A stretch of DNA of 64,000 nucleotides from Myxococcota bacterium (lineage in GTDB: Bacteria; Myxococcota_A; UBA796; UBA9615; JAKLKC01): positions 1 through 64,000 of the forward strand of contig JAKLKC010000020.1 in NCBI GenBank assembly GCA_023150875.1, given 5' to 3'. Shown here in pieces: positions 1 to 64,000 of the stretch (positions are counted from its first letter, which is position 1; each line of letters begins with the position of its first letter). Position numbers and translations under genes: made by a program. Below the pieces are notes generated by a model. It ran no database searches, had not been told where the DNA came from, and worked only from the letters and a program-made list of their open reading frames with translations.

Positions 1-40
1 CGCCATGGGGGCAGCCCTCCGAGCCCGGACCGGACCTCCC

Positions 41-1909
41 TCAGCCCACCCGGCGCCTGCGCCCCGCGGCGATCGCCAGCGCCAGCGCCGCCGCCACCCC
101 GCCGCCCCCGCCGCCGCCCCCGGCCTCGCAGGAGCACCCCTCCGGGTCCCCCCCGGCGCCGCCGTCCCCCGCCGAGTCGTCGTCCCCGGCCGCGTCGTCG
201 TCGGCCACGTCGTCGTCCGCGGTGTCGTCGTCCGGGGCGGTGTCGTCGTCCCCGGCCTCCTCCGCCTCCTCGCCGAGGGCCGCCACGGACGCCGCCCCCA
301 GGGCCTGGATCCGGATCCCCGTCAGCGCCGCCGACTGCCGGGGGCCGGCGGCTCCGCCCGACGGGTAGCGGGACTCCCCGCCCCACCCCGGCCCGTCCCG
401 GAGCAACCGCAGGGGGGCGATGGAGCCCTGGGCGCGGACGGTGCCGTCGGGGTCGAAGCGGGCCCGGGCGTCGCCGTGGAGGAGCCACGCCTCCCCCGCG
501 TGCCCCCGCTCCATCATCCACAGGGCGCCCCCCTGGCGGTTCTCGCCGGTGTCGGCGTCCCACGCCTCCGGCACCGCCAGGACCGCCCCCACGGCGCCCA
601 GGCCTGAAACCTCCGCCAGCTCCCCGTGGTACAGGGCCAGCTCCTCCTCGGCCCCGGCGAGGGCCGTCCCCCCGAGCCCCCAGGCGGCCTCCCCCTGGAG
701 CAGCCGCAGCGCCCCGCAGCAGCCCTCCCCGGCGGCCTCGTAGTCCAGCCCGGCGCCGTAGGCGTGGAGGGCGTCCGCTCCCGGGGTGCCCGGGGGGACG
801 GGCTCCCACCCCAGCTCGGTCCATTCCCCCTGGGCCGCCTCCAGGCTGGGGACCCCTCCCTCCCCCCGGGCGACGGCCACCGTCCCCGCCTCCGCCTCCG
901 CCGCCGCCACCCCCACGGCGCCCAGATCGGCCCGGGAGGTCACCACCGCGGGCAGGGGCCCGGCGGTGGCGGTGACGTCGGGCACCTCGTCGGAGCCCGG
1001 GGGGACGTCGGCCAACTCCCTCGACGCCAGCGCAAACGAGTACCCTTCGGTCAGCGCCGCGAGGTTCCACGCCGGCGTCCACAGGGGCTCCCCGGCGGCG
1101 CACTCCGCGGGCGGGGCCCCGGCGTCCGCCCACATGAACCACGCCGCCCCCTCCCCGTGGACCCGGGCCAGGTCCCCCTCGACGATCACCGCGGTCTCGC
1201 TGTCCACGCCGATCCCCAGCACCGACTCCGGCTCCGGCCCGGCCTGGCAGGCCAGCAGCCCCAGGAGGCGCCCCAGGCGAGCCCTCTCGGTGAAGTGGGT
1301 GTCCACCAGGACGCCCTGGAGCACGGGCAGGAAGTCCTCCCCGGTGGTCATGTACTCGTTCTGGGGATCCCCGAGGGCCTCTTCGGAGTAGACCGAGCCG
1401 TTCCGGGCGGTGAAGTCCAGGCCCGCCAGGATCGCCGCCCCCGCCGACGTCCCTCCGAGGGCGGCTCCCCCCTCCCACGCCGCCATCCACGCAGCCTCCA
1501 GGGTGGTGCCGTCCCACGCCTGGGTGTACTCCCACTGGTCGCCACCGGGGACGAACACCGCCCCGGCCCCGGCGACGAGGGCGGCGAGGTCCGGATCCTC
1601 GGCGGCGGCGGGATCCGGGACGGCCCGGGACTCTACGGCGGCCCCGAAGGAGGTGAAGTAGTCGACCAGCCAGGACGAGGGGGCCTCCAGGTCCAGGAGC
1701 ACCAGGGGGGCCCCTCGCCCGGCGGCGACCTCGGCCAGCAGGCGGTAGGGCTCGTCGGACCAGGCGCCGTAGTCCTCGCTCCCCCCTCCGGCGACCACCA
1801 CGGGGCCGTGGGTGGGCACGGGGGGGCCGAGGGTGGGCGAGGAGGAGGCGGCGGCGGGGACGGCGAGGATCGCGGCCAGGACGAGGGGAGCGGTGACGGG
1901 GTGAGGCAT
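41..1909 (-). CDS. Cyanophycinase-like exported peptidase (family S51) with MYXO-CTERM-like tail
   Basis: This 622-residue protein starts at the ATG at 1909, which places a typical signal peptide (residues 1-23) at the N terminus; a longer start upstream would run through a hexanucleotide repeat. The S51 nucleophile motif GGTSAGAA has its Ser at residue 155. A downstream block DTHFTERARLGRLL (His205) matches the cyanophycinase family, whose members are Ser-dependent exopeptidases acting on beta-linked Asp-Arg polymer or isoaspartyl peptides. The C-terminal half is unusual. It ends in an Asp-rich linker (DDDT repeats), a Cys-x-Cys motif, a poly-Gly/Ala hydrophobic stretch and an Arg cluster, like MYXO-CTERM surface sorting tails. 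The likely location is the cell surface or periplasm. The substrate cannot be read from sequence; the fold call is firm, the cyanophycin specificity is not. Confidence 0.8.
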   Translation of the reverse strand: MPHPVTAPLVLAAILAVPAAASSSPTLGPPVPTHGPVVVAGGGSEDYGAWSDEPYRLLAEVAAGRGAPLVLLDLEAPSSWLVDYFTSFGAAVESRAVPDPAAAEDPDLAALVAGAGAVFVPGGDQWEYTQAWDGTTLEAAWMAAWEGGAALGGTSAGAAILAGLDFTARNGSVYSEEALGDPQNEYMTTGEDFLPVLQGVLVDTHFTERARLGRLLGLLACQAGPEPESVLGIGVDSETAVIVEGDLARVHGEGAAWFMWADAGAPPAECAAGEPLWTPAWNLAALTEGYSFALASRELADVPPGSDEVPDVTATAGPLPAVVTSRADLGAVGVAAAEAEAGTVAVARGEGGVPSLEAAQGEWTELGWEPVPPGTPGADALHAYGAGLDYEAAGEGCCGALRLLQGEAAWGLGGTALAGAEEELALYHGELAEVSGLGAVGAVLAVPEAWDADTGENRQGGALWMMERGHAGEAWLLHGDARARFDPDGTVRAQGSIAPLRLLRDGPGWGGESRYPSGGAAGPRQSAALTGIRIQALGAASVAALGEEAEEAGDDDTAPDDDTADDDVADDDAAGDDDSAGDGGAGGDPEGCSCEAGGGGGGGGVAAALALAIAAGRRRRVG

Positions 1910-1970
1910 GGCGGGGAGGGTATCATGGCCCTCGGGGTCGCCCGGCGGGCTACAGTTAGGGGCCGGAGGC

Positions 1971-2010
1971 GCGGGCACGGGCACGGGCACGGGCTCGGGC
2001 AGGGGCGCGG
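1971..2010. repeat. GGGCAC-type hexanucleotide tandem repeat
   Basis: About six imperfect units of GGGCAC/GGGCTC sit between the start of the cyanophycinase-like gene and the stop of the DUF4143 gene. Related arrays occur at 33764-33806, 39307-39334 and, in both orientations, inside 52372-52526. All are outside genes. Confidence 0.75.
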
Positions 2011-2011
2011 G

Positions 2012-3172
2012 TCAGGGGAGGTCCGGGCGCGTCGCCAGGAACTCCGCCACACCCATGACCTCCACCCCTTTGGCCAGGGGCCACCGGCCTTCGCCCGGGT
2101 GGACCACCCAGGCGGGCGGATCCCCCAGGTCCGCGCGCGCCTCGTGGAAGCCTCGGGTCGGGCGGGGGTCCGAGGCGTACTTCACCTCGATGACCGCTCG
2201 TGCGCGCACACCGTCGTGGATGACCAGGTCGACCTCGGCCCCTCCGTGGGTGCGATAGAACGCGACCTGCCCGGCTCGGTTCAAGGTGGAGCACACCTGC
2301 TCGACCACGTAGCCTTCGAAGGAGGCCCCGAGGATCGGATGGCCGTGGAGGGCGTCGGCGCTGGCGATCTGGAGCAGGGAGTGGAGGAGCCCCGAGTCGC
2401 GGTGATACACCTTAGCGGCCTTCACCAGCCGCTTCCCGCCGTTCACGTGGAAGGGGGGCAGGCAGCGCACCAGGAAGGCCCCCTCCAGGTAGTCCCGGTA
2501 CCGGGCCACGACCCTGCCCGACAGGCCCAGGCTGGCGCCCAGGTCCGACGCGTTCCACAACGCACCCTGGCGGTGCGCCAGCATGGTGAGGAAGCGGTGC
2601 AGGAGGAGGGGTGGGGACTCCAGTCCCATCAGCGGGAGGTCCCGCTCCACCAGGCTCCGCAGGAACGCTTCTCTCCACAGGGTCGAACCGGCTTCATCGG
2701 GAGCGAGGAGCGCATCGGGAAAGCCGCCACGGAACCAGTGGCTCTCCTGGTCCAGGCGATGGGCGACCTCCGGCCAGGTGAACGGGGTCAGTTCGTGGTA
2801 GATGATCCGCCCGGCGAGTGACTCCGCCGACCTCTGGAGCAGGGCGGGCGCAGCCGACCCCAGCAGGAGGTAGCGGCCGGGCCGCCGGTCCAGGTCTACC
2901 AGGGCACGCAAGACGGGGAACAGGTCGGGCGCCGCCTGCACCTCGTCCAACACCACCAGGCGGTCGGCGACCCGCGTCAGGTAGAGCTCCGGGTCCGCCA
3001 GCCGGGCGGCGTCGGAGGGCCGTTCCAGGTCCAGGTAGACCACGTCGGGCCGCCCCGCGACCAGGGCCCGGGCGAGGGTGGTCTTCCCGACCTGCCGCGG
3101 CCCCACCAGGGCGACGACGGGGAAGCGGCCGAGAAGATCGGCGACGACCGACTGGGCATGGCGGACGATCAT
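2012..3172 (-). CDS. AAA ATPase with DUF4143 C-terminal domain
   Basis: This 386-residue protein has an AAA_14-type ATPase followed by a DUF4143 domain. Walker A is GPRQVGKTT at residues 24-32 and Walker B is RLVVLDEVQ at 71-79. The C terminus carries a restriction-endonuclease-like segment with EVKYASD. Length and layout match this large, functionally unassigned family, which is often mobile and multicopy. The ATG at 3172 was preferred to an in-frame TTG at 3199 because the protein then begins with the typical short helix. The start codon lies inside a 19-bp imperfect inverted repeat (3169-3213), suggesting autoregulation. It is transcribed divergently from the TIR-NACHT gene. The cellular role is unknown. 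Confidence 0.85.
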   Translation of the reverse strand: MIVRHAQSVVADLLGRFPVVALVGPRQVGKTTLARALVAGRPDVVYLDLERPSDAARLADPELYLTRVADRLVVLDEVQAAPDLFPVLRALVDLDRRPGRYLLLGSAAPALLQRSAESLAGRIIYHELTPFTWPEVAHRLDQESHWFRGGFPDALLAPDEAGSTLWREAFLRSLVERDLPLMGLESPPLLLHRFLTMLAHRQGALWNASDLGASLGLSGRVVARYRDYLEGAFLVRCLPPFHVNGGKRLVKAAKVYHRDSGLLHSLLQIASADALHGHPILGASFEGYVVEQVCSTLNRAGQVAFYRTHGGAEVDLVIHDGVRARAVIEVKYASDPRPTRGFHEARADLGDPPAWVVHPGEGRWPLAKGVEVMGVAEFLATRPDLP

Positions 3173-3213
3173 CTTTGAAATCTTGCACTCAAGATGCAAA
3201 ATTTCAAGGATGA
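3169..3213. promoter_or_regulatory. 19-bp inverted repeat spanning the DUF4143 start codon
   Basis: The arms 3169-3187 and 3195-3213 match at 17 of 19 positions around a 7-nt loop. The core reads ATCTTTGAAATCTTGCA on the left arm. The ATG of the DUF4143 gene (3170-3172) is in the outer part of the left arm. The element is strikingly AT-rich against its surroundings. It could be an operator bound by a regulator or by the ATPase product, or a translation-blocking mRNA hairpin. Confidence 0.6.
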
Positions 3214-3467
3214 AGTAGCCCAGCGCTCCGCTCCCGGTCCCTACTCCCTCGACTCGCGACGTTCTCGATTCGGACCTGCGGGTCCTTCGATTCCATCACG
3301 GAATCTGCAACTATATGAATTCAAAGGGATATTTAGGCGGTGCCGACCTGCCTGGTCCGGCAGCGGCAGCCGGTGGTGCTGACCGGAACCCGCCCGACCG
3401 GCAGGGTGCCTGAACGCGCTCGCGCACCACCTGTGGTAGCGTCCGCTCTCTTCATGGGGGAAGCGCC

Positions 3468-6400
3468 GTGGACATCCGATCCAGCGACGTCTTCGTGGCC
3501 CACGCGAGGGCGGACAAGCAGCGGGCAAGGGAACTGACCGAGGCGTTGCGAAGGGCCGGCCTGGACCCGTACCTGGACGACGACGAGCTGCTCGGCGGTG
3601 ACGAGTGGGACCAGGTCCTGCCCGAGGCCCAGCGGCGTGCGCGGGCGACGGTGGTGCTGGTGGGGGCGACCATCGACCGGGCCTACTACCAGCGGGAGGA
3701 GGTGGCGACGGCCATCGCCCAAGCGCGGGTGGAGGGGGCGGTCCACCCGGTGATCCCGATCTACCTTCCGGGGCTGCCCGAGGACCGCGTGCCCTACGGC
3801 CTGCGGGTGAGACACGCCCTCCGGTGGGGCGACCTGGGGGTGGAGGGCGTGGCGGCCGAGGTGGCGCGGGCGGTGAGGGCCATCCCGCTGGCCCCACCAC
3901 CGCCCGGGGTCCACGACGGGGGAGATCCCGGCGCCCACGCCCACCTCCACGACGCTCTGCTCTCCTTCACCGACGAGGAGTGGATCTTCGTCCGCACCCA
4001 GCTTCGGCGGCACCGCTTCGAGTTGCCGGCCCACCGGGAGCCGCGCCGGAGGGAGGCGGAGGCGGTGGTGGCGCAGGCGGTGACCGGCGGCCGCACCCGG
4101 GAGCTACCCAAGCTCCTGGCGGATGCGCGGCGGGTGCTCTGCCGTCCCCGGGGAGACACGGCCGCCTGGATCCGCAACCTCCGGAAACGACTGGGGGAAA
4201 TCAGGGTACTGGGCCTCGTCCCCGGGGACCAGGACGTCGACCTGAACCTGGACGACGTTTACGTAGAGTTGGAGATCACCCCGCGGTCCCCCGGTGTGGA
4301 GCCGCCCTCGCCGGGGGGGCGCCACGGCCTGGTGGGGCCCCACGAGGGCAGGCAGGCGAACGCCCGCACCCTCTCCGAGGCCCTCGACGGTCTGCGGGGC
4401 GCCTGGGTCCGGCGGGGCGTCCGGGGGGTCCTGGTCCTGGGCCTGCCGGGGAGCGGCAAGTCCACCCTGCTCCAGCGGACCTGGTGCGAGGTCCACGACG
4501 CGACCCCCGCACCGAGTGGGAGCCCCCTCCGCGCCCCCGTCCTGGTGCGGTGCGCGACGGCCCAGGGCCTCGGGGTGGAGTCCCTGGGGCGGGGCGACCT
4601 GCGCGCCCTGCTGGAGATCGAGGCCACCGCCGCCGGCTACCCGGGGGCCGCCGGGGCGTGGCTGGACGCCGGAGGCCGGCCCGAGGCGGTCTTCCTGGAC
4701 GGGTTGGACGAGCTGCGGGACGCCGAGGACCGCCGCCTCTTCCTCGCATGGCTGGCGGAGGAGATGAAGGAGTGGAGGGGGATCCCCTTCGTGCTCACCA
4801 GCCGGCCGGCGGCCTGGTCCAGGGCCGAGGCCGAGGCCCTGGGGACGGCGTTCCACGCCTTCGACCTGCTGGCCCTCAGCCAGGCCTCGGTGGACGACTA
4901 CGTCGGCCGATGGTTCCGCCACGCGGCGGAGCGGGAGAAGGTGGGCTGCGACGACGACGAGCTGGCGACGGCCCTCTCTCTGGCGGACACGGAGGCCGCC
5001 GCCCTGCTTGACGAGCTGCACCGCCGCGACCCCACGGAGGCGGAGCGGATCCGGGGGCTGACCGGCAACCCCCTGACCCTCTCCACGGTCTGCCTCGTCC
5101 ACCGCCGCTTCAAGCTCCTCCCCAAGGGCCGGGGCCTCCTCTATCGCCAGTGCCTGGAGGTGCTGCTGCGGGGGCGGCGGGAGGGAGGCCGGCCCACTTT
5201 CGACCTGGACGAGGGGGTGCGCCTGCTGCGGGACCTCGCCTTCCGAATGCAGGAGTCCACCGACGACGCCTCTTCCCCCAAGGAGGTCCCGAAGGCCGAG
5301 CTGATCGCCCACCTGGAGGAGGCCCGGGAGGACATCGCCCGCCTCCAGGACCGCCCTCCCGGCGAGCTACTGGACGACCTGGCGAGAGGGTGCGGCGTCC
5401 TGGTGAGCCCCGACGGGGACCTCCACCAGTTCGTCCACCTGACCGTCCAGGAGTTCCTGGCCTACGAGGCCGTCCGGGCCCAGGGGAGAGGAGCCTGGCT
5501 GGCGGAGCGCGTGGCGGACCCCCGCTGGCGGGAGCCCATCCTGCTGGGGATGGCCGACTCCGCCACCCAGCGGGAGTTCCTGGGGGCCCTGCTGTCGGGC
5601 CCGCTGCCCACCCACGAGAAGCTCCTTCTCGCCTGCCGCTCCGAGAAGGACCTGGAGCGGGAGCCCTTCCGCGCCTTGCTCGACGCCTCCTCGGGGCGGG
5701 ACGCCGCGGACGTCGCCACGGTGCTCCGGGTCTTCGCCGACAAGCCGCCGCGATGGGTCATCGCCGCCGCCGAGGCCCTGTGCTCACACCCGGACGAGGA
5801 GGTCCAGCGCCTCGCCCACCCCCTCGCCGGCCGGGTGTGGGTGGACCCGCGCCGGCACCCGGACCGGGACGGACCCTTCGTGGGCTACGTCGACGACCCC
5901 CGGGGATTGGTCCAGAAGGGCGGGGAATTGGTGCCGGTGGACCTGGGCGTCGGCAGCCGCTGGAGGTCCGCTCCCCTGGACTTGGAGTGGGTGTGGGTGC
6001 CCCCGGGGGAGTTCCTCATGGGGGCGACGAAACGAGAGGGGGAGCCGGGCTTCGATCCCGAGGCGGATGACGATGAGGGCCCGCCCCACCGGGTGAGAGT
6101 AGAACGTGGCTTCTGGATGGGGCGCTTCCCGGTGACCAACGCCCAGTACCGCCGCTTCGTGGAGGGGGGGGGCGCGCAAGAACCCCAGTGCTTCCGCCGC
6201 CCGGGCTTCGACGCACCCGATCAGCCGGTCACCGGCGTGTCCTGGCAGGACGCCCTCACCTACACCCGGTGGGCGTCGGGGGTCGCCGGAGGCCCCGTGA
6301 CCCTCCCAACCGAGGCCCAGTGGGAGTACGCCGCCCGGGGGGCGGACGGGAGGCCCTACCCGTGGGGGCCCGAAGCCCCGGACATCGGGAGGGCCTGGTG

Positions 6401-6749
6401 CCGATTCCTGGCGGACGCCGGAGTCTCGGTGGATGGCCCCGCACCGGTGGGCGGCCGCCCGCACGGGGCGGGCCCCTTCGGCGCCGAGGAGCAGGCAGGC
6501 AACATGTGGGAGTGGTGCCTGGACCCGTATCGCCCATACGCGCCGGGCGCGACCGTCGATCCTGGGCCGGCGCCGCATTCCGCTGACACGGTTCGTCAGG
6601 AGGATGACACGCCCCGCGTGTTGCGCGGGGGCTCCTGGGGCTTCGGTCCCGGGGGGCTGCGGGCCGCCGTCCGGGGCGGGTACCATCCCAGGGTCCGGCT
6701 CGAGGTCATCGGCTTCCGGGTGGTGTGTCGTTCCCCCGAGCCGCGCTGA
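3468..6749 (+). CDS. TIR-NACHT-FGE/C-type-lectin conflict protein, DGR target 1
   Basis: The protein has 1093 residues. Residues 1-140 form a TIR domain; YYQREEVATA places a Glu at 77/78 where TIR NADases carry the catalytic Glu. A small helical linker domain follows at about 160-260. The NACHT-type STAND ATPase has Walker A GLPGSGKST (325-333) and Walker B VFLDGLDEL (about 408-416), followed by a helical region. From about 838 to the end lies an FGE-sulfatase/C-type-lectin domain whose last 44 residues are encoded by variable repeat 1. The paired Cys residues of true formylglycine-generating enzymes are absent near RGGSW, so the domain is probably a ligand sensor, not an enzyme. The inferred mechanism is ligand binding, NACHT oligomerisation, then TIR activation (NAD depletion or signalling). 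The gene stands alone, convergent with the reverse transcriptase, and ends at a hairpin terminator. Confidence 0.9.
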   Translation: MDIRSSDVFVAHARADKQRARELTEALRRAGLDPYLDDDELLGGDEWDQVLPEAQRRARATVVLVGATIDRAYYQREEVATAIAQARVEGAVHPVIPIYLPGLPEDRVPYGLRVRHALRWGDLGVEGVAAEVARAVRAIPLAPPPPGVHDGGDPGAHAHLHDALLSFTDEEWIFVRTQLRRHRFELPAHREPRRREAEAVVAQAVTGGRTRELPKLLADARRVLCRPRGDTAAWIRNLRKRLGEIRVLGLVPGDQDVDLNLDDVYVELEITPRSPGVEPPSPGGRHGLVGPHEGRQANARTLSEALDGLRGAWVRRGVRGVLVLGLPGSGKSTLLQRTWCEVHDATPAPSGSPLRAPVLVRCATAQGLGVESLGRGDLRALLEIEATAAGYPGAAGAWLDAGGRPEAVFLDGLDELRDAEDRRLFLAWLAEEMKEWRGIPFVLTSRPAAWSRAEAEALGTAFHAFDLLALSQASVDDYVGRWFRHAAEREKVGCDDDELATALSLADTEAAALLDELHRRDPTEAERIRGLTGNPLTLSTVCLVHRRFKLLPKGRGLLYRQCLEVLLRGRREGGRPTFDLDEGVRLLRDLAFRMQESTDDASSPKEVPKAELIAHLEEAREDIARLQDRPPGELLDDLARGCGVLVSPDGDLHQFVHLTVQEFLAYEAVRAQGRGAWLAERVADPRWREPILLGMADSATQREFLGALLSGPLPTHEKLLLACRSEKDLEREPFRALLDASSGRDAADVATVLRVFADKPPRWVIAAAEALCSHPDEEVQRLAHPLAGRVWVDPRRHPDRDGPFVGYVDDPRGLVQKGGELVPVDLGVGSRWRSAPLDLEWVWVPPGEFLMGATKREGEPGFDPEADDDEGPPHRVRVERGFWMGRFPVTNAQYRRFVEGGGAQEPQCFRRPGFDAPDQPVTGVSWQDALTYTRWASGVAGGPVTLPTEAQWEYAARGADGRPYPWGPEAPDIGRAWCRFLADAGVSVDGPAPVGGRPHGAGPFGAEEQAGNMWEWCLDPYRPYAPGATVDPGPAPHSADTVRQEDDTPRVLRGGSWGFGPGGLRAAVRGGYHPRVRLEVIGFRVVCRSPEPR
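6610..6739 (+). repeat. DGR variable repeat 1 (VR1)
   Basis: This 130-bp segment at the 3' end of the TIR-NACHT-FGE gene aligns without gaps to the template repeat at 7969-8098 (opposite strand). By eye it differs at 18 positions, and each corresponds to an adenine in the template. Examples are AAC to GGC, TTC, TAC, GTC or CTC, AGG to GGG, and GAC to GTC. Constant flanks surround the variable core. Immediately beyond, VR1 and VR2 read GAGCCGCGCTGA while the template reads GAACCCGCGCTG, as expected for IMH versus IMH*. Confidence 0.95.
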
Positions 6750-6791
6750 CCTTTGGCCTTCGACCTTTGGTCCTTGGTCCTCCGGTCCTCC

Positions 6792-6819
6792 CCGGCGCGA
6801 AGCGCCGGCGACTTTTTTT
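6792..6819 (+). terminator. Hairpin plus T-run after DGR target 1
   Basis: CCGGCGC (6792-6798) pairs with GCGCCGG (6802-6808) around a GAA loop; a run of seven T follows at 6813-6819. This is a canonical intrinsic terminator for the target gene. Its position, 52 bp past VR1, matches that of the hairpin beyond VR2, so it may also act as the DGR homing hairpin. Confidence 0.75.
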
Positions 6820-6858
6820 CGGCGTGCGCCCTCCTCGTCACCGGCATGACAGGTCCCG

Positions 6859-7845
6859 TCACCCTCCGAACACCCACGCCGCCGCGAACGACCGCACGAC
6901 CTGGCCCGCACGGGCGGGGTCGCGCAGCCTCCGCCGCAGGTGAGCGGGGAGCCGCCCCCGGGCCTTGGGCCCCAGCCACATCCGATGGGGAGTCACCCGG
7001 TAGCCCAGGTAGGACACCGCCCCGCGGGTGGAGATCGGCCGCGCCTCGGGGTCCTTCAGCTCCAGCCCCCTCTCCCTCTGGAGCCACTCCGCGACCTCGT
7101 CCCGCCAGCGCAGCAACTCCCCCGGGTCGTCGCCGAAGAGGTGCACGTCGTCCATGTACCGCTGGTAGGCGACCCGCAACTCCCGGCAGACGTGGTGGTC
7201 CAGCCCGTCGAGATACACGTTCGCCCACCACTGGCTGGTGAGGTTGCCGATGGGCAGCCCCCGCCCGGGCTCTCCCGGTCCGCTCCACCCGAGCCACGAC
7301 ACGACCTCGGGGCGCCGGTACAGCCCCGACCCGCTCTCCAGGATCCGGTCCACGAGCCGCCGGATCCCGGGCTCCGGCAGTCGCCGAGACAACAGGCCCC
7401 GGAGGCGTTCCCGGTCGATCCGGTAGAAGTAGCGGGCCATGTCCAGCCCGAGCACGTAACCGTATCGACGGCACCGGCGCCGGAAGGTCAGCAGGGCCCT
7501 GTGGGCGCCGCGCCCCTCGATGCAGGCGTAGCTGTGGGCAATGAACGAACGGTCCCACCACGGCGCGACCACGCGGTAGAGGGCCCGATGGACCACGCGG
7601 TCCCTCACGGGGGCCGCGGAGACGAGACGCCGCTTGGGGTCCCGGACCCGGAGCAGCCGGTAGCCGGCGGGCCGCCAGGTGCCCGCGTTCAGGGCGCCCG
7701 CCAGCGCCAGGACGTGCCGCTCGGCGTCGAGCCCGAACGCGGCGACATCCGGCCGCCGCCTCTTGCCGCGCTCGAACTCCCGCCACGCCGCCCACAGGTT
7801 CGACGGCGCCACGACCTGGTCGAAGCAGCGCAGGGTCCGCACCAC
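6859..7845 (-). CDS. DGR reverse transcriptase
   Basis: The 328-residue protein begins at GTG 7845. The catalytic box is YMDD (residues 230-233), with the third Asp in LGLDMARYF (Asp135). The motif [10 protein letters not shown] (196-205) is the hallmark of DGR reverse transcriptases, which replace the usual QG..SP with IG..SQ; this separates it from group II intron and retron enzymes. It should copy the template-repeat RNA into adenine-mutagenised cDNA that replaces VR sequence. It lies directly downstream of the template repeat on the same strand, in the order HTH protein, avd, TR, RT. Length is usual for the family and no maturase or endonuclease domain is seen. Confidence 0.95.
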
Positions 7846-7968
7846 GTCAGGCCCAAGGGGCCCGCCCCGGCTTTCGCCTCGGGGCTACCGGCGGGGGCGG
7901 GCGTGGGGGGCCTTGGGCCCCGGGAGCGTCGCCTGCTCGCGCTCGGACCCCAGCGGGACAGCGCGGGT

Positions 7969-8098
7969 TCGGGGGAACGACACACCACCCGGAAGCCGAT
8001 GTTCTCGTTCCGGTTCCTGGGATGGTTCCTGTTCCGGTCGGCGGCCCGCAGCCTCCTGGGATCGTTGTTCCAGGAGCCCCCGCGCAACACGCGGGGCG
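7969..8098 (-). repeat. DGR template repeat (TR)
   Basis: This 130-bp non-coding segment lies between avd and the reverse transcriptase. Read on the minus strand it would encode the lectin tail with seven AAC codons clustered in the core ([12 protein letters not shown]). AAC is the usual DGR template codon because adenine mutagenesis reaches many residues but no stop. It matches VR1 and VR2 except at adenines. It has no start, and its frame lacks the rest of the target gene, so it is the template, not a gene fragment. Confidence 0.95.
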
Positions 8099-8118
8099 GC
8101 CGCTCTCCGGCGACGCGG

Positions 8119-8448
8119 TCACAGGTTACCGCCGTCGAGGTGGCGACGCCAGCCGCCGATCTGCCTGCCGATCCGGTCCAGCATCGCCGCGGCATGCAGC
8201 AGTCCCGCCTCGACCAGCAGGTCCAGCTCGAACGCCAGCCGCAGGAGGGCCCGCAGTCGGGCCGCGGCACGGTCGGCCAGGTCCACTTCCACCTCCCGGT
8301 CCAGCCCGTGGAGGGCCAGGGTGACGTGCTCCACCAGGTCCAGGGCGGCGTGGTGGACGCGTCGCCCCACTGGGGCATCGGCGCGGAGGTTGGCGCAGAT
8401 CCAGCGCGCGAGCTGGATCGCGTCGTTGTAGAGCGGCGCCTCCTTCAC
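8119..8448 (-). CDS. avd: Accessory variability determinant Avd
   Basis: This 109-residue helical protein starts at GTG 8448, which overlaps the stop of the upstream HTH gene as GTGA, implying coupled translation. The C-terminal pattern [14 protein letters not shown] followed by [11 protein letters not shown] matches Avd of the 23S-rRNA-intervening-protein-like four-helix-bundle family. Avd forms a positively charged pentamer that binds the reverse transcriptase and TR RNA and is needed for homing. Its place just upstream of the TR is canonical. Confidence 0.88.
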
Positions 8449-8999
8449 CGCGGGCTCCGGGACTCGGAGCGGCGCACCAGGCCGCCAAGGGCGGGGAGCA
8501 CCCGGGCCTCGATCTGGCCGGCAAGGGCGAGGGACTCGGGGTCCGAGACCATGTGCAGCCAGGCGATCGCCTCCGCGGCGTGGACCCGGGCCGCGTCGTA
8601 GGCGTCGGCTTTGGCCCGGGCCCGAAACGCATGGGCTCCCCGGGCGGCGGCGAGGTTGCAGGAGGCGAGGCACGGGAGCGCCGGGTGATCCGCGGGGAGC
8701 TGCTCCCGCGCCGCGCGCCAGATCGCGACCCCGTCCACGAAGGCCCGGATCGTCGTGACCGAGTAGCGTGCGCCGGGCTCGACGTGGGGTGCCAGGGCCT
8801 CGGCCACCTCCTGCTGGAGCGCGGCGACCTTCTCGGCGCGGCGGCGGGCGTCGGCGGGGGTGGCCGGGAGGTCCGACTCGTCCACGAGCCAGACGCCGCC
8901 CACCTTGCGCGCGGGAAGCTCCCCCTTCTTCAGGGCGTAGCGCACCTGGCGGACGGACTGGCCCAACCGGGTGGCGACGTCGGCGAGGGTCAGGAGCAT
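8445..8999 (-). CDS. HTH protein with possible Avd-like helical domain
   Basis: The 184-residue protein opens with an excisionase/MerR-type winged helix (LADVATRLGQSVRQVRYALK, then a GVWLVDESDL wing, residues about 3-46). A charged linker follows, then an all-helical domain (about 75-180) with NLAAARGAHAFRARAKADAY and QIEARVLPALGGLVRR. These resemble the four-helix-bundle (S23/Avd) pattern, though weakly. Being translationally coupled to avd, it is likely a DGR regulator or a second nucleic-acid-binding accessory. The HTH call is firm; the second domain is inference. Confidence 0.65.
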   Translation of the reverse strand: MLLTLADVATRLGQSVRQVRYALKKGELPARKVGGVWLVDESDLPATPADARRRAEKVAALQQEVAEALAPHVEPGARYSVTTIRAFVDGVAIWRAAREQLPADHPALPCLASCNLAAARGAHAFRARAKADAYDAARVHAAEAIAWLHMVSDPESLALAGQIEARVLPALGGLVRRSESRSPR

Positions 9000-9091
9000 G
9001 GGGCCTCGGGAGGATGGGGAGACCGGTGTACCGAGGATGGGAGAGGCGTGACGGCCGTGTCAAGAGCCTGACAAGGGGATTCGCTCGCGAT

Positions 9092-9110
9092 CGCGGCGCT
9101 GCGCGCCGCG
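9092..9110 (-). promoter_or_regulatory. Hairpin 51 bp beyond VR2, likely DGR cis element
   Basis: Perfect 8-bp arms CGCGGCGC / GCGCCGCG surround a 3-nt loop. The flank between VR2 and this hairpin is similar in sequence to the flank between VR1 and its hairpin at 6792. No T-run follows on the minus strand, so it is a weaker terminator candidate but a good match to the cruciforms needed downstream of DGR variable repeats. Confidence 0.6.
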
Positions 9111-9151
9111 AGGAACGCGAAGAGCAAGGACCGAGGGTCGAAGGTCGAGGG

Positions 9152-12100
9152 TCAGCGCGGCTCGGGGGAACGACACACCACCCGGAAGCCGATGCCCCCG
9201 TTCCGGTACCTGGGATGGTTCCAGTTCCGGACGGCGGCCCGCAGCCACCTGGGACCGTTGCCCCAGGAGCCCCCGCGCAACACGCGGGGCGTGTCATCCA
9301 TCCGACGCTCCTTGTCACCCCGCGACACGCCGTGTTCCCTAGCCGCGCTGCCATGCCTCGCCTGCCGCGGCCCGGCACCGCCCCGTAAGTCGACGACCCC
9401 CGCGGGGACTTCTTCCCGCTCGATGACCAGATCGGCCTCCTTCCCTCCTTCCATCCACGCCGTCGCGCACCACTCCCACACGTTGCCCGCGAGGTCCCAC
9501 AGTCCCTCGGGCGAGTGTCCGGCGGGGAAGGCCCCCACCGGCGCTCCCCGCCGCCCCAGGAACGGGTCGCCACCCCAGTCGTGAGCGGCCCGGGCGCCGT
9601 CCCCCTCCCCCGGGGTTGGGTCGCCCTCCCACGGGTAGGGACGCCCCGTGCCCCGACGGGCGATCGCCTCCCACTCCCGAGACGTCGGCAGGTCGAGGGG
9701 GCCGAGGGCTGGCAGCCCCCACCGCTCCGTCGCCCAGCGGCAGAAGGCCCGAGCCTCCCACCACGAGACTCCGATGACGGGCTGGTTGGGACGCCGGACC
9801 TGTTGGTGCCAAGCGGGGGGCACGCTTCCCACCGGGCCCGCCCGTCCCTCCACCCACCACCGGGGATCGGAGGAGTCATCGTCGTCCACGAAAGCGCGAT
9901 ACTCCGCCACCGTCACCGGCCACACCCGGACCCAGAGATCGGGCGTTCGGGCGCGACCCCTCGGGAGCGCCTGGTACTCCCCCCCGTCTCCCCCCACCGC
10001 GTACTCCCCCCCCGGCACCCTCACCCACCCCGTCTCGGGGCCGAACTCCCTGACCCCCCTCGGGTCCGGCAGCCGCGGATCCCCGAGCCGCCCCAGGGCC
10101 TCCAGCGCGTCCAGGCGGTCCTCCCAGGGCCAGGAGCCCCCCCGCACCTTGAACCGGTCCGCGATCTCCCGCCGCAGCTCCTCCCGCACCGGCTGGGTGC
10201 GGAAGTGGCGGGCCTCGTACTCCGCCACGCCCCCCGCCGCCAGGGCCAGCAGGCGCGCCTCCATGGGATCGCCGGGAAGGGCCCCCGCGAGCCACTGCTT
10301 GACGCAGGCCACCGCGTGCTCGCCGTCCACGTGGCCGAAGGCCCCCACCAGGAAGCGCAGGCAGCCGGTCCAGGAGGGATCGGCGAGCCGGGAACCCCGC
10401 TCCCCCCGGCCGTCCGACAGCCACTCCAGGCACTCCTCCTGGCGGTTCACGTACTCGGCGGCGATGGAGCGGGCCGCCAGGTACTCCTGGAAACTCCGGT
10501 GCCAGGGCCGGACCACCCGGGCACTCCCCGTCCCCTCGAAGCGCAGCAGGCCGGTCCGGGCCGCCAGGCGGTCCACCTCGTCCTCCCCCTCCCGGGCCCC
10601 CTTGGCCTTCCCGGCGGCGTGGAGGGCGCGGCCCGCCTCGGCGAGGGCCAGGCGGGTGCCCCCCTCCTCCTGCATGGCCCGGAACACCGCCTGTAGGGAC
10701 TCCCTCAGGCTCCCCGCCCCCGCCTTCTTCTCGTCCTCGGTCCCCGCGTCCACCCGGCGCTCGCACAGGAGCCGGGTCATCTCGTAGTACAGCTCCGCCC
10801 GGTCGTCGGGCAGGCGGCGGTGGTCCAGGTAGACCAGCAACATGCAGGTCAGCAGCAGGGGGTTCTCCGCCGGGGAGCGGTTCTCGGCGTCGGTGGGGAA
10901 GTCCGCCTGGGTCGCCCGAACGGCCGCCAGGGGGGGGCCGGCCTCCTCGCCGGGGGCGTACACCCCCAGCCACACCGTCACCAGGCGCTCGATCCGCCCG
11001 TCGTCCAGGGGCGCGATGTCGGCGCGGACGAAGCCCTCCGGCAGGTCGACGTCGGTGTGGGCCGCCGGCCGGGTGGTCAGCACGACCCTCACGCCCAGCG
11101 CCCCCAGGGCTCCCAGGGCCGTCACCACCGCCTGCCTCCCCTTGGCGTCGGGCACCTCGTCCAGGGAGTCCACCAGCAGCAGGTAACGCCCCCTGGCCAG
11201 GCCCTGGCGCACCGCCTCGGGGTCGGCGCGGTCCCCGAAGGTGTCGGGGGAGCACAGCAGGGCCACCAGGGACTCCCCCACCGCCCGCCCGGGACCCCCG
11301 CCCGCCGTACACAGGTGCTGGGCCAGGGTGCGCGCGGAGTGAAGGACCGGCACGGGGAGGACGGGGCTCCGGCCCCGGAGGGCCGCCAGGTCCAGGTGGT
11401 GCTCCTCCTCCCCCTCCCCCCGCTCCGCCGCCGGCTGGCCCAGGGCGTGGCGGGCCAGCACCCAGGCGACGTGCTGGAGCAGCACGCTCTTCCCCGCCCC
11501 GGCGCTCCCCACTACGGCGACCCGGGGGTGGTCGGGCAGCGAGAGCACCGCGTCCATCCAGGCGGGGCGGGACTCCTCCTTTCCCCCCGCTTCGGCAGGG
11601 CGCTGACCGAAATTCTCCCGCTCCCCCCGCACCGGCCTCCCCTTCACCTCGCGCCAGGGCGCGTCGGCATGAAGGTTCACGAACCACCTCGCGCGGTCGG
11701 ACTTCTTCCCCAGCAGGGTGGCGAGCCCTCCCGCGTCCCCGCAGCGCCACTCCCCCGCCTTGTGCTCCAACCACTCCTTCTCCCACGTCTCCAGGACCCG
11801 GGAGGCGCCGGGATCGGGGGGGAAGGCGCGGCGGTGCCAGTCGAGGACGCCCGACACGGCCGAGTCCGGGACCTCGGCCGGGTTGCCCAGCCGCGGCGTC
11901 ACCCCCACGAGCCTCTTCCGGATCCGCCGGACCTCCGACTCCTCCCCCTCCCACTCAGTGGGGACCTCGTCCGGGAAGTAGGGCACCACCACCACCACCG
12001 TCCGTGCCCCCCGCGGGTCAAGGGCGTCCCCGACCAGGTCCCCCAGCACCCCCAGCCCTCCCCCGTGCCTCGCCCCCAGCAGCACGACCCGCAGGTCCAA

Positions 12101-12760
12101 CTCCGCCAGCCGATCCGCCGCCCCCTCGTCCCCGGGGTCGATCCGCGCCACCCGGTCCCGCACCACCTGGGACAGGGCCCCGAGCCCGGCGATCACCCGG
12201 TCGGCCACCTCGCCCAGCTCCGCCCGCACCGCCACCACCCCGATCCGGACCTTCTGCTCCCCCCAGAGGCGTAGGCCGATCCTCCCCCCGATCCGGTGCA
12301 GCTCCCGGACCACCTCCCCCGCCCCCGCCTCCCGGCCTGCCGCCGGGTCCGGGGCCGTGAGGGCATGCAGGATGTTCAAGTGCGCGTAGTTCCTCAGGTT
12401 CAGGTCCACCGTCCCGCGGCACACCGGCACCACCCGGGCGGCGGGGTTGCGCTTGCGCTGCTCCAGGGCCGCGAGGGCACCGGAGCGCCCGTCGGCCTCC
12501 ATCGCCTCCCGGGTCACCACCACCAGGCAGCCCGCCCTCTCCAGCGCCGACTGCTCCTCAGCCGCGGGATCTCCCCCCGCCAGGACGTCGCCCCGGTGGA
12601 AGGCCTCCCACCTCTTCCCGGCCAGCCCCTCGGCCAACGCCCTTACGAAGTCCCCGTCCCCCTCGCCCCCCAGGATGCAGAAGTGCACGGCCGTGGCCCT
12701 CCGGCCCGCATCCTGCCAGAAGCGGGCGGCCGGAGCCAGGGTGGGGGCCGGGTTTGACAC
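9152..12760 (-). CDS. TIR-like-NACHT-FGE/C-type-lectin conflict protein, DGR target 2
   Basis: The 1202-residue protein is read from GTG 12760, preceded by a GGGAGGGGGAG ribosome-binding site; longer starts would run into the divergent regulator's leader. Residues about 20-130 are a divergent TIR-like alpha/beta domain. A second alpha/beta domain (about 165-330) vaguely recalls DUF4062. The NACHT ATPase has Walker A GSAGAGKS (about 416-423) and Walker B LLLVDSLDEVPD (about 525). A helical region follows, then an FGE/C-type-lectin domain from about 905 to the end, closing with VR2. It shares its end sequence with target 1 but little elsewhere, apart from domain order. It heads the minus-strand set target 2, HTH protein, avd, TR, RT. 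Confidence 0.87.
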   Translation of the reverse strand: MSNPAPTLAPAARFWQDAGRRATAVHFCILGGEGDGDFVRALAEGLAGKRWEAFHRGDVLAGGDPAAEEQSALERAGCLVVVTREAMEADGRSGALAALEQRKRNPAARVVPVCRGTVDLNLRNYAHLNILHALTAPDPAAGREAGAGEVVRELHRIGGRIGLRLWGEQKVRIGVVAVRAELGEVADRVIAGLGALSQVVRDRVARIDPGDEGAADRLAELDLRVVLLGARHGGGLGVLGDLVGDALDPRGARTVVVVVPYFPDEVPTEWEGEESEVRRIRKRLVGVTPRLGNPAEVPDSAVSGVLDWHRRAFPPDPGASRVLETWEKEWLEHKAGEWRCGDAGGLATLLGKKSDRARWFVNLHADAPWREVKGRPVRGERENFGQRPAEAGGKEESRPAWMDAVLSLPDHPRVAVVGSAGAGKSVLLQHVAWVLARHALGQPAAERGEGEEEHHLDLAALRGRSPVLPVPVLHSARTLAQHLCTAGGGPGRAVGESLVALLCSPDTFGDRADPEAVRQGLARGRYLLLVDSLDEVPDAKGRQAVVTALGALGALGVRVVLTTRPAAHTDVDLPEGFVRADIAPLDDGRIERLVTVWLGVYAPGEEAGPPLAAVRATQADFPTDAENRSPAENPLLLTCMLLVYLDHRRLPDDRAELYYEMTRLLCERRVDAGTEDEKKAGAGSLRESLQAVFRAMQEEGGTRLALAEAGRALHAAGKAKGAREGEDEVDRLAARTGLLRFEGTGSARVVRPWHRSFQEYLAARSIAAEYVNRQEECLEWLSDGRGERGSRLADPSWTGCLRFLVGAFGHVDGEHAVACVKQWLAGALPGDPMEARLLALAAGGVAEYEARHFRTQPVREELRREIADRFKVRGGSWPWEDRLDALEALGRLGDPRLPDPRGVREFGPETGWVRVPGGEYAVGGDGGEYQALPRGRARTPDLWVRVWPVTVAEYRAFVDDDDSSDPRWWVEGRAGPVGSVPPAWHQQVRRPNQPVIGVSWWEARAFCRWATERWGLPALGPLDLPTSREWEAIARRGTGRPYPWEGDPTPGEGDGARAAHDWGGDPFLGRRGAPVGAFPAGHSPEGLWDLAGNVWEWCATAWMEGGKEADLVIEREEVPAGVVDLRGGAGPRQARHGSAAREHGVSRGDKERRMDDTPRVLRGGSWGNGPRWLRAAVRNWNHPRYRNGGIGFRVVCRSPEPR
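9162..9291 (-). repeat. DGR variable repeat 2 (VR2)
   Basis: This 130-bp segment ends the second target gene. It aligns ungapped with the TR and differs at 10 positions, each at a TR adenine: AAC to GGC twice and TAC once, AGG to TGG twice, GAC to GTC, GAT to GGT, GAG to GGG. Several template AAC codons are unchanged, so its history is independent of VR1. Confidence 0.95.
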
Positions 12761-12872
12761 CCCCCGCTCCCCCTCCCTACACTCGGTCCACCGCGACCCG
12801 GGGCTCCGGGTCCGCTCGCCCGTCCCGGGGGGGCGACGCGCCGCGCGGGCTCCGGGGAGGGCCCTTCCCGAC

Positions 12873-13493
12873 ATGCCGAGCACGCCTCGCAGCCGCCGCG
12901 ACCCGGCCCCGCTGGAGGAGGCGGAGCGCACCGTCACCGAGGCCCTGGGGCAGCTCATGGAGTTCTGGGGGTTCCGCCCGGCCCTGGGGCGCCTGTGGGC
13001 CCTGCTCTACCTGAGCCCCGATCCCCTGACGGCCCAGCGCCTCGGGGAGCGGCTGAAGATGAGCTCCGGGGCGGTGAGCATGGGCCTCCAGGACCTCCAG
13101 CGGTGGGGGGTGATCCGGAAGGTGTGGGTGGAGGGGGAGCGGCGGGACCACTACACCGCCGAGGAGGACGTGTGGAAGATGGTCTCCCGGGTGCTCCGGG
13201 AGCGGGAGTGGCGCGAGATCGACGCCGCCCACGCCGCCTTCGCCCAGGCCACCTCCCGCCTGGACGACGTCCCCCCCGAAGGGGCGGGCCCGGCGGTCGC
13301 CTTCCGCCGCGAGCGCATCGGCGAGCTGGAGGAGCTGGCCCTGGCGGGCAAGGACCTCCTGGGGATGCTCCTTTCCAACGAGTCCCTGGACCAGGCCCTG
13401 GCCCACGAGCAGGCGGCCCGCGGCGGGGATCCCGCTCCGGCGACCGCGGCGGCCCCGAGGGCGGTGGACCTGCCGGACTTCCAGGATCCCTAG
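12873..13493 (+). CDS. GbsR/MarR-family transcriptional regulator
   Basis: The 206-residue protein has a winged-helix domain at about 20-115. The recognition part LKMSSGAVSMGLQDLQRWGV is followed by RKVWVEGERRDHY, typical of GbsR-type MarR relatives, then a helical C-terminal dimerisation region. The ATG at 12873 gives the expected family length. It diverges from DGR target 2 with about 110 bp between starts, so it may control that gene, or simply itself. No effector can be named. Confidence 0.8.
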   Translation: MPSTPRSRRDPAPLEEAERTVTEALGQLMEFWGFRPALGRLWALLYLSPDPLTAQRLGERLKMSSGAVSMGLQDLQRWGVIRKVWVEGERRDHYTAEEDVWKMVSRVLREREWREIDAAHAAFAQATSRLDDVPPEGAGPAVAFRRERIGELEELALAGKDLLGMLLSNESLDQALAHEQAARGGDPAPATAAAPRAVDLPDFQDP

Positions 13494-13559
13494 ATCCGCC
13501 GCCGCGAGAGCGGAAGTGCCCGACGCCTTGACCCAGGAACCAAGCATGCCGATCCGTTC

Positions 13560-13701
13560 GCCGCCCAAAGCTCCGGGCCTCCCCGCGCTTCCCTCCGTGT
13601 TCTCTGTGGGTCCCGGACGGGCCGCTCTGTGCCTCCGTGGGCGAGCCCAGGACGGCGAGCCATTTACGCCGGCCGGCAGTCGCCACGAACCGCCCTGGGT
13701 G
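13560..13701 (+). repeat. 142-bp dispersed intergenic repeat, copy A
   Basis: This segment is about 84% identical by eye to 39370-39510 read in reverse complement. It contains the phrases TGTTCTCTGTGGG and CTCTGTGCCTCCGTGG. It fills the gap between the GbsR-like gene and chrA. Confidence 0.8.
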
Positions 13702-13715
13702 ACTACCGGATAGGC

Positions 13716-14891
13716 ATGGTACCAAGCAACCGACCGGCCCCCTCCGGCGCCGGGGAGGGCTCCCTCGCCGAGCTGGCGTGGCTGTTCCTGCGCCTCGGCA
13801 CCACCGCGTTCGGCGGGCCGGCGGCCCACGTCGCCCTGTTGGAGGACGAGGTCGTCCGGCGGCGGGGGTGGCTCACCCGGGAGGAGTTCCTGGATCTGCT
13901 GGGGGCGACGAACCTGATCCCCGGACCCAACTCGACGGAGATGGCGATCCACGTCGGGAGGGTCCGGGCGGGCACGGCGGGCCTCGTCGTCGCCGGCGCC
14001 TGCTTCATCCTGCCCGCGGCGCTGATGGTGACCGCCATCGCCTGGGCCTACGTGGAGTGGAGCCGGCTGCCGGAGCTGTCCGCCTTCCTGTACGGCGTGA
14101 AGCCGGTGATCGTCGGCGTGGTGGTGCAAGCCCTGGTGGGGTTCTCGCGCACCGCCATCAAGACGCCGCTCCTCGCGGGGATCGCCGCGGCGTCGGTGGC
14201 CCTGGTGCTATACGGCTGGAACGAGATCGCGGTGCTCGCCGCCGCCGGGGCCACCGTGCTCGCCGCCCGCTCCGCACCCTCCGGCGGGCGGGGATCCCCC
14301 CTGGGGACGGCGATATGGGGCGGGCTCGCCGCGCCCTGGCCGGCGCTGATCGTCGCCGCGGGGGAGGCTCCGTTCAGCCTCGCCCGCCTCTTCCTCTTCT
14401 TCCTGAAGGTCGGCTCGGTGCTGTTCGGCTCCGGCTACGTCCTGCTGGCCTTCCTGCGGGCGGACCTGGTGGAGCGCTGGGGGTGGCTGACGGAGGCCCA
14501 GCTCCTGGACGCCGTCGCCGTGGGACAGTTCACCCCCGGGCCGGTGTTCACCACGGCGACCTTCATCGGCTACCTGCTCGGCGGCGTGCCGGGGGCGGTG
14601 GTCGCCACCCTCGGGATCTTCCTGCCGGCCTTCGTCTTCGTCGCCGTGAGCGCCCCCTGGCTGCCTCGCCTGCGCGCCTCCCGCCGGGCCCGGGCCTTCC
14701 TGGACGGGGTGATCGTCGCCTCGCTGGCGCTGATGGCGGTGGTGACCTGGCGGCTCGGCCTGGACGCGGTAGTGGACCTGCCCACCGCGGCCCTGGCGGC
14801 GATCTCCGCCGTGCTCCTCGTCCGCTTCCGGGTGAACTCCGCCTGGCTGGTCCTGGGCGGCGGGCTGGCGGGCCTCGCCCTGGGCGGGTGA
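13716..14891 (+). CDS. chrA: Chromate ion transporter ChrA (long form)
   Basis: This 391-residue polytopic inner-membrane protein has two homologous CHR domains (about 18-185 and 215-385). The first holds FGGPAAHVALLEDEVVRRR and NLIPGPNST, diagnostic of ChrA; the second repeats the pattern with FGSGYVLLAFL and QFTPGPVFTTATF. The family exports chromate by proton-driven antiport, though many members serve unknown anions. The start at ATG 13716 excludes an upstream extension that lies in a dispersed repeat. Confidence 0.9.
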   Translation: MVPSNRPAPSGAGEGSLAELAWLFLRLGTTAFGGPAAHVALLEDEVVRRRGWLTREEFLDLLGATNLIPGPNSTEMAIHVGRVRAGTAGLVVAGACFILPAALMVTAIAWAYVEWSRLPELSAFLYGVKPVIVGVVVQALVGFSRTAIKTPLLAGIAAASVALVLYGWNEIAVLAAAGATVLAARSAPSGGRGSPLGTAIWGGLAAPWPALIVAAGEAPFSLARLFLFFLKVGSVLFGSGYVLLAFLRADLVERWGWLTEAQLLDAVAVGQFTPGPVFTTATFIGYLLGGVPGAVVATLGIFLPAFVFVAVSAPWLPRLRASRRARAFLDGVIVASLALMAVVTWRLGLDAVVDLPTAALAAISAVLLVRFRVNSAWLVLGGGLAGLALGG

Positions 14892-14924
14892 GGGAGGTCC
14901 CGGGGGGCGCCGCGGCCTTCCCGA

Positions 14925-16799
14925 TCAGGCGCTCTCCAGCACCTTCAGCACCGCCCGGTAGTTCCCGAAGGGGGGGAACACGTAGACCCCGCGCACGCCC
15001 TCGAGCCGCCGGGCCTCCCGGAGGGTCTCGGCGGCGATCCGCACCCCCTCCTCCCGCTGGGCCTCCCGGCTGGGCGCCCGGCGCAGCCGCTCCATCACGG
15101 GCTCGGGGATCTGCATCCCCGGCACCTCGTTGTGGAGGAACTCGGCGTTCCGCAGGCTCGCCAGGGGGGAGATCCCCACGAAGACCGGCACCCGCCGGAA
15201 CCCCCGCACCCGCTCCAGGAAGCGCTGGAGCAGCTCGGGATCGTACACCGGCTGGCTGAACACGAACTCGGCGCCCGCCTCCAGCTTCAACCGGTACCGC
15301 TCCACCTCCACGTCCAGGTTCACCGCCCCGGGGTTGCACCCGCAGCCGATCACCAGCCGCGTCCCCTGCCCCAGGGGATCGCCGCCGAAGTCCAGGCCGT
15401 GGTTCAGGTTCCGGGCGAAGCGGATCAGGCCGATGGCGTCCACGTCGAAGACCGCCGTGGCGTCGGGGTAGGTGCCCATCTTGGGCGGGTCCCCGGTGAT
15501 GCACATCAGGTTGACCATGCCCAGGGCGTTGGCCCCGATCAGGTCCATCTGCATCCCCAGGATGTTCCGGTCCCGGCAGCAGTAGTGGACCAGGGCCTCC
15601 ATCCCCACCTGCTCCCGCACCATCAGCGCCAGGGCCATGGGGTTCATCCGCGCCACCGCCCGGGGGCCGTCGGGGATGTTCACCAGGTCGATCCCCGCCT
15701 CGTGGAGGATCCTCGCCCCCTCGATGGCCTTCTTGGGGTCCAGGCCCCGGGGGGGCTCCAGCTCCACCGACACGATGAACCGGTCGCTGGCCAGGGCCGC
15801 GCCCAGCCGAGAGCGCTCCGCCAGGGGCGGCGGCTCCGCCAGGGGGGCCGGCGGGCCCTGCTCCCTCGCGGCGGGCTCCCCCCCCTCGATGGCCGCGGGG
15901 ACCGAAACCCCCCTGCCGGGCTGCACGCTCCGCAGGAACGTCTTCATCTCCTTGGTCATGGCGGGGGTGGTGCCGCAGCAGCCCCCCACCACCGCCGCCC
16001 CCTTCAGCACCAGGCGCCGCGCGTTCTCCGCCATGTACTCCGGCGAGGCCATGTACATGGTGCGGCCCTCGACCTGCTCCGGCATCCCGGCGTTGGGCAT
16101 CGCCGAGATCCGCAGGTCCCCCCGCACCCCCGCCATGCGCTCGACGATGGTCAGCATCGCCTGGGGGCCGTTGACGCAGTTGCTCCCCACCAGCTCTGCG
16201 CCCCAAGCCCGCACCTCCTCCACCACCTGCTCGGGGCTCGGGCCGTCGAAGTCGCCCTCGGCGGTGAGGTCGAACACGTAGGAGGGGAGGATCGGCAGGT
16301 CGCAGGCGTCCCGGGCGCCCCGCCACGCGGCCTCCAGGGCCCGCAGATCGGTGAACGTCTCCAGCAGGATGACGTCGGCGCCCCCCTCGGCGAGGGCCTG
16401 GGCCTGCTCCCGGAACACCTGCCGGGCCTCCTCGAAGGCGACGCCCCCCAGGGGCTGCACCGCCCGGGGCAGGGGCCCGATGGAGCCCCCCACCCACGCC
16501 CTCTTCTCGGCGACGGCCCGGGCGAGGCGCACCCCGGCGACGTTCAGCTCCCGGGCCCTCTCCTCCAGCCCATAGCCCGCCAGCCGCAGGCGGTTGGCGC
16601 CGTAGGTGTTGGTGGTGATCAGCTCCGCGCCCGCCCGCAGGTACTCCTCGTGGACCGACCGGATCAGGTCGGGGTGGGTGAGGGTCAGCTCGTCGTAGCA
16701 GCGGTTGATGAAGATCCCGCGGGCATAGAGCTGGGTGCCCATCGCCCCGTCGGCGAGGACGACGCGGCTCCGCACGGCATCGAGGAAGGAGGAGTCCAT
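14925..16799 (-). CDS. Bifunctional homocysteine S-methyltransferase / methylenetetrahydrofolate reductase
   Basis: This 624-residue fusion begins with a homocysteine S-methyltransferase domain (about 1-300). Its zinc ligands are Cys208 in SNCVNG and Cys274-Cys275 in GGCCGT. A Pro/Ala-rich linker leads to a methylenetetrahydrofolate reductase domain (about 335-624) with VSVELEPPRG and FSQPVYDPELL. The pair would generate 5-methyl-THF and methylate homocysteine to methionine in the cytosol. The start at ATG 16799 matches family alignments (MDSSFLDAV); an in-frame ATG farther upstream would read through a low-complexity leader. It is divergent from the DUF72 gene. Confidence 0.92.
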   Translation of the reverse strand: MDSSFLDAVRSRVVLADGAMGTQLYARGIFINRCYDELTLTHPDLIRSVHEEYLRAGAELITTNTYGANRLRLAGYGLEERARELNVAGVRLARAVAEKRAWVGGSIGPLPRAVQPLGGVAFEEARQVFREQAQALAEGGADVILLETFTDLRALEAAWRGARDACDLPILPSYVFDLTAEGDFDGPSPEQVVEEVRAWGAELVGSNCVNGPQAMLTIVERMAGVRGDLRISAMPNAGMPEQVEGRTMYMASPEYMAENARRLVLKGAAVVGGCCGTTPAMTKEMKTFLRSVQPGRGVSVPAAIEGGEPAAREQGPPAPLAEPPPLAERSRLGAALASDRFIVSVELEPPRGLDPKKAIEGARILHEAGIDLVNIPDGPRAVARMNPMALALMVREQVGMEALVHYCCRDRNILGMQMDLIGANALGMVNLMCITGDPPKMGTYPDATAVFDVDAIGLIRFARNLNHGLDFGGDPLGQGTRLVIGCGCNPGAVNLDVEVERYRLKLEAGAEFVFSQPVYDPELLQRFLERVRGFRRVPVFVGISPLASLRNAEFLHNEVPGMQIPEPVMERLRRAPSREAQREEGVRIAAETLREARRLEGVRGVYVFPPFGNYRAVLKVLESA

Positions 16800-16966
16800 C
16801 GCGTTTCCGGGGTGACCGGGCGGCTGCCCGGCGGGATCGGGAAGGCCCCCCCGCCGCCGCCCGCCCGGATGATAGCCGGGCCTCCCCCCCACCGCCACCG
16901 CCCCGGCGTCCCCCCGCTCCCGCTCGGTCCCACTCCGCGGCACGCCCGCTGCACCCGCCGCCCGCC

Positions 16967-17716
16967 ATGGCCACACTCAGCGTCGGCACGTCGGGCTGGG
17001 TCTACCCCCACTGGCGGGGGCCCTTCTACCCCGACGACCTCCCCGCCCGCGCCTGGCTCGGCTGGTACGCCCGAGCCTTCGACGCCGTGGAGGTCAACGC
17101 CACCTTCTACCGCCTGCCCTCCCGGCGCGCGGCGGCGGCCTGGAGGGAGGCCGTCCCCGAGGGCTTCCTGTTCGCCGTGAAGGGCAGCCGCTTCGTCACC
17201 CACGTCCGGCGCCTGAAGGACCCCGCCGAGCCCATCGCCCGCCTGGAGGACCGCATCGCTCCCCTGGGGGAGGCCAGGGGCCCCGTGCTGTGGCAGCTCC
17301 CTCCCCGCTTCCCCCGGGACCTGCCCCGCCTCCAGGACTTCCTCGCCGCCCTGCCCCCAGGCACCCGCCACGCCTTCGAGTTCCGGGACCCCTCGTGGTT
17401 CGCGGGCGAGGTCTACGCCGCCCTGGACGCCGCCGGGGCGGCCCTGGTGGTCGCCGACCGGGACGGCCGCACCGGCCCCCTCCGCGCCGCCTCCGGCTGG
17501 GCCTGGTTCCGCTTCCACGGCGGCCTGGGGGACGGGGGCGCCTACACCGACGGCCAGATCGCCGGCCACGCCGCCACCGTCGCCGGCCTCCTGGCCCGGG
17601 GGGTGGACGTCCTCGCGTTCTTCAACAACGACTGGGGCGCCCACGCCGTCGCCGACGCCGCCCGCCTCCGGGAGGCCGTCGCCGACCTCCGCTCGCCGCG
17701 CCCCCGCGCCCGGTGA
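16967..17716 (+). CDS. DUF72 (YecE-like) TIM-barrel protein
   Basis: This 249-residue protein opens with the family signature VGTSGWVYPHWRGPFYP. It also has EVNATFYRLP, FAVKGSRFVTH, EFRDPSWF and the C-terminal FFNNDWGAHAV. Length and motif order are standard for DUF72, a TIM-barrel family of unknown biochemical role. A decayed copy of its 3' end lies at 22004-22103. Confidence 0.92.
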   Translation: MATLSVGTSGWVYPHWRGPFYPDDLPARAWLGWYARAFDAVEVNATFYRLPSRRAAAAWREAVPEGFLFAVKGSRFVTHVRRLKDPAEPIARLEDRIAPLGEARGPVLWQLPPRFPRDLPRLQDFLAALPPGTRHAFEFRDPSWFAGEVYAALDAAGAALVVADRDGRTGPLRAASGWAWFRFHGGLGDGGAYTDGQIAGHAATVAGLLARGVDVLAFFNNDWGAHAVADAARLREAVADLRSPRPRAR

Positions 17717-19584
17717 GCGGCGGCGCTCAGGTCGTTCTCGACCTGCTGCCGCACCGGCGCCCGGGGGAGGCTCCGGTCCACCCGGTCCGCCGCGGCCTGG
17801 CTCATGCGCCGACCCTGGCAACTCGGACGGAAACCCCGGCGGGCTCATCCTTGACATCCCGTCGCGCCCCGCGCAACCTGACGGGAATCGCTCCCCGACG
17901 AGCCATCGCGCCGAATTCGGGGGACTCGGAGTGCCCGTGGGAGCCCACCCATCTCGCTGCTTGTCCGTCTTGGCCCTGGCGGCCTCGCTCCCCCGCGTCG
18001 CGAGCGCGGCCCCCCCCAGAGGCCGCCGCCGCGGACGCAGCCGCGGCCGAGGCGACCGCCGCGGTCGTGGAAGAGGAGTGGGCGGATGTGCTCGCGGAGT
18101 TCGATGACGGGGCCGAGTTGCACTCCCACCAGGTGGACCCCCTGCTCGGCGTGCTGGCCACGGCCGGGGGCACACTGACACCGCCGCTGGGCGCCCCGGA
18201 GGCGCTCGCCACGCTGGACCGCGCGGGGATCGAAGAAGTCGCACGCGACTTCCTGGCCGGCTGGTGGCCGCTGGTGGCGGGGGATCTTCCCGCCAGCCTC
18301 CAGGACTCCCTGGAACTCCACCAGGCGGCGCCCGCCGGGTTCGATGCGCGCGTCGACTTCCGCCAGGTCCTGGCGGGGGTTCCCGTCTTCCACCCGGTAC
18401 GGATCTCCCTTGGTCGCAACCTGGAGGTCTACCAGTTCCTCGGTCCGATCCTGACCGAAGACGCCATCGTCGAGGACTTCGCCGTCACCGCGGACGCGGC
18501 CGACTTCATCACCCCACTCAGCGGCGTCGACCTGGACGATCCCAACCTCGTCCCCGAGAATCGGCGCCTGACGATCATGGTGGAGGCATCGAATTTGAGT
18601 CTGGTGGAATCGCAGGTCCCGGCGGGGCAGACCTGGATGACGAGCAGCACCCGGCCCGTCAACGAGTGCCTGGAGGGCTTCCCGGAGAACGGAGGTGGCC
18701 AGATGAACGCACCCTACTGGTCCCGTCCTGCAATCGTCCTCAACGGCGGGAGTTCGGACCTGACGAAGATGGGCCGCTCGCGGTCTCGGGGAGTCCTCTT
18801 CCACGAGTTCGGGCACTACTTCTTCCACTACGTCCTAGGCAACATCGACGGGAACGTGTTCGACGACTGGCCCTGGGGCATCGGCCCTCTGCAGGCGACC
18901 CCGTTCATGGTCGGGGCCATGGACGAGGGGCTCAACTACTACCTCCCAAGCGCCTACATGAGCGAGTGGGGGGTCCCCTTCAACCTCAGCTTCGCGGCGG
19001 TCCACTGCCCCGAAGCGGCCTACACCCAGAAGCTGAATCGGTTCTTCCTCAAGAAGACCGACATCGCCGAGTGCTTCGACACCTCGGGGAACGAGGGCGA
19101 CACCTGTCCACGATCCTACCGGTACAACGGTCCCCAGTTCGAGTTGGCGGACGGGATCAGCGACACGATGGCGGCGCTCGAGACGTTCGACTGGAACGGC
19201 ACGCCCCGGGTGAGGATCCTCCTGATCGATCTGAACACGAACCCGACCGGCGATCCCCGCTACGTCGACGGATACACTCTGGCCGACGAAGCCGAGGCGG
19301 CCCTCGACGCTCAAGGCTGGTGTGACTACGCCGTCACCTGGACTCCGGGCGTGGGCGCGCATGGTGACGCCTTCCCCGGTGCGGGCGGATTCCGAATCGA
19401 GGTGGCCTCGAACCCGGCCGACGACTGCGACGAAGTCACCAGCGTGGACTTTCTAAGCCAGGCGGATCCGTCCTCGGTGTTGCCGACGATGGGCTTCTTG
19501 GGAGCGAGCCACTATCTAGCAAGCGAATCTCCGGAACCTCCATGGCCACAGGATCCATTGTACGCCACCTGCTCCGACGACTTC

Positions 19585-19795
19585 CTAGTACCACGTTCCG
19601 AAGGTTCCTCCCCAGTTTCTCCGTTCCCAGGCCCACCCGATCCGGAACGTAGGGCGGGGGCTTGTCCCCCGCCGCGGGGCTTCGGCGGGGGACAAGCCCC
19701 CGCCCTACGGGGCCTCCCGTCCGCGGGACCGCGACGCCGATGAGCTGGAAGGCTGACTCAGAAACTGGGGAACTCGCTCTGGAACGACGTACTAG
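19585..19795. mobile_element. Small palindromic insertion element (MITE/REPIN-like)
   Basis: Imperfect 36-bp outer arms (19585-19620 and 19760-19795, 27 of 36 matching) enclose a perfect 25-bp inverted repeat at 19649-19673 and 19684-19708 with a 10-nt loop. The element sits inside the metallopeptidase reading frame and supplies its stop. No transposase is present, so it would have to move in trans. Exact outer limits are uncertain. Confidence 0.6.
19649..19708. repeat. REP-like perfect 25-bp inverted repeat
   Basis: The arm begins GTAGGGCGGGGGCTTGTCCC and its exact reverse complement follows after the loop GCGGGGCTTC. Such long GC-rich palindromes are typical of REP/REPIN families. Confidence 0.85.
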
Positions 19796-20306
19796 ATGAC
19801 GGATCGTGGTCCTACGGCAATCCCAAGATGACAAGCTACCTTGGAGGACCTCCCGTCGAGAGCCGCGCCTACAACTCCACGTGGCTAAGGAGCATGGCCT
19901 CCTGCGGCGGCACCGACGACGAGAACCTGCACGGCAGCACGTCGCGACGAGAAGATGGCGTCCATTTCGTCGGGGACTGGGTCGCGCAGTCCCTGTGGCA
20001 CGCGAGGAACGTCGGGCGGGGGTGCCCCCCGACCGAGGTCGACGCCGCCGTCCTGCTCTCGATGGTGGACCTCTCGTACCTGAGCTCGTGCCCGTACTAC
20101 TCCGAACTCGGCCCCGAGGTCTGCGGCGACCTGTTCGACATGCAGTTCACCCACCGGGTCCTCTGGCACCTCCAGAACGACTCCGGGTGCACGGGCCCGC
20201 AGTACGACAAGACCAAGGAAGCCCTGGAGCAGCACGGTGCGTGGTCTCCGGTCCCACCCCCCTGAGTCCGGACCGGCCTGGCGCCTCCACCCGAAAGGAC
20301 ACGAGC

Positions 20307-21737
20307 ATGGGCGATTGCTGGCGTTCCAACCTGCCTTCGGTGGGCGGCCGTCTGGCGGTCTCGATCATCTGGGTACTCGCCCACCACGGATCGCTGGGCT
20401 GTGGGGAGGGTGACTTCCCCGAAGAGGACGACCATGGGGGCGATGACGATGTCGGCTACCCCCACGACGGGTATCCAGCATCCATGATCGCCGACGCGAT
20501 CTTCGTCGGAGAGAATCCTGGAGACCGCGCGGGCATCTCCGTGGCGGGAGTCGGCGACGTCAGCGGGGACGGGATCCCCGACATCCTCGTGACGGCCCTG
20601 AATTTCTCGGCGAGTCCCCCGAGCAAAGGACGCGCCTACTTCATCCTCGGCCCCATCGCGGCGGGCCAGAGGACCCTGGGTGGAGCGTCGGACATCATCC
20701 TCGACGGGGAGGAGGATGGTGGCTTCGGTTACCAGGTCGCTCCCATCGGCGACCTCGACGGGGACGGCCTCGGGGAACTGATGATCACCGGTGGCACCCT
20801 CGGACCCGCGTCCTACGTCGTCTGGGCCCCCCTCGGTGCCGGCACGTACGGCATCGAGTCGGTCAGCACCCTCATCATCGAGGACGGCTACAAGCAGCCT
20901 GGGGAGCTCGCGGTCGAGGTGGGGGACGTCACGGGGGATGGCGTTCCCGACTTCATCGTGGACGAGGACTCCAACGGGTACCTGTTCACCTCATTTCCCC
21001 GGGTGGACGACACGCCGATCACGTCGGCTTCGACCCGGTTCGTCCTGATTCGGGGGGGCACAGCCAACCGGGTTCCCGTGGACCTGAACTCGGATGGCGT
21101 CAGCGACATCGTGTTTCGGGTCGGCAGCACGAGCTCCGACGGGCCCCTCGCGTTCCTCGGCCCCATCCCGGCGGGCGAGGTCTGGGCGGACGATGCGGAC
21201 ATGACGGTGGCGCTTGAAGACGATGGCGAGTACGTCTCTATCTACCCCCTGGGTGACATCGATGGCGACGGGAACGACGACCTCGCCATCACCCGCCCGG
21301 ACGTCCAGCACCACATCCTGTACGGGCCGTTCGATGGTCCGGTCATCGACTTCCGAGACTCCGACACGGTCATCGACGGCCGAGGCGACGATCCGGACGA
21401 CTCGGACTTCTGGGGCATGTCACCCGTCCCGGTCGGCGACGTCAATGGGGATGGAACTTCGGACTTCGCGTTCCGCGGCGCGAACAACGGCTATGGCGCG
21501 GTCTTTCTCGTCTACGGTCCACCCCCCACCGGGACCCATCGCCTGCAAGACCTGGCGGACCGAGGCGGATACTCCGGGGACGCCTACAACGCCGACTTCG
21601 GGCCCGGCGGCACCGGGTTCGGCGACGCCCTGTCCGCCCTCGGGGACGTCACCGGCGACGGGATCGACGACTTCGCGGTGGGGGCCCCGGACGGCAGCGG
21701 TAATCCGGGCAGCGTGTTCATCTTCTTCGGACGCTGA
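20307..21737 (+). CDS. Secreted FG-GAP (integrin-alpha-like) beta-propeller protein
   Basis: The 476-residue protein starts at ATG 20307, eight bases after GAAAGGA. It has a signal-like N terminus ending near SLGC, then an acidic linker (EEDDHGGDDD). About seven FG-GAP blades follow, each with a calcium-loop motif such as GDVSGDGIPD, GDLDGDGLGE, GDVTGDGVPD, GDIDGDGNDD and GDVNGDGTSD. Such propellers are extracellular, calcium-stabilised binding surfaces. It directly follows the metallopeptidase pseudogene (41 bp gap). Whether the N terminus is a lipoprotein signal is unclear because the lipobox is poor. Confidence 0.85.
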   Translation: MGDCWRSNLPSVGGRLAVSIIWVLAHHGSLGCGEGDFPEEDDHGGDDDVGYPHDGYPASMIADAIFVGENPGDRAGISVAGVGDVSGDGIPDILVTALNFSASPPSKGRAYFILGPIAAGQRTLGGASDIILDGEEDGGFGYQVAPIGDLDGDGLGELMITGGTLGPASYVVWAPLGAGTYGIESVSTLIIEDGYKQPGELAVEVGDVTGDGVPDFIVDEDSNGYLFTSFPRVDDTPITSASTRFVLIRGGTANRVPVDLNSDGVSDIVFRVGSTSSDGPLAFLGPIPAGEVWADDADMTVALEDDGEYVSIYPLGDIDGDGNDDLAITRPDVQHHILYGPFDGPVIDFRDSDTVIDGRGDDPDDSDFWGMSPVPVGDVNGDGTSDFAFRGANNGYGAVFLVYGPPPTGTHRLQDLADRGGYSGDAYNADFGPGGTGFGDALSALGDVTGDGIDDFAVGAPDGSGNPGSVFIFFGR

Positions 21738-21884
21738 CCACCGGGACCCTCCTGAGGACCATGCCTGGACCCGGAGCCTGGCCGGGCGAGGACGGCCCCG
21801 AGGATCTCCCTTGTCGAGCACCGGTGAGGAGAGGGGCACTCACGGCGAAGTCCCCGCCGGCGGAGCCTCGGGGGCGAGCGCCGC

Positions 21885-21995
21885 CGGGGCCATGACCGCC
21901 CGCAGGGCCCGGGGACGGTGGTCCCAGGTCCAGGAGGCGGCGCGGACGAGGCCGGCCGCGGCGAGGCGCGCGGCCAGTGCGCGGTCGTCGTGGAG
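21885..21995 (-). pseudogene. Remnant of a glycosyltransferase C terminus
   Basis: The minus-strand peptide LHDDRALAARLAAAGLVRAA, followed by SWTWD, matches the usual C-terminal helices of GT4-type glycosyltransferases. There is no start, no catalytic domain and no continuation, so it is a decayed fragment. This call rests on pattern recognition alone. Confidence 0.35.
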
Positions 21996-22003
21996 CCGGG
22001 CGA

Positions 22004-22103
22004 CGGCGGCCTGGGGGAGAGAGGGGCCTACACCGATGGCCAGATCGCCGGCCACGCAGTCACCGTCGCCGACCTCCGCACCCCCCGCCCCCTCGCCCGG
22101 TGA
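22004..22103 (+). pseudogene. Decayed duplicate of the DUF72 gene 3' end
   Basis: The stretch encoding AYTDGQIAGHA and ending LRTPRPLAR plus TGA closely repeats two blocks of the DUF72 gene (17518-17590 and 17680-17716), joined by a deletion. The TGAGCG after the stop is also shared. It marks a duplication and deletion event about 4.5 kb from the intact gene. Confidence 0.7.
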
Positions 22104-22115
22104 GCGCTGGCGGGA

Positions 22116-23510
22116 TCAGGGAGTCAGCATCCACTCGCCGACGGCCGCCCCGTCGTCCCCCACGAAGCGCACCGCCACCGTGCCGGCGCCCGGATCGCAC
22201 TCGAAGCGCACCCAGTTCCAGACCCCCACCAGCACCGGGAAGCGCTCGTCGGGGGGGTAGAGGAGGGCGATGGGGTTGATCTGGCTGCCGCCCGGGCCCG
22301 TGGCCACCTCCCACTGGCCCTCCCCCGGGCCTCCGGGGCCGTCCACGGCGGCGACCATGCCCAGGTGGATGTCGCCGCTCACCCACACCACCCCCTCGAT
22401 CCCCTCGTTCCTGATGTGGTCCAGCAGCTCCGCCCTCTGCTCGGGGTAGCCCGCCCAGCGGTCGTCGGTCTCATAGTTGGCGAAGAGGGGCGTCAGCTCG
22501 GTGATGGGCACGCTGTTCAGCACCACTTTGAAGCGGGCCTCGCTCTCCGCCAGCCCCCGCTTCAGCCACTCCATCTGCTCGACGGAGACGTACAGCCCGT
22601 CCCGGCGCTCCCCCCGGCAGTCGAGCACGAAGACGTCCAGCACCCTCCCCCACCCGATCCTCCTCCAGATCCCCGTGCCCCCCGGGCCGATCCCCTGGGG
22701 AAGGGCCTCTCGGAAGGTGGCGAGGGCGGCTTCGAAGCGGGCCTCGATCCCCGAGTCCTTCCAGCTCCAGTTGTTGTCGACCTCGTGGTCGTCCCAGGTG
22801 GCCACGATCGACGTGCTCGCCGTCGCCGCCCGGAGCCCGGCGGTGGACAGGGCCTGCCTCCAGTGCTCCCGGTAGTCCTCCCGGCTGTCCGCCCCGTCGG
22901 CGTAGACCGCGTCCCCCAGCAGGCAGAGGAAGTCCAGGCGCTCGGCGGCGGCGTGCTCCAGGCTGGGCCAGGGGCGGCCGGGATCCCCGAGGCAGCTCGT
23001 CGCCCCGAAGGTCACCACCCGGTAGCCGTCCTCCGGCAGGGCCGTGCGGAACCTCCCCGCCGGGCCCCGCCTCACCCCGTCGGCGGCGTAAAAGGCGCAG
23101 GAGTAGGCGGTGTCCGGCGCCAGCCCGGCGAGGTCCACGGCGGCGGCGCCCTCGGCGGGGACGATCCCCTCCACCACCGCGTGCTCGACCCAGCCCTCCC
23201 CCTCGGCCCGCACCACGCGCAGGATCAGGGACGCCTCGGTGGTCAGCGCCGAGACCCTCGCCCCCGCCGCCGTGGCGTCCCCGATCACGATCCCCCAGGC
23301 GAAGGCGGCCGCGTCCTCCTCCCCGGGGGCCGCCCAGGGCTCCGGCTCGGATCCCCGCACGGGAGTAGGGTCGGGCCCGGTGTCGTCGTCGGCGGCGTCG
23401 TCGTCCGGCCCGGTGTCGTCGTCCGCGGGCGACGGGGCGGTGGGGTTGCACGACGGCAGCAGGGTGGCCGCCGAGAGGGCGGCGAGGAACTCGCGGCGCG
23501 TGGGGGGCAT
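22116..23510 (-). CDS. PhoD-like phosphatase/phosphodiesterase, Tat lipoprotein
   Basis: The 464-residue protein starts at ATG 23510 with a twin-arginine signal (TRREFLAAL) ending in a lipobox-like LLPSC (Cys21), then an Asp-rich linker. The PhoD metallophosphatase core shows LLGDAVYADG, TWDDHEVDNNW and SGDIHLG, which bind the metal centre; NSVPI and WAGYPEQRAELL are family blocks. It would hydrolyse phosphomonoesters or diesters at the cell envelope after folded export. Length is typical. It is divergent from the DUF2795 gene. Confidence 0.88.
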   Translation of the reverse strand: MPPTRREFLAALSAATLLPSCNPTAPSPADDDTGPDDDAADDDTGPDPTPVRGSEPEPWAAPGEEDAAAFAWGIVIGDATAAGARVSALTTEASLILRVVRAEGEGWVEHAVVEGIVPAEGAAAVDLAGLAPDTAYSCAFYAADGVRRGPAGRFRTALPEDGYRVVTFGATSCLGDPGRPWPSLEHAAAERLDFLCLLGDAVYADGADSREDYREHWRQALSTAGLRAATASTSIVATWDDHEVDNNWSWKDSGIEARFEAALATFREALPQGIGPGGTGIWRRIGWGRVLDVFVLDCRGERRDGLYVSVEQMEWLKRGLAESEARFKVVLNSVPITELTPLFANYETDDRWAGYPEQRAELLDHIRNEGIEGVVWVSGDIHLGMVAAVDGPGGPGEGQWEVATGPGGSQINPIALLYPPDERFPVLVGVWNWVRFECDPGAGTVAVRFVGDDGAAVGEWMLTP

Positions 23511-23638
23511 AGGCGGTTTGTACCAGCCGGACGGGGCTCGGGCCAAGTCCCCGCCCCCGCGCCCCGCCGGCACGGCCCCTGCACCGCCCATCCCCCAGCC
23601 ACGCATCGCCGGCTCCCTCGCCGGCCCGGAGGAGCGCC

Positions 23639-23893
23639 ATGCCCCGTTCCACTCCCCAGGGAGAGCACCGGCCCCCCCAGGACCGCGGCAAGCGCGGCCT
23701 CGGCGGCGCGTCGCCCTCCAACATCCTGGCCCACCTGAAGGGCCTGGACTTCCCCTCCACCCGGGACGACCTCGTCGAGCAGGCCCGCAAGAACAAGGCG
23801 TCCCCAGGGGTGATCTCCCAGCTAGAGCGCCTGGACCAGGAGGAGTTCGGGGGCCCCCAGGACGTGCTGAAGGCCTACGGGCGCATCCACTGA
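23639..23893 (+). CDS. DUF2795 small protein
   Basis: The 84-residue protein has a DUF2795 domain in its C-terminal 60 residues: LAHLKGLDFPSTRDDLVEQA, ASPGVISQLERLDQEEF and DVLKAYGRI. The N terminus is basic and probably disordered. Function is unknown; the domain is a small helical module widespread in bacteria. It converges with the outer-membrane protein gene four bases away. Confidence 0.82.
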   Translation: MPRSTPQGEHRPPQDRGKRGLGGASPSNILAHLKGLDFPSTRDDLVEQARKNKASPGVISQLERLDQEEFGGPQDVLKAYGRIH

Positions 23894-23897
23894 GCGA

Positions 23898-24911
23898 TCA
23901 GTCGGTGCCCGCCCCGGAGGGGATCCCCTCCCCCGGGTGGGCTCCCGCCGCCGGCCCCGCCCGGGGGCGGAAGTTGCGGTCGGGTGGGGTCAGGACCCCC
24001 ATCAAGGTCACCGACGCCGCCACCTGCACGCCGTGGGCACGCCCCAGGCCGGCGATGGGCAGACCGCCCTCGACCCCCGCCGCCAGGCGCATCGACCGCG
24101 ACAGGGACGCCGACGCCCCGATCCCCAGCAGCGGCTCGACCCCCGGCACGCCGAACGCCTCGCCGTCCCGCGTCGCCGCGGCGCTCCCCCGGGCCCCCGC
24201 CGTGGCGGCGAAGGTCAGGCGCCGGGTCGCGAAGACCTGACCCGTCACCGCTCCCCTCCACGCCGCCCCCGGGAGCACCGCCCCGTCCCCCTCGTCCGGC
24301 CGGGGCAGCCCCAGGGACACGGAGCCCGCCAGCGCGATCCCCCCGCGGACCCCCGTGCGCTCCAGGGTCAGCGTGGGGGTCAGCACCACCCGCCCGGTCC
24401 CCGTCACCGATCCCGGGGACGAGGAGTCCACGTCCTGCCACCCCTTCCCGCTGGGGAAGGCCACCGCCAGGGAGAAGACCGGCACCGGCACCCCGCGGGG
24501 GAGCCTCGCGGCGAAGGCGTCCTCCACGGGATCCACCCGCACGAAGACCGACACGTCCCCCACCCCGCCGCCGACGTCCCGCCCCTCCGCCCCGGGGGCG
24601 CTCTGCACCAGCAGGGGCAGGTCGGCGCCCACCTGGAGGAAGCGGGTGGGCCGGTAGCGGCCGGCGACGACGAAGCGATGGGTGGTGCGGGCGCTCTCCC
24701 CCGCCGGGGTGAAGTCCCCGTCGGCCCGGAACTCCCCCAGCGTCCGCTCGAAGGAGTACCCGCCGCCGAAGCCGAACCGCTCGCAGCGGCCCAGGACCCC
24801 CGGCGTCGCCGAGGTAGCGCCGACGCAGCAGGCGGAGGCCCGGGCCGCCCCGGGGGAGGCGAGGGCGAGCAGGAGCCCCGCCACCGCCACCCCCCGCGGG
24901 AGGGAGCCCAC
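23898..24911 (-). CDS. Outer-membrane beta-barrel protein (transporter-like)
   Basis: This 337-residue protein has a signal peptide (residues 1-26, ending ARASA) followed by alternating short strands typical of a porin-like barrel: FGFGGGYSFERTLG, THRFVVAGRYRPTRFLQVGAD and FSLAVAFPSGKG. The mature start has paired cysteines (ACCVG). It lies 4 bp downstream of the YtkA-like lipoprotein gene, so the two are co-transcribed. This pairing hints at a metal- or oxidant-related envelope role, but substrate and true family are not certain. Confidence 0.65.
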   Translation of the reverse strand: MGSLPRGVAVAGLLLALASPGAARASACCVGATSATPGVLGRCERFGFGGGYSFERTLGEFRADGDFTPAGESARTTHRFVVAGRYRPTRFLQVGADLPLLVQSAPGAEGRDVGGGVGDVSVFVRVDPVEDAFAARLPRGVPVPVFSLAVAFPSGKGWQDVDSSSPGSVTGTGRVVLTPTLTLERTGVRGGIALAGSVSLGLPRPDEGDGAVLPGAAWRGAVTGQVFATRRLTFAATAGARGSAAATRDGEAFGVPGVEPLLGIGASASLSRSMRLAAGVEGGLPIAGLGRAHGVQVAASVTLMGVLTPPDRNFRPRAGPAAGAHPGEGIPSGAGTD

Positions 24912-24915
24912 GGCC

Positions 24916-25314
24916 CTATCCCTCTTCCACCGACTCGACGGTCAGGGTGAAGTCCTCCACCACCGAGCCGTCGCCGACCGTCCCCAGCAGGTCCCAGGTC
25001 CCGGGCATGGTGTAGTAGGCGTGCACCCGGTACACCCCCGCGCCCAGGTCCTCCACCTCGGTCTCCTCCGACGAGCCGTGGCCCATGGAGGTCATGTAGG
25101 GCTCGACGTCCACCGCCAGCCCCTCCAGGGCCTCGCCGGTGCCGGCGTCCCGGATGGTGAGGTCCACGTCCTGCCAGCCCGTGCCCACCTCCGTGGTGTC
25201 GGCGTCGACGGCGAAGGAGCCGCCGTCGGTGAGCTGTCCTTCGACGTCGACGGTGGTGTCGCAGCCGATGGCGAGGGCGGGGAGGGCGAGGGCGAGGAGG
25301 ACCGGGGATCGCAT
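24916..25314 (-). CDS. Lipoprotein with YtkA/FixH-like domain
   Basis: The 132-residue protein begins at ATG 25314 with a lipoprotein signal (lipobox LAIGC, Cys18). The rest is a beta-sandwich with VDLTIRDAGTGEALEGLAV, then MTSMGHGSSEE and a late YTMPGTWDLLGT strand, the layout of YtkA-like domains. In relatives the Met/His region contacts copper or aids oxidase assembly; that role is inferred here. First gene of a two-gene operon with the downstream barrel protein. Confidence 0.72.
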   Translation of the reverse strand: MRSPVLLALALPALAIGCDTTVDVEGQLTDGGSFAVDADTTEVGTGWQDVDLTIRDAGTGEALEGLAVDVEPYMTSMGHGSSEETEVEDLGAGVYRVHAYYTMPGTWDLLGTVGDGSVVEDFTLTVESVEEG

Positions 25315-25608
25315 GTTCCGCTCCGCGGGCGCGTCCGCCGCGCTCCGTGGCGGCAATCTAGGACCGGCCCCCTCCGCTGGGAATGCGTCGGATTGTCGCA
25401 CCCCCGCGGTCGGTGGGGCGGGGACGCCGGCGGGGGCCCCGGCGCCACCGGCGGCCCCCCGATCTGCTACACTCCCATCGAACCTCGACCGCGGGGCACC
25501 CCGGCGCGGCCCCGTCCCGCGCCCCGCCGCCGGACCTGGGTCCGCCGCGGTCCGCCCCGCCGCCTCCCGACGCCCGGCGGCGCGGGGGGCCTCCCGTAAG
25601 GAGTGCGC

Positions 25609-28890
<3,282 letters not shown>

Positions 28891-29005
28891 CACCCGGCAC
28901 GATGTCCCGTGGCGTCCCGCGCCCCGCCGGTTCCGCGGCGACCCACCTCCCCGGGTCCCGAGCGGCACCCGTGGGGACGCGTGAGCCTCGCTCGCGAATG
29001 ACGGC

Positions 29006-29035
29006 TTGATCCTCCGCCATGGAGGATGCTACACA
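29006..29035 (+). promoter_or_regulatory. Candidate sigma-70-type promoter with overlapping hairpin
   Basis: TTGATC (29006) and TACACA (29030) are 18 bp apart, with an extended -10 TGC. A perfect 7-bp inverted repeat ATCCTCC / GGAGGAT (29009-29027) fills the spacer and could be an operator. It lies 123 bp upstream of the FG-GAP gene at 29158. Confidence 0.4.
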
Positions 29036-29157
29036 AGGATCGCCCGGACGGATGGCCGCCGTGGCGCCTGGGGGACGGCGGGTCCGTGGGGGCTGCCCTG
29101 CCGTCGCCCGAGACGTGCCCGGGGCGGGTGGGGTCCGTCCGGGCCCAGGAGGCCAGA

Positions 29158-31257
29158 GTGGAGACGCGAGCAACGAGACGTACCCATCCCGCGCGTGCGC
29201 TGGTGGTCGCGGGGGTCGGGCTCGCCGTGGGATGTGTCACCGCGGACGTTCCTGGGGCTGCCTGGGAGACGCTTGGTGTACAGGCGGATCCCGCCGCCGC
29301 CCCCCTGGGCGAGGCGGCCGCGTGGACCGCGGAGGCCGATCAGGTCTCGGCGTACTTCGGTTACTCCCTGGCGGGCGCGGGGGACGTGGACGGCGACGGG
29401 TACGTCGATCTGGTCGTGGGGGCGTACAAGTACGACGGCGGCGCCACGGACGAGGGGATGGCGTTCCTCTTCCGCGGGGGACCGGACGGCCCCGCGCCAG
29501 CGCCCTCCTGGACGGCGGGCTCGGGCCAGAGCTACGCGGGGGCGGGGTACTCCGTGGCCGCCGCCGGGGACGTGAACGGGGACGGATTCGACGACGTGGT
29601 GGTGGGCACCCTCCAGTACGACGGCGGCAACACTAACGAGGGGCGTGCCGAGCTCTACCTGGGCTCCGCCGCCGGCCTCTCGGCGGCCCCGGCTTGGACC
29701 GCGGAGGGGGACCAGACGAGCGCCGCGTTCGGAGCGGACGTGGCGGGGGCGGGGGACGTGAACGGGGATGGGTACGACGACGTGGCCGTCGGCGCGTGGG
29801 GGTACGACGGCGGCGAGACCGACGAGGGACGGGCGTTCCTGTTCCTCGGCGCCGCCAGCGGTCTGTCGGAGAGCGCCGCCTGGACGGCGGAGTCGGACCA
29901 GGCGTCCGCCTACTTCGGCGCCGCGGTGGCGGGAGCGGGGGACGTGAACGGGGACGGGTATGCCGACGTGGTCGTCGGCGCATACTCCTGGGACGGCGAC
30001 CTGGGGGGCGAGGGGCGCGCGTACCTCTACCTGGGCTCGGCGGCCGGCCTGGAGGGGGCGCCCGCGTGGACCGCCACATCGGACCAAGCGTGGGCCCGCT
30101 TCGGCTACGCGGTGGCCGGGGCGGGGGACGTGAACGGGGACGGGTACGACGACGTGGTGGTGGGCGCGCCCAACGATGACGATGGCGTGTACGGCGAAGG
30201 CCGCGTGTACCTCTACCTGGGCTCGGCGAGTGGCCTCGGGGGAGCGCCCGCATGGGCCGCGGCGTCGGGGGAGTACGCGGCCTGGCTCGGGAAGGACGTG
30301 GCGGGAGCGGGCGACGTGAACGGCGACGGCTACGGGGACGTGCTGGCCGGCGCCTATGGGTACGACGGCGCGGAGACCGATCAGGGGCGGGCATACCTGT
30401 ACCTGGGCTCGGCGGGCGGCCTGGGGGCGGCGCCGGCGTGGACGATGGACGGGGACCAGGCCCAGGGATACTTCGGGTTCTCGGTGGCTGGCGCAGGCGA
30501 CGTGAACGCCGACGGCTTCGCGGACGTCGCGGTGGGCGCCTACGGGTATGACGCCGGAGAGTCGAACGAAGGGCGAGCCTACGCGTACCTCGGCGCGGAC
30601 GACGGCGGGGGCGCGGCGGACTGCTCCGCGAGCGCGCTGGGCCCCGCCGAGGGGGCCGACCTGACGGAGGGCGCGACGTTCATCTGGTCGGGGGACTGCG
30701 CGGGCTACAGGGTCGAGGTCAGCGCGGATCCGGGTTTCCCGGCGAACGCGTCGTACCTGTTCGGGAGCTTCGCGGATGCCGCCGGGGACAACGCCTTCGC
30801 CCCCAGCGCGACCATCTGGTCGGCTATCGGCGCGAGGTTCACCGAGGCGGGCTACTGGCGGGTGGTCGGGGGGCTGGACGGGGCCAAGCGGGAGTTCGAT
30901 GCCCGCTCGTTCCACACGGAGCTTCCGGCGGCGCCACCGGCTCCGGCTCCGGTCGAGGGATGCACGGTGGAGCTGGACAGCCCGGCGGAGGGGGGAGTGC
31001 TCGGGTCCCCGCCGACGTTCACCTGGACGACGGACTGCACGGGGGCGTACCTCGAGCTCTCCACGGACCCCGGGTTCGCGGTGGAGGCGACGTACAGCTT
31101 CGGATCGGTGTCATGGGGCAGGTATGGGGTGAGCGAGACGGTGTGGGGCTCCCTGGACGGGCGTTTCGCGATGGCGGGGATCGGCTACTGGCGCGTGATC
31201 GCGGGAGCGGCGGAAGGTCCGGTGGCCTCGGATGCGCGCACCTTCACCGTGCCGTGA
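29158..31257 (+). CDS. FG-GAP/integrin-like propeller lipoprotein with tandem C-terminal modules
   Basis: The 699-residue protein is read from GTG 29158, five bases after AGGAGG. A lipoprotein signal ends at LAVGC (Cys26). Seven highly regular FG-GAP blades follow (each GAGDVNGDGYDDVVVGAY-like with EGRAYLYLGSA), then two copies of an about 110-residue beta-sandwich module (CSASALGPAEGADL and CTVELDSPAEGGVL). The blades at DNA level are near-tandem repeats of about 190 bp. Expected role: calcium-dependent extracellular binding or adhesion. A hairpin overlaps the stop codon (31249-31264) but lacks a T-run. Confidence 0.87.
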   Translation: METRATRRTHPARALVVAGVGLAVGCVTADVPGAAWETLGVQADPAAAPLGEAAAWTAEADQVSAYFGYSLAGAGDVDGDGYVDLVVGAYKYDGGATDEGMAFLFRGGPDGPAPAPSWTAGSGQSYAGAGYSVAAAGDVNGDGFDDVVVGTLQYDGGNTNEGRAELYLGSAAGLSAAPAWTAEGDQTSAAFGADVAGAGDVNGDGYDDVAVGAWGYDGGETDEGRAFLFLGAASGLSESAAWTAESDQASAYFGAAVAGAGDVNGDGYADVVVGAYSWDGDLGGEGRAYLYLGSAAGLEGAPAWTATSDQAWARFGYAVAGAGDVNGDGYDDVVVGAPNDDDGVYGEGRVYLYLGSASGLGGAPAWAAASGEYAAWLGKDVAGAGDVNGDGYGDVLAGAYGYDGAETDQGRAYLYLGSAGGLGAAPAWTMDGDQAQGYFGFSVAGAGDVNADGFADVAVGAYGYDAGESNEGRAYAYLGADDGGGAADCSASALGPAEGADLTEGATFIWSGDCAGYRVEVSADPGFPANASYLFGSFADAAGDNAFAPSATIWSAIGARFTEAGYWRVVGGLDGAKREFDARSFHTELPAAPPAPAPVEGCTVELDSPAEGGVLGSPPTFTWTTDCTGAYLELSTDPGFAVEATYSFGSVSWGRYGVSETVWGSLDGRFAMAGIGYWRVIAGAAEGPVASDARTFTVP

Positions 31258-31356
31258 TCGGCACGGCCCGGCGAGGCGGGGCGGCGGGCGGGAGCGCCGG
31301 CGACCGGCGGCGTCGCCGTCGGGTCCGGGACTCCCACTCGCCACGCCCCGCTCCCC

Positions 31357-31914
31357 CTACCTCGCCACCGGGTACTTCGACAGCTTCCGCTGCAACGACC
31401 GCCGGTGCAGCCCCAGGAGTCTCGCCGCCTGGGACACGTTCCCCCCGCAGTCGGCGAGGACCCTCTGGATGTGCTCCCACTCCGCCCGGGCGAGGCTGGG
31501 GACGACCTCGGCGGGCGGGGGCGCCTCGCCGGGGGGCAGGTCGGCTCGGGCGAAGGCGGCAAGGATGTCGTCCACGTCGGCGGGCTTGGTGAGGTAGTGG
31601 GTCGCGCCCAGGCGGATCGCCTCCACGGCGGTGGCGATGCTCCCGTAGCCCGTCAGCACCACCACCCGGGTCCCGGGGTCGACCTCCTTGAGCCCCCGCA
31701 CGACGTCCAGCCCCGAGGCGTCGGGCATCCGCAGGTCCACCACCGCCCACTCCGGGCTGTCGCTCCGGGCCGAAGCCAGCGCCGCCGCGCCTCCCCCGGC
31801 GCCCCGCGCCTCGAAGCCCCGGTCCCGGAACGCCCGCACCAGCCGCTCGCGGAACGTGTCGTCGTCGTCCACCACCAGCACCGAGTGGGCCCCGACCTCC
31901 GCTTGACTCGTCAC
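31357..31914 (-). CDS. regA: RegA/PrrA/ActR-type response regulator
   Basis: This 185-residue protein has a receiver domain (about 10-125; LVVDDDDTF acidic pocket, phospho-acceptor in VVDLRMPD, Lys in YLTKPAD). It ends in a short Fis-type HTH (HIQRVLADCGGNVSQAARLL, HRRSLQRKL), the compact layout of RegA/PrrA. It starts at GTG 31914, overlapping the kinase stop as GTGA, so the pair is translationally coupled. In proteobacteria RegA controls redox-responsive energy genes. Confidence 0.88.
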   Translation of the reverse strand: MTSQAEVGAHSVLVVDDDDTFRERLVRAFRDRGFEARGAGGGAAALASARSDSPEWAVVDLRMPDASGLDVVRGLKEVDPGTRVVVLTGYGSIATAVEAIRLGATHYLTKPADVDDILAAFARADLPPGEAPPPAEVVPSLARAEWEHIQRVLADCGGNVSQAARLLGLHRRSLQRKLSKYPVAR

Positions 31915-33257
31915 TCCCGCCTCCTCCGCTCCGGATCTTTGAGGCCCGCCGACGCGGGCAGCTCCAGCGTCGCCGCCGTGCCCCGCCCCGGCCCGGTCTC
32001 CAGTCGCAGGGTCCCGCCGAGCCCCTCGGCGAGGGTCCGGGCCAGGAAGAGCCCCAGGCCCATCCCCCGACCCGGGGGCTTGGTGGTGAAGAAGGGCTCC
32101 CCGGCCCGGGCCCGCACCGCCTCGTCCATCCCCGAGCCCTCGTCCACCACCCGCAGGCGGACCCTGTCCCCCTCCCGGCTCGCGGCGATCCGCACCTCGG
32201 CCCCCTCGGGGGAGGCGTCGAAGCCGTTGCGGACCAGGCTCGCCAGGACCTGGACCGTCGCCCGGGGCGGCACCCGCAGCGGCCCCACCCCGGGCTCCAC
32301 CTCGATCCGCAGGCGGCCCGCGAGCCCCTGGGGAAGGGCCCCCCGCACCGCCTGGAGCAGGGCCTCCGCGGTGACGTCCTCCGGCGCCTCCCCGGCGCTC
32401 TCCCCCGCCCGGGCGGAGATCCGGTCCAGGATCCCCCGGCAGCGGTCCACCTCGGCGCGGATGAGCCGGGCGTCGGCCACCAGCCCCTCGCCCCCCTCCT
32501 GGCGAGCCGCGGCCCTCTCCATCTCCCGGGCGACGACGGCGATGGTCCCCAGCGGCGTCCCCAGCTCGTGGGCGGCCCCCGCCGCCAGCGTCGTCAGCGA
32601 GGCCAGGCGCTCGGCCCGGGCCGCGGCTCGCCTCGCCTCCCCGAGCCGCGCGGTCCGGGCCGACAGGGCCGCCGTCAGCCGGGCCACGAACCACGCGATG
32701 GCCACCGACGCCGTCGAGAAGGCCACCCACATCCCCTGGAGGTGGGCGGACAGCAGGCCGTCCCCGCCGCCGTGCCCCGCGTGCGCCCCGTGGGCTCCCC
32801 CCTCCACCAGGGGGACGTGATAGCGGAACAACAGCGCGTAGGCGACCGCCGACAGCCCGGTGATCCCCCACGTCCACCTCGCCCCCAGCACCACCGCCGC
32901 CAGGGTGACGTGGACGAGGTAGAGCATGCCGAAGGGGTTGGACGGCCCGCCGCTGAGGTAGAGCAGCCCCGTGAGCCCCAGCACGTCCCCGACCATCACC
33001 GCCGGCAGCAGCGCCGCCGGCGCTCCCCGCCCCTCTCCTTCCCCGTCCCGCGCCCGGGCCGCCCACACCCCGAGGACGACGTTGCTCGCGCCGAGGAGCC
33101 CGATGAGCGCGCACACGGGCGCCAGCGGCAGCCGCAGCCCGTAGATCCCCACGGCCGTCGCCACCGCCACCGCCTGGCCCGCCACGGCGTACCACCGCAG
33201 CCGGACCAGCCAGGGCAACGTGATCTCCGGCGCCGCGCCGGTGGGAAGCTCCGCCAT
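31911..33257 (-). CDS. regB: RegB/PrrB-type redox-sensing histidine kinase
   Basis: This 448-residue membrane kinase has about six transmembrane helices (20-190). Between them is GGPSNPFGMLYLV (103-115), the quinone-sensing loop of RegB. The H-box is AAHELGTPLGT (His230). VDRCRGIL places a Cys at 273, the position of the redox-active interface Cys of RegB. N, G1 and G2 boxes follow (SLVRNGFDAS, DEGSGMDE, GRGMGLGLFLA). ATG 33257 avoids a low-complexity extension. Partner: the overlapping response regulator. It likely tunes respiratory gene expression to quinone redox state. Confidence 0.88.
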   Translation of the reverse strand: MAELPTGAAPEITLPWLVRLRWYAVAGQAVAVATAVGIYGLRLPLAPVCALIGLLGASNVVLGVWAARARDGEGEGRGAPAALLPAVMVGDVLGLTGLLYLSGGPSNPFGMLYLVHVTLAAVVLGARWTWGITGLSAVAYALLFRYHVPLVEGGAHGAHAGHGGGDGLLSAHLQGMWVAFSTASVAIAWFVARLTAALSARTARLGEARRAAARAERLASLTTLAAGAAHELGTPLGTIAVVAREMERAAARQEGGEGLVADARLIRAEVDRCRGILDRISARAGESAGEAPEDVTAEALLQAVRGALPQGLAGRLRIEVEPGVGPLRVPPRATVQVLASLVRNGFDASPEGAEVRIAASREGDRVRLRVVDEGSGMDEAVRARAGEPFFTTKPPGRGMGLGLFLARTLAEGLGGTLRLETGPGRGTAATLELPASAGLKDPERRRRE

Positions 33258-33530
33258 GGCCCTCGACCCGGGGGAGGGGGCTGAGCGCCCCGCCGGGCCC
33301 CCGATCTTCCCACTCCCGGGCCCCGGGTCAACCGCCCTCCCGGGGGCCGCGCCCGTCCGGGACGCAAACATCCGTCACCACTGGACTTTTCGCACCCGAC
33401 CGCCCCTTGCCGCCCCCCGGTGCCCGCGCAGATCCTGGCATCGCCCGGCGGGATGGGGCGTGGCTCGCGCCACGACCGCGCCGCGGGGGGAGTGGCGCCA
33501 CGCCGGCGCCCTCGGGGGGAGGACTCGATC

Positions 33531-33692
33531 ATGTCGCTTTTTCGAAGGATCGTCAGGGAGGAGAAGGGGGCCGTCAGCACCGAGTACACCGTGCTCCTGG
33601 CGCTGATCGCCCTCGCGCTCATCGTGGTCGCCGGCGACCTCGGCACCAAGATCGAGGACGTGTTCGGGACCGTGGTGGCCTCGCTGCCCTGA
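33531..33692 (+). CDS. flp: Flp/Fap-type major pilin, cluster 1
   Basis: The 53-residue prepilin has a basic leader and Flp cleavage site KG/AVSTEY (cleavage after Gly13, Glu at +5, Tyr at +6) followed by one hydrophobic helix. The start ATG 33531 follows a GGGGGGAGGA ribosome site. After processing by a prepilin peptidase encoded elsewhere it would assemble into the Tad pilus fibre. First gene of the first Tad cluster; a strong hairpin follows 12 bp after the stop. Confidence 0.92.
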   Translation: MSLFRRIVREEKGAVSTEYTVLLALIALALIVVAGDLGTKIEDVFGTVVASLP

Positions 33693-33704
33693 CGGTCGCG
33701 GGCC

Positions 33705-33737
33705 CCGCCGGGTCCGGCAACGCGCCGGGCCCGGCGG
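33705..33737 (+). promoter_or_regulatory. Strong hairpin after flp, cluster 1
   Basis: CCGCCGGGTCCGGC (33705-33718) pairs with GCCGGGCCCGGCGG (33724-33737), one non-Watson-Crick (T-G) pair, 5-nt loop, no T-run. It probably protects the abundant pilin mRNA or attenuates read-through into tadE. An analogous structure follows flp in cluster 2. Confidence 0.65.
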
Positions 33738-33763
33738 TCGCCCGCGCTTCGGCCCGATGGGGG

Positions 33764-33806
33764 GGCAGGGTGCGGGCAGGGGCTCGGGCACGGGCACGGG
33801 CACGGA
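33764..33806. repeat. GGGCAC-type hexanucleotide repeat
   Basis: Imperfect GGGCAG/GGGCTC/GGGCAC units lie between the post-flp hairpin and tadE of cluster 1, of the same family as 1971-2010. Confidence 0.7.
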
Positions 33807-33850
33807 CGATCGGCCGGTCGCGGGACGGGGGTCCCTTTCCAGGGGGGGGA

Positions 33851-34255
33851 ATGCGCCGACATCCAGAGCGCGGGAGCGCAGCGGTGGAGTTCGCCGTGCT
33901 GCTGCCCGCCTTCATCGCCCTGCTGCTCGGCATCGCCGAGTATGGCTGGCTCTTCTTCCACGAGGTGGTGGTCGCCAACGCCGCCCGGGAGGGGGCCCGC
34001 ACCGGCGTCACCCGCGCGCCCGACGACGCCGAGGACGGCCCCACCGCCGCCGCCGCCCGGGTGAGCCAGTACCTCGCCGCCTCCGGCCTGGCCTGCGCCG
34101 CCGGCTGCACCGTCGACGCCCGGGACTCCGGGGCCTCGCCGGAGCGGATGCTGGAGGTGGAGATCGCCTACGCCTACGCGCCGCTCCTGGGGTTCGTCCC
34201 CACGCCGGCCGAGCTCCGGGCCCTCTCCTCCATGCGGTACGAGGTCCAGTACTGA
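33851..34255 (+). CDS. tadE: TadE-like pseudopilin, cluster 1
   Basis: The 134-residue protein begins with a type-IV-prepilin-like site (RG/SAAVEF, Glu at +5) and one hydrophobic helix, then a small extracytoplasmic domain with a Cys pair (CAAGC). NAAREGARTGV is the conserved TadE block. It is thought to be a minor pseudopilin in Tad pilus assembly. The start ATG 33851 follows AGGGGGGGGA. Confidence 0.88.
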   Translation: MRRHPERGSAAVEFAVLLPAFIALLLGIAEYGWLFFHEVVVANAAREGARTGVTRAPDDAEDGPTAAAARVSQYLAASGLACAAGCTVDARDSGASPERMLEVEIAYAYAPLLGFVPTPAELRALSSMRYEVQY

Positions 34256-34298
34256 CCACTTCCCCGGGGACCGCTCCCCGGAGCCGAGAGGCAACACG

Positions 34299-35177
34299 AT
34301 GAACCGTCAGCCCGACCGGGCCCGCTCGCGATCGCTCGCCTTCTCCGCCGTCGCCGTCCTGGCGGCCGGGCTCGCCGCGCCCCTGCTCTACGCCTCCCTC
34401 AAGCAGGTATCGCGGGAGACGACCGACGCCGGCCCCGTGGTGGTGGCGGCGGCGGAGCTGCACCCCGCCCAGGTGCTCTCCCGGGCCGACCTCGACGTCG
34501 TCCGCTGGCCCGCCGACCTCGTCCCCGCGGGGGCCTTCACCGATCCCGAGGCCCTGGTGGGTCGCACCGTGCGCCAGGACGTGCTCCCCGGCGAGCCCGT
34601 CCGGGAGCAGCGCCTCGCCGACGCCGCCCGGGGCCGGGGCCTGCATGCCCTCATCGAGCCCGGCCACCGCGCCATGGCGCTGCGGGTGGACGAGCAGGTG
34701 GGGGTGAGCGGCTTCGTCCAACCCGACAACCGGGTGGACGTGGTCGTGGCCATGCGACCCCGCACCGGCCAGGGGGAGCACCGCGCCCGCACCGTCCTCC
34801 AGAGCGTGCGGGTGCTGGCCGTCGGCGCCGAGACCGAGACCCGCGGGAACAAGGCCATCTCCGTCTCCACCGTCACCCTGATGGTCACCCCCGAGGAACA
34901 GGAGCAGCTCACCATGGCCATCGCCGAGGGGAAGGTCTCCCTCTCCCTCCGCAACGACGTGGACGTCGCCGTCGCCGACACCCACGGCGTCTCCGCCCGG
35001 GACGTCGTGGGGGGATCCCCCGCCGCCACGGCCCGCGCCCCCCGGCGCGCCGGCCCCGCCGAGGCGACCGAGGCCAAGGCCGCCCCGGCCCCCGCCGCCC
35101 CCACCCACCAGGTCGAGGTCTACCGCGGCGCCCGCGCCGAGACCCGGAGCTTCGAGACCACCGAGGCGATCCCGTGA
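34299..35177 (+). CDS. cpaB: Flp pilus assembly protein CpaB/RcpC, cluster 1
   Basis: The 292-residue protein has an N-terminal membrane anchor, an SAF domain (VVVAAAELHPAQVL through GEPVREQRL, about 45-110) and the CpaB core (GHRAMALRVDEQVGVSGFV, DNRVDVVVAMRP). It is periplasmic and thought to support the secretin, binding peptidoglycan through SAF. It overlaps cpaC by four bases (GTGA). Confidence 0.9.
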   Translation: MNRQPDRARSRSLAFSAVAVLAAGLAAPLLYASLKQVSRETTDAGPVVVAAAELHPAQVLSRADLDVVRWPADLVPAGAFTDPEALVGRTVRQDVLPGEPVREQRLADAARGRGLHALIEPGHRAMALRVDEQVGVSGFVQPDNRVDVVVAMRPRTGQGEHRARTVLQSVRVLAVGAETETRGNKAISVSTVTLMVTPEEQEQLTMAIAEGKVSLSLRNDVDVAVADTHGVSARDVVGGSPAATARAPRRAGPAEATEAKAAPAPAAPTHQVEVYRGARAETRSFETTEAIP

Positions 35178-36694
35178 GCACCCACCGCCCCGCCGCCCTC
35201 CCCGCCGCCCTCGCGGCCTTCCTCCTCTGGCCCGCGGTCGCCCTCGCCCAGGACGACGCGGCGCCCGCGCCGTCCGGGGACGCCTCCCCAGGGGAGCGGG
35301 GCCGCTCCGGTGGCCGCCTGGAGATCGGCGAGGCCGAGGGCCCCATCGAGGAGATCCACCTGGAGGTGGGCAAGTCCCGGGCCTACGTCCTGAGCCGCCC
35401 CGCCATCCGGGTCTCCCTCACGGACCCCGAGGTCGCCGACGTCGCCGTGCTCAGCCCCCGGGAGGTCCTGGTCTCGGGCCGCAAGACCGGCGCCACCAGC
35501 CTCTACCTGTGGGCCGACCAGGCCCGCCCCGTGGTGGTGGACGTGCTGGTGGACCGGGACCTGGGCTCACTGCGGGCCCGGGTCGGAGAGATCCCCGGCG
35601 CCGAGGCGGTCCGCCTCTCGGCAGTGGGGGAGAGGGTCGTGGTCTCGGGGGCCGTGCCCGATCTCCAGACCATGGAGGCCATCTCGTCGGTGGTGCGCCT
35701 CTTCGACGAGTCGTTCTCCAACCTCCTGTCCCTGGAGGGAGACAACCAGGTGCAGCTCGAGGTCCGCTTCGCCGAGGTCTCCCGCACCGCCATCCGCCAG
35801 TCGGGCCTCAACGCCCTGTGGGACGGCGGCGACTTCTTCGTCGCCCAGACGGCCCCGGGCTCCCCCCAGGGGGGGGGCACCCTCTTCCCCTCCGCCGCGG
35901 GGATCGCCGCCCGCTCGGGCGCGGCGGGGATCGAGGCCCTCTCCATCCCCGCCGCCCTGGGCGCCGAGGGGTTCAACCTGTTCTTCTCGGCCGCCGGGCT
36001 CGGCCTGAACGCCGTGCTGTCCATGTTGGAACAGGAGGGTCTCTCCAAGACCCTCGCCCAACCCACGCTGGTCGCCCTGTCGGGGCAGGAGGCCAACTTC
36101 CTGGCCGGGGGCGAGTTCCCCATCCCCGTCGCCCAGACCGACCGCACCATCACCATCGCGTTCAAGGAGTTCGGGGTCAAGCTCCAGTTCCTGCCCACCG
36201 TCCTCGGCACCACCACCATCGACCTGAAGGTGATGGTGGAGGTCTCGGACCTGGACTACACCAACGCCGTCCAACTCCAAGGGGTGCGGATCCCCGGCGT
36301 GGTGACCCGGCGGGGGGAGACCCACCTGAGGATCAACGCCGGGGACTCCTTCGCCTTCGCCGGCCTGCTGTCGGACGCGGTCCGCTCCCGGATCGACGAG
36401 GTGCCGGGCCTGGGGCGGATCCCCCTGCTGGGGGCCCTGTTCCGGTCGACCTCGTTCAAGCGGTCCGAGTCCGAGCTGCTGGTCACCGTGACCCCCCGCC
36501 TCGTCCGCCCCGTGCCCGAGGGCGAGATGCCGCCCATGCCCGGCGAGGACGTGCTGAACGACCCCGACGACGTGGAGCTGTTCCTGCTGGGGCTGGACCG
36601 CTCCTACTCGGCCCGGAAGGGTCGCGAGACCCCCGTCTCCCCCTCCCCCTCCGCCGTGGCCGTGCCCGCCGGAGAGGTCGGGTTCTCGAGGTGA
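35174..36694 (+). CDS. cpaC: Flp pilus secretin CpaC/RcpA, cluster 1
   Basis: The 506-residue protein has a signal peptide ending at AVALAQ. The pilus-secretin N-terminal domain ([20 protein letters not shown], about 65-140) is followed by the secretin barrel ([61 protein letters not shown]). It forms the outer-membrane pore for the Flp fibre. GTG 35174 overlaps the cpaB stop. Confidence 0.92.
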
Positions 36695-36699
36695 AGTCC

Positions 36700-37914
36700 A
36701 TGGTGGATCTCCAAGTCGTGGGGAGGCCGGAGCCGGCCGGGCCCCGGGTCGCCCTGGTGGGGCTGGCGGGATCGGTGCTGGACGACGTCCGGGCCGCGGC
36801 TCCCCCGGGATGGGTGGAGGTCGCCCGGGACCCCTCCGTGCCCGGCGCCGCGGCCCGCCTGGCCGGCGCCTCCCCCGACGCCGTCCTCCTCTTCGACGGC
36901 CACGCCCCCGAGCGCTCCCTGGCGGAGCTGGGCGAGATGGTCCGCCTCCTCCCCGGAGCCCGGATCTTCCTGCTCAGCCCCGTGAAGGACCCCGACCGGA
37001 TCCTGAGGGCCATGCGGGAGGGGGCGGCGGAGTACATCGTGCTCCCCGAGGACCTGGGAGAGCTGGCCCGCTCCCTCGCCCAGTCGGGGCGGGCGCGGCC
37101 GGGATCCGCGGCGTCGGGGCGCCTCGTGGCCCTGGTGGGCGCCCGGGGAGGGGTGGGCACCACCACCTGCGCCGTCCAGCTCGCCGGGGAGCTCAACGCC
37201 CTGCGCCCCGGGCGGGTCGCCCTGGTGGACGTCAACCCCGTGGCCCCCGACGCCGGGGTCTTCCTGGACCTGGACCTCCCCTTCGGGCTCCTGGACGTGA
37301 TGCGGAACGTCCATCGGTTGGACGAGACCCTGCTCCACGGGGTCCTGACCCGCCACCCCAGCGGCCTGGCGGTGGTCGCGCTGCCCGAGGACGACGCCGG
37401 ACGGGCCGAGGTGGCGCGCCTGGGGGCCGGGGCGGCGCTCCGGGCCCTGGAGGTGCTGCGGACCTCCATGGACGCCGTCGTCCTCGACTGCGGCTCGGTC
37501 CCCGACGCCTTCACCGCCCCCCTGCTGGCGGGCGCCGATCCCGTGCTCCTGGTGGTGCACGCCGACGTCGCGTCCGTCAAGAACGCGCTGAGGCGCCAGG
37601 CGTGGCTCCGGGCCGCCGGCGTCCCCGACGCCGTGGTGTCCCTGGCGATCAACCGCCACGGGAACCGCCCCGCCCACATCCGGGAGTCCGAGCTGATGCT
37701 CAGCCTGGCCTGCCCCACCGCCGCCACCCTGCCTCCCGACCCCGCCGCCGCCGCGGCCCTGGAGACCGGGCGCCTCCTGGCGAGCGACCGGGGCCTCACG
37801 CCCCTGCGCCAGGAGCTCCGGCGCCTCGCCGAGTCCTGGTTCCCACCCGCCCCTGGCGGACGGGGCCGCTTCGCGTTCTTCCGCCGGCACCGCGCCGGGA
37901 GGACCCCACGATGA
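36700..37914 (+). CDS. cpaE: CpaE/TadZ-like pilus localisation ATPase, cluster 1
   Basis: This 404-residue protein has an N-terminal receiver-like domain (about 12-120; no clear phospho-acceptor site) and a MinD/ParA-type domain with ARGGVGTTT as deviant Walker A and [10 protein letters not shown] as the switch region. The usual signature Lys (KGG) is replaced by Arg and the Walker Lys by Thr, as in many CpaE/TadZ proteins, so ATP hydrolysis may be weak. ATG 36700 was chosen; a GTG at 36691 overlapping the cpaC stop is the alternative. Confidence 0.87.
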
Positions 37915-39302
37915 ACGAGCACCTGGGCCCCGCGCTCCCCGCCCGCCTGGGCAACTCCACGCCCCCGCCGGCCACCTCGTCTCGTCTGGGCTCCCTCCCG
38001 GTCGCCCACGGCGCGGCGGGGGCGGTGACCCACGACGCCTACCAGGAGCTCAAGGGTGCGCTGCATCGGGAGCTGGTGGAGCGCCTGGACCTCAGCCAGC
38101 TCCGGGAGGCGGACCACGACCGGCTGGCGGAGGAGGTCCGGAGCCTCGTCCAACACCTGGTGGCCGAGCGGGCTCTCCCCCTCAACCGCCTCGAGCGGGA
38201 GCGGATCGCCGTCGAGGTCCGGGACGAGGTGCTGGGGCTCGGCCCCCTGGAGCCGCTGCTGGCGGACGCCTCGGTGAGCGACATCCTCATCAACGGGCCG
38301 CGGAGCGTCTGGGTGGAGAGGAACGGGATGCTCCACCGCACCGACACCCGCTTCCGGGACGACGCGCACCTCCTCCAGATCCTGGACCGGATCGTCAGCC
38401 CCGTCGGCCGGCGCGTCGACGAGACGTCGCCCATGGTGGACGCCCGGCTCCGGGACGGCTCCCGGGTCAACGCCATCATCCCGCCCCTCTCGTTGGACGG
38501 GCCGGTGGTCTCCATCCGGCGGTTCGGGGCCCACCCCCTCACCGCCCGGGACCTGGTACGGGGCGGAACCCTCCCCGCGCCGGTCCTGGAGCTGCTGAAC
38601 GGCGCGGTGCGGGCCCGGCTGAACGTCCTGATCTCCGGCGGAACCGGCTCCGGGAAGACCACCATGCTCAACGTCCTCAGCGCCGCGATCCCCGAGACGG
38701 AGCGCATCGTCACCATCGAGGACGCCGCCGAGCTGCAGCTCCAGCAGCCCCACGTCGTGCGACTGGAGACCCGCCCTTCCAACCTGGAGGGCCACGGGGA
38801 GGTCACCCAGCGGGACCTCCTGCGGAACGCCCTGCGGATGCGTCCGGACCGGATCGTGATCGGCGAGTGCCGCGGTGGCGAGGCCCTGGACATGCTCCAG
38901 GCGATGAACACCGGCCACGAGGGCTCCATGACCACCATCCACGCCAACACCGCCCGGGACGCCCTGGCGCGCCTGGAGACGATGATCGGCATGGCCCAGT
39001 CCAACCTCGACGACCGGGTGATGCGACAGCAGGTCGCCCGGAGCCTGGACGTGGTGGTCCAGCTCAACCGCCTCTCCGACGGGCGACGCAGGGTGGTCCA
39101 GGTGGCCGAGGTCACGGGGATGGAGGGGGACGTGGTGACCCTCCAGAACCTCTTCCTGTTCGAGCAGCGGGGCGTCGACCCCGACGGGCGGGTGCGGGGC
39201 CACTTCCGGTCCACCGGGGTCCGCCCCGGCTTCGACGGGCGCCTGCGTTCCCACGGCGTCGACCTGCCGGCCTCGGTCTACGAGTACGAGGAGGCGGTCT
39301 GA
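37911..39302 (+). CDS. cpaF: CpaF/TadA secretion ATPase, cluster 1
   Basis: The 463-residue protein overlaps cpaE by ATGA. Walker A is GGTGSGKTT (about 244-252); the Asp box, Walker B and His box appear as [27 protein letters not shown] and [13 protein letters not shown]. The hexameric cytoplasmic ATPase powers Flp pilus extension and retraction. About 75% or more of the residues match its cluster-2 paralogue, diverging mainly in the first 40. Confidence 0.93.
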
Positions 39303-39306
39303 CACT

Positions 39307-39334
39307 TGGGCGAGGGCTCGGGCGAGGGCTCGGG
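39307..39334. repeat. GGGCTC/GGGCGA hexanucleotide repeat
   Basis: Four to five degenerate six-base units follow the cpaF stop of cluster 1; related to the GGGCAC arrays elsewhere in the window. Confidence 0.55.
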
Positions 39335-39369
39335 ATTTCAGGTGGGTGGTTTCGGGCCAGGCCGGACAC

Positions 39370-39510
39370 CACCCAGGGCGGTTCGTGATGACTGCCAGCG
39401 GTCGTAGATGGCTCGCCGTCCTTGGCTCGCCCGCAGAGGCGCAGAGTGGCCCGTCCAGGGCCGCAGAGAACGCAGAGGAAAGAGCGGGGAGGCCCGGACG
39501 TTCGGGCGGC
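39370..39510 (-). repeat. 142-bp dispersed intergenic repeat, copy B
   Basis: The reverse complement matches 13560-13701 at about 84% by eye. It is inserted between cpaF and tadB of cluster 1; the equivalent gap in cluster 2 is only 39 bp and lacks it. Confidence 0.8.
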
Positions 39511-39546
39511 AAACGGATGTTCGATGATGGTTTGAGGGGAGGAGTG

Positions 39547-40542
39547 ATGGACGGGGGGATCGTCGGCCGGCTCCTGGCGGCGCCGCCCATGGCGCTGGTC
39601 CTGGGGCTGGTGGCACTGATGCTGTGGTCGCAGCTCGCCGCGTGGTGGTGGTCGGGCCGACGACGGCAGAGGCGGGAGGATCTGCGCCGGCGCCTGCGGC
39701 TGGAGGACGGGACGGGGCCCCTCCCCGGGCTGACGCTCCGGGAGGTGGCCTACGCCCGGGACCCCCGATGGAGCGCGGTCCTCTCCGCCCTCCCCGGCGC
39801 CCCGGCCCTCCACCGGCTGATCCAGCGCGCGGGCGCCGACCTCACCGTGGCCGGGTTGCTGACCCGCTCCGCCGTCGCCGGGGGCGTCGGCCTGGCGGGC
39901 GGGGTGGCGGTGACCCGCGACCCCGGCGTCGCCGTCCTCGCCGCTGTCGTCGCGGCTTGTGTCCCCGTGCTGTCCCTTTCCCGGCAGTCCCGGGTGCGGG
40001 TGGAGAAGCTCTGGCGCCAGCTCCCGGGCGCCCTGGACCTGATGACGCGCTCCCTGCGGGCGGGGCACGGGATCGGCGCCGCCCTCCAACTGGTGGGCCA
40101 GGAGTCCCCCCTCCCCGTCGCCGCGGAGTTTGCCCGGGCCGCCGAGCGCCACCGCCTCGGGGACGACCTGGGGGCCGCCCTGCGTTCCATGGCCGACCGG
40201 AACCGCGCGTGCCGCGACCTGCGCTTCTTCGCCATCGCCGTGGGGCTCCAGCGGGAGACCGGGGGCAACCTCGTGGAGATCCTCGAGAACCTCGCCCGCA
40301 CCGTTCGCTCCCGCTTCGTCCTCCAGGCCAAGGTCGAGGCCCTGACCGCCGAGGCGCGGCTGTCGACCCGGGTGGTGGGGGCGATGCCCTTCGCCACCTT
40401 CGCCGCCCTGGCGGTGCTCCGGCGGGAGTACGTCGCCACCGCCCTCCAGGACCCCATCGGCCGGGGGATGCTGGCGGGGGGCTTCGCATGGTTCGCCGTC
40501 GGACTGCTGCTGATGCAGCGGGCGATGCGGGTGGAGGTGTAG
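39547..40542 (+). CDS. tadB: TadB-like pilus inner-membrane platform protein, cluster 1
   Basis: The 331-residue protein has two N-terminal and two C-terminal transmembrane helices flanking a cytoplasmic type II secretion F domain ([37 protein letters not shown]). With TadC it forms the platform that couples the ATPase to the pilus. ATG 39547 follows GAGGGGAGGAG and matches the start of the paralogue; longer starts run into the dispersed repeat. Confidence 0.9.
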   Translation: MDGGIVGRLLAAPPMALVLGLVALMLWSQLAAWWWSGRRRQRREDLRRRLRLEDGTGPLPGLTLREVAYARDPRWSAVLSALPGAPALHRLIQRAGADLTVAGLLTRSAVAGGVGLAGGVAVTRDPGVAVLAAVVAACVPVLSLSRQSRVRVEKLWRQLPGALDLMTRSLRAGHGIGAALQLVGQESPLPVAAEFARAAERHRLGDDLGAALRSMADRNRACRDLRFFAIAVGLQRETGGNLVEILENLARTVRSRFVLQAKVEALTAEARLSTRVVGAMPFATFAALAVLRREYVATALQDPIGRGMLAGGFAWFAVGLLLMQRAMRVEV

Positions 40543-40543
40543 C

Positions 40544-41494
40544 ATGCCCTGGGAGACCCTGCCGGGGACCGCCGCCGGGGCGGCCGTCGCCAGCCTGCTG
40601 GTGGCCCTCGCCATCGCCTCGGTCTGGCTGGCCGTGGGCGCTTCCAACCAGGCCCGGGCCTCGTTGGAAGCGCGGGTGCGGCGCCTCCACGGCCCCGGGC
40701 GGACCGTCACGACGACGGCCCCCTCCTCCGGGGGCGCCTGGTTCTCCCGCCTCGGCGCCCGCGTGCGCCCCTGGCTGCCCGAGAAGGAGAGCGCCCTGCG
40801 GGACGAGCTGGCCCAGGCGGGGTTCCGGTCCCGCCACGCGGTGGAGGGCTTCGTGGTCGCCCAGGTCACCCTGGCCACGGGCCTGCCCGCCCTCTACCTG
40901 GCCGGCGCGCTCTGGTTCGAGCCCGACGGCACCCGCCTGGTCGGTTCCCTGCTGGCCCTGACCGCCCTGGGCTTCGCCCTGCCGGGGGCGGTGGCGTCCC
41001 GGCGCGCCCGGGCCCGGCGCGGAGAGATCCAGCGCTCCCTGCCCGAGGCCCTGGACCTGCTGGTCACCTGCGTCGAGGCGGGTCTGGGGCTCGACGCCGC
41101 GCTGCGCCGGGTGGCCGACGAGCTGTCGGACCACCGGGCCCCCCTGGGCTCCGAGCTGCGCCTGACCCACCTGGAGGTCGCCGCGGGGATCCCCCGGGCC
41201 GAGGCCCTCCACCGCCTCGCCCGCCGCACCGGGATCGACGACCTGCGCTCCCTGGTGGCGGTCCTGGTGCAGACGGAGCGCTTCGGCACCTCCGTCGCCC
41301 AGGCCCTCCGCACCCAGGCGGAGTCCATGCGGACCACCCGCCAGCTCCGGGCCGAGCAGGCGGCGGGGGAGAGCCCGGTCAAGCTCTCGGCGATCCTGGT
41401 GGTCTTCCTGCTGCCCTGCCTGGTGATGGTGGTGCTCTCCGGCGCGGCGGTGCGCGTGTACCACGCCCTCTTCCAGGGCGGACTGGGAGGTTGA
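40544..41494 (+). CDS. tadC: TadC-like pilus inner-membrane platform protein, cluster 1
   Basis: The 316-residue membrane protein has a T2SF domain in its C-terminal half (LPEALDLLVTCVEAGLGLDA, VLVQTERFGTSVAQALR) and terminal transmembrane helices. It lies one base after tadB. Partner of TadB in the platform. Confidence 0.9.
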   Translation: MPWETLPGTAAGAAVASLLVALAIASVWLAVGASNQARASLEARVRRLHGPGRTVTTTAPSSGGAWFSRLGARVRPWLPEKESALRDELAQAGFRSRHAVEGFVVAQVTLATGLPALYLAGALWFEPDGTRLVGSLLALTALGFALPGAVASRRARARRGEIQRSLPEALDLLVTCVEAGLGLDAALRRVADELSDHRAPLGSELRLTHLEVAAGIPRAEALHRLARRTGIDDLRSLVAVLVQTERFGTSVAQALRTQAESMRTTRQLRAEQAAGESPVKLSAILVVFLLPCLVMVVLSGAAVRVYHALFQGGLGG

Positions 41495-41497
41495 GTC

Positions 41498-42298
41498 GTG
41501 CGCCGCTCCCTCGCCCTGTTCCTCGCCGCCACCCTCGGCGCCGCCGCCCCGACCCCCGCCACGGGGGGTGGCCTGGACGCCCGGCCCGAGCTCGCCTACC
41601 ACCGCGTGAAGGTGCGGGTGGTGTCCACCCTCATCGCCCGGGGCCGGGCGGACCTGGCCCTCGAGGCCGCCAGCCAGCTCGCCCTGGACGCCCCCGAAGA
41701 CGCCGCCACCGCGGTGGCCCTCGGCCGGGCCCTGGAGGCTGGCGGCCTGCTGGAGGAGGCGGAGCGCGCCTTCCGCCGCGCCGCCCGCCTGGACCGGAGG
41801 GACCCGGTTTCCCGGGACCTGCTGGGGCGGGTGCTGCTCCGACTCGGGCGGACCGCCGAGGCGGTGAGCCAGATCCGCCGGGCCACGGAGCTGGCGCCCT
41901 TCCAACCCGCCGTGTGGAACGACCTGGGATTCGCCTGGATGGTGGCCGGGGAACCGGGGAGGGCGGTGGGCGCACTGGAGAGGGCCGTCGAGCTGGACCC
42001 CTCGGTCTCCCGGTCCCGGGTCAACCTCGGCTTCGCCCTGGCCGCCGCGGGCCGGGACGAGGAGGCGCTGGCCAGCTTCCGGGCCCTGCTGGGCCCCGCC
42101 GACGCCTATGCCGACCTGGGCCTCGCCCGGGAGCGCAGGGGGGACGCCCCAGGCGCCCGGGAGATGTACCGGGCCGCCCTCCGCCTCGATCCCCGCCACG
42201 GCCCCGCCCGGGAGGGGATCGCCCGGACCGAACCGTCACCCCCCACGGGCGCCTCGGGCGACGCCGTGGGACCGGAGCCGTCGCATGAGACACCGTGA
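41498..42298 (+). CDS. tadD: TPR protein, TadD-like, cluster 1
   Basis: The 266-residue protein has a signal peptide (ATLGAAAPTPA) and about five tetratricopeptide repeats (ALGRALEAGGLLEEAERAFR; LGFALAAAGRDEEALASFRA). By position it matches TadD, a periplasmic or lipoprotein TPR that assists the secretin. It starts at GTG 41498, three bases after the tadC stop, and overlaps the next gene by 14 bp. Confidence 0.82.
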   Translation: MRRSLALFLAATLGAAAPTPATGGGLDARPELAYHRVKVRVVSTLIARGRADLALEAASQLALDAPEDAATAVALGRALEAGGLLEEAERAFRRAARLDRRDPVSRDLLGRVLLRLGRTAEAVSQIRRATELAPFQPAVWNDLGFAWMVAGEPGRAVGALERAVELDPSVSRSRVNLGFALAAAGRDEEALASFRALLGPADAYADLGLARERRGDAPGAREMYRAALRLDPRHGPAREGIARTEPSPPTGASGDAVGPEPSHETP

Positions 42299-42593
42299 CA
42301 CCCCCGCCCGCCCGTCGGGCCCGGGGGGCCTCGCCGCCCTGACCCTGGCCCTGGCCTCGCTGGCGCTTACGCCGGCGTGCGTCCGGGAGCACCTCTCCCC
42401 CGGCTTCGGGGAGCAGACCCGGCGGGCCCTCTCCCAGCAGTCCGTCCCGCCCCGCGCCTCCGGGGACGACCTGCTGCTGGTGCTGGACGGAACCTCCGCG
42501 GCCCAGATCCACGAGAACTACCGGAAGTCCCTCGCCACCGCCGACACGTCCGAGGAGCTGGGCGCGGCTCCGGACTTCGGGGAGGGCAAGTGA
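42285..42593 (+). CDS. Small Tad-cluster lipoprotein, copy 1
   Basis: The 102-residue protein has a lipoprotein signal with lipobox LTPAC followed by VREHLSPGFGEQ. The only clear relative in the window is 53336-53632, sharing the pilotin-like block SAAQIHENYRKSL. Not a family I recognise. Its fixed place between the TPR gene and tadG in both clusters suggests a cluster-specific outer-membrane accessory, perhaps a secretin pilotin. Confidence 0.75.
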   Translation: MRHRDTPARPSGPGGLAALTLALASLALTPACVREHLSPGFGEQTRRALSQQSVPPRASGDDLLLVLDGTSAAQIHENYRKSLATADTSEELGAAPDFGEGK

Positions 42594-43735
42594 ACGGCGG
42601 GCCGAGGCGCCCGCGGAGGTCCACCCGCCCCGGGGTGATGGGGAGCGGCGCCCCCCCGGCCCTCGCCGGAGAGCGCGGGTCGGTGGCGGCGACCACGGCG
42701 GTCCTGATCGTCGTCCTGCTGGTCTTCGCCGCCCTCACCGTGGACGTGGGCCTCGCCACCCTCGCCCGGCGGCACCTCCAGAACGCCGGGGACGCCGCGG
42801 CCCTGGACGGGGCCGCGGAGCTGGACGGGACCCAGGCGGGCCTGGACCGCGCCCGGGCCCGGGCGGAGGCGGTGGCCGCCGCCCACGCCGCCCTCCGGGA
42901 CCCGGTGGTCCTCTCCCAAGGAGGGGGTGACGGCACCCCCGACGTGCAGGTGGGGACCTGGGACTTCGCCGCCGCCACCTTCACCGAGTCCGGCGACCCG
43001 GCCGCGGTCAACGCGGTGCGGGTGCAGGCGCGCCGGTACTCCGCCCGGGGCGAGGGGATCGCCACCACCTTCGGCCAGCTCGCCGGGGTGGCGGCGATGG
43101 ACGTCGGCTCCGACGCGATCGCCGTGGGCGGCGGCGCGGGCGAGGTGGAGTGCGCCTCCCCGGTGGCCGTCCCCCGTTGCTCCATGGACCTGAACCCGAG
43201 CTGGTGCGTCGATCCCGTGCCGCTGAGCTTCAACCCCTCCACCACCAACACCGCGGGCTTCGGGGTGTTCGCGGGCACCGCCTCCACCCCCAACATCGCC
43301 GCCCAGCTCCAGACGTGCTCCGACTACCGCGTCGGCGACACCCTCTGCCTCGGCAACGGCGCCAACCTCGCCTCCCCCCAGATCTACCAGCCGATGGTGG
43401 ACTCCATCGTCGCCGGCGAGCCCTGGGACGACGCCACCCGCCCCCTTCCCGCCCAGGACCCCGCCTCCGAGGTCCCCTCCGGGGACTACGGGAAGGTGTG
43501 GCGCACCTGGATCCCCGTCTTCGACGACGGGGGGAGCTTCTGCAGCCCTCCGGACAACTACAACCAGTGCGGGTGGAAGGTGGACAGCTTCGTCCCCTTC
43601 GCGATGTACGACGTGTTGGCCCACGGCAGCACCAAGACCGTGCTGGGCTTCTTCGACTGCGACGCGACCCCCGGCCTGGCCTACGCCGGCGGGACCGTCT
43701 TCGACACCGAGGCCCGCCCCCGCCTGGTCCGCTGA
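42590..43735 (+). CDS. tadG: TadG-like pilus assembly protein, cluster 1
   Basis: The 381-residue protein from GTG 42590 (overlapping the lipoprotein stop) has a TadE/G-type N-terminal segment (ERGSVAATTAVLIVVLLVF) and the block LARRHLQNAGDAAALDGA typical of the Tad_N domain. The long Cys-rich outer domain (about 180-381) is shared with 53636-54733, including LSFNPSTTNTAGFGVF and DYGKVWRTWIPVFD. No von Willebrand domain is seen. Likely anchored in the inner membrane and facing the periplasm, or a pilus-tip component. ATG 42638 is an alternative start. Confidence 0.82.
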   Translation: MNGGPRRPRRSTRPGVMGSGAPPALAGERGSVAATTAVLIVVLLVFAALTVDVGLATLARRHLQNAGDAAALDGAAELDGTQAGLDRARARAEAVAAAHAALRDPVVLSQGGGDGTPDVQVGTWDFAAATFTESGDPAAVNAVRVQARRYSARGEGIATTFGQLAGVAAMDVGSDAIAVGGGAGEVECASPVAVPRCSMDLNPSWCVDPVPLSFNPSTTNTAGFGVFAGTASTPNIAAQLQTCSDYRVGDTLCLGNGANLASPQIYQPMVDSIVAGEPWDDATRPLPAQDPASEVPSGDYGKVWRTWIPVFDDGGSFCSPPDNYNQCGWKVDSFVPFAMYDVLAHGSTKTVLGFFDCDATPGLAYAGGTVFDTEARPRLVR

Positions 43736-44493
43736 TCCGCCGCGCCCCCCTCGCCGCCGGGGCCCTCGACCTCGAGCCCACCGCGAGTCCGTCCGATGGG
43801 ATGAGGGAGCGACTCCTCCCCGAGCCCTCGGCGTCCCCGGGGGGGGCGGACCGGGGCACTTCGGTGCGCTGCCCCCACGGATGATGCTTCTATGGCGTGA
43901 GAAGACCCCCAGGAGTCATCCAGGACCGGATTCCGCCGATTCGACCTGGATTCCCTCGTTCTTCGGGCTATAAGAGGCGGTTTTTTCACCGCTTGGCGTG
44001 CGGCGTTCCCCTGTGGGGCGACGGAGGCGGAGACCTCGGATCCCCGCCGAGGGGCGGACGGCGCGGTCCCCGCCCCCATCCAGGCGGTCCGGCCCCCCCC
44101 CGGGAGCGCCGCCCCCACCCGCCCGCACCCTTCGCGCTCGCCGCAATAGATGTAACGCCACGCGCGCGAGCGCACGTTCCTCGCAAGAGATCCTTGACGT
44201 GTCTCCGCCCCGCGGGTCACGGGAATCTCGATCTGGACGTGAAGATTCCGTAGCGGACCCATCCGGGGCATGCTACACATTTCTTCACGGGGAGCTTTCG
44301 CCAGAACACGACGGCGGACACGCTCGGGAGACCCATCCCGAGGACGAACGGCACAGGTGCGCCCGCGCCGGCCGATACACTTTCCGGCCCAGGAGGGGAC
44401 CGGCATCACTGGCGACGAGGGGGTATTGGACCGCCCCCCACCCGCCACACCGCGCCACGCCCGAGGCGTGCATCCGCGGGAGGAGTCCGTCCC
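43736..44493. other. Long intergenic region between the two Tad clusters
   Basis: No gene is supported in these 758 bp. Composition is less GC-rich than the rest, for example the tract around 43965-43990 (GGCTATAAGAGGCGGTTTTT) and 44225-44285. TGCTACACA at 44271 resembles an extended -10 but has no good -35. It most likely holds the promoter and leader of cluster 2. Confidence 0.5.
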
Positions 44494-44655
44494 ATGCGCT
44501 CGATCCAGAAGCTCGTCCGTGAGGAGAAGGGGGCCGTCAGCACCGAGTACACCGTGCTCCTCGCCCTGGTGGCCCTCGCCCTGATCGTGGTGGCCGGCGA
44601 CCTCGCCACCAAGATCGAGTCGGTGTTCGCGAGCGTCATCGCCGGCCTGCCGTGA
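44494..44655 (+). CDS. flp: Flp/Fap-type major pilin, cluster 2
   Basis: The 53-residue prepilin is nearly identical to the cluster-1 pilin: KG/AVSTEYTVLLALVALAL with cleavage after Gly13. Differences concentrate in the leader and the last 15 residues (ATKIESVFASVIAGLP). Start ATG 44494 follows GGAGGAG. A long hairpin follows the gene. Confidence 0.92.
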   Translation: MRSIQKLVREEKGAVSTEYTVLLALVALALIVVAGDLATKIESVFASVIAGLP

Positions 44656-44698
44656 ACGTGGCGGATCGGACCCCCTGGGTGTAGGCGGAGGTCCGAAC

Positions 44699-44751
44699 GG
44701 GTCCAACTCCGCCCCGGTTCTCCGATAAGGGGGAACCGGGGCGGCGGACCC
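44699..44751 (+). promoter_or_regulatory. Strong hairpin after flp, cluster 2
   Basis: CCGCCCCGGTTC (44709-44720) pairs perfectly with GAACCGGGGCGG (44733-44744), with outer arms GGGTCC / GGACCC (44699-44704, 44746-44751). No T-run follows. Equivalent in position, not in sequence, to 33705-33737. Confidence 0.7.
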
Positions 44752-44766
44752 TCCGGGGAGCGAGCG

Positions 44767-45183
44767 GTGCGGAAGGTGATCCGACGAGCGGAGTGCCGGG
44801 GGAGCGTGGCGGTCGAGTTCGCGATCGTGCTCCCGGTCTTCGTGTCGCTCCTGCTGGGGGTGACGGAGTACGGGTGGCTCTTCTACACCGAGGTCATCGT
44901 CGCCAACGCCGCCAGGGAGGGGGCCCGGGTCGGGGTGACCCTGGCCCCCGGCGACGCCGTGGACGGACCCACCGCGGCCCAGGAGCGGGCGGCCGCCTAC
45001 CTGGCGGCGTCGGGCCTCTCCTGCACGGGGGGCTGCGCCGTCGCCGCCTCGGACGCCGGCACGGCGCCGGCCCGGATGCTGGACGTCGAGGTCACCTACC
45101 CCTACCAGCCCCTCATCGGCTTCGTGCCGACACCGGCCGACGTGGTGGCGCGGTCGTCCATGCGCTACGAGGTGCAGTTCTGA
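44767..45183 (+). CDS. tadE: TadE-like pseudopilin, cluster 2
   Basis: The 138-residue protein from GTG 44767 has a prepilin-like site (RG/SVAVEF) and one hydrophobic helix, NAAREGARVGV, a Cys pair (CTGGC) and the C-terminal SSMRYEVQF. It parallels the cluster-1 gene throughout. Confidence 0.88.
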   Translation: MRKVIRRAECRGSVAVEFAIVLPVFVSLLLGVTEYGWLFYTEVIVANAAREGARVGVTLAPGDAVDGPTAAQERAAAYLAASGLSCTGGCAVAASDAGTAPARMLDVEVTYPYQPLIGFVPTPADVVARSSMRYEVQF

Positions 45184-45237
45184 CTCGGGTCTCGCCAGAC
45201 CGGAGTCTGCCCGCGCCTCGGGAGGAGTGACAGGTCG

Positions 45238-46137
45238 ATGTCCCGTCCCACAGATCGCTCCAGGGGCCGCTCCCTCGTCTTCTCGGCCGTCGCGGTCCTC
45301 GCGGCGGCGCTGGGGGCCCCGCTCCTCTTGTCCTCCCTGAAGCAGGCGTCCCGCCAGGAGGTGGGCACCCGCCCCGTGGTGGTGGCCGCCGAGGACCTCC
45401 ACCCCGCCCAGGTGCTGGAGCCCACCGACCTGAAGGTGGAGACCTGGCCCGAGGACATGGTCCCCGAGGACGCCGCTTCGGAGGTGGCGCCGCTGGTGGG
45501 CCGGACCGTCCGGCAGGACCTGCTCACCGGCGAGCCGGTGCGGGAGTACCGCCTGGCGGACGCCGAGAGGGGCCGCGGCCTTCACGCCCTCATCGAGCCG
45601 GGACACCGGGCGATGGCGCTCCGGGTGGACGAGCAGGTGGGGGTCAGCGGGTTCATCCTCCCCAACAACATCGTCGACGTGATCGTGGCCATGCGCCCCC
45701 GCACCGGCGGCGGGGAGTGGCGGGCCCGGACCGTCCTCCAGAAGGCCCGGGTGCTGGCGGTGGGCGCCGAGACCGAGACCCGGGGCAACAAGGCGGTGAG
45801 CGTCGGGACCGTCACCCTGATGGTGACCCCCGAGGAGCAGGAGCAGCTCACCATGGCCATCGCCGAGGGGAAGGTGTCGTTGTCGCTGCGGAACGACGTG
45901 GACCTCGCCCTCGCCGACACCCCCGGGGTCTCGGTCCGGGACGTGGTGGGGGGCGGCGAGGCCGCTCCCGCCCGCGCCACCCGCTCCCAGGGCTCGCGCC
46001 GGGCCGTCGCGTCCCGGGCGCCCGCCGCCCCCGCCGAGCCGCCCCCCGCCGCCGCGCCCACCCACGACGTCGAGGTCTACCGGGGCGGCAACGCCGAGAC
46101 CCGCTCCTTCACCGCGCCCAACGGGGATGGTTCATGA
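45238..46137 (+). CDS. cpaB: Flp pilus assembly protein CpaB/RcpC, cluster 2
   Basis: The 299-residue protein has an N-terminal anchor, SAF domain (VVVAAEDLHPAQVLEPTDLK) and CpaB core (GHRAMALRVDEQVGVSGFIL). The block ETETRGNKAVSVGTVTLMVT is nearly identical to copy 1. An Ala/Pro-rich linker precedes the C terminus. It overlaps cpaC as ATGA. Confidence 0.9.
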   Translation: MSRPTDRSRGRSLVFSAVAVLAAALGAPLLLSSLKQASRQEVGTRPVVVAAEDLHPAQVLEPTDLKVETWPEDMVPEDAASEVAPLVGRTVRQDLLTGEPVREYRLADAERGRGLHALIEPGHRAMALRVDEQVGVSGFILPNNIVDVIVAMRPRTGGGEWRARTVLQKARVLAVGAETETRGNKAVSVGTVTLMVTPEEQEQLTMAIAEGKVSLSLRNDVDLALADTPGVSVRDVVGGGEAAPARATRSQGSRRAVASRAPAAPAEPPPAAAPTHDVEVYRGGNAETRSFTAPNGDGS

Positions 46138-47666
46138 CGAATCGTGGTCCTTCGCTCCCGAGGCGGCTCCCCACCCTCGCCGGGGTGCTCGCGCTGTCGT
46201 CGGCTCTGCTGGCCGCCGGTCCCGAGGGCACCCCCGGCGACGCCGCGGCCCAGCCCCCCGATCCGCCGGCCCGCGTCCACGCCGCCTCCGGCCCCCTGGA
46301 CATCCGGGAGGCCGGCGCACCCAACAAGGCCATCCACCTCGAGGTGGGCAAGAGCCGGGCCTACAACCTGACCCGCCCGGTGATACGGGTGTCGCTGACG
46401 GACCCCCAGGTGGCCGACGTGGCGGTGCTCAGCCCCAGCGAGGTGCTGGTCTCGGGCAAGAAGACCGGCGCCACCAGCCTGTACCTGTGGGCCGACCAGG
46501 CGCGGCCCGTGGTGGTGGACGTGCTGGTCAACCGCGACCTGGGCTCCCTCCGGGCCCGGGTGGCGGAGATCCCCGGGGCCGGCGACGTGCGCCTGTCGGC
46601 GGTGGGGGAGAGGGTGGTGGCCTCGGGAGGGGTGCCGGACCTCCAGACCATGGACGCCGTCGCCTCGGTGGTGCGCCTCTTCGACGACGAGTTCTCCAAC
46701 CTCCTGTCGATCCACGGCGACAACCAGGTGCAGCTCGAGGTGCGGTTCGCCGAGGTCTCCCGCACCGCCGTCCGCCAGTCGGGCCTCAACGCCATGTGGG
46801 ACGGGGGGGACTTCTTCGTCGCCCAGACCGCCCCCGGCTCCACCCAGGGGGGCGGCACGATCTTCCCCTCGGCGGGCGGGCTCACCTCCCGGGCGGGGGC
46901 GGCGGGGATCGACGCCCTGTCCATGCCCTCCCCCATCGGCGCCGAGACCTTCAACCTGTTCTTCACCGCCGCGGGGATCGGGCTGAACGCGGTGCTGGCG
47001 ATGCTGGAGCAGGAGGGGCTCTCCAAGACCCTGGCCCAGCCCACCCTGGTGGCGATGTCGGGGCAGGAGGCCAGCTTCCTCGCGGGCGGCGAGTTCCCCA
47101 TCCCCGCCGCCCAGACCGACCGCACCGTCACCATCGTGTTCAAGGAGTTCGGGGTCAAGCTCCAGTTCCTCCCCACGGTGCTGGGCGCGTCCACCATCGA
47201 CCTGAAGGTGATGGTGGAGGTCTCGGACCTGGACTACGGCAACGAGATCCAGCTCCAGGGGGTGCGGATCCCCGGGATCGTCGCCCGGCGGGGCGAGACC
47301 CACCTGCGGGTGAACGCCGGGGAGTCCTTCGCCATCGCCGGCCTCCTCTCCGACATCGTGCGCTCCCGGGTGGACGAGGTGCCCGGGCTCGGGCGGATCC
47401 CCTTGCTGGGCGCCCTCTTCCGGTCCACCTCGTTCAAGCGGTCGGAGTCGGAGCTGGTGGTCACCGTCACCCCCCGCCTGGTGCGGCCGGTGCCCGAGGG
47501 GGAGATGCCGCCCCTCCCCGGCGAGGGGGTCCTGAACGACCCCAACGACATCGAGCTCTTCTTCCTGGGCCTCGACCGGTCCCTGGCGGGGCCGGGGGGA
47601 CGGAACAGCGCCGTCGCCCCCACCGGCGCGGGGACGGTGGCGGGCGAGGTGGGTTACGCGCGCTGA
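46134..47666 (+). CDS. cpaC: Flp pilus secretin CpaC/RcpA, cluster 2
   Basis: The 510-residue protein has a signal peptide, the pilus-secretin N domain ([20 protein letters not shown]) and the secretin barrel ([36 protein letters not shown]). Most of the barrel is identical to copy 1, while the first 60 residues differ, as expected for two separately assembled pores. Confidence 0.92.
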   Translation: MTNRGPSLPRRLPTLAGVLALSSALLAAGPEGTPGDAAAQPPDPPARVHAASGPLDIREAGAPNKAIHLEVGKSRAYNLTRPVIRVSLTDPQVADVAVLSPSEVLVSGKKTGATSLYLWADQARPVVVDVLVNRDLGSLRARVAEIPGAGDVRLSAVGERVVASGGVPDLQTMDAVASVVRLFDDEFSNLLSIHGDNQVQLEVRFAEVSRTAVRQSGLNAMWDGGDFFVAQTAPGSTQGGGTIFPSAGGLTSRAGAAGIDALSMPSPIGAETFNLFFTAAGIGLNAVLAMLEQEGLSKTLAQPTLVAMSGQEASFLAGGEFPIPAAQTDRTVTIVFKEFGVKLQFLPTVLGASTIDLKVMVEVSDLDYGNEIQLQGVRIPGIVARRGETHLRVNAGESFAIAGLLSDIVRSRVDEVPGLGRIPLLGALFRSTSFKRSESELVVTVTPRLVRPVPEGEMPPLPGEGVLNDPNDIELFFLGLDRSLAGPGGRNSAVAPTGAGTVAGEVGYAR

Positions 47667-47714
47667 GGGTGGCGGCCCGCGGCGGGCCGGGCGGCAACAC
47701 GGGAGAACGCGGAC

Positions 47715-48929
47715 GTGCACAGCTCGAAGCCCAACGGAGTGAACGGGAGCGACGGGAGGGGGCTCCGCCTCGCCCTGGTGGGGCTCCCGGACAACGTCGT
47801 CGACGACGTCCGCACGGCGTCCCCGCCGGGGTGGATCGAGGTGGCCTCCGAGGCGTCCCCCCGGGGGGTCGCGGCCCGCCTCGCCCCCCATGGCCCCGAC
47901 GCGGTGCTGATGCACGCCGGGCCCGGGACCGACCACGTCTGGACGGAGCTGCCCGAGCTGCGCCGCCTCGTCCCCGGCTGTCGCATCCTGCTGCTCAGCG
48001 AGGTGAAGGACCCCGACCAGATCCTGCGGGCGATGCGGGAGGGGGCGTCGGAGTACATCGTCCTGCCCGAGGACCTGGGCGAGCTGGCCCGGTGTCTCGC
48101 CGACCTCGCCTCCACCCGGGGAGCCTCGGGCGGCGGGAGCCACCCCGTCATCGCCGTGGTGGGGGCCAGCGGCGGGGTGGGGACGACGACGTTCGCGGTC
48201 CACCTGGCGGGCGAGATGAACGCCCGCCGGCCCTCCCACGTCGCCCTGGTGGACGTGAACCCCGTCGCCCCCGACGTGGGTGTCGTCCTGGACGTGGAGC
48301 TGCCGTTCAGCCTCCTGGACGTCATGCGGAACGTGCATCGCCTGGACGACACGCTCCTCCACGGCGTCGTCAACCGGCACCCCACCGGCCTCGCCGTGGT
48401 GGCCCTTCCCGAGGACGAGGAGGCCCGGGCGGAGATCGCCCGCCTGGGCACCGGGGCGCCGCTGCGGGCTCTGGAAGTGCTGCGCCGGAGCTTCGAGGCG
48501 GTGGTCCTGGACTGCGGCTCGGTGCCCGATCCCTACACCGCTCCCCTGGCGGCCTCGGCGGACCGGGTGCTGCTGGTGGTCCACGCCTCGATGGTCTCCC
48601 TCAAGAACGCCCTGCGGCGGTTGGAGTGGCTCAAGTCCAGCGGCGTGCGGGGGGAGGCGATCTCCGTGGTGGTGAACCGCCACGGGGGCCGATCGGCCCG
48701 GCTGAAGGACGGAGACATCGAGGAGAGCCTGGGCTGCGCCATCGTCGCCACCCTCCCCTCGGACTCCGCCGTCGGGACCGCCCTGGACGACGGCCGGCTC
48801 CTGGCGGCGGAGAAGTCCCTCACGCCCCTGCGGCGCGAGCTGGCCCGCCTCTCCGAGCCCTGGCTCGCCCCACCCGCCCGGGCGCCCCGCAAGCTGGGGA
48901 TCGGCCTGTTCGCGAGGCTCTTCGCATGA
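47715..48929 (+). CDS. cpaE: CpaE/TadZ-like pilus localisation ATPase, cluster 2
   Basis: The 404-residue protein from GTG 47715 has a receiver-like N domain and a MinD-type domain. The deviant Walker A is [12 protein letters not shown], lacking the signature Lys, replaced by Ser here and Arg in copy 1. [14 protein letters not shown] and [17 protein letters not shown] are shared with copy 1. Confidence 0.87.
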
Positions 48930-48996
48930 GACGAGAAACCGGAGTCCGCCCGCCGAGCCCCCGGGAGCCCGCACCGGCGGCGGCGAGGGAGGGAGC

Positions 48997-50340
48997 ATGA
49001 GCGCGGTCCAGGGATGGTCCCGCCTGGGCGCCCGGGTGGCGGCCCCCGCCCCGGTGGATGGGGTGGGCCCCGACGCCTACCAGGAGCTGAAGGCCGCCCT
49101 CCACCGGGAGCTGGTGGAGCACCTGGACCTCAGCGCCATGCGGGAGACGGACGGCGACCGCCTGGGCGAGGAGGTGCGGGTCCTCGTGCAGCGCCTCGTC
49201 GCCGAGAGGGCCCTGCCCCTCAACCGCATGGAGCGGGAGCGGATCGCCGTCGAGGTCCGGGACGAGGTGCTGGGCCTGGGTCCCCTGGAGCCCCTGCTGG
49301 CGGACCCCACCATCACCGACATCCTGATCAACGGCCCCCGCACGGTGTACGTGGAGCGCAACGGGCAGCTCCGCCTGACCGACACGAGGTTCCGGGACGA
49401 CACCCACCTCCTCCAGATCCTGGACCGGATCGTGAGCCCGGTGGGGCGGCGCATCGACGAGACGTCGCCCATGGTGGACGCCCGGCTCCGGGACGGCTCC
49501 CGGGTCAACGCCATCATCCCCCCCCTGGCCCTGGACGGCCCGGTGGTCTCCATCCGGCGCTTCGGCGCCCGCCCCCTGACGGGTCAGGACCTGGTGAAGG
49601 GGAGGGCCCTGCCCGCGGCGGTCCTGGAGGTGCTGCTGGCGGTGGTGAAGGCTCGGCTGAACGTGCTGATCTCGGGGGGCACCGGCTCCGGGAAGACCAC
49701 GATGCTCAACGCCCTCAGCGCCGCCATCCCGGCGACGGAGCGCATCGTCACCATCGAGGACGCCGCCGAGCTCCAGCTCCAGCAGCCCCACGTCGTGCGA
49801 CTAGAGACCCGCCCGTCGAACCTGGAGGGCAAGGGGGAGGTGGCCCAGCGGGACCTCCTGCGGAACGCCCTGCGGATGCGCCCGGACCGCATCGTCATCG
49901 GCGAGTGCCGGGGCACCGAGGCCCTGGACATGCTCCAGGCGATGAACACCGGCCACGAGGGTTCCATGACCACCATCCACGCCAACACCGGGCGGGACGC
50001 CCTGGCGCGGCTGGAGACGATGATCGGCATGGCCCAGTCAAACCTCGCCGAGAGGGTCATGCGACAGCAGATCGCCCGGAGCCTCGACGTCGTGATACAG
50101 CTCAACCGCCTCTCGGACGGCAGCCGGCGGGTGATGCAGGTGGCGGAGGTCACGGGGATGGAGGGAGACATCGTCACCCTCCAGGACCTGTTCGTGTTCG
50201 AGCAGAGGGGGGTCGACGACGACGGGAGGGTCCGGGGGAAGTTCCGGGCGACGAGGGTGCGACCCACCTTCGACGCCCGGCTCCGCGCCCGGGGGATCTC
50301 CCTGCCGTCGTCGGTGTGGGAGTCGGAGATGGACTTGTGA
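48997..50340 (+). CDS. cpaF: CpaF/TadA secretion ATPase, cluster 2
   Basis: The 447-residue protein carries Walker [10 protein letters not shown] (about 228-236), [27 protein letters not shown] and [13 protein letters not shown]. It starts at ATG 48997 after GAGGGAGC, 67 bp past cpaE, unlike the overlap in cluster 1. Powers the second Flp pilus. Confidence 0.93.
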
Positions 50341-50379
50341 GACACGAGAAGGACCGGCACGACGGGGGCGGGTAGGAAC

Positions 50380-51378
50380 ATGCTTCAACGGTTCTGGCAG
50401 GGGCTGGTGACGGCGCCGCCCATGGCGGTGGTCCTGGGGCTGGTGGCGCTGCTGCTGTGGACCCAGCTCGCCGTGTGGTGGTGGTCCGGCCGGAACCGTC
50501 AACGCCAGGAGGAGCTCCGAAGGCGCCTGGGCCTGGACCTGGCCCGGGGCGGCCCCTCGGGCTCCCTCTTCCTGAAGGAGCGGCGCTACGCCCGGTCCGC
50601 CCGCCTGGACGGCTTCCTCCGGGGGCTCCCCGGCATGGCCTTCCTCCACGACCTCATCGAGAGGGCCGAGGCCGACGCCACCGTCTCGGGCCTGCTCCGC
50701 AAGGTGGCGGTCTTCGCCGCGGTGGGGGTCGCCGCCTCCTACGCGGTGATCCACGACCCGGTGGTCCAGCTCGCCGCCGCGGCCGCCTTGGGCGCCCTGC
50801 CGGTGCTTCGCCTGGTGAGCGAGGCCGCCGCCCGGGTGGACAAGCTCTGGCGCCAGCTCCCCGACGCCCTGGACCTGATGACCCGCTCCCTGCGGGCCGG
50901 CCACGGCACCGGGGCCGCCCTGCACCTGGTGGCCGCCGAGATGCCCCTGCCCATCGCCGGCGAGTTCGCCCGGACCTTCGAGCGCTACCGCCTGGGGGAG
51001 GACCTGGGCCAGGCCCTCCAGGCGATGGCGGACCGGAACCGGGTCTGCCGCGACCTGCGCTTCTTCGCCATCGCGGTGGGCCTCCAGCGGGAGACCGGCG
51101 GGAACCTGGTGGAGATCCTGGAGAACCTCGCCCGGACCGTCCGCTCCCGCTTCGTCCTCCAGGCCAAGGTCCAGGCCCTCACCTCCGAGGCCCGGCTGTC
51201 CACCCGGGTGGTGGGCTCGATGCCCTTCCTGACCCTCGGGGCCCTCTTCGTGATGCGGCGGCCCTACCTGGACCTCGCCTTCGGCGACCCCATCGGCCGG
51301 GGGATGATCTTCGGGGGCTTCGCGTGGTTCGCGGTGGGCCTTCTGATGATGAACCGCGTCATGAAGGTGGAGGTGTAG
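50380..51378 (+). CDS. tadB: TadB-like pilus platform protein, cluster 2
   Basis: The 332-residue protein has the same layout as copy 1: N-terminal helices around [20 protein letters not shown], a T2SF domain with [20 protein letters not shown] and [19 protein letters not shown], and two C-terminal helices. Confidence 0.9.
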
Positions 51379-51379
51379 C

Positions 51380-52336
51380 GTGGGGGGCGGTGCCTTGGGA
51401 TCCGCCGTGACCCTGGCCTTCGCCAGCATGTTGCTGCTGCTGTCGGCGGCCTCGGTGTGGATGGCGCTGACGAACTGGAACTCCGCCCGCGCGGCGTTCG
51501 AGGACCGGCTCCGCCGCCTCCAGGGGCCCGCGGGGGCCGTCCTGGTGCCCCGGCGCCGTCCCGTCTCCGTCCTCGACGCCCTCGTGGCCCGCCTCGCCCC
51601 CCAGGCCCGCGTCCTCCTGCCGGGCCAGGAGGACGAGATGCGCGAGAAGCTGGCCCAGGCCGGCTGGCGCGGTCCCCACGCCGCCGAGGCCTACCTGGCC
51701 GCCCAGGTGGCCCTCTCGGTGGGGCTGCCGGCGATCTACCTCACCGGCGCCTTCTGGTCCCACACCGAGGGGCTGAGGATGGTGGCGGCGATGATGGCCC
51801 TGACCGCCCTCGGCTTCGGCCTGCCGGGGACGGTGGTGGCCCGCCGGGGCCGCGCCCGCCAGAAGGAGCTCCAGCGGAGCCTCCCCGAGGCCCTGGACCT
51901 GCTGGTCACCTGCGTCGAGGCCGGCCTGGGCCTGGACTCCGCCCTCCACAAGGTGGCGGACGAGCTGGAGCTGAACGGCTCCCCCCTCGGGACCGAGCTG
52001 CGGATCACCCACCTGGAGATCGCCGCGGGGATCACCCGGGTGGAGGCCCTGCAGCGCATGGCCCGGCGCACCGGGGTCGAGGACATCCGCGCCCTGGTGG
52101 CGGTGCTCGTACAGACCGAGCGGTTCGGGACCTCGGTGGCCCACGCCCTCCGGACCCAGGCGGAGTCCCTCCGGGTCCGCCGCCAGCTCCGGGCCGAGGA
52201 AGAGGCCGGTCAGAGCCCGGTGAAGCTCTCGGCGATCCTGGTGGTGTTCCTCGTGCCCTGCCTGGTGATGGTGGTCCTCTCGGGGGCGGTGGTGCGGGTG
52301 TATCATTCGCTGTTGCACGGCTCCCTCGGGGGCTGA
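51380..52336 (+). CDS. tadC: TadC-like pilus platform protein, cluster 2
   Basis: The 318-residue protein from GTG 51380, one base after tadB, has a T2SF domain (LPEALDLLVTCVEAGLGLDS, VLVQTERFGTSVAHALR) and a C-terminal helix VKLSAILVVFLVPCLVMVVL. Confidence 0.9.
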   Translation: MGGGALGSAVTLAFASMLLLLSAASVWMALTNWNSARAAFEDRLRRLQGPAGAVLVPRRRPVSVLDALVARLAPQARVLLPGQEDEMREKLAQAGWRGPHAAEAYLAAQVALSVGLPAIYLTGAFWSHTEGLRMVAAMMALTALGFGLPGTVVARRGRARQKELQRSLPEALDLLVTCVEAGLGLDSALHKVADELELNGSPLGTELRITHLEIAAGITRVEALQRMARRTGVEDIRALVAVLVQTERFGTSVAHALRTQAESLRVRRQLRAEEEAGQSPVKLSAILVVFLVPCLVMVVLSGAVVRVYHSLLHGSLGG

Positions 52337-52350
52337 GACGGAAGGGTCCG

Positions 52351-52547
52351 ATACATGAACTCCTGGCTCCTCGCTTCCGCCACTCCCCACCCGATCTCGT
52401 GCCCGTGCCCGAGCCCGTGCCCGCGCTCCCCACGGCGCCCGTCGGGCACGGGCCTTCGGCCCTGGCACGGGCGCGGGCACGGGCGCGGGACCAGACGTGT
52501 CCGACCACTGGTTGGAGTGGAGAGGCATACATGAACTCCTGGCTCCT
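52351..52547. repeat. 21-bp direct repeats flanking a hexamer-repeat insertion
   Basis: An identical 21-bp sequence beginning ATACATGAACTCCTGGCTCC occurs at 52351-52371 and again at 52527-52547, where it is the start of the TPR gene. Between them lie about 155 bp with GTGCCC/GGGCAC hexamer repeats in both orientations (52399-52425 and 52443-52490). The layout looks like an insertion with duplicated target. Confidence 0.65.
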
Positions 52548-53349
52548 GGCGACGATCCTGGTGGCGGCCCTGGGGACGGGACCCGCGGACCTCTCCGCCC
52601 AGGCCGGCCTCGACCCCGATCCCGCGGCGGCGATGCACCGGGTGCGGGTCCGGGTGGTGGGCACGCTGCTGGAGCAGGGCCGGACCGAGCTCGCCCTGAA
52701 GGCGGCGGGGGCCCTGGTGCGGGACCGGCCCGGGGACGCCCCCACCCGGATCGCCCTCGGGCGCGCCCTGGAGGCCAACGGGTTGCTGGAGGAGGCCGCC
52801 CGCGCCTACGAGGAGGCGGCCCGTCTCGCCAAGAGGGACCCCGTCCCCCGGGCCCTGCTGGCGCGGGTCCTGAGCCACGAGGGCCGCACCGACGAGGCGC
52901 TGTCGCACCTGCGCCGGGCCGTGGAGCTCTCGCCGTTCACCGCGGCGTTGTGGAACGACCTGGGCTTCACCCTGCTCCTGTCGGGACGGCCCGGGGAGGC
53001 GGTGGAGGCCCTGGAGCGGGCGGTGGACCTGGACCCCGCCGGGCGCAGGGCTCGGAGCAACCTGGGCTTCGCCCTGGCGGCCCTGGGCCGGGACGACGAG
53101 GCGCTGCGGAGCTTCCGGGCCCTCCTCCGCCCCGCCGACGCATACGCGAACCTGGGCCTGGCCCGGGAGAAGCGCGGCGACGTCCCGGGGGCCCTGGACC
53201 TGTACCGGGCGGCCCTCCGCCTGGACCCCTCCTGCGAAGCGGCCCGGGCGAACCTGGAGCGGCATGCTTCCGCCGCCGCGACCGTGGCCCCCACCACCCG
53301 CATCCCGGCGTCGGCGCCGGACGAGGAGCTGTCACATGGGACGCTCTGA
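52531..53349 (+). CDS. tadD: TPR protein, TadD-like, cluster 2
   Basis: The 272-residue protein has a signal peptide (WLLATILVAALGTGPADLSA) and about five TPR units (LGRALEANGLLEEAARAYEE; LGFALAALGRDDEALRSFRA). It starts at ATG 52531. A decapitated copy of the first codons lies 176 bp upstream because of the direct repeat; only this start leads into the TPR frame without the repeat insertion. It overlaps the lipoprotein gene by 14 bp, as in cluster 1. Confidence 0.82.
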   Translation: MNSWLLATILVAALGTGPADLSAQAGLDPDPAAAMHRVRVRVVGTLLEQGRTELALKAAGALVRDRPGDAPTRIALGRALEANGLLEEAARAYEEAARLAKRDPVPRALLARVLSHEGRTDEALSHLRRAVELSPFTAALWNDLGFTLLLSGRPGEAVEALERAVDLDPAGRRARSNLGFALAALGRDDEALRSFRALLRPADAYANLGLAREKRGDVPGALDLYRAALRLDPSCEAARANLERHASAAATVAPTTRIPASAPDEELSHGTL

Positions 53350-53632
53350 TACGAGGAACGACGGCACCGCGTTCCGTGGCTTCGCGGTGGCCCTCCTGGT
53401 GGGGGTGACGGGTACGGGCTGCGTCCGGCAGCACCTGGACCCCGCCTTCGGCGAGTCGGCCCGGGCGATCCTGTCCCGCCAGGCGGTCCCCACTCCGCCA
53501 CCGGACGGCCTCCTGCGGGTCCTGGACGGCGCGTCGGCGGCGCAGATCCACCAGAACTACCGGAAGTCCCTGGCGATCCCGGACACCCGGGACGAGCTGG
53601 GGAAGGTGCCGGACTTCGAGGCGGGGGACTGA
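53336..53632 (+). CDS. Small Tad-cluster lipoprotein, copy 2
   Basis: The 98-residue protein ends its signal at a lipobox-like GTGC and continues VRQHLDPAFGESARAILSRQ. SAAQIHQNYRKSLA is shared with the cluster-1 copy. Unrecognised family; syntenic in both clusters. Confidence 0.75.
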   Translation: MGRSDTRNDGTAFRGFAVALLVGVTGTGCVRQHLDPAFGESARAILSRQAVPTPPPDGLLRVLDGASAAQIHQNYRKSLAIPDTRDELGKVPDFEAGD

Positions 53633-53635
53633 GAC

Positions 53636-54733
53636 ATGGGACGCCGCCGCGGGCTCTCCGCGCGGGGGGAGAGGGGGAACATCGCCGTGCTCACGGCGGG
53701 GGTCCTGCTCTCGCTGGTGCTCCTGTGCGCCTTCGCGGTGGACGTGGGCATGGCGACCCTGACCCGGCGCCAGCTCCAGAACGCCTCGGACGCCGCGGCC
53801 CTGGCGGCGGCCTGGGAGCTGGACGGCACGGCGGAGGGCCTCACCCGGGCCCGGGACCGGGCGGCGGAGGTGGCCGCGCGCCACGACTCCCTGCGGGACC
53901 CGGTGCTCCTGGGCACCGGCGGCGGGGACGGGACCCCCGACGTGCAGACGGGGATCTGGGACCTGGCGGAGCGGACGTTCACCCAGTCCATCGACCCCAA
54001 GAGGTCCAACGCGGTGCGGGTCCAGGGGCGGCGATACGCGGCGCGGGGCGAGGGGATCCCCACGGCCTTCGGGGCGCTGGCGGGGTTCTCGGACATCGAC
54101 GTGGGGTCCGACGCCGTGGCGGTGGGCGCGGGGGTGGGGCTGGTGGAGTGCGTGGCGCCCTTCACCATCCCCCAGTGCGCCCTGGACCTCAACCCCAACT
54201 ACTGCACCGATCCCACGCCCCTGAGCTTCAACCCCTCGACGACGAACACCATGGGCTTCGCGGTCTTCGGCGGCTCGGCCTCCACCACCACCATCGCCGC
54301 CCAGATCGACGCCTGCGCGGGGTACTCGGGCGCGGATCCGGTCTGCCTGGCGAACGGGGCCAACCTCGCCTCGCCGTCGATCTGGCAGCCTCTGGTGGCG
54401 CACGTCGTCGCCGGCGAGCTGTGGGACGAGCCCGGCCGGCCCATCCCCCCCCAGCACTCGAAGTCCACCGTGCCGCCCGGGGACTACGGGAAGGTGTGGC
54501 GCACCTACATCCCCGTCTTCGACGGCGGGACCGGCTACTGCTCGCCGCCGGACAGCTACAACCAGTGCGGCATGGCGGTGGTCTCCTTCGTCCCCTTCGC
54601 CCTGTACGACGTCGTCCCCCACGGCTCCACGAAGACCATCTTCGGCTTCATCGACTGCGACGCCGAGGTCCCCGGCGCCTACGGCGGCGGGATCTACTAC
54701 GGCCCCGGCGGGAGACCTCGCCTGGTGCGCTGA
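53636..54733 (+). CDS. tadG: TadG-like pilus assembly protein, cluster 2
   Basis: The 365-residue protein has a Tad_N segment (ERGNIAVLTAGVLLSLVLL; LTRRQLQNASDAAALAAA) and a Cys-rich outer domain with LSFNPSTTNTMGFAVFGGS and DYGKVWRTYIPVFDGGTGYC. About 60% matches copy 1. No Glu at +5, so it is probably not processed as a prepilin. Last gene of the second cluster. Confidence 0.82.
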   Translation: MGRRRGLSARGERGNIAVLTAGVLLSLVLLCAFAVDVGMATLTRRQLQNASDAAALAAAWELDGTAEGLTRARDRAAEVAARHDSLRDPVLLGTGGGDGTPDVQTGIWDLAERTFTQSIDPKRSNAVRVQGRRYAARGEGIPTAFGALAGFSDIDVGSDAVAVGAGVGLVECVAPFTIPQCALDLNPNYCTDPTPLSFNPSTTNTMGFAVFGGSASTTTIAAQIDACAGYSGADPVCLANGANLASPSIWQPLVAHVVAGELWDEPGRPIPPQHSKSTVPPGDYGKVWRTYIPVFDGGTGYCSPPDSYNQCGMAVVSFVPFALYDVVPHGSTKTIFGFIDCDAEVPGAYGGGIYYGPGGRPRLVR

Positions 54734-54866
54734 GCCCGAGGGCTCGGACCCGCGACCCCCGCCCTGCGCGCCGCCTCGAAACGTGACAGGATGGTGACGA
54801 CGAGGCGACGCCCGGGGGCTTCGGCCCGGCCCGGGCCCCCGCGCGGCGAGGGAGGCGAGCCCGGAC

Positions 54867-55985
54867 ATGTTCAGGACCGAGGAGGGCAGCTCGGGGCGGC
54901 TGCTCCAGCTCTGCGTGGCCTACTTCGCCTTCTACGCCGTGACGGGCGTGGCGGTGAAGTACTTCCAGGGCAGCGCCGGCGCGGGCTTCCCGGGCATGGC
55001 GGGCATGGAGTTCCTGCTGTACAGCACCCTCGGGGGCGCGGGGATCGCCCTGGCGGTGGTGCTGGCCCGGGGCTGGTTCCGGGTGCGCTCGGAGCACAGC
55101 GTCACCCTCGGCCCCTTCACCTTCCCCCGGGAGATCCTCTACATCGTGCCCTCGGGGGTGTGTACCGCCGTGGTGATCCCCACCACGACGCTGATGTACT
55201 CGCTGCCCATCTCGGTGATGGTGGCGATGGTGATGATGCGGGGCAGCGTCATCGTGATCAGCCGGGTGGTGGACGCGGTCCAGGCCCGCCAGGGGATCCT
55301 CAAGAAGAAGGTGTATGCCGTCGAGGACCTCGCGGTGGCCTTCGCCCTGGGCGCCGTCTCCATCGAGCCCCTCGCCGGGTCCCGGGAGGGGGGCTTCGAC
55401 TTCATGCAGTCCCGGGCGGCGGTGACGATCCTCGGCAGCTACATCGCCGCCTACGCCGTCCGGATCTACATCATGAACTACTACAAGAACACCCGGCCCC
55501 GGGGCATGCCCCTGGACAACCGCGGCTTCTTCGGGGTGGAGCAGATCGCGGCCAGCGTGGCGATGGCCCTGGTGGGGGTCGCGGTCTTCGCCGCGGGCGC
55601 GGGGGCGGGCGGCCCGGCCGAGGCGTTCCGGGGGGCGGTGCTGGAGCCCCACCCCATGTGGCCCTGGGCGGTGCTGGCGGGAACGGCCTACGGCATGGTG
55701 GCCTTCTTCTCGGTGTTCATCTTCATGTTCCAGGGGCGGACCGCCACGTTCGCGGGGCTGGTCAACCGCCTGACCTCCCTGGTGGCGGGCACGGCGGCGA
55801 CGCTGATCTTCGCGGCGTCCTTCGGCGGGCGCTGGCCCGGCTGGACGGACTGGGCCTCCCTGGCGCTGATCCTGGTCTCGGTGGCGTTCCTGACGGTGGC
55901 GGAGCGCCGCCGCTCGGCGGAGGCCGTCGTGGAGAGGGCGAGGGCGGTGGCGGCACCGGTCCGGACGACGGTGGGAGCGCCGTGA
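54867..55985 (+). CDS. Polytopic inner-membrane protein, possibly DMT/EamA-like
   Basis: The 372-residue protein has about ten hydrophobic helices. Blocks such as YIVPSGVCTAVVIPTTTLMY and PISVMVAMVMMRGSVIVISR recall the drug/metabolite transporter fold, but no signature settles this. A basic cytoplasmic loop (YYKNTRPRG) lies midway. The C-terminal 30 residues are a charged helix. It overlaps the next gene by GTGA. Substrate unknown. Confidence 0.6.
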   Translation: MFRTEEGSSGRLLQLCVAYFAFYAVTGVAVKYFQGSAGAGFPGMAGMEFLLYSTLGGAGIALAVVLARGWFRVRSEHSVTLGPFTFPREILYIVPSGVCTAVVIPTTTLMYSLPISVMVAMVMMRGSVIVISRVVDAVQARQGILKKKVYAVEDLAVAFALGAVSIEPLAGSREGGFDFMQSRAAVTILGSYIAAYAVRIYIMNYYKNTRPRGMPLDNRGFFGVEQIAASVAMALVGVAVFAAGAGAGGPAEAFRGAVLEPHPMWPWAVLAGTAYGMVAFFSVFIFMFQGRTATFAGLVNRLTSLVAGTAATLIFAASFGGRWPGWTDWASLALILVSVAFLTVAERRRSAEAVVERARAVAAPVRTTVGAP

Positions 55986-56835
55986 TCCCCGGTCCCCGCG
56001 GCCTTCTCGGCGCCCTCGCCGCCGCCGGGCTGACCTGCCTGGCCGCGCTCCCCGGCCAGGCGGCCGACACCTGGAGCACCCCCTGGCCGGGGGTGGACGT
56101 GCTGGAGCGGAGCGCCTCGGGCCAGCACCTGTTCCCGGCTTACGTGGACCTGTGCCAGGAGGGCATGCACGCCCGGGCGAGCACCTACGAGGAGCGGGGG
56201 CGGACGACGTCCTCGTGGGCGACCGCGGTGGGGGCGAGGGTGGCGATCAACGGCGCGTTCTTCTCCTACACCGACTACGACGCCATCGGGTGGTCGGTGG
56301 GGGACGGAGAGGCGTGGGCGACGGCGGTGGACTACGACCACTACACCGCCGTCGCCTTCGGGAGCTACGCCCGGGCGGAGATCTTCGACGCCGACGTCCC
56401 CCTTCCGCCGCCGGAGCCGTGGTGGCGCGAGATGGTCCCCGGGGATCCCCTGCTGATCGACGACGGGGTGATCGTCGAGGAGGAATGCTACTCCCACATG
56501 AGGTCACCCGGGCCCAGGCGGCGAAGCTCGTGGCGGTGGGGTTCTCGGTGGGGGAGTACGAGCCCTGCCTGGAGGGTGGGGGCGACGACGACACCGCGCC
56601 GGGGGACGACGACGACGCCGGGGACGACGACGCTGCTGGGGACGACGACGCGGCCGGCGACGACGACGCGGCGGGCGGGGGGCCTCCTTCGGGGACGGAG
56701 CCCTACGGGTGCGAGGGGTGCGGCGCCGCGGGGGGCGGCGCGGGCTGGGTGGGGTTGCTGGCGCTGGCGGCGGCGCTCCCTGGCCGCTGGAGGGGAGGCC
56801 AGCCGAACCGCGGGAGGGGCTCCCGGCGGGCCTGA
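55982..56835 (+). pseudogene. Phosphodiester-glycosidase-like gene with internal deletion/frameshift
   Basis: From GTG 55982 the frame encodes a signal peptide (ALPGQAADT) and the first part of an NAGPA-like domain (WPGVDVLERS, GARVAINGAFFSYT, GDPLLIDDGVIVEEECYSHM). At about 56503 coherent coding moves one frame over to VTRAQAAKLVAVGF (an SLH-like ending), an Asp-rich linker (DDDAAGDDDAAG) and a MYXO-CTERM-like tail (GCEGCGAA, hydrophobic run, RWRGG). The catalytic C-terminal half of the glycosidase is missing. Most simply an internal deletion fused the two ends out of frame. The tail overlaps the serine hydrolase on the other strand. Confidence 0.6.
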
Positions 56836-58424
56836 GCCAGGGCCCGCTCGAGGCGGGCGCGATCGAAGGGACGGTGGAGCCCCGAGGGGGGGGCGACGGC
56901 CGGATCGGGCTCGTTGACCCGCTGGGCGACGGCGAAGCGGGCCCGGATGTACTCCGGCTCCCCTTCCTCGTCCCGGATGAAGGTGATGAGCTGGGGGACG
57001 CCGGTGATGGTCCACAGGAAGTTGTCGGGGGTGTAGGAGGCCAGGGTGGGGCTGTAGGGCACGCCGTAGGTGTCCAGGAGCGGCGCCTCCACCACCAGCG
57101 CGCCCCCCTCCCCCACCGAGATCTCCAGCTCCCCCACGTTCCAGGGGTCCAGGTAGGTCCCCGCCAGCCCGGGGAACGTGGAGGGGTCCACCGTCAGGTC
57201 CGGCTCCTCGGCGGGGGCCGGGAGCTGGACCAGGGTGTCGAAGGCCACGCCGACGCTGTTGCCGAGATAGGCGCCGTCGGCGTTGGCGAGGACCGCCATG
57301 GCGAACTCCAGCTCCGGCAGCATGTAGAGGCTCGCCGCGAAGCCGGGGATCGCCCCGTCGTGGGACACCAGCGGCGTGTCGTAGTACGAGGCGCCGAGCC
57401 AGAACCCGCGGTCGTGGACCAGGCCGTACCCGTAGTGGTCGATGTCCCCCAGGACTTCGGTGTTCACCTGGGGGGACTGCATCTCCTCCCGCAGGGCGTC
57501 CCCCAGCACGGTCTCGTCTCCGTGGATCAGGAAGGTGGCGAACCGCGCCAGGTCCAGCACCGAGCTCCAGGCGTAGCCGGCCGGCCGCCCCCAGGCGTTG
57601 TCGTAGGAGTCGGGGTAGGCCATGCGGGAGTCGGAGGTGGCCCCGGTCCAGTCGTAGGTCAGGGCGGTGGCGTAGTCGCCGTCGGCGAGCACCTCTTCGG
57701 GCAGGAAGAAGGTCCGGTCCATGCCCAGGGGCGTGAACAGCGCATCGTCCATGCGCTCGCGGTACCAGCTCCCCGACAGCAGCTCGACGATGAGCCCCGC
57801 GGTGTAGAAGTTGGGGTTGGAGTAGTTCCACATCCGCCCCGGCGGCGCCATGACCCAGATCCCGTCCACGAACCAGCCGGTCATCGCCTCCTCCAGGGCG
57901 GCGTCGTCCCGGTCCGAGTCGATCTCCAGGTAGTCGTACATCCCGCAGGTGTGGGTCAGGGTGTCCCGCACCGTCATCTGCGGGGCGTAGCCGGGGTTCA
58001 GGGCGTAGTCGTACCCCGGGACGTGGTCGGGCACGGCGTCTTCGAGGTCGACCGCCCCGGCCTCCACGAGCTGGAGGACCGCTGCCGCTGTCAGCATCTT
58101 GTTCACCGACCCGATGCGGAAGAGGGTGGAGGGCTCCACCGCCTCGCCACCATCGGGGTCCCGGGTCCCGAACCCCGCGGCGTAGGTGACCTCTCCCCCC
58201 TCCACCACCGCCACCGCCACCCCGGGGGCACCGAGCAGCTCCCGCTCCGCCTCGACGGCGGCGGCCAGCGCCTCGAAGCGGGGGTCCGTCGTGGCGTCGT
58301 CGTCCCCGGCGGTGTCGTCGTCACCGACGAAGTCGTCGTCGTCACCCAGGGAACCGGTACACCCGGCGGCGAGCCACAGGCCCGCCAGCAGGGACCGGGA
58401 AGCGATGGTCGGGAGTCGCGCCAT
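56703..58424 (-). CDS. Beta-lactamase-family serine hydrolase, lipoprotein
   Basis: The 573-residue protein from ATG 58424 has a lipoprotein signal (LAAGC, Cys22) and an Asp-rich linker (DDDDFVGDDDTAGDDD). The class C/DD-peptidase-like domain has the catalytic SVNK (Ser106-Lys109), Tyr-Ser-Asn (201-203) and HDGAIPGF. A C-terminal beta domain follows. Family members are D-alanyl peptidases, esterases or amidases; specificity is open. Its last 44 codons overlap the tail of the pseudogene on the other strand. Confidence 0.87.
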   Translation of the reverse strand: MARLPTIASRSLLAGLWLAAGCTGSLGDDDDFVGDDDTAGDDDATTDPRFEALAAAVEAERELLGAPGVAVAVVEGGEVTYAAGFGTRDPDGGEAVEPSTLFRIGSVNKMLTAAAVLQLVEAGAVDLEDAVPDHVPGYDYALNPGYAPQMTVRDTLTHTCGMYDYLEIDSDRDDAALEEAMTGWFVDGIWVMAPPGRMWNYSNPNFYTAGLIVELLSGSWYRERMDDALFTPLGMDRTFFLPEEVLADGDYATALTYDWTGATSDSRMAYPDSYDNAWGRPAGYAWSSVLDLARFATFLIHGDETVLGDALREEMQSPQVNTEVLGDIDHYGYGLVHDRGFWLGASYYDTPLVSHDGAIPGFAASLYMLPELEFAMAVLANADGAYLGNSVGVAFDTLVQLPAPAEEPDLTVDPSTFPGLAGTYLDPWNVGELEISVGEGGALVVEAPLLDTYGVPYSPTLASYTPDNFLWTITGVPQLITFIRDEEGEPEYIRARFAVAQRVNEPDPAVAPPSGLHRPFDRARLERALAQARREPLPRFGWPPLQRPGSAAASASNPTQPAPPPAAPHPSHP

Positions 58425-58497
58425 GGGATAGGCCCCGCGGGGTCGCCCGCGTCCGCCCCCGGGGTCCAATGGGGGCGCGCCGACCCGAGGGGGCGGA

Positions 58498-61400
58498 TTA
58501 TACGCTATGCACCGCTGCCAGCACGGGCTGGGTCTCCTGGACCGGCCCATCGCTCGGGCCCCCGTGGACCGGCACCGACTCCGGCGGCCCGATGGTGACG
58601 TGGGTGGTCAGCTCGTACGCCCCCAGGGCGAGCACGATGTAGCGCTGGATGAGCATGTGGGCCAGCGACATGTGCGCCTGCATGACGCTCCCGGAGCCGC
58701 CGTCCACAGCGAAGGGCGGGACCTCCAGCCGGCCGACGACGTCCTCTCCCCCCGCCGCCCACCGCATGGTGAGCTTGGGGGAGTGGGACTGTTTGCCCAG
58801 CAACCCCACCAGCTCTGGGACGAGTCCGCAGGGCGAGCTCACGTACGAGGAGGGCCGAGCGCGGTCGAGCCACAGCCGGAACGAGAGGACCAGGCGGCTG
58901 CCGTCCGTCGAGTCGGCAGTGACCTGCTTCTCCAGCAGGCGCTCGATCGCGGCGAGCAGCGCCGTCTTCTCGTCGGGAACGGTCTCCTCGAACACTCCGA
59001 TCTCCGTCGCCAGGTCGTCCACTTCCTTCGTCCAGCGGTAGAAGGTCAGCAGCTCGCCGTAGGGCAGCACGGGGCGGCTCCCGGTGGCATCGCCCTCGGG
59101 GGCCGCCATGGCCCGGTTGACCCTCACCACCACGTCGACGGCGTCCGCGGGATCTCCCACCGCCTCGATCCAGAGCGCCAGGTCCGCCCAGTCGAACGCA
59201 CGGAAGCAGGCTCGGACGCGGACCTTCGTCCCGTCCAGATCGGCCGACGCGAACTTGTTGAGGAGAGAGCGGACCACCTCCCGGGTGTCGGCGCCGCTCT
59301 GGGGCGGCTCCAGCCGGAACCTCTGGAGGAGGCAGACCGCAGGTTCCTCCTCTCCCCCTTTCGCTGCGTCCGGGAAGAGATCCTCGACCTTCTCGACCAA
59401 CGGGCAGCACTGCCCGAACCCACCACCGCCCGTGCTGTGCGAGAGGACCGGGAGCAGCTCCAGGTCCATCCGCCGGACGTAGTGGGGCAACGGCAGGTGG
59501 GCGAGCCGCGTCGTCTCTTCGGCGGTGAGGTCCGCGTCGAGCCTGGAAAACGGTCGGATCACCTGGACGAAGTCGTACCGGCCGAGACACCGGAACCACT
59601 CCACGTCCCCTCCCCGGGGCCAGGGGCGATACCAGGATCTTGTGGGGGGTGAGGCTGCGCCTCCGTGCTCTGCGCGCCCCCAGTGGGCATCGAAGAACGC
59701 GAGGGTGATCCGCTCCCCGTTTCCGAAGTAGCTCCAATCCCAGGCGCTCCGGGACTGCCCCGCCTCCCTGCCGAGGGCTTCCAGGCGCAGCCCCGTGTAA
59801 AGGATCGGCGCGACCTCCAGGTAGTGGCCCGCGGCCATCGCCGTGAGCGCCCCCGCGCGTCTCGGAGCTCCGGCATCCACCAGGATGTCCCACACAGCCA
59901 TCTGCTCCCCCATCCACGCCTGCCACGCGAGGTGGAGGGACTCCTGCGCCCCGAGCTCCGCCACCTTCGGGTCGTCTCCAGTGACGCCGACCGGCCTGGC
60001 GCCGAGCCGGGCCCAGCTCGTTACGCGGGCTCCGACCTCCGTCGGATCCCCAAGGAAGCGCCGCGTCGCGGAGTACGACGCGCATCGCTTCCACATCTCC
60101 TCCAGATCGGTACGGAGTGCGTCCGAAGCCTGCGCGGCTGGCTCCGAGGCACCCGAGGCGTAGGGCCGGAAGACCGCGGAGAAGCCCTCCTCGATGCCGC
60201 CGGCCGCCTCGGCTCGATCCGCCTCGCGCATCACCCCCGACAGCACTTCCACCGAGAACCGCGCATACTCCCGCGCCGCTTGCAGCTCCCACCGCCGCAG
60301 CCTCGCGCGGGTCCGGTCGTCCTTGTCCGCAGACGCCGCCAGCGCCGTGCAGATCCGCTCGGTGTCGCGGCGGAGACGGTCGAACATCGCCCGCATGGGA
60401 TCGAGCTGTTCGTTCAGCGCCGCGTCGTTCCCGCGCTTCCACACCGCGTCGACCGCCGCCAGGAGGGCCTCCGCTCGGGACAGGGGGTCCAGGAACGCTT
60501 CGCTGTCCGGGCCCCACTTGCTCCGGCTCAGCGCCCCGATGGTCAGGGAGAACAGGTAGCAGGGCCCCACCGTGGCCATCGCCAGCAGGTCGGCAAGGAC
60601 CTCGCCGACGGCCGCCGAGAAGTGTGGCCGGTAGCTGGGCTCGGGACAGGTGGCCCAGAGCACCCGCAGGAGGCGCTGGATCGGTCCCTCCAACCACGGT
60701 TGGAACACGCCCTCGCGGGAGATCGAGTCGTGGGGCGGGAGCACCCCATGGGCGCACTCGTGGAAGACGTGGGCGAAGTGCCGCGGCGTCTCGATGAGGT
60801 AGAGGGGGCATTCGACCCCAAGACGGCGGCCGTCGATCTCGACGAAGCTGTCGTGGCGGTCGGTCAGGGCCACAGTCACCAGCATCGGCTCCGATCCCGC
60901 CCCCGGGAGCCGGAGGAGGAGCGAGGAGTTGGCCACGACGCGCTCCGCACCCTGGCGGAGGACGTTCTGCGACACGCGGTGCAGGAACTGCCTCCCCTCC
61001 ATCTGGGTTCGGGGTACCGAGGGGAACCCCGCCGGCATCATGGCGAGGACGTGGTCCACCGAGCGCCGGACGGTGCGGAGGACCCTGAACGCCGACGCGA
61101 TGTCGCGGTCCCGGCGGCCCAGGCGCGCGAGCTGCTCCGTCAGGGGCGTGTGCTTCGCCCGCGGCCCGGCGGCGTCCGAGTCGCCCCGGGCGAGCTGGGT
61201 GGCTCGCGCGCACCTCTCGACGTCCCGGAGCCGCCGAGCGTAACGGCAGACGTCCAGAAGCCGCGCCACGTCGCTCCCAGCGTTATCTCCAATCTCTTGG
61301 AGGACGTCATCGGGCCGCTTCCTCTGCCGGCGTTGCCCACCGCGAGGGGATGGTGTGGCCGAGGTCGCCACGCCATTCGGATTCCAACCGTGCAATACAC

Positions 61401-61881
61401 TCACGATCTCGTCTTCGTGCATCAACCCGATGAGCGACAGCGAGTCGGAGTCCATGAGCTTCGGCGCGGGGCAGGTCTGGCCACATGCCTCGTGCAGGAA
61501 GCGCGGGGGAAGGGTGCGGAGGCACCGGGCGATGGTCTCGAGATCCTCGTCCGAGGTCTGCTCCGAGGAGACCGGCGGCCCGGCGGGGGCCCGTGTTTGG
61601 GACGAGGACCGGGCGAGGAACCTGTCCAGGACGTGGATGTCCTCGACCAGTTCGCTCCCGATCAGGCGCAGCCGCCCGAGCTGGGCGTCGAGCCCCTCCA
61701 TGACGTGGACCAGGACCTCCTTGTCGCAGATCGCCCCCTGGTCGACGGTCGAGCGTTCCACGTAGCCCAGGGAGCGCCGGATGACGAGGAAGTCGTCGAG
61801 GACGTAACGGAAGAGGCGGAGCTGGTCCAGGTAGGCCAGAAGGACGAAGAAGTAGGGTTTGAGTTCGGTAGGGTTCGACAC
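58498..61881 (-). CDS. Large uncharacterised protein with HExxH metallopeptidase motif
   Basis: The 1127-residue protein from GTG 61881 follows the TIR-like gene by 11 bp with AGGAGG seven bases before the start. No signal peptide or membrane segment is seen. Residues 1-330 are helical and unrecognised. HVFHECAHGV holds an HExxH zinc motif (His374, Glu375, His378); GEVLADLLA supplies a candidate third ligand Glu427. The C-terminal 500 residues are unrecognised, with WAWDW-like aromatic stretches and a conserved-looking GFGQCCPLVEKVEDLF. Taken with the TIR-like partner, it may be the protease arm of a conflict system. Confidence 0.7.
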   Translation of the reverse strand: MSNPTELKPYFFVLLAYLDQLRLFRYVLDDFLVIRRSLGYVERSTVDQGAICDKEVLVHVMEGLDAQLGRLRLIGSELVEDIHVLDRFLARSSSQTRAPAGPPVSSEQTSDEDLETIARCLRTLPPRFLHEACGQTCPAPKLMDSDSLSLIGLMHEDEIVSVLHGWNPNGVATSATPSPRGGQRRQRKRPDDVLQEIGDNAGSDVARLLDVCRYARRLRDVERCARATQLARGDSDAAGPRAKHTPLTEQLARLGRRDRDIASAFRVLRTVRRSVDHVLAMMPAGFPSVPRTQMEGRQFLHRVSQNVLRQGAERVVANSSLLLRLPGAGSEPMLVTVALTDRHDSFVEIDGRRLGVECPLYLIETPRHFAHVFHECAHGVLPPHDSISREGVFQPWLEGPIQRLLRVLWATCPEPSYRPHFSAAVGEVLADLLAMATVGPCYLFSLTIGALSRSKWGPDSEAFLDPLSRAEALLAAVDAVWKRGNDAALNEQLDPMRAMFDRLRRDTERICTALAASADKDDRTRARLRRWELQAAREYARFSVEVLSGVMREADRAEAAGGIEEGFSAVFRPYASGASEPAAQASDALRTDLEEMWKRCASYSATRRFLGDPTEVGARVTSWARLGARPVGVTGDDPKVAELGAQESLHLAWQAWMGEQMAVWDILVDAGAPRRAGALTAMAAGHYLEVAPILYTGLRLEALGREAGQSRSAWDWSYFGNGERITLAFFDAHWGRAEHGGAASPPTRSWYRPWPRGGDVEWFRCLGRYDFVQVIRPFSRLDADLTAEETTRLAHLPLPHYVRRMDLELLPVLSHSTGGGGFGQCCPLVEKVEDLFPDAAKGGEEEPAVCLLQRFRLEPPQSGADTREVVRSLLNKFASADLDGTKVRVRACFRAFDWADLALWIEAVGDPADAVDVVVRVNRAMAAPEGDATGSRPVLPYGELLTFYRWTKEVDDLATEIGVFEETVPDEKTALLAAIERLLEKQVTADSTDGSRLVLSFRLWLDRARPSSYVSSPCGLVPELVGLLGKQSHSPKLTMRWAAGGEDVVGRLEVPPFAVDGGSGSVMQAHMSLAHMLIQRYIVLALGAYELTTHVTIGPPESVPVHGGPSDGPVQETQPVLAAVHSV

Positions 61882-61892
61882 GCCATGCCCTC

Positions 61893-64000
61893 CTACGGTG
61901 GCGAGATCGCGCCGATCGCTTCCTGGGCGAGCTGCTCCAGCCGGCGCGTCCTGGATGGCCCGACAGGCGGCAGCGTGTCCGCCTCGACCAGCGCCCGGTA
62001 CTTCCAGGCGACGCAATCCCACCACGCGATCACCGGAAGGGTCTGTCCGGTCACCCAGGCCAGCAGGTCCCGCAGGGCCCGGCCCGCCTCGTGACGCCCC
62101 CCCACCCTCCTTTGGAGACAGCGTTCGTCGTCCACCAGGTCGCTGAGGCTCCGCTCCAGGGGGTGGGATCGGGGCGCCAGCACGAGCACCTGGTGGCTCA
62201 CGCGGCCTCCCCGCCGGGGAGCCGCTCTGGAGAGGGCGCTCCCCAGCTCGAACGGCATGTTCAGCCTCGCGGTGCCGAACAGGGGATCGCCGAGGATCCG
62301 GCGGAGGTCGTGTACCGACCAATGAGCCCTCCCGATGTGCTTCGTGATCGCGGACGCGCTGGCGCGCTCTTCGATGTCTCCGGCCACCACGGGGCGGAAC
62401 CCGGCCCCGACGGCGATCACCCGCAGCAGGTCCAGGGTCGGCCGGTAGCCGTCGTCGTAGGGCACATTGAAGAAGATCCGCCGGGCATGCTTCGGGGGGA
62501 CGAAGGTCCAGCTCGCTTCCGGGTGCCTCTCCTTGGCGGTCCGGATCGCCTCGATCGGCTGTGGCCCCCAACGAGTGGGATGCCTCGCCTCTTCCGAGGA
62601 GATCTCCGCGTCGCACAGGCCGAGCTTCACGAGCTGGTCCGCGACCTCGCCCCCAGCCAGGACGGGCAGGTCGCCGTGCCGGAAGAGGCGGCGGAACCAC
62701 GGCAGGACCACCTCGCGTCGGGGCTGGGCGGGGCCGTGCACGAGGACCACCTGGGGCGCGACTCCGGATGGAGACCCGTCCGTCGCGTCCTCCTCGACGT
62801 CGATGATCATTGCCGGAGGTCGGGGCAGGGCACCATCCGACCGGCCGAACAGCCCGGTCGGCGTCCTTCGTGGCGGGCCCTCCGGCCCGGTTCCCGGTGG
62901 CTTCACGGCCAGCCCCCGTGGCGAGCAGCCCGCCGCTCCCGGGTAAAGCCGAGGGCGGGGTGTGCCGGTGGGTTCGATCCACACCAGGTCCCAGAGGGCC
63001 CGTCGGGCGAGGTCCGGCGACGCGGCCCCCGCGCAACGATGGCGCTCCCAGTGCCGGCGGACGACCTCGGCGGGGCCGCCCACGGAACCCGCCATGCCGG
63101 CCTCCAGGACCGCCAGGTGGGCATCCCCCTCTTCGATGGCGGCATCGGCACCGGGGCCGCCTTCCGCCGCGAGCCCGGCGAGGCCGCACGCCGCCACGAG
63201 CCCGATCCGCGCCCCGTCCCGAAGGGCGGGCTCCCCTCGGTGCTCACCCCATGTCACCACGGAATGGAGAAGGGCGCGGGCCTGTCGGATCCTCCGATCC
63301 CGGAGGGGATCGTCCCATCCCGCCCCGGAGGCCAGCAGGGACTGGGCGGCCCTCAGCGCGAGGGCGGCGTCGACCGCGCTGGCGATCCGGCGCGGCGCAT
63401 CCGCCGCCACCCGCCAGGGATCCTGGTGCACAGCCTCCAGCTCTTCAATGTAGCGCGCCAGCGAGCTCCCGGGCTCCACCGCGGGAGCCCTCCCGCACCG
63501 TTCCGTGAACCAGGCGCTCTGCGGCTTCGCGAGCTTCGGCCCCCCGAGCGAGATCCAGACGGCCCACTTCTCGGCCCGGCGTACTTCCTTGCGAGCCTGG
63601 ACGACCTCGGGGTGCTCTGGATCGTAGTCTCTCTCGAGCCGCGCCTGCGCCTCCCTGGCGCCGCCGAGGTCCCCCGCCCGGGCCAGCATTCGGACCCTCT
63701 CCGCCAGGTCCTGTCCCGGCAGGCTCCCCGACGCTCCGACACCCGGTGGACGGGGGCGAGGCGGCCCCGAGGTGTCCCGCCCCACGTAGCGATCCAGACA
63801 TCGACGGCGTCGCCGCTCTTTCCGGATGCGTTCCTGGTCATCCTGGGAGACTAGGCTCTCCAGGGCATACTCTTCGCCACCGATCCAGCAGACCCACAGG
63901 GGGAGCCCGTACCTACGGGATCCGTTACCCTGGGTGGCGCAGCCGCCGACGATCTTGGACAGGAACGTGGCGCACAGGTGAAGGGCTCCCGCGTGCTCGG
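61893..64000 (-). CDS. TIR-like-domain protein, 5' part beyond the window
   Basis: The frame is open from the stop at 61893 to the window edge with no stop codon, so at least 702 codons are visible and the start lies outside; the GTG at 63785 is internal. The first visible part (63790-64000) reads as ordinary coding (SRRYGLPLWVCWIGGEEYAL). A helical middle region follows. The C-terminal domain (about 62490-62020) has RRIFFNVPYDDGYRPTLDLL, IGRAHWSVHDLRR and ARLNMPFELG, matching a TIR-like family with the pattern F-N-x-P-F/Y-D ... HDL ... RFNMPFELG. Role likely nucleotide cleavage or signalling; inferred. A low-complexity stretch near 62830-62960 could mark a junction of two genes. Confidence 0.65.
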   Translation of the reverse strand, partial: EHAGALHLCATFLSKIVGGCATQGNGSRRYGLPLWVCWIGGEEYALESLVSQDDQERIRKERRRRRCLDRYVGRDTSGPPRPRPPGVGASGSLPGQDLAERVRMLARAGDLGGAREAQARLERDYDPEHPEVVQARKEVRRAEKWAVWISLGGPKLAKPQSAWFTERCGRAPAVEPGSSLARYIEELEAVHQDPWRVAADAPRRIASAVDAALALRAAQSLLASGAGWDDPLRDRRIRQARALLHSVVTWGEHRGEPALRDGARIGLVAACGLAGLAAEGGPGADAAIEEGDAHLAVLEAGMAGSVGGPAEVVRRHWERHRCAGAASPDLARRALWDLVWIEPTGTPRPRLYPGAAGCSPRGLAVKPPGTGPEGPPRRTPTGLFGRSDGALPRPPAMIIDVEEDATDGSPSGVAPQVVLVHGPAQPRREVVLPWFRRLFRHGDLPVLAGGEVADQLVKLGLCDAEISSEEARHPTRWGPQPIEAIRTAKERHPEASWTFVPPKHARRIFFNVPYDDGYRPTLDLLRVIAVGAGFRPVVAGDIEERASASAITKHIGRAHWSVHDLRRILGDPLFGTARLNMPFELGSALSRAAPRRGGRVSHQVLVLAPRSHPLERSLSDLVDDERCLQRRVGGRHEAGRALRDLLAWVTGQTLPVIAWWDCVAWKYRALVEADTLPPVGPSRTRRLEQLAQEAIGAISPP

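Follow-up and report, generated by a model that had tools for sequence, protein, structure and literature searches.

In the available text of Doré 2024 (PMC10907252), two-target DGRs that act on STAND-CLec proteins, some of them with a TIR domain, are described, and natural diversification is shown in another species. The clade 5D DGRs in that text, for example DGR 3 and DGR 6 of Thiohalocapsa PB-PSB1, are cellular, and their two targets are STAND NTPases with a C-terminal CLec/FGE domain that are proposed to be antigen sensors. The accessible parts of Kaur 2021 (PMC8195603) describe STAND-FGS proteins that begin with an EAD1, TIR, or calcineurin domain and are associated with DGRs, and propose these proteins as diversified invader sensors. 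The original prediction for the locus studied here had stated that DGR-diversified lectin domains on NTPase conflict proteins are known, which agrees with the content of these two papers.

We analyzed a 64,000-nt stretch of a contig from a Myxococcota bacterium (JAKLKC010000020.1, positions 1 to 64,000; hereafter, the window). Its DGR resembles those of clade 5D in all of the properties listed above; this likeness is by targets, and the window RT was placed in our own RT tree only. With the STAND NTPase-FGS conflict systems of PMC8195603, as far as its text was available, the locus and its relatives share the EAD1, TIR, or calcineurin-like N-terminus, the NACHT and FGS domains, the link to a DGR, and, in the related locus L053, an EAD-linked TIR supplied in trans. 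The explanation that we favor, with a probability of about 0.75, is that a DGR rewrites the 3' ends of two convergent STAND-type receptors that constitute an old, non-interchangeable pair.

Architecture of the DGR locus

Positions 3468-12760 of the window contain a complete DGR with an RT, an Avd, a 133-nt TR, and two VRs, one in each target (Table 1). The minus strand carries, in this order, target 2, a gene for an HTH-bundle protein, Avd, TR, and RT. Target 1 is on the plus strand and points toward the minus-strand genes, so that both targets are convergent around the cassette. The gene between target 2 and Avd and the hairpins downstream of both VRs had been overlooked in the original prediction. 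The Avd was named as such by three libraries, with weak scores (bAvd, 2.9e-7, below the gathering score; NCBIfam DivGenRetAVD, 2e-8, below the cut-off; PHROG Avd, 1.5e-6), and it aligns with its relatives. A search against Rfam returned no match.

Table 1. Features of the DGR locus (positions are those of the window).
Feature	Position	Strand	Description
Target 1, beta-type	3468..6749	+	1093 aa; TIR_2 about 3489-3833, NACHT about 4428-4922, FGE/CLec 5985-6725
VR1	6610..6742	+	133 nt; 19 differences from TR, all on TR adenines
DNA hairpin 3' of VR1	6792..6808	+	7-bp stem CCGGCGC/GCGCCGG, loop GAA
DGR reverse transcriptase	6859..7845	-	328 aa; RVT_1 5.7e-12; PHROG RT 8e-81; IGNLTSQ and YMDD intact
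TR	7966..8098	-	133 nt, 25 adenines
Avd	8122..8448	-	about 109 aa; GTG start overlaps stop of HTH-bundle gene by 4 nt
HTH-bundle gene	8445..8999	-	184 aa; HTH_17 (MerR/BldC/excisionase-like), 1.5e-9, fused to predicted Avd/S23-like four-helix bundle
DNA hairpin 3' of VR2	9091..9111	-	9-bp stem TCGCGGCGC/GCGCCGCGA, loop GCA
VR2	9159..9291	-	133 nt; 11 differences from TR, all on TR adenines
Target 2, alpha-type	9152..12760	-	about 1202 aa, GTG at 12760; TIR-like about 12410-12658, NACHT about 10970-11521, FGE/CLec 9176-10036

Divergence between the TR and the VRs

The alignments of the TR to VR1 and to VR2 are both ungapped across 133 nt. All 30 differences fall on TR adenines (the probability under random placement is 3.7e-18 for VR1 and 1.2e-9 for VR2), and the non-adenine positions are 100% conserved between the TR and both VRs. 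With all parts located and this pattern of differences, the predicted complete DGR (an RT with IGNLTSQ and YMDD motifs, one TR, one Avd, and two targets) stands. The TR adenines are spread over 17 codons, seven of which are AAC, and none can be mutated to a stop codon; by computation, mutagenesis of these adenines could produce about 7e13 different peptides. An A near the 3' end of the TR is a G in both VRs, which may represent the difference between IMH* and IMH rather than mutagenesis. No further VR of the window TR was found in the contigs of the host genome that were searched. The best additional match, on contig C152 inside a kinase-FGE gene, has 70% identity but many non-adenine differences, and was rejected as an extra VR.

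In the loci examined, 14 of the 17 VRs are followed by a hairpin with a stem of 7-9 bp and a loop of 3-4 nt, at a distance of mostly 35-50 nt. In the controls, such hairpins occurred in 3% of random stretches of the window and in two of ten TR flanks. Both hairpins in the window have GNA loops. Retrohoming in phage BPP-1 requires a hairpin, and the VR hairpins found here agree with this requirement.

These features suggest that retrohoming is active today. The element could instead be a recent fossil whose VRs hold old diversity while the DGR itself is now inactive, a fate for which the apparent loss of the RT in the relatives L186 and L187 provides a precedent. We consider this very improbable for the window, in which the RT, the Avd, the TR, and both hairpins are intact and the TR and VRs are identical at every non-adenine position.

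Domains of the two receptors

Both VRs stop two residues short of the stop codon of their target, in NACHT-FGE (C-type-lectin-fold) proteins, as expected from the predicted location of the hypervariable patch at the extreme C terminus. True formylglycine-generating enzymes carry an active-site cysteine pair. No such pair was found in the VR segments of either target, and for this reason we read the FGE-fold domain as a binding domain and not as an FGE enzyme.

In target 1, the Pfam matches to TIR_2 (3.3e-15), NACHT (6.6e-9), and FGE (3.6e-47) are all above the curated cut-offs, and the NACHT domain contains the Walker A motif GLPGSGKS and the Walker B motif VFLDGLDE. The TIR domain aligns with the solved bacterial TIRs 7uxr and 7uwg and retains the conserved Glu position. 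The similarity to an EAD in the region after the TIR was not significant. Upon activation, the target 1 TIR domain probably degrades or converts NAD+.

The FGE (4.3e-42) and NACHT (1e-7; Walker A GSAGAGKS, Walker B LLLVDSLDE) domains of target 2 are clear, whereas TIR_2 was matched with an E-value of only 0.0022, below the curated cut-off. In a profile-profile comparison, the N-terminus, represented by a profile built with two homologues from other genomes, matched a profile of clear TIRs with 97.2% and an E-value of 3e-11. A sequence search of the PDB with this N-terminus gave no matches. No acidic residue occupies the aligned Glu position; this comes from a remote alignment, and AF2 modeled the domain poorly (pLDDT 45.9). 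The TIR-NACHT-FGE order predicted for both targets was therefore recovered with all its domains in target 1; in target 2 the NACHT and FGE domains are secure, and the TIR is divergent and, as judged only from the alignment, appears to be without the catalytic glutamate. Target 2 is probably devoid of NADase chemistry, and a role in scaffolding, restraint, or co-assembly is more likely. An asymmetry between a catalytic TIR in target 1 and a non-catalytic one in target 2 is thus probable.

Related loci and the orientation of the targets

The host genome contains a second DGR (L053, on contig C124), whose RT is 60% identical to that of the window. This locus has its own TR, Avd, and HTH-bundle gene and a single target with the order EAD1-NACHT-FGE; at the place of target 1, convergent to the RT, it has a separate EAD1-TIR protein. 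The same TIR output is fused to the receptor in the window and adaptor-linked through the shared EAD1 in L053, which supports the TIR as the output of such receptors.

Outside the host genome, the closest RTs for which both flanks are sequenced are found in L056 (56% identity), L057 (52%), L058 (49%), L059 (46%), and L061 (41%). In each of these loci the cassette has a VR on both sides; the two VRs lie in target genes that are convergent. Additional convergent pairs of FGE genes are present in L120, L125, L177, L178, L179, and L180. A single cassette feeding two TIR-NACHT receptors in opposite orientation had been predicted to be unusual, which is not supported; given the closest relatives and the six further pairs, opposite orientation is common in this group. 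Two STAND-CLec targets are common in clade 5D DGRs according to the available text of Doré 2024 (PMC10907252). The N-termini of the targets vary among the relatives: both are calcineurin-like in L056 and both SIR2 in L057, L058 combines SIR2 with a calcineurin-like domain, and L059 combines TIR with an unassigned domain that is cyclase-like by eye.

Phylogeny of the receptors

The receptor phylogeny was calculated from the regions between the NACHT domain and the C-terminus, and the groups were named once a first tree of 14 rows, in which the beta clade already appeared, had been seen; the suffixes U and D denote receptors on the RT strand and convergent to the RT, respectively. Target 1 of the window forms a clade with L056_D, L057_U, L058_U, L059_U, L187_a, and L186_a (support 100/99.8). 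This beta clade contains one target from each of seven loci. The partners all fall outside of it, in two groups, one with target 2 of the window, L053, L056_U, L187_b, and L186_b, and the other with L057_D, L058_D, L059_D, and L060_D. The possibility that two targets are recent duplicates was ruled out by this tree for the near clade only. In the more distant L180, both targets belong to one clade; this breaks the pattern and makes the pairing rule local to the clade of the window.

Monophyly of the partner (alpha) sequences was neither supported nor rejected (p-AU 0.395), and a constant beta receptor with two successive partners could be an alternative to one ancient pair. The RT phylogeny separates the window, L053, and L056 from L057, L058, L059, and L060, and the receptor splits follow this division. 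The window and L056 have the beta receptor convergent to the RT, but L057-L059 have it on the RT strand, which implies either a flip of the cassette or one change of partner.

The seven pairs are always convergent, with TIR, SIR2, and calcineurin-like effectors swapped on the NACHT-FGE core, and two of the loci are RT-less. The draft genomes of L186 and L187 contain the convergent receptor pair, and no RT was found in either. The L187 genes are otherwise divergent, yet they share 35 of 36 nt at their 3' ends, as retrohoming would leave them. We read the spacer in L186 as resembling a remnant of the HTH-bundle gene. The two receptors thus appear to have outlasted the DGR as a pair. The possibility that the convergent pair is older than the DGR, prompted by these two RT-less loci, was ranked behind loss, given the L187 3' ends and the L186 spacer.

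The two targets might also be independent receptors that share a cassette for convenience of the template, with no functional pairing. The one shared TR gives both the same variable scaffold, and outgroup loci have either one target (L053) or two from the same clade (L180), as this reading would allow. However, all seven loci, including those without an RT, have exactly one beta receptor, and their pairs are always convergent; this argues against independence, which we regard as somewhat doubtful. Retention of the pair without an RT, together with the swapping of effectors, suggests that selection acts on the pair as such. With a non-sister pair of this kind, the idea of heteromeric NLR-like receptors in bacteria can be tested directly.

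The HTH-bundle protein

The AF2 model of the HTH-bundle protein (pLDDT 90.8) has an N-terminal HTH followed by helices at residues 85-100, 107-123, 127-151, and 154-180. In Foldseek searches the N-terminus matched BldC and MerR-type proteins. The best PDB matches were 2gsc and 2rld, from the S23 family, and Avd chains in 8ub7 and in 4dwl, the Avd structure of the Bordetella phage BPP-1 DGR; probabilities reached 1.00, with E-values of only 0.03-0.25, modest because the bundle is small. Comparison to the Avd in hhalign gave a probability of 45% and an E-value of 2.2e-4. A profile of the C-terminal half retrieved proteins that Pfam assigns to PF05635, and a direct Pfam scan of the C-terminus of the window protein detected neither Avd nor PF05635. 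By its predicted fold, the C-terminus would be Avd/S23-like, and homology is likely.

Homologues are encoded directly upstream of Avd in L053, L056-L059, L061, and L116, and more were found in L117, L125/L181, and L177-L180; the L060 sequence does not include the relevant region. Loci with this gene constitute one clade in the RT phylogeny (support 99/97), whereas the loci fetched for RTs outside that clade, some of them truncated, yielded no homologue. The stop codon overlaps the start of Avd by 4 nt, (A/G)TGA, in nine of the nine loci checked. The literature searched, which did not cover many subscription papers, contained no description of a DGR gene of this type; the available text of Doré 2024 (PMC10907252) mentions an HTH gene at DGR 8, which belongs to another clade.

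The chances appear evenly balanced that this protein acts as an ordinary cassette autoregulator, mechanistically unrelated to Avd. Its HTH is of the MerR/BldC/excisionase type, and such proteins usually bind promoters; the predicted Avd/S23-like bundle and the coupling to Avd through the conserved stop/start overlap are not what this interpretation would lead one to expect. A more far-reaching proposal, which we hold to be unlikely as a whole, is that the protein is a second, DNA-binding subunit of the Avd type. It would join Avd and the RT and anchor the ribonucleoprotein on DNA of a target or promoter, and the cassette would serve two hypervariable TIR receptors that form an obligate heteromeric pair, the non-catalytic one controlling the catalytic one or assembling with it. 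Should the HTH-bundle protein belong to the ribonucleoprotein, it would add a new component to DGRs and might partly account for the way in which they find target DNA.

Proposed mechanism

In the scheme that we favor, the RT and Avd would make cDNA from the TR RNA and incorporate random bases wherever the template has an adenine. By way of the common 3' core and the hairpins about 50 nt beyond, this cDNA would replace the 3' ends of both convergent receptor genes. The C-terminal lectin fold would provide the variable surface, NACHT an ATP-dependent switch, and the N-terminal module the output, through NAD+ for the target 1 TIR and through scaffolding, restraint, or co-assembly for the TIR-like domain of target 2. 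Inherited with the element as an old pair, the receptors probably act jointly or hold two sensing roles.

The predicted adaptive sensor system, already proposed in print, is plausible. From the sequences we infer ligand sensing, an NADase output, cooperation within the pair, and a role against invaders. The receptors might sense self, kin, or developmental cues rather than phage (allorecognition, possibly in a social bacterium); diversification would then create individual labels, and the TIR output would police non-kin or drive programmed death. MYXO-CTERM-like tails in the host genome, below the curated cut-off, hint at a myxobacterial host. However, the set of N-terminal domains (TIR, SIR2, calcineurin-like) is that of anti-phage STAND systems, and we consider allorecognition improbable. 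Enrichment of FGE/STAND DGR systems in multicellular bacteria, reported in the available text of PMC10907252 and PMC8195603, speaks in its favor. The immune role would follow from comparative genomics, ours and that in the accessible parts of Kaur 2021 (PMC8195603) and Doré 2024 (PMC10907252).

Comparison with known systems

The BPP-1 DGR has in common with the window an RT, an Avd, a TR, a VR at the 3' end of a gene, and a hairpin downstream of the VR. It differs in having a single target, a phage tail fibre, a hairpin nearer to the VR, and no HTH-bundle protein. Plant paired NLRs, such as RPS4/RRS1, also consist of two different NLR-type receptors encoded by fixed gene pairs with a TIR output; this is an analogy only, and no homology of the sensors is claimed.

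The antiviral Avs/bNACHT STAND proteins, as cited in the available text of PMC10907252, likewise combine an N-terminal effector, a NACHT/STAND switch, and a C-terminal sensor; their sensor is a fixed repeat domain, whereas that of the window is a DGR-diversified lectin fold. For the clade 5D DGRs, the accessible text of the same paper does not describe the convergent placement, the non-sister pairing, or an HTH-fused Avd-like protein. For the STAND NTPase-FGS systems, that of PMC8195603 does not describe SIR2 N-termini or a conserved pairing around the cassette. STAND receptors diversified by a DGR are strong candidates for hypermutating bacterial sensors. Relative to the literature found, the window and its relatives apparently add the pairing of convergent, non-sister receptors, the persistence of such pairs in loci without an RT, members with SIR2, the probable TIR asymmetry, the HTH-bundle gene, and the hairpins after most VRs.

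Receptor architecture and related loci

Target 2 contains a further conserved domain, which is shared with L053, the second DGR of the host genome, and with L184 and L185, two loci compared with the window. This domain is located after the TIR-like or EAD1 (adaptor) module and before the NACHT. The DGR target in L053 has the architecture EAD1-NACHT-FGE, and a separate EAD1-TIR protein is encoded there convergent to the RT.

NACHT-FGE receptors also occur in convergent pairs at L186 (G052:C214) and L187 (G188:C160). No RT was found with either pair in these two draft genomes, and the pairs are apparent DGR fossils. In L186, a separate TIR protein adjoins the receptor pair.

Upstream of target 1, the cyanophycinase-like protein contains a linker rich in Asp, and its MYXO-CTERM-like tail scores slightly below the curated cut-off.

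Across the whole host genome there were 37 FGE-domain matches, many within long open frames. The FGE-fold proteins form a large repertoire, among which only three DGR targets were seen.

Features of the window and of the second DGR in the host genome (G000)
Feature	Position	Strand	Remark
Peptidase S51/cyanophycinase-like protein	window 41-1990	-	
AAA_14/DUF4143 ATPase	window 2012-3199	-	adjoins target 1
HTH_17 protein with Avd/S23-like bundle	window 8445-8999	-	conserved; translational coupling to Avd
Conserved domain, target 2 residues about 170-310	window about 11830-12250	-	N-terminal module/NACHT interval
L053, second DGR	C124 2301-8903

Follow-up and report, generated by a model that had tools for sequence, protein, structure and literature searches.

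A diversity-generating retroelement with two NACHT-containing target genes and an associated helix-turn-helix gene in a genome of Myxococcota

Two stretches of 130 nucleotides that differ from one another only where one of them has an adenine raise the question of whether the surrounding DNA encodes a mechanism that rewrites selected codons and, if so, what the rewritten proteins might do. The pair is located in contig JAKLKC010000020.1 of a Myxococcota bacterium (assembly GCA_023150875.1), the first 64,000 nucleotides of which, hereafter the window, were analyzed. The initial annotation had interpreted the two stretches as the template repeat (TR) and a variable repeat (VR1) of a diversity-generating retroelement (DGR). 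The ungapped alignment of VR1 with the reverse-complemented TR region bears out the pattern on which that interpretation was built: 18 of the 130 positions differ, each opposite a template adenine, the products include G, T and C (10 A>G, 7 A>T, 1 A>C), and not a single mismatch falls opposite a template C, G or T, the kind of substitution that had been named as contrary to the interpretation. With the base composition of TR (24 A, 17 T, 45 G and 44 C), the chance that 18 random mismatches all coincide with template adenines is 2.6e-17 (hypergeometric). The AAC triplets of the template, nearly all of which had been described as changed in VR1, are in fact altered without exception (7/7), and the description of this target as heavily diversified is apt for VR1, with 18 of the 24 template adenines changed and 12 residues altered. 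The ungapped repeat extends to 133 bp (6610-6742 and 7966-8098), with one extra mismatch of a template A to a G in the VR at the base immediately beyond the 130 bp. The interval originally reported for the pair, 6610-8098, also includes the gene for a reverse transcriptase (RT), which is located between VR1 and TR.

A second variable repeat, VR2, which the initial annotation of the pair did not mention, shows the same pattern at a lower level of diversification. All of its 10 differences from TR are opposite template adenines (6 G and 4 T; p 7.4e-09), so that 10 of the 24 adenines are changed and 8 residues altered, and TR, VR1 and VR2 are the same at all 106 non-A positions. Used as the query over the whole genome, TR retrieved itself, VR1 and VR2 and, in addition, the template of another DGR, located on contig C124 (81%), as well as a gene for an FGE domain on contig C152 (70%). 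The latter gene (G000:C152, 70% to TR over 114 bases) was considered as a third target and rejected because only 13 of the 33 counted substitutions are at A.

In the reading frame of the targets, 12 of the template adenines are at the first codon position, 12 at the second and 0 at the third. No stop codon is reachable through changes of template adenines, and up to 16 codons can vary at the predicted tip of the FGE domain while the frame and the third positions stay fixed; the number of possible protein variants is about 1.4e13. The codon changes in VR1 and VR2 are all non-synonymous. Within the repeat, the third codon positions of VR1 and VR2 agree in 42 of 42 cases, compared to 101 of 189 in the remaining aligned part of the FGE domain, where 88 of the 189 residues of the two targets are identical; at a rate of 0.53, complete agreement over 42 positions has, by our own arithmetic, a chance of the order of 1e-12. 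This difference points to copying from a template as opposed to ordinary divergence, given that overwriting from one template spares the silent sites whereas diversifying selection would leave them unprotected, and the third-position identity thus provides independent support for mutagenic retrohoming.

The features of the locus are collected in Table 1. On the minus strand, the order is target 2, the helix-turn-helix (HTH) gene, the Avd-like gene, TR and the RT gene; target 1, on the plus strand, faces the RT gene, with VR1 just beyond the end of the latter. The closest solved structure to the RT is 8ub7_A, which we take to be the RT of the Bordetella phage BPP-1 DGR; the translation contains the motifs IGNLTSQ and YMDD, and 123 nt separate the gene from TR. 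The Avd-like protein matches two Avd profiles below their cut-offs (for bAvd, 31.8 bits against 40) and is 51% identical to the Avd protein of the second DGR of this genome, which itself passes the Pfam cut-off by 0.5 (40.5 against 40 bits). Its GTG start codon was assigned by analogy with that second locus (denoted L003), and the gene overlaps the end of the HTH gene. None of the reading frames in question, those of the RT, Avd-like and HTH genes and of the two targets, is interrupted in the window. We regard it as almost certain that the locus is a complete DGR consisting of an RT, an Avd-like protein, TR and two targets, with the addition of the HTH gene; the A-to-N pattern and its repetition in VR2, together with intact reading frames for the RT and the Avd-like protein next to TR, support the earlier claim of a DGR fingerprint left by past retrohoming.

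Table 1. Coordinates of the components of the DGR locus in the window
Feature	Position	Strand	Evidence or remark
Target 1, TIR-NACHT-FGE/C-type-lectin, 1093 aa, VR1 C-terminal	3468..6749	+	domain matches
VR1	6610..6739	+	3' end of target 1; mismatched with TR at 18/130 positions, each a template A
Short perfect hairpin followed by seven T, after target 1	6792..6819	+	by eye
DGR-type RT, 328 aa	6859..7845	-	Pfam RVT_1 5.7e-12; 8ub7_A 5.6e-35
TR, template repeat	7969..8098	- (coding sense)	ungapped similarity to VR1 on to 7966
Avd-like accessory protein	8119..8448	-	bAvd 2.2e-07, NCBIfam DivGenRetAVD 1.9e-08, both below cut-off
HTH_17 (excisionase-like) DNA-binding protein, C-terminal region conserved, 184 aa	8445..8999	-	HTH_17 1.5e-09
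Target 2, (TIR-like)-NACHT-FGE/C-type-lectin, at most 1268 aa (start codon uncertain), VR2 C-terminal	9152..12958	-	domain matches
VR2	9162..9291	-	3' end of target 2; mismatched with TR at 10/130 positions, each a template A; found with TR as query

Related loci in other genomes display the same adenine bias. When genome contigs were scanned with the RT, five loci (L029-L033) with 31-52% identity were recovered, and TR/VR pairs were identified in 8 of the 11 loci that were scanned first (L003, L029-L033, L039 and L040; none in L037, L041 and L042) and later in L061, L062 and L067. In the 12 TR/VR pairs from the 11 loci comprising L003 and relatives, template adenines account for 177 of the 191 differences (80 A>T, 75 A>G, 22 A>C), a proportion that is somewhat favored by the procedure, in that the first repeat scan kept pairs with at least 60% of the differences at one base and, from the unfiltered second scan, pairs including a likely template were picked; a short inverted pair in L029 (5/5 at A over 58 bases) was excluded from this count. 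With regard to the products, A>G and A>T are roughly equal in these 12 pairs, and A>C is rare both there (22/177) and in the window (1/28). Locus L029 repeats the layout of the window, with an upstream SIR2-NACHT-FGE target, the HTH gene, an Avd-like gene, TR, RT and a facing SIR2-NACHT-FGE target; in the facing target, the in-register similarity of the VR is limited to the first 58 bases and the frame appears to be shifted. At E<=1e-40, the RT is found in 7 of the 71 genomes of the class. The present genome is one of these, and the other 6 of its order gave no match, so the distribution of the element is patchy. No relative was detected among the viral contigs scanned with the RT.

Some of the relatives are incomplete. 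Loci L059, L060 and L063 contain two facing FGE targets, a shared VR-like block and an HTH gene, and the search for an RT in the sequence covered (a 10.5 kb whole contig, 15 of 33.9 kb and 18 of 62 kb, respectively) gave no match; these would be DGR loci that are target-only or decayed, possibly served in trans. Two further relatives, G019 and G008, have a partial RT match, with two TAG inside that of G008.

Such degenerate loci, along with the fact that the species is represented by a single assembly, lend some credence to a scenario in which retrohoming produced the pattern in the past and has stopped since. We consider an element that has fallen silent rather unlikely, given that all the genes and target frames of the locus are open and that the non-A positions of TR, VR1 and VR2 are uniformly identical in spite of the divergence of the neighboring domain, which implies that copying was recent relative to that divergence. 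If the FGE domain had been duplicated and positive selection had then acted on the residues in contact with the ligand, in the absence of templated mutagenesis, this would account for the clear paralogy of the two domains (88/189 residues identical outside the repeat) and for the non-synonymous nature of the codon changes. Such a history is highly improbable: it would not confine changes to template adenines (p about 3e-17), nor would it preserve every third position within the repeat when 88 of 189 are different elsewhere in the domain, and genes for an RT and an Avd-like protein adjoin the template; chance or selection alone was accordingly rejected as the cause of the adenine pattern on the grounds of the confinement to A and the third-position identity.

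With a real DGR as the preferred reading, we turn to the proteins that it appears to diversify. Target 1 contains a TIR_2 domain (3.3e-15), a NACHT domain (6.6e-09) and an FGE-sulfatase domain (3.6e-47; residues 840-1086 of 1093). Target 2 contains NACHT (1e-07) and FGE-sulfatase (4.3e-42; residues 975-1261 of 1268) domains, and its N-terminal region matches TIR_2 below the cut-off (4.7e-04); the possibility that this TIR-like region has lost the catalytic Glu was dropped because the alignment was too poor. The FGE domain of target 1 matches many entries with the FGE fold and, more weakly, 2y3c, Treponema denticola variable protein 1 (E 2.7e-06). In both targets, the VR is thus located at the C-terminus of a protein with a predicted C-type lectin fold. 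The structure model of the FGE domain has low confidence (mean pLDDT 50.9, with the VR region below 50) and was not used for fold searches. No defence-system model in PADLOC covers the full targets, the matches being to short TIR or NTPase stretches alone.

The second DGR in the same genome, L003 on contig C124, has the gene order target-HTH-Avd-TR-RT, as in the window, and its target has the architecture EAD1-NACHT-FGE. Between its TR and VR, 16 of 152 positions differ; 14 of these are at template A, and the remaining two, positions 7 and 127, fall beyond the part in which the A changes lie. A gene for an EAD1-TIR_2 protein is located near the target and adjoins an AbiEi/AbiEii pair. By analogy with the adaptor model described in sections of Dore et al. 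2024 (PMC10907252), one and the same genome would apparently combine a TIR domain fused to the sensor, in the window, with a TIR domain recruited through EAD1-EAD1 contact, at L003. A segment of 94 bases after the VR of the L003 target recurs at 97% identity beside the EAD1-TIR gene (L003:2168-2261 and 5409-5502), which suggests past shuffling of that locus.

Taken at face value, this organization suggests how the element might work, from transcription, cDNA synthesis and homing to ligand binding and defence. A transcript of the TR region (8098-7969, minus strand) would be copied by the RT together with the Avd-like protein into cDNA, with random bases incorporated opposite template adenines, and the mutated cDNA would replace VR1 and VR2 in the respective targets. 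DGR RTs are promiscuous when copying template adenines (PMC8144416). The targets resemble NLR immune receptors in their build: an N-terminal TIR effector, clear in target 1 but weak in the other, precedes the NACHT NTPase as the switch and the hypervariable C-terminal sensor. Most probably, a phage or another foreign ligand bound at the variable tip would trigger oligomerization of NACHT and a TIR-driven response, through NAD+ depletion or signal production, that would stop or kill the infected cell. We find it likely that this chromosomal DGR diversifies NLR-like sensors and that their role is in defence.

FGE/C-lectin targets of DGRs are found in many settings, and the DGR could, while real, serve kin recognition, surface sensing or regulation. 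According to Dore et al. 2024 (PMC10907252), STAND proteins with the order effector-NTPase-sensor defend against phages, and the C-lectin domains attached to STAND proteins had not yet been characterized experimentally, so that the defence role remains a proposal and a function outside defence gains some ground. However, the effectors, namely TIR, EAD1 with a neighboring EAD1-TIR protein, or SIR2, belong to the usual toolbox of abortive defence, and the AbiEi/AbiEii pair adjoins the second locus; a non-defence role accordingly appears doubtful to us. The locus is a clean and complete case of a bacterial NLR-like receptor pair with one common hypermutation template, and the fused TIR and the EAD1 domain with an EAD1-TIR neighbor, both in this genome, and the SIR2 domain of a relative represent swapping of effectors on the same kind of variable sensor.

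The least familiar feature of the locus is the HTH gene. The proteins from the window, L003, L029 and L039 align along their length, with 28-40% identity to that of the window, and a profile built from these four sequences produced 12 matches in 10 of the 377 genomes of the phylum; with the single protein of the window as the query at E<=1e-10, only this genome was retrieved among the 71 of the class. All 9 strong profile matches (E<=1.9e-31) have a gene for an FGE target close by and 6 of the 9 have a DGR RT, 3 of the 9 being members of the profile, with an FGE neighbor for all of the other 6 and an RT for 3 of them; the 3 weak matches have neither nearby. Conversely, of the 13 loci fetched with the RT (the window, L003, L029-L033, L037, L039-L042 and L067), 5 contain the HTH gene, some of the others being cut by contig ends. 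The association of the HTH gene with the sensors is at least as close as that with the RT. The protein probably regulates the cassette or the targets. A bolder and distinctly tentative proposal is that it is a dedicated third accessory factor of an NLR-type DGR lineage, inherited together with the two sensors even at loci that lack the RT, that switches on diversification or sensor expression, for example, during infection; were this the case, hypermutation of an immune receptor would be inducible. The facing targets and the conserved HTH gene offer a testable handle on the regulation of diversification. In the article text consulted, no HTH gene was described as a conserved component of NACHT-type DGRs, and we make no claim of absence.

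Comparison with known systems places the locus among DGRs with immune-receptor-like targets. The DGR of Bordetella phage BPP-1 reportedly has the organization mtd/avd/TR/RT, with TR beside RT and a tail fibre protein as the target; the present locus shares with it the TR next to the RT, A-to-N mutagenesis and a target with a (here predicted) C-type lectin fold, has an Avd-like protein, but is cellular and has two immune-receptor-like targets and the extra HTH gene. The TvpA DGR of Treponema denticola likewise has its VR on an FGE-type C-lectin fold (2y3c), but TvpA, said to be a surface lipoprotein, has no NACHT or TIR domain, unlike the targets in the window. The locus also resembles the clade 5D DGRs, which, according to Dore et al. 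2024 (PMC10907252), commonly have two targets with single C-lectin domains, central STAND NTPases and, in some cases, TIR. Both the published systems and the present one combine two targets, each with one C-terminal C-lectin/FGE domain, central NACHT, some TIR effectors, several DGRs per genome, variable positions 1 and 2 of codons and no reachable stops; in contrast to clade 5D as presented there, target 2 and the Avd-like gene are separated here by an HTH gene, and the main text of that article mentions an HTH gene only for DGR 8 and the closest relative, T. drewsii, in clade 5A. Judged from its predicted target layout and gene content, the locus fits as a new example of this STAND/NACHT kind of DGR. 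The VMAP ternary conflict systems, as outlined by Kaur et al. 2020 (PMC7159879), similarly involve a DGR-diversified FGE domain in a conflict system, but here NACHT would be the switch, and no MoxR, vWA or VMAP component was found among the nine proteins of the window that were scanned. TIR, NACHT, SIR2, FGE, helix-turn-helix and NLR are not mentioned in PMC10053308, and a literature search joining diversity-generating retroelement with Myxococcota found no paper.

Some non-coding elements surround the genes. The BPP-1 DGR is said to have a conserved DNA hairpin after the VR. A short perfect hairpin follows both VR1 and VR2 in the window, but the folding is weak (z -2.07 and -0.58, and -0.28 at the second locus) and there is a T-run, so we make no claim of an equivalent element. 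The hairpin and T-run after target 1 are probably the transcription terminator of that gene, a weak assignment, as the hairpin was not chosen as the minimum-energy one by DNA folding. The spacer motif downstream of VR1 has no second copy in the genome. As an RNA, the stretch from TR to RT folds with z -1.71, from which no claim is drawn, and Rfam at the gathering threshold gave no match in 3000-13500. The stretches 13552-13733 and 39338-39518, each of about 180 bases, are imperfect copies of one another in inverted orientation (78-84% complementary) and may represent a dispersed intergenic repeat.

Elsewhere in the window, two neighboring, related gene clusters are found at approximately 33869-55300, about 11 kb apart, with 10 families of 300-base segments at 69-84% identity and a spacing of 10.8-11.0 kb; the 10 frames scanned there include secretin, T2SSE ATPase, T2SSF and Tad domains, and the region is apparently a tandemly duplicated Tad/Flp pilus cluster. 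Positions 25729-30618 contain repeat arrays, with spacings of 186 and 342 bases, that code for Asp-rich modules resembling, by eye, FG-GAP/MopE-type repeats.
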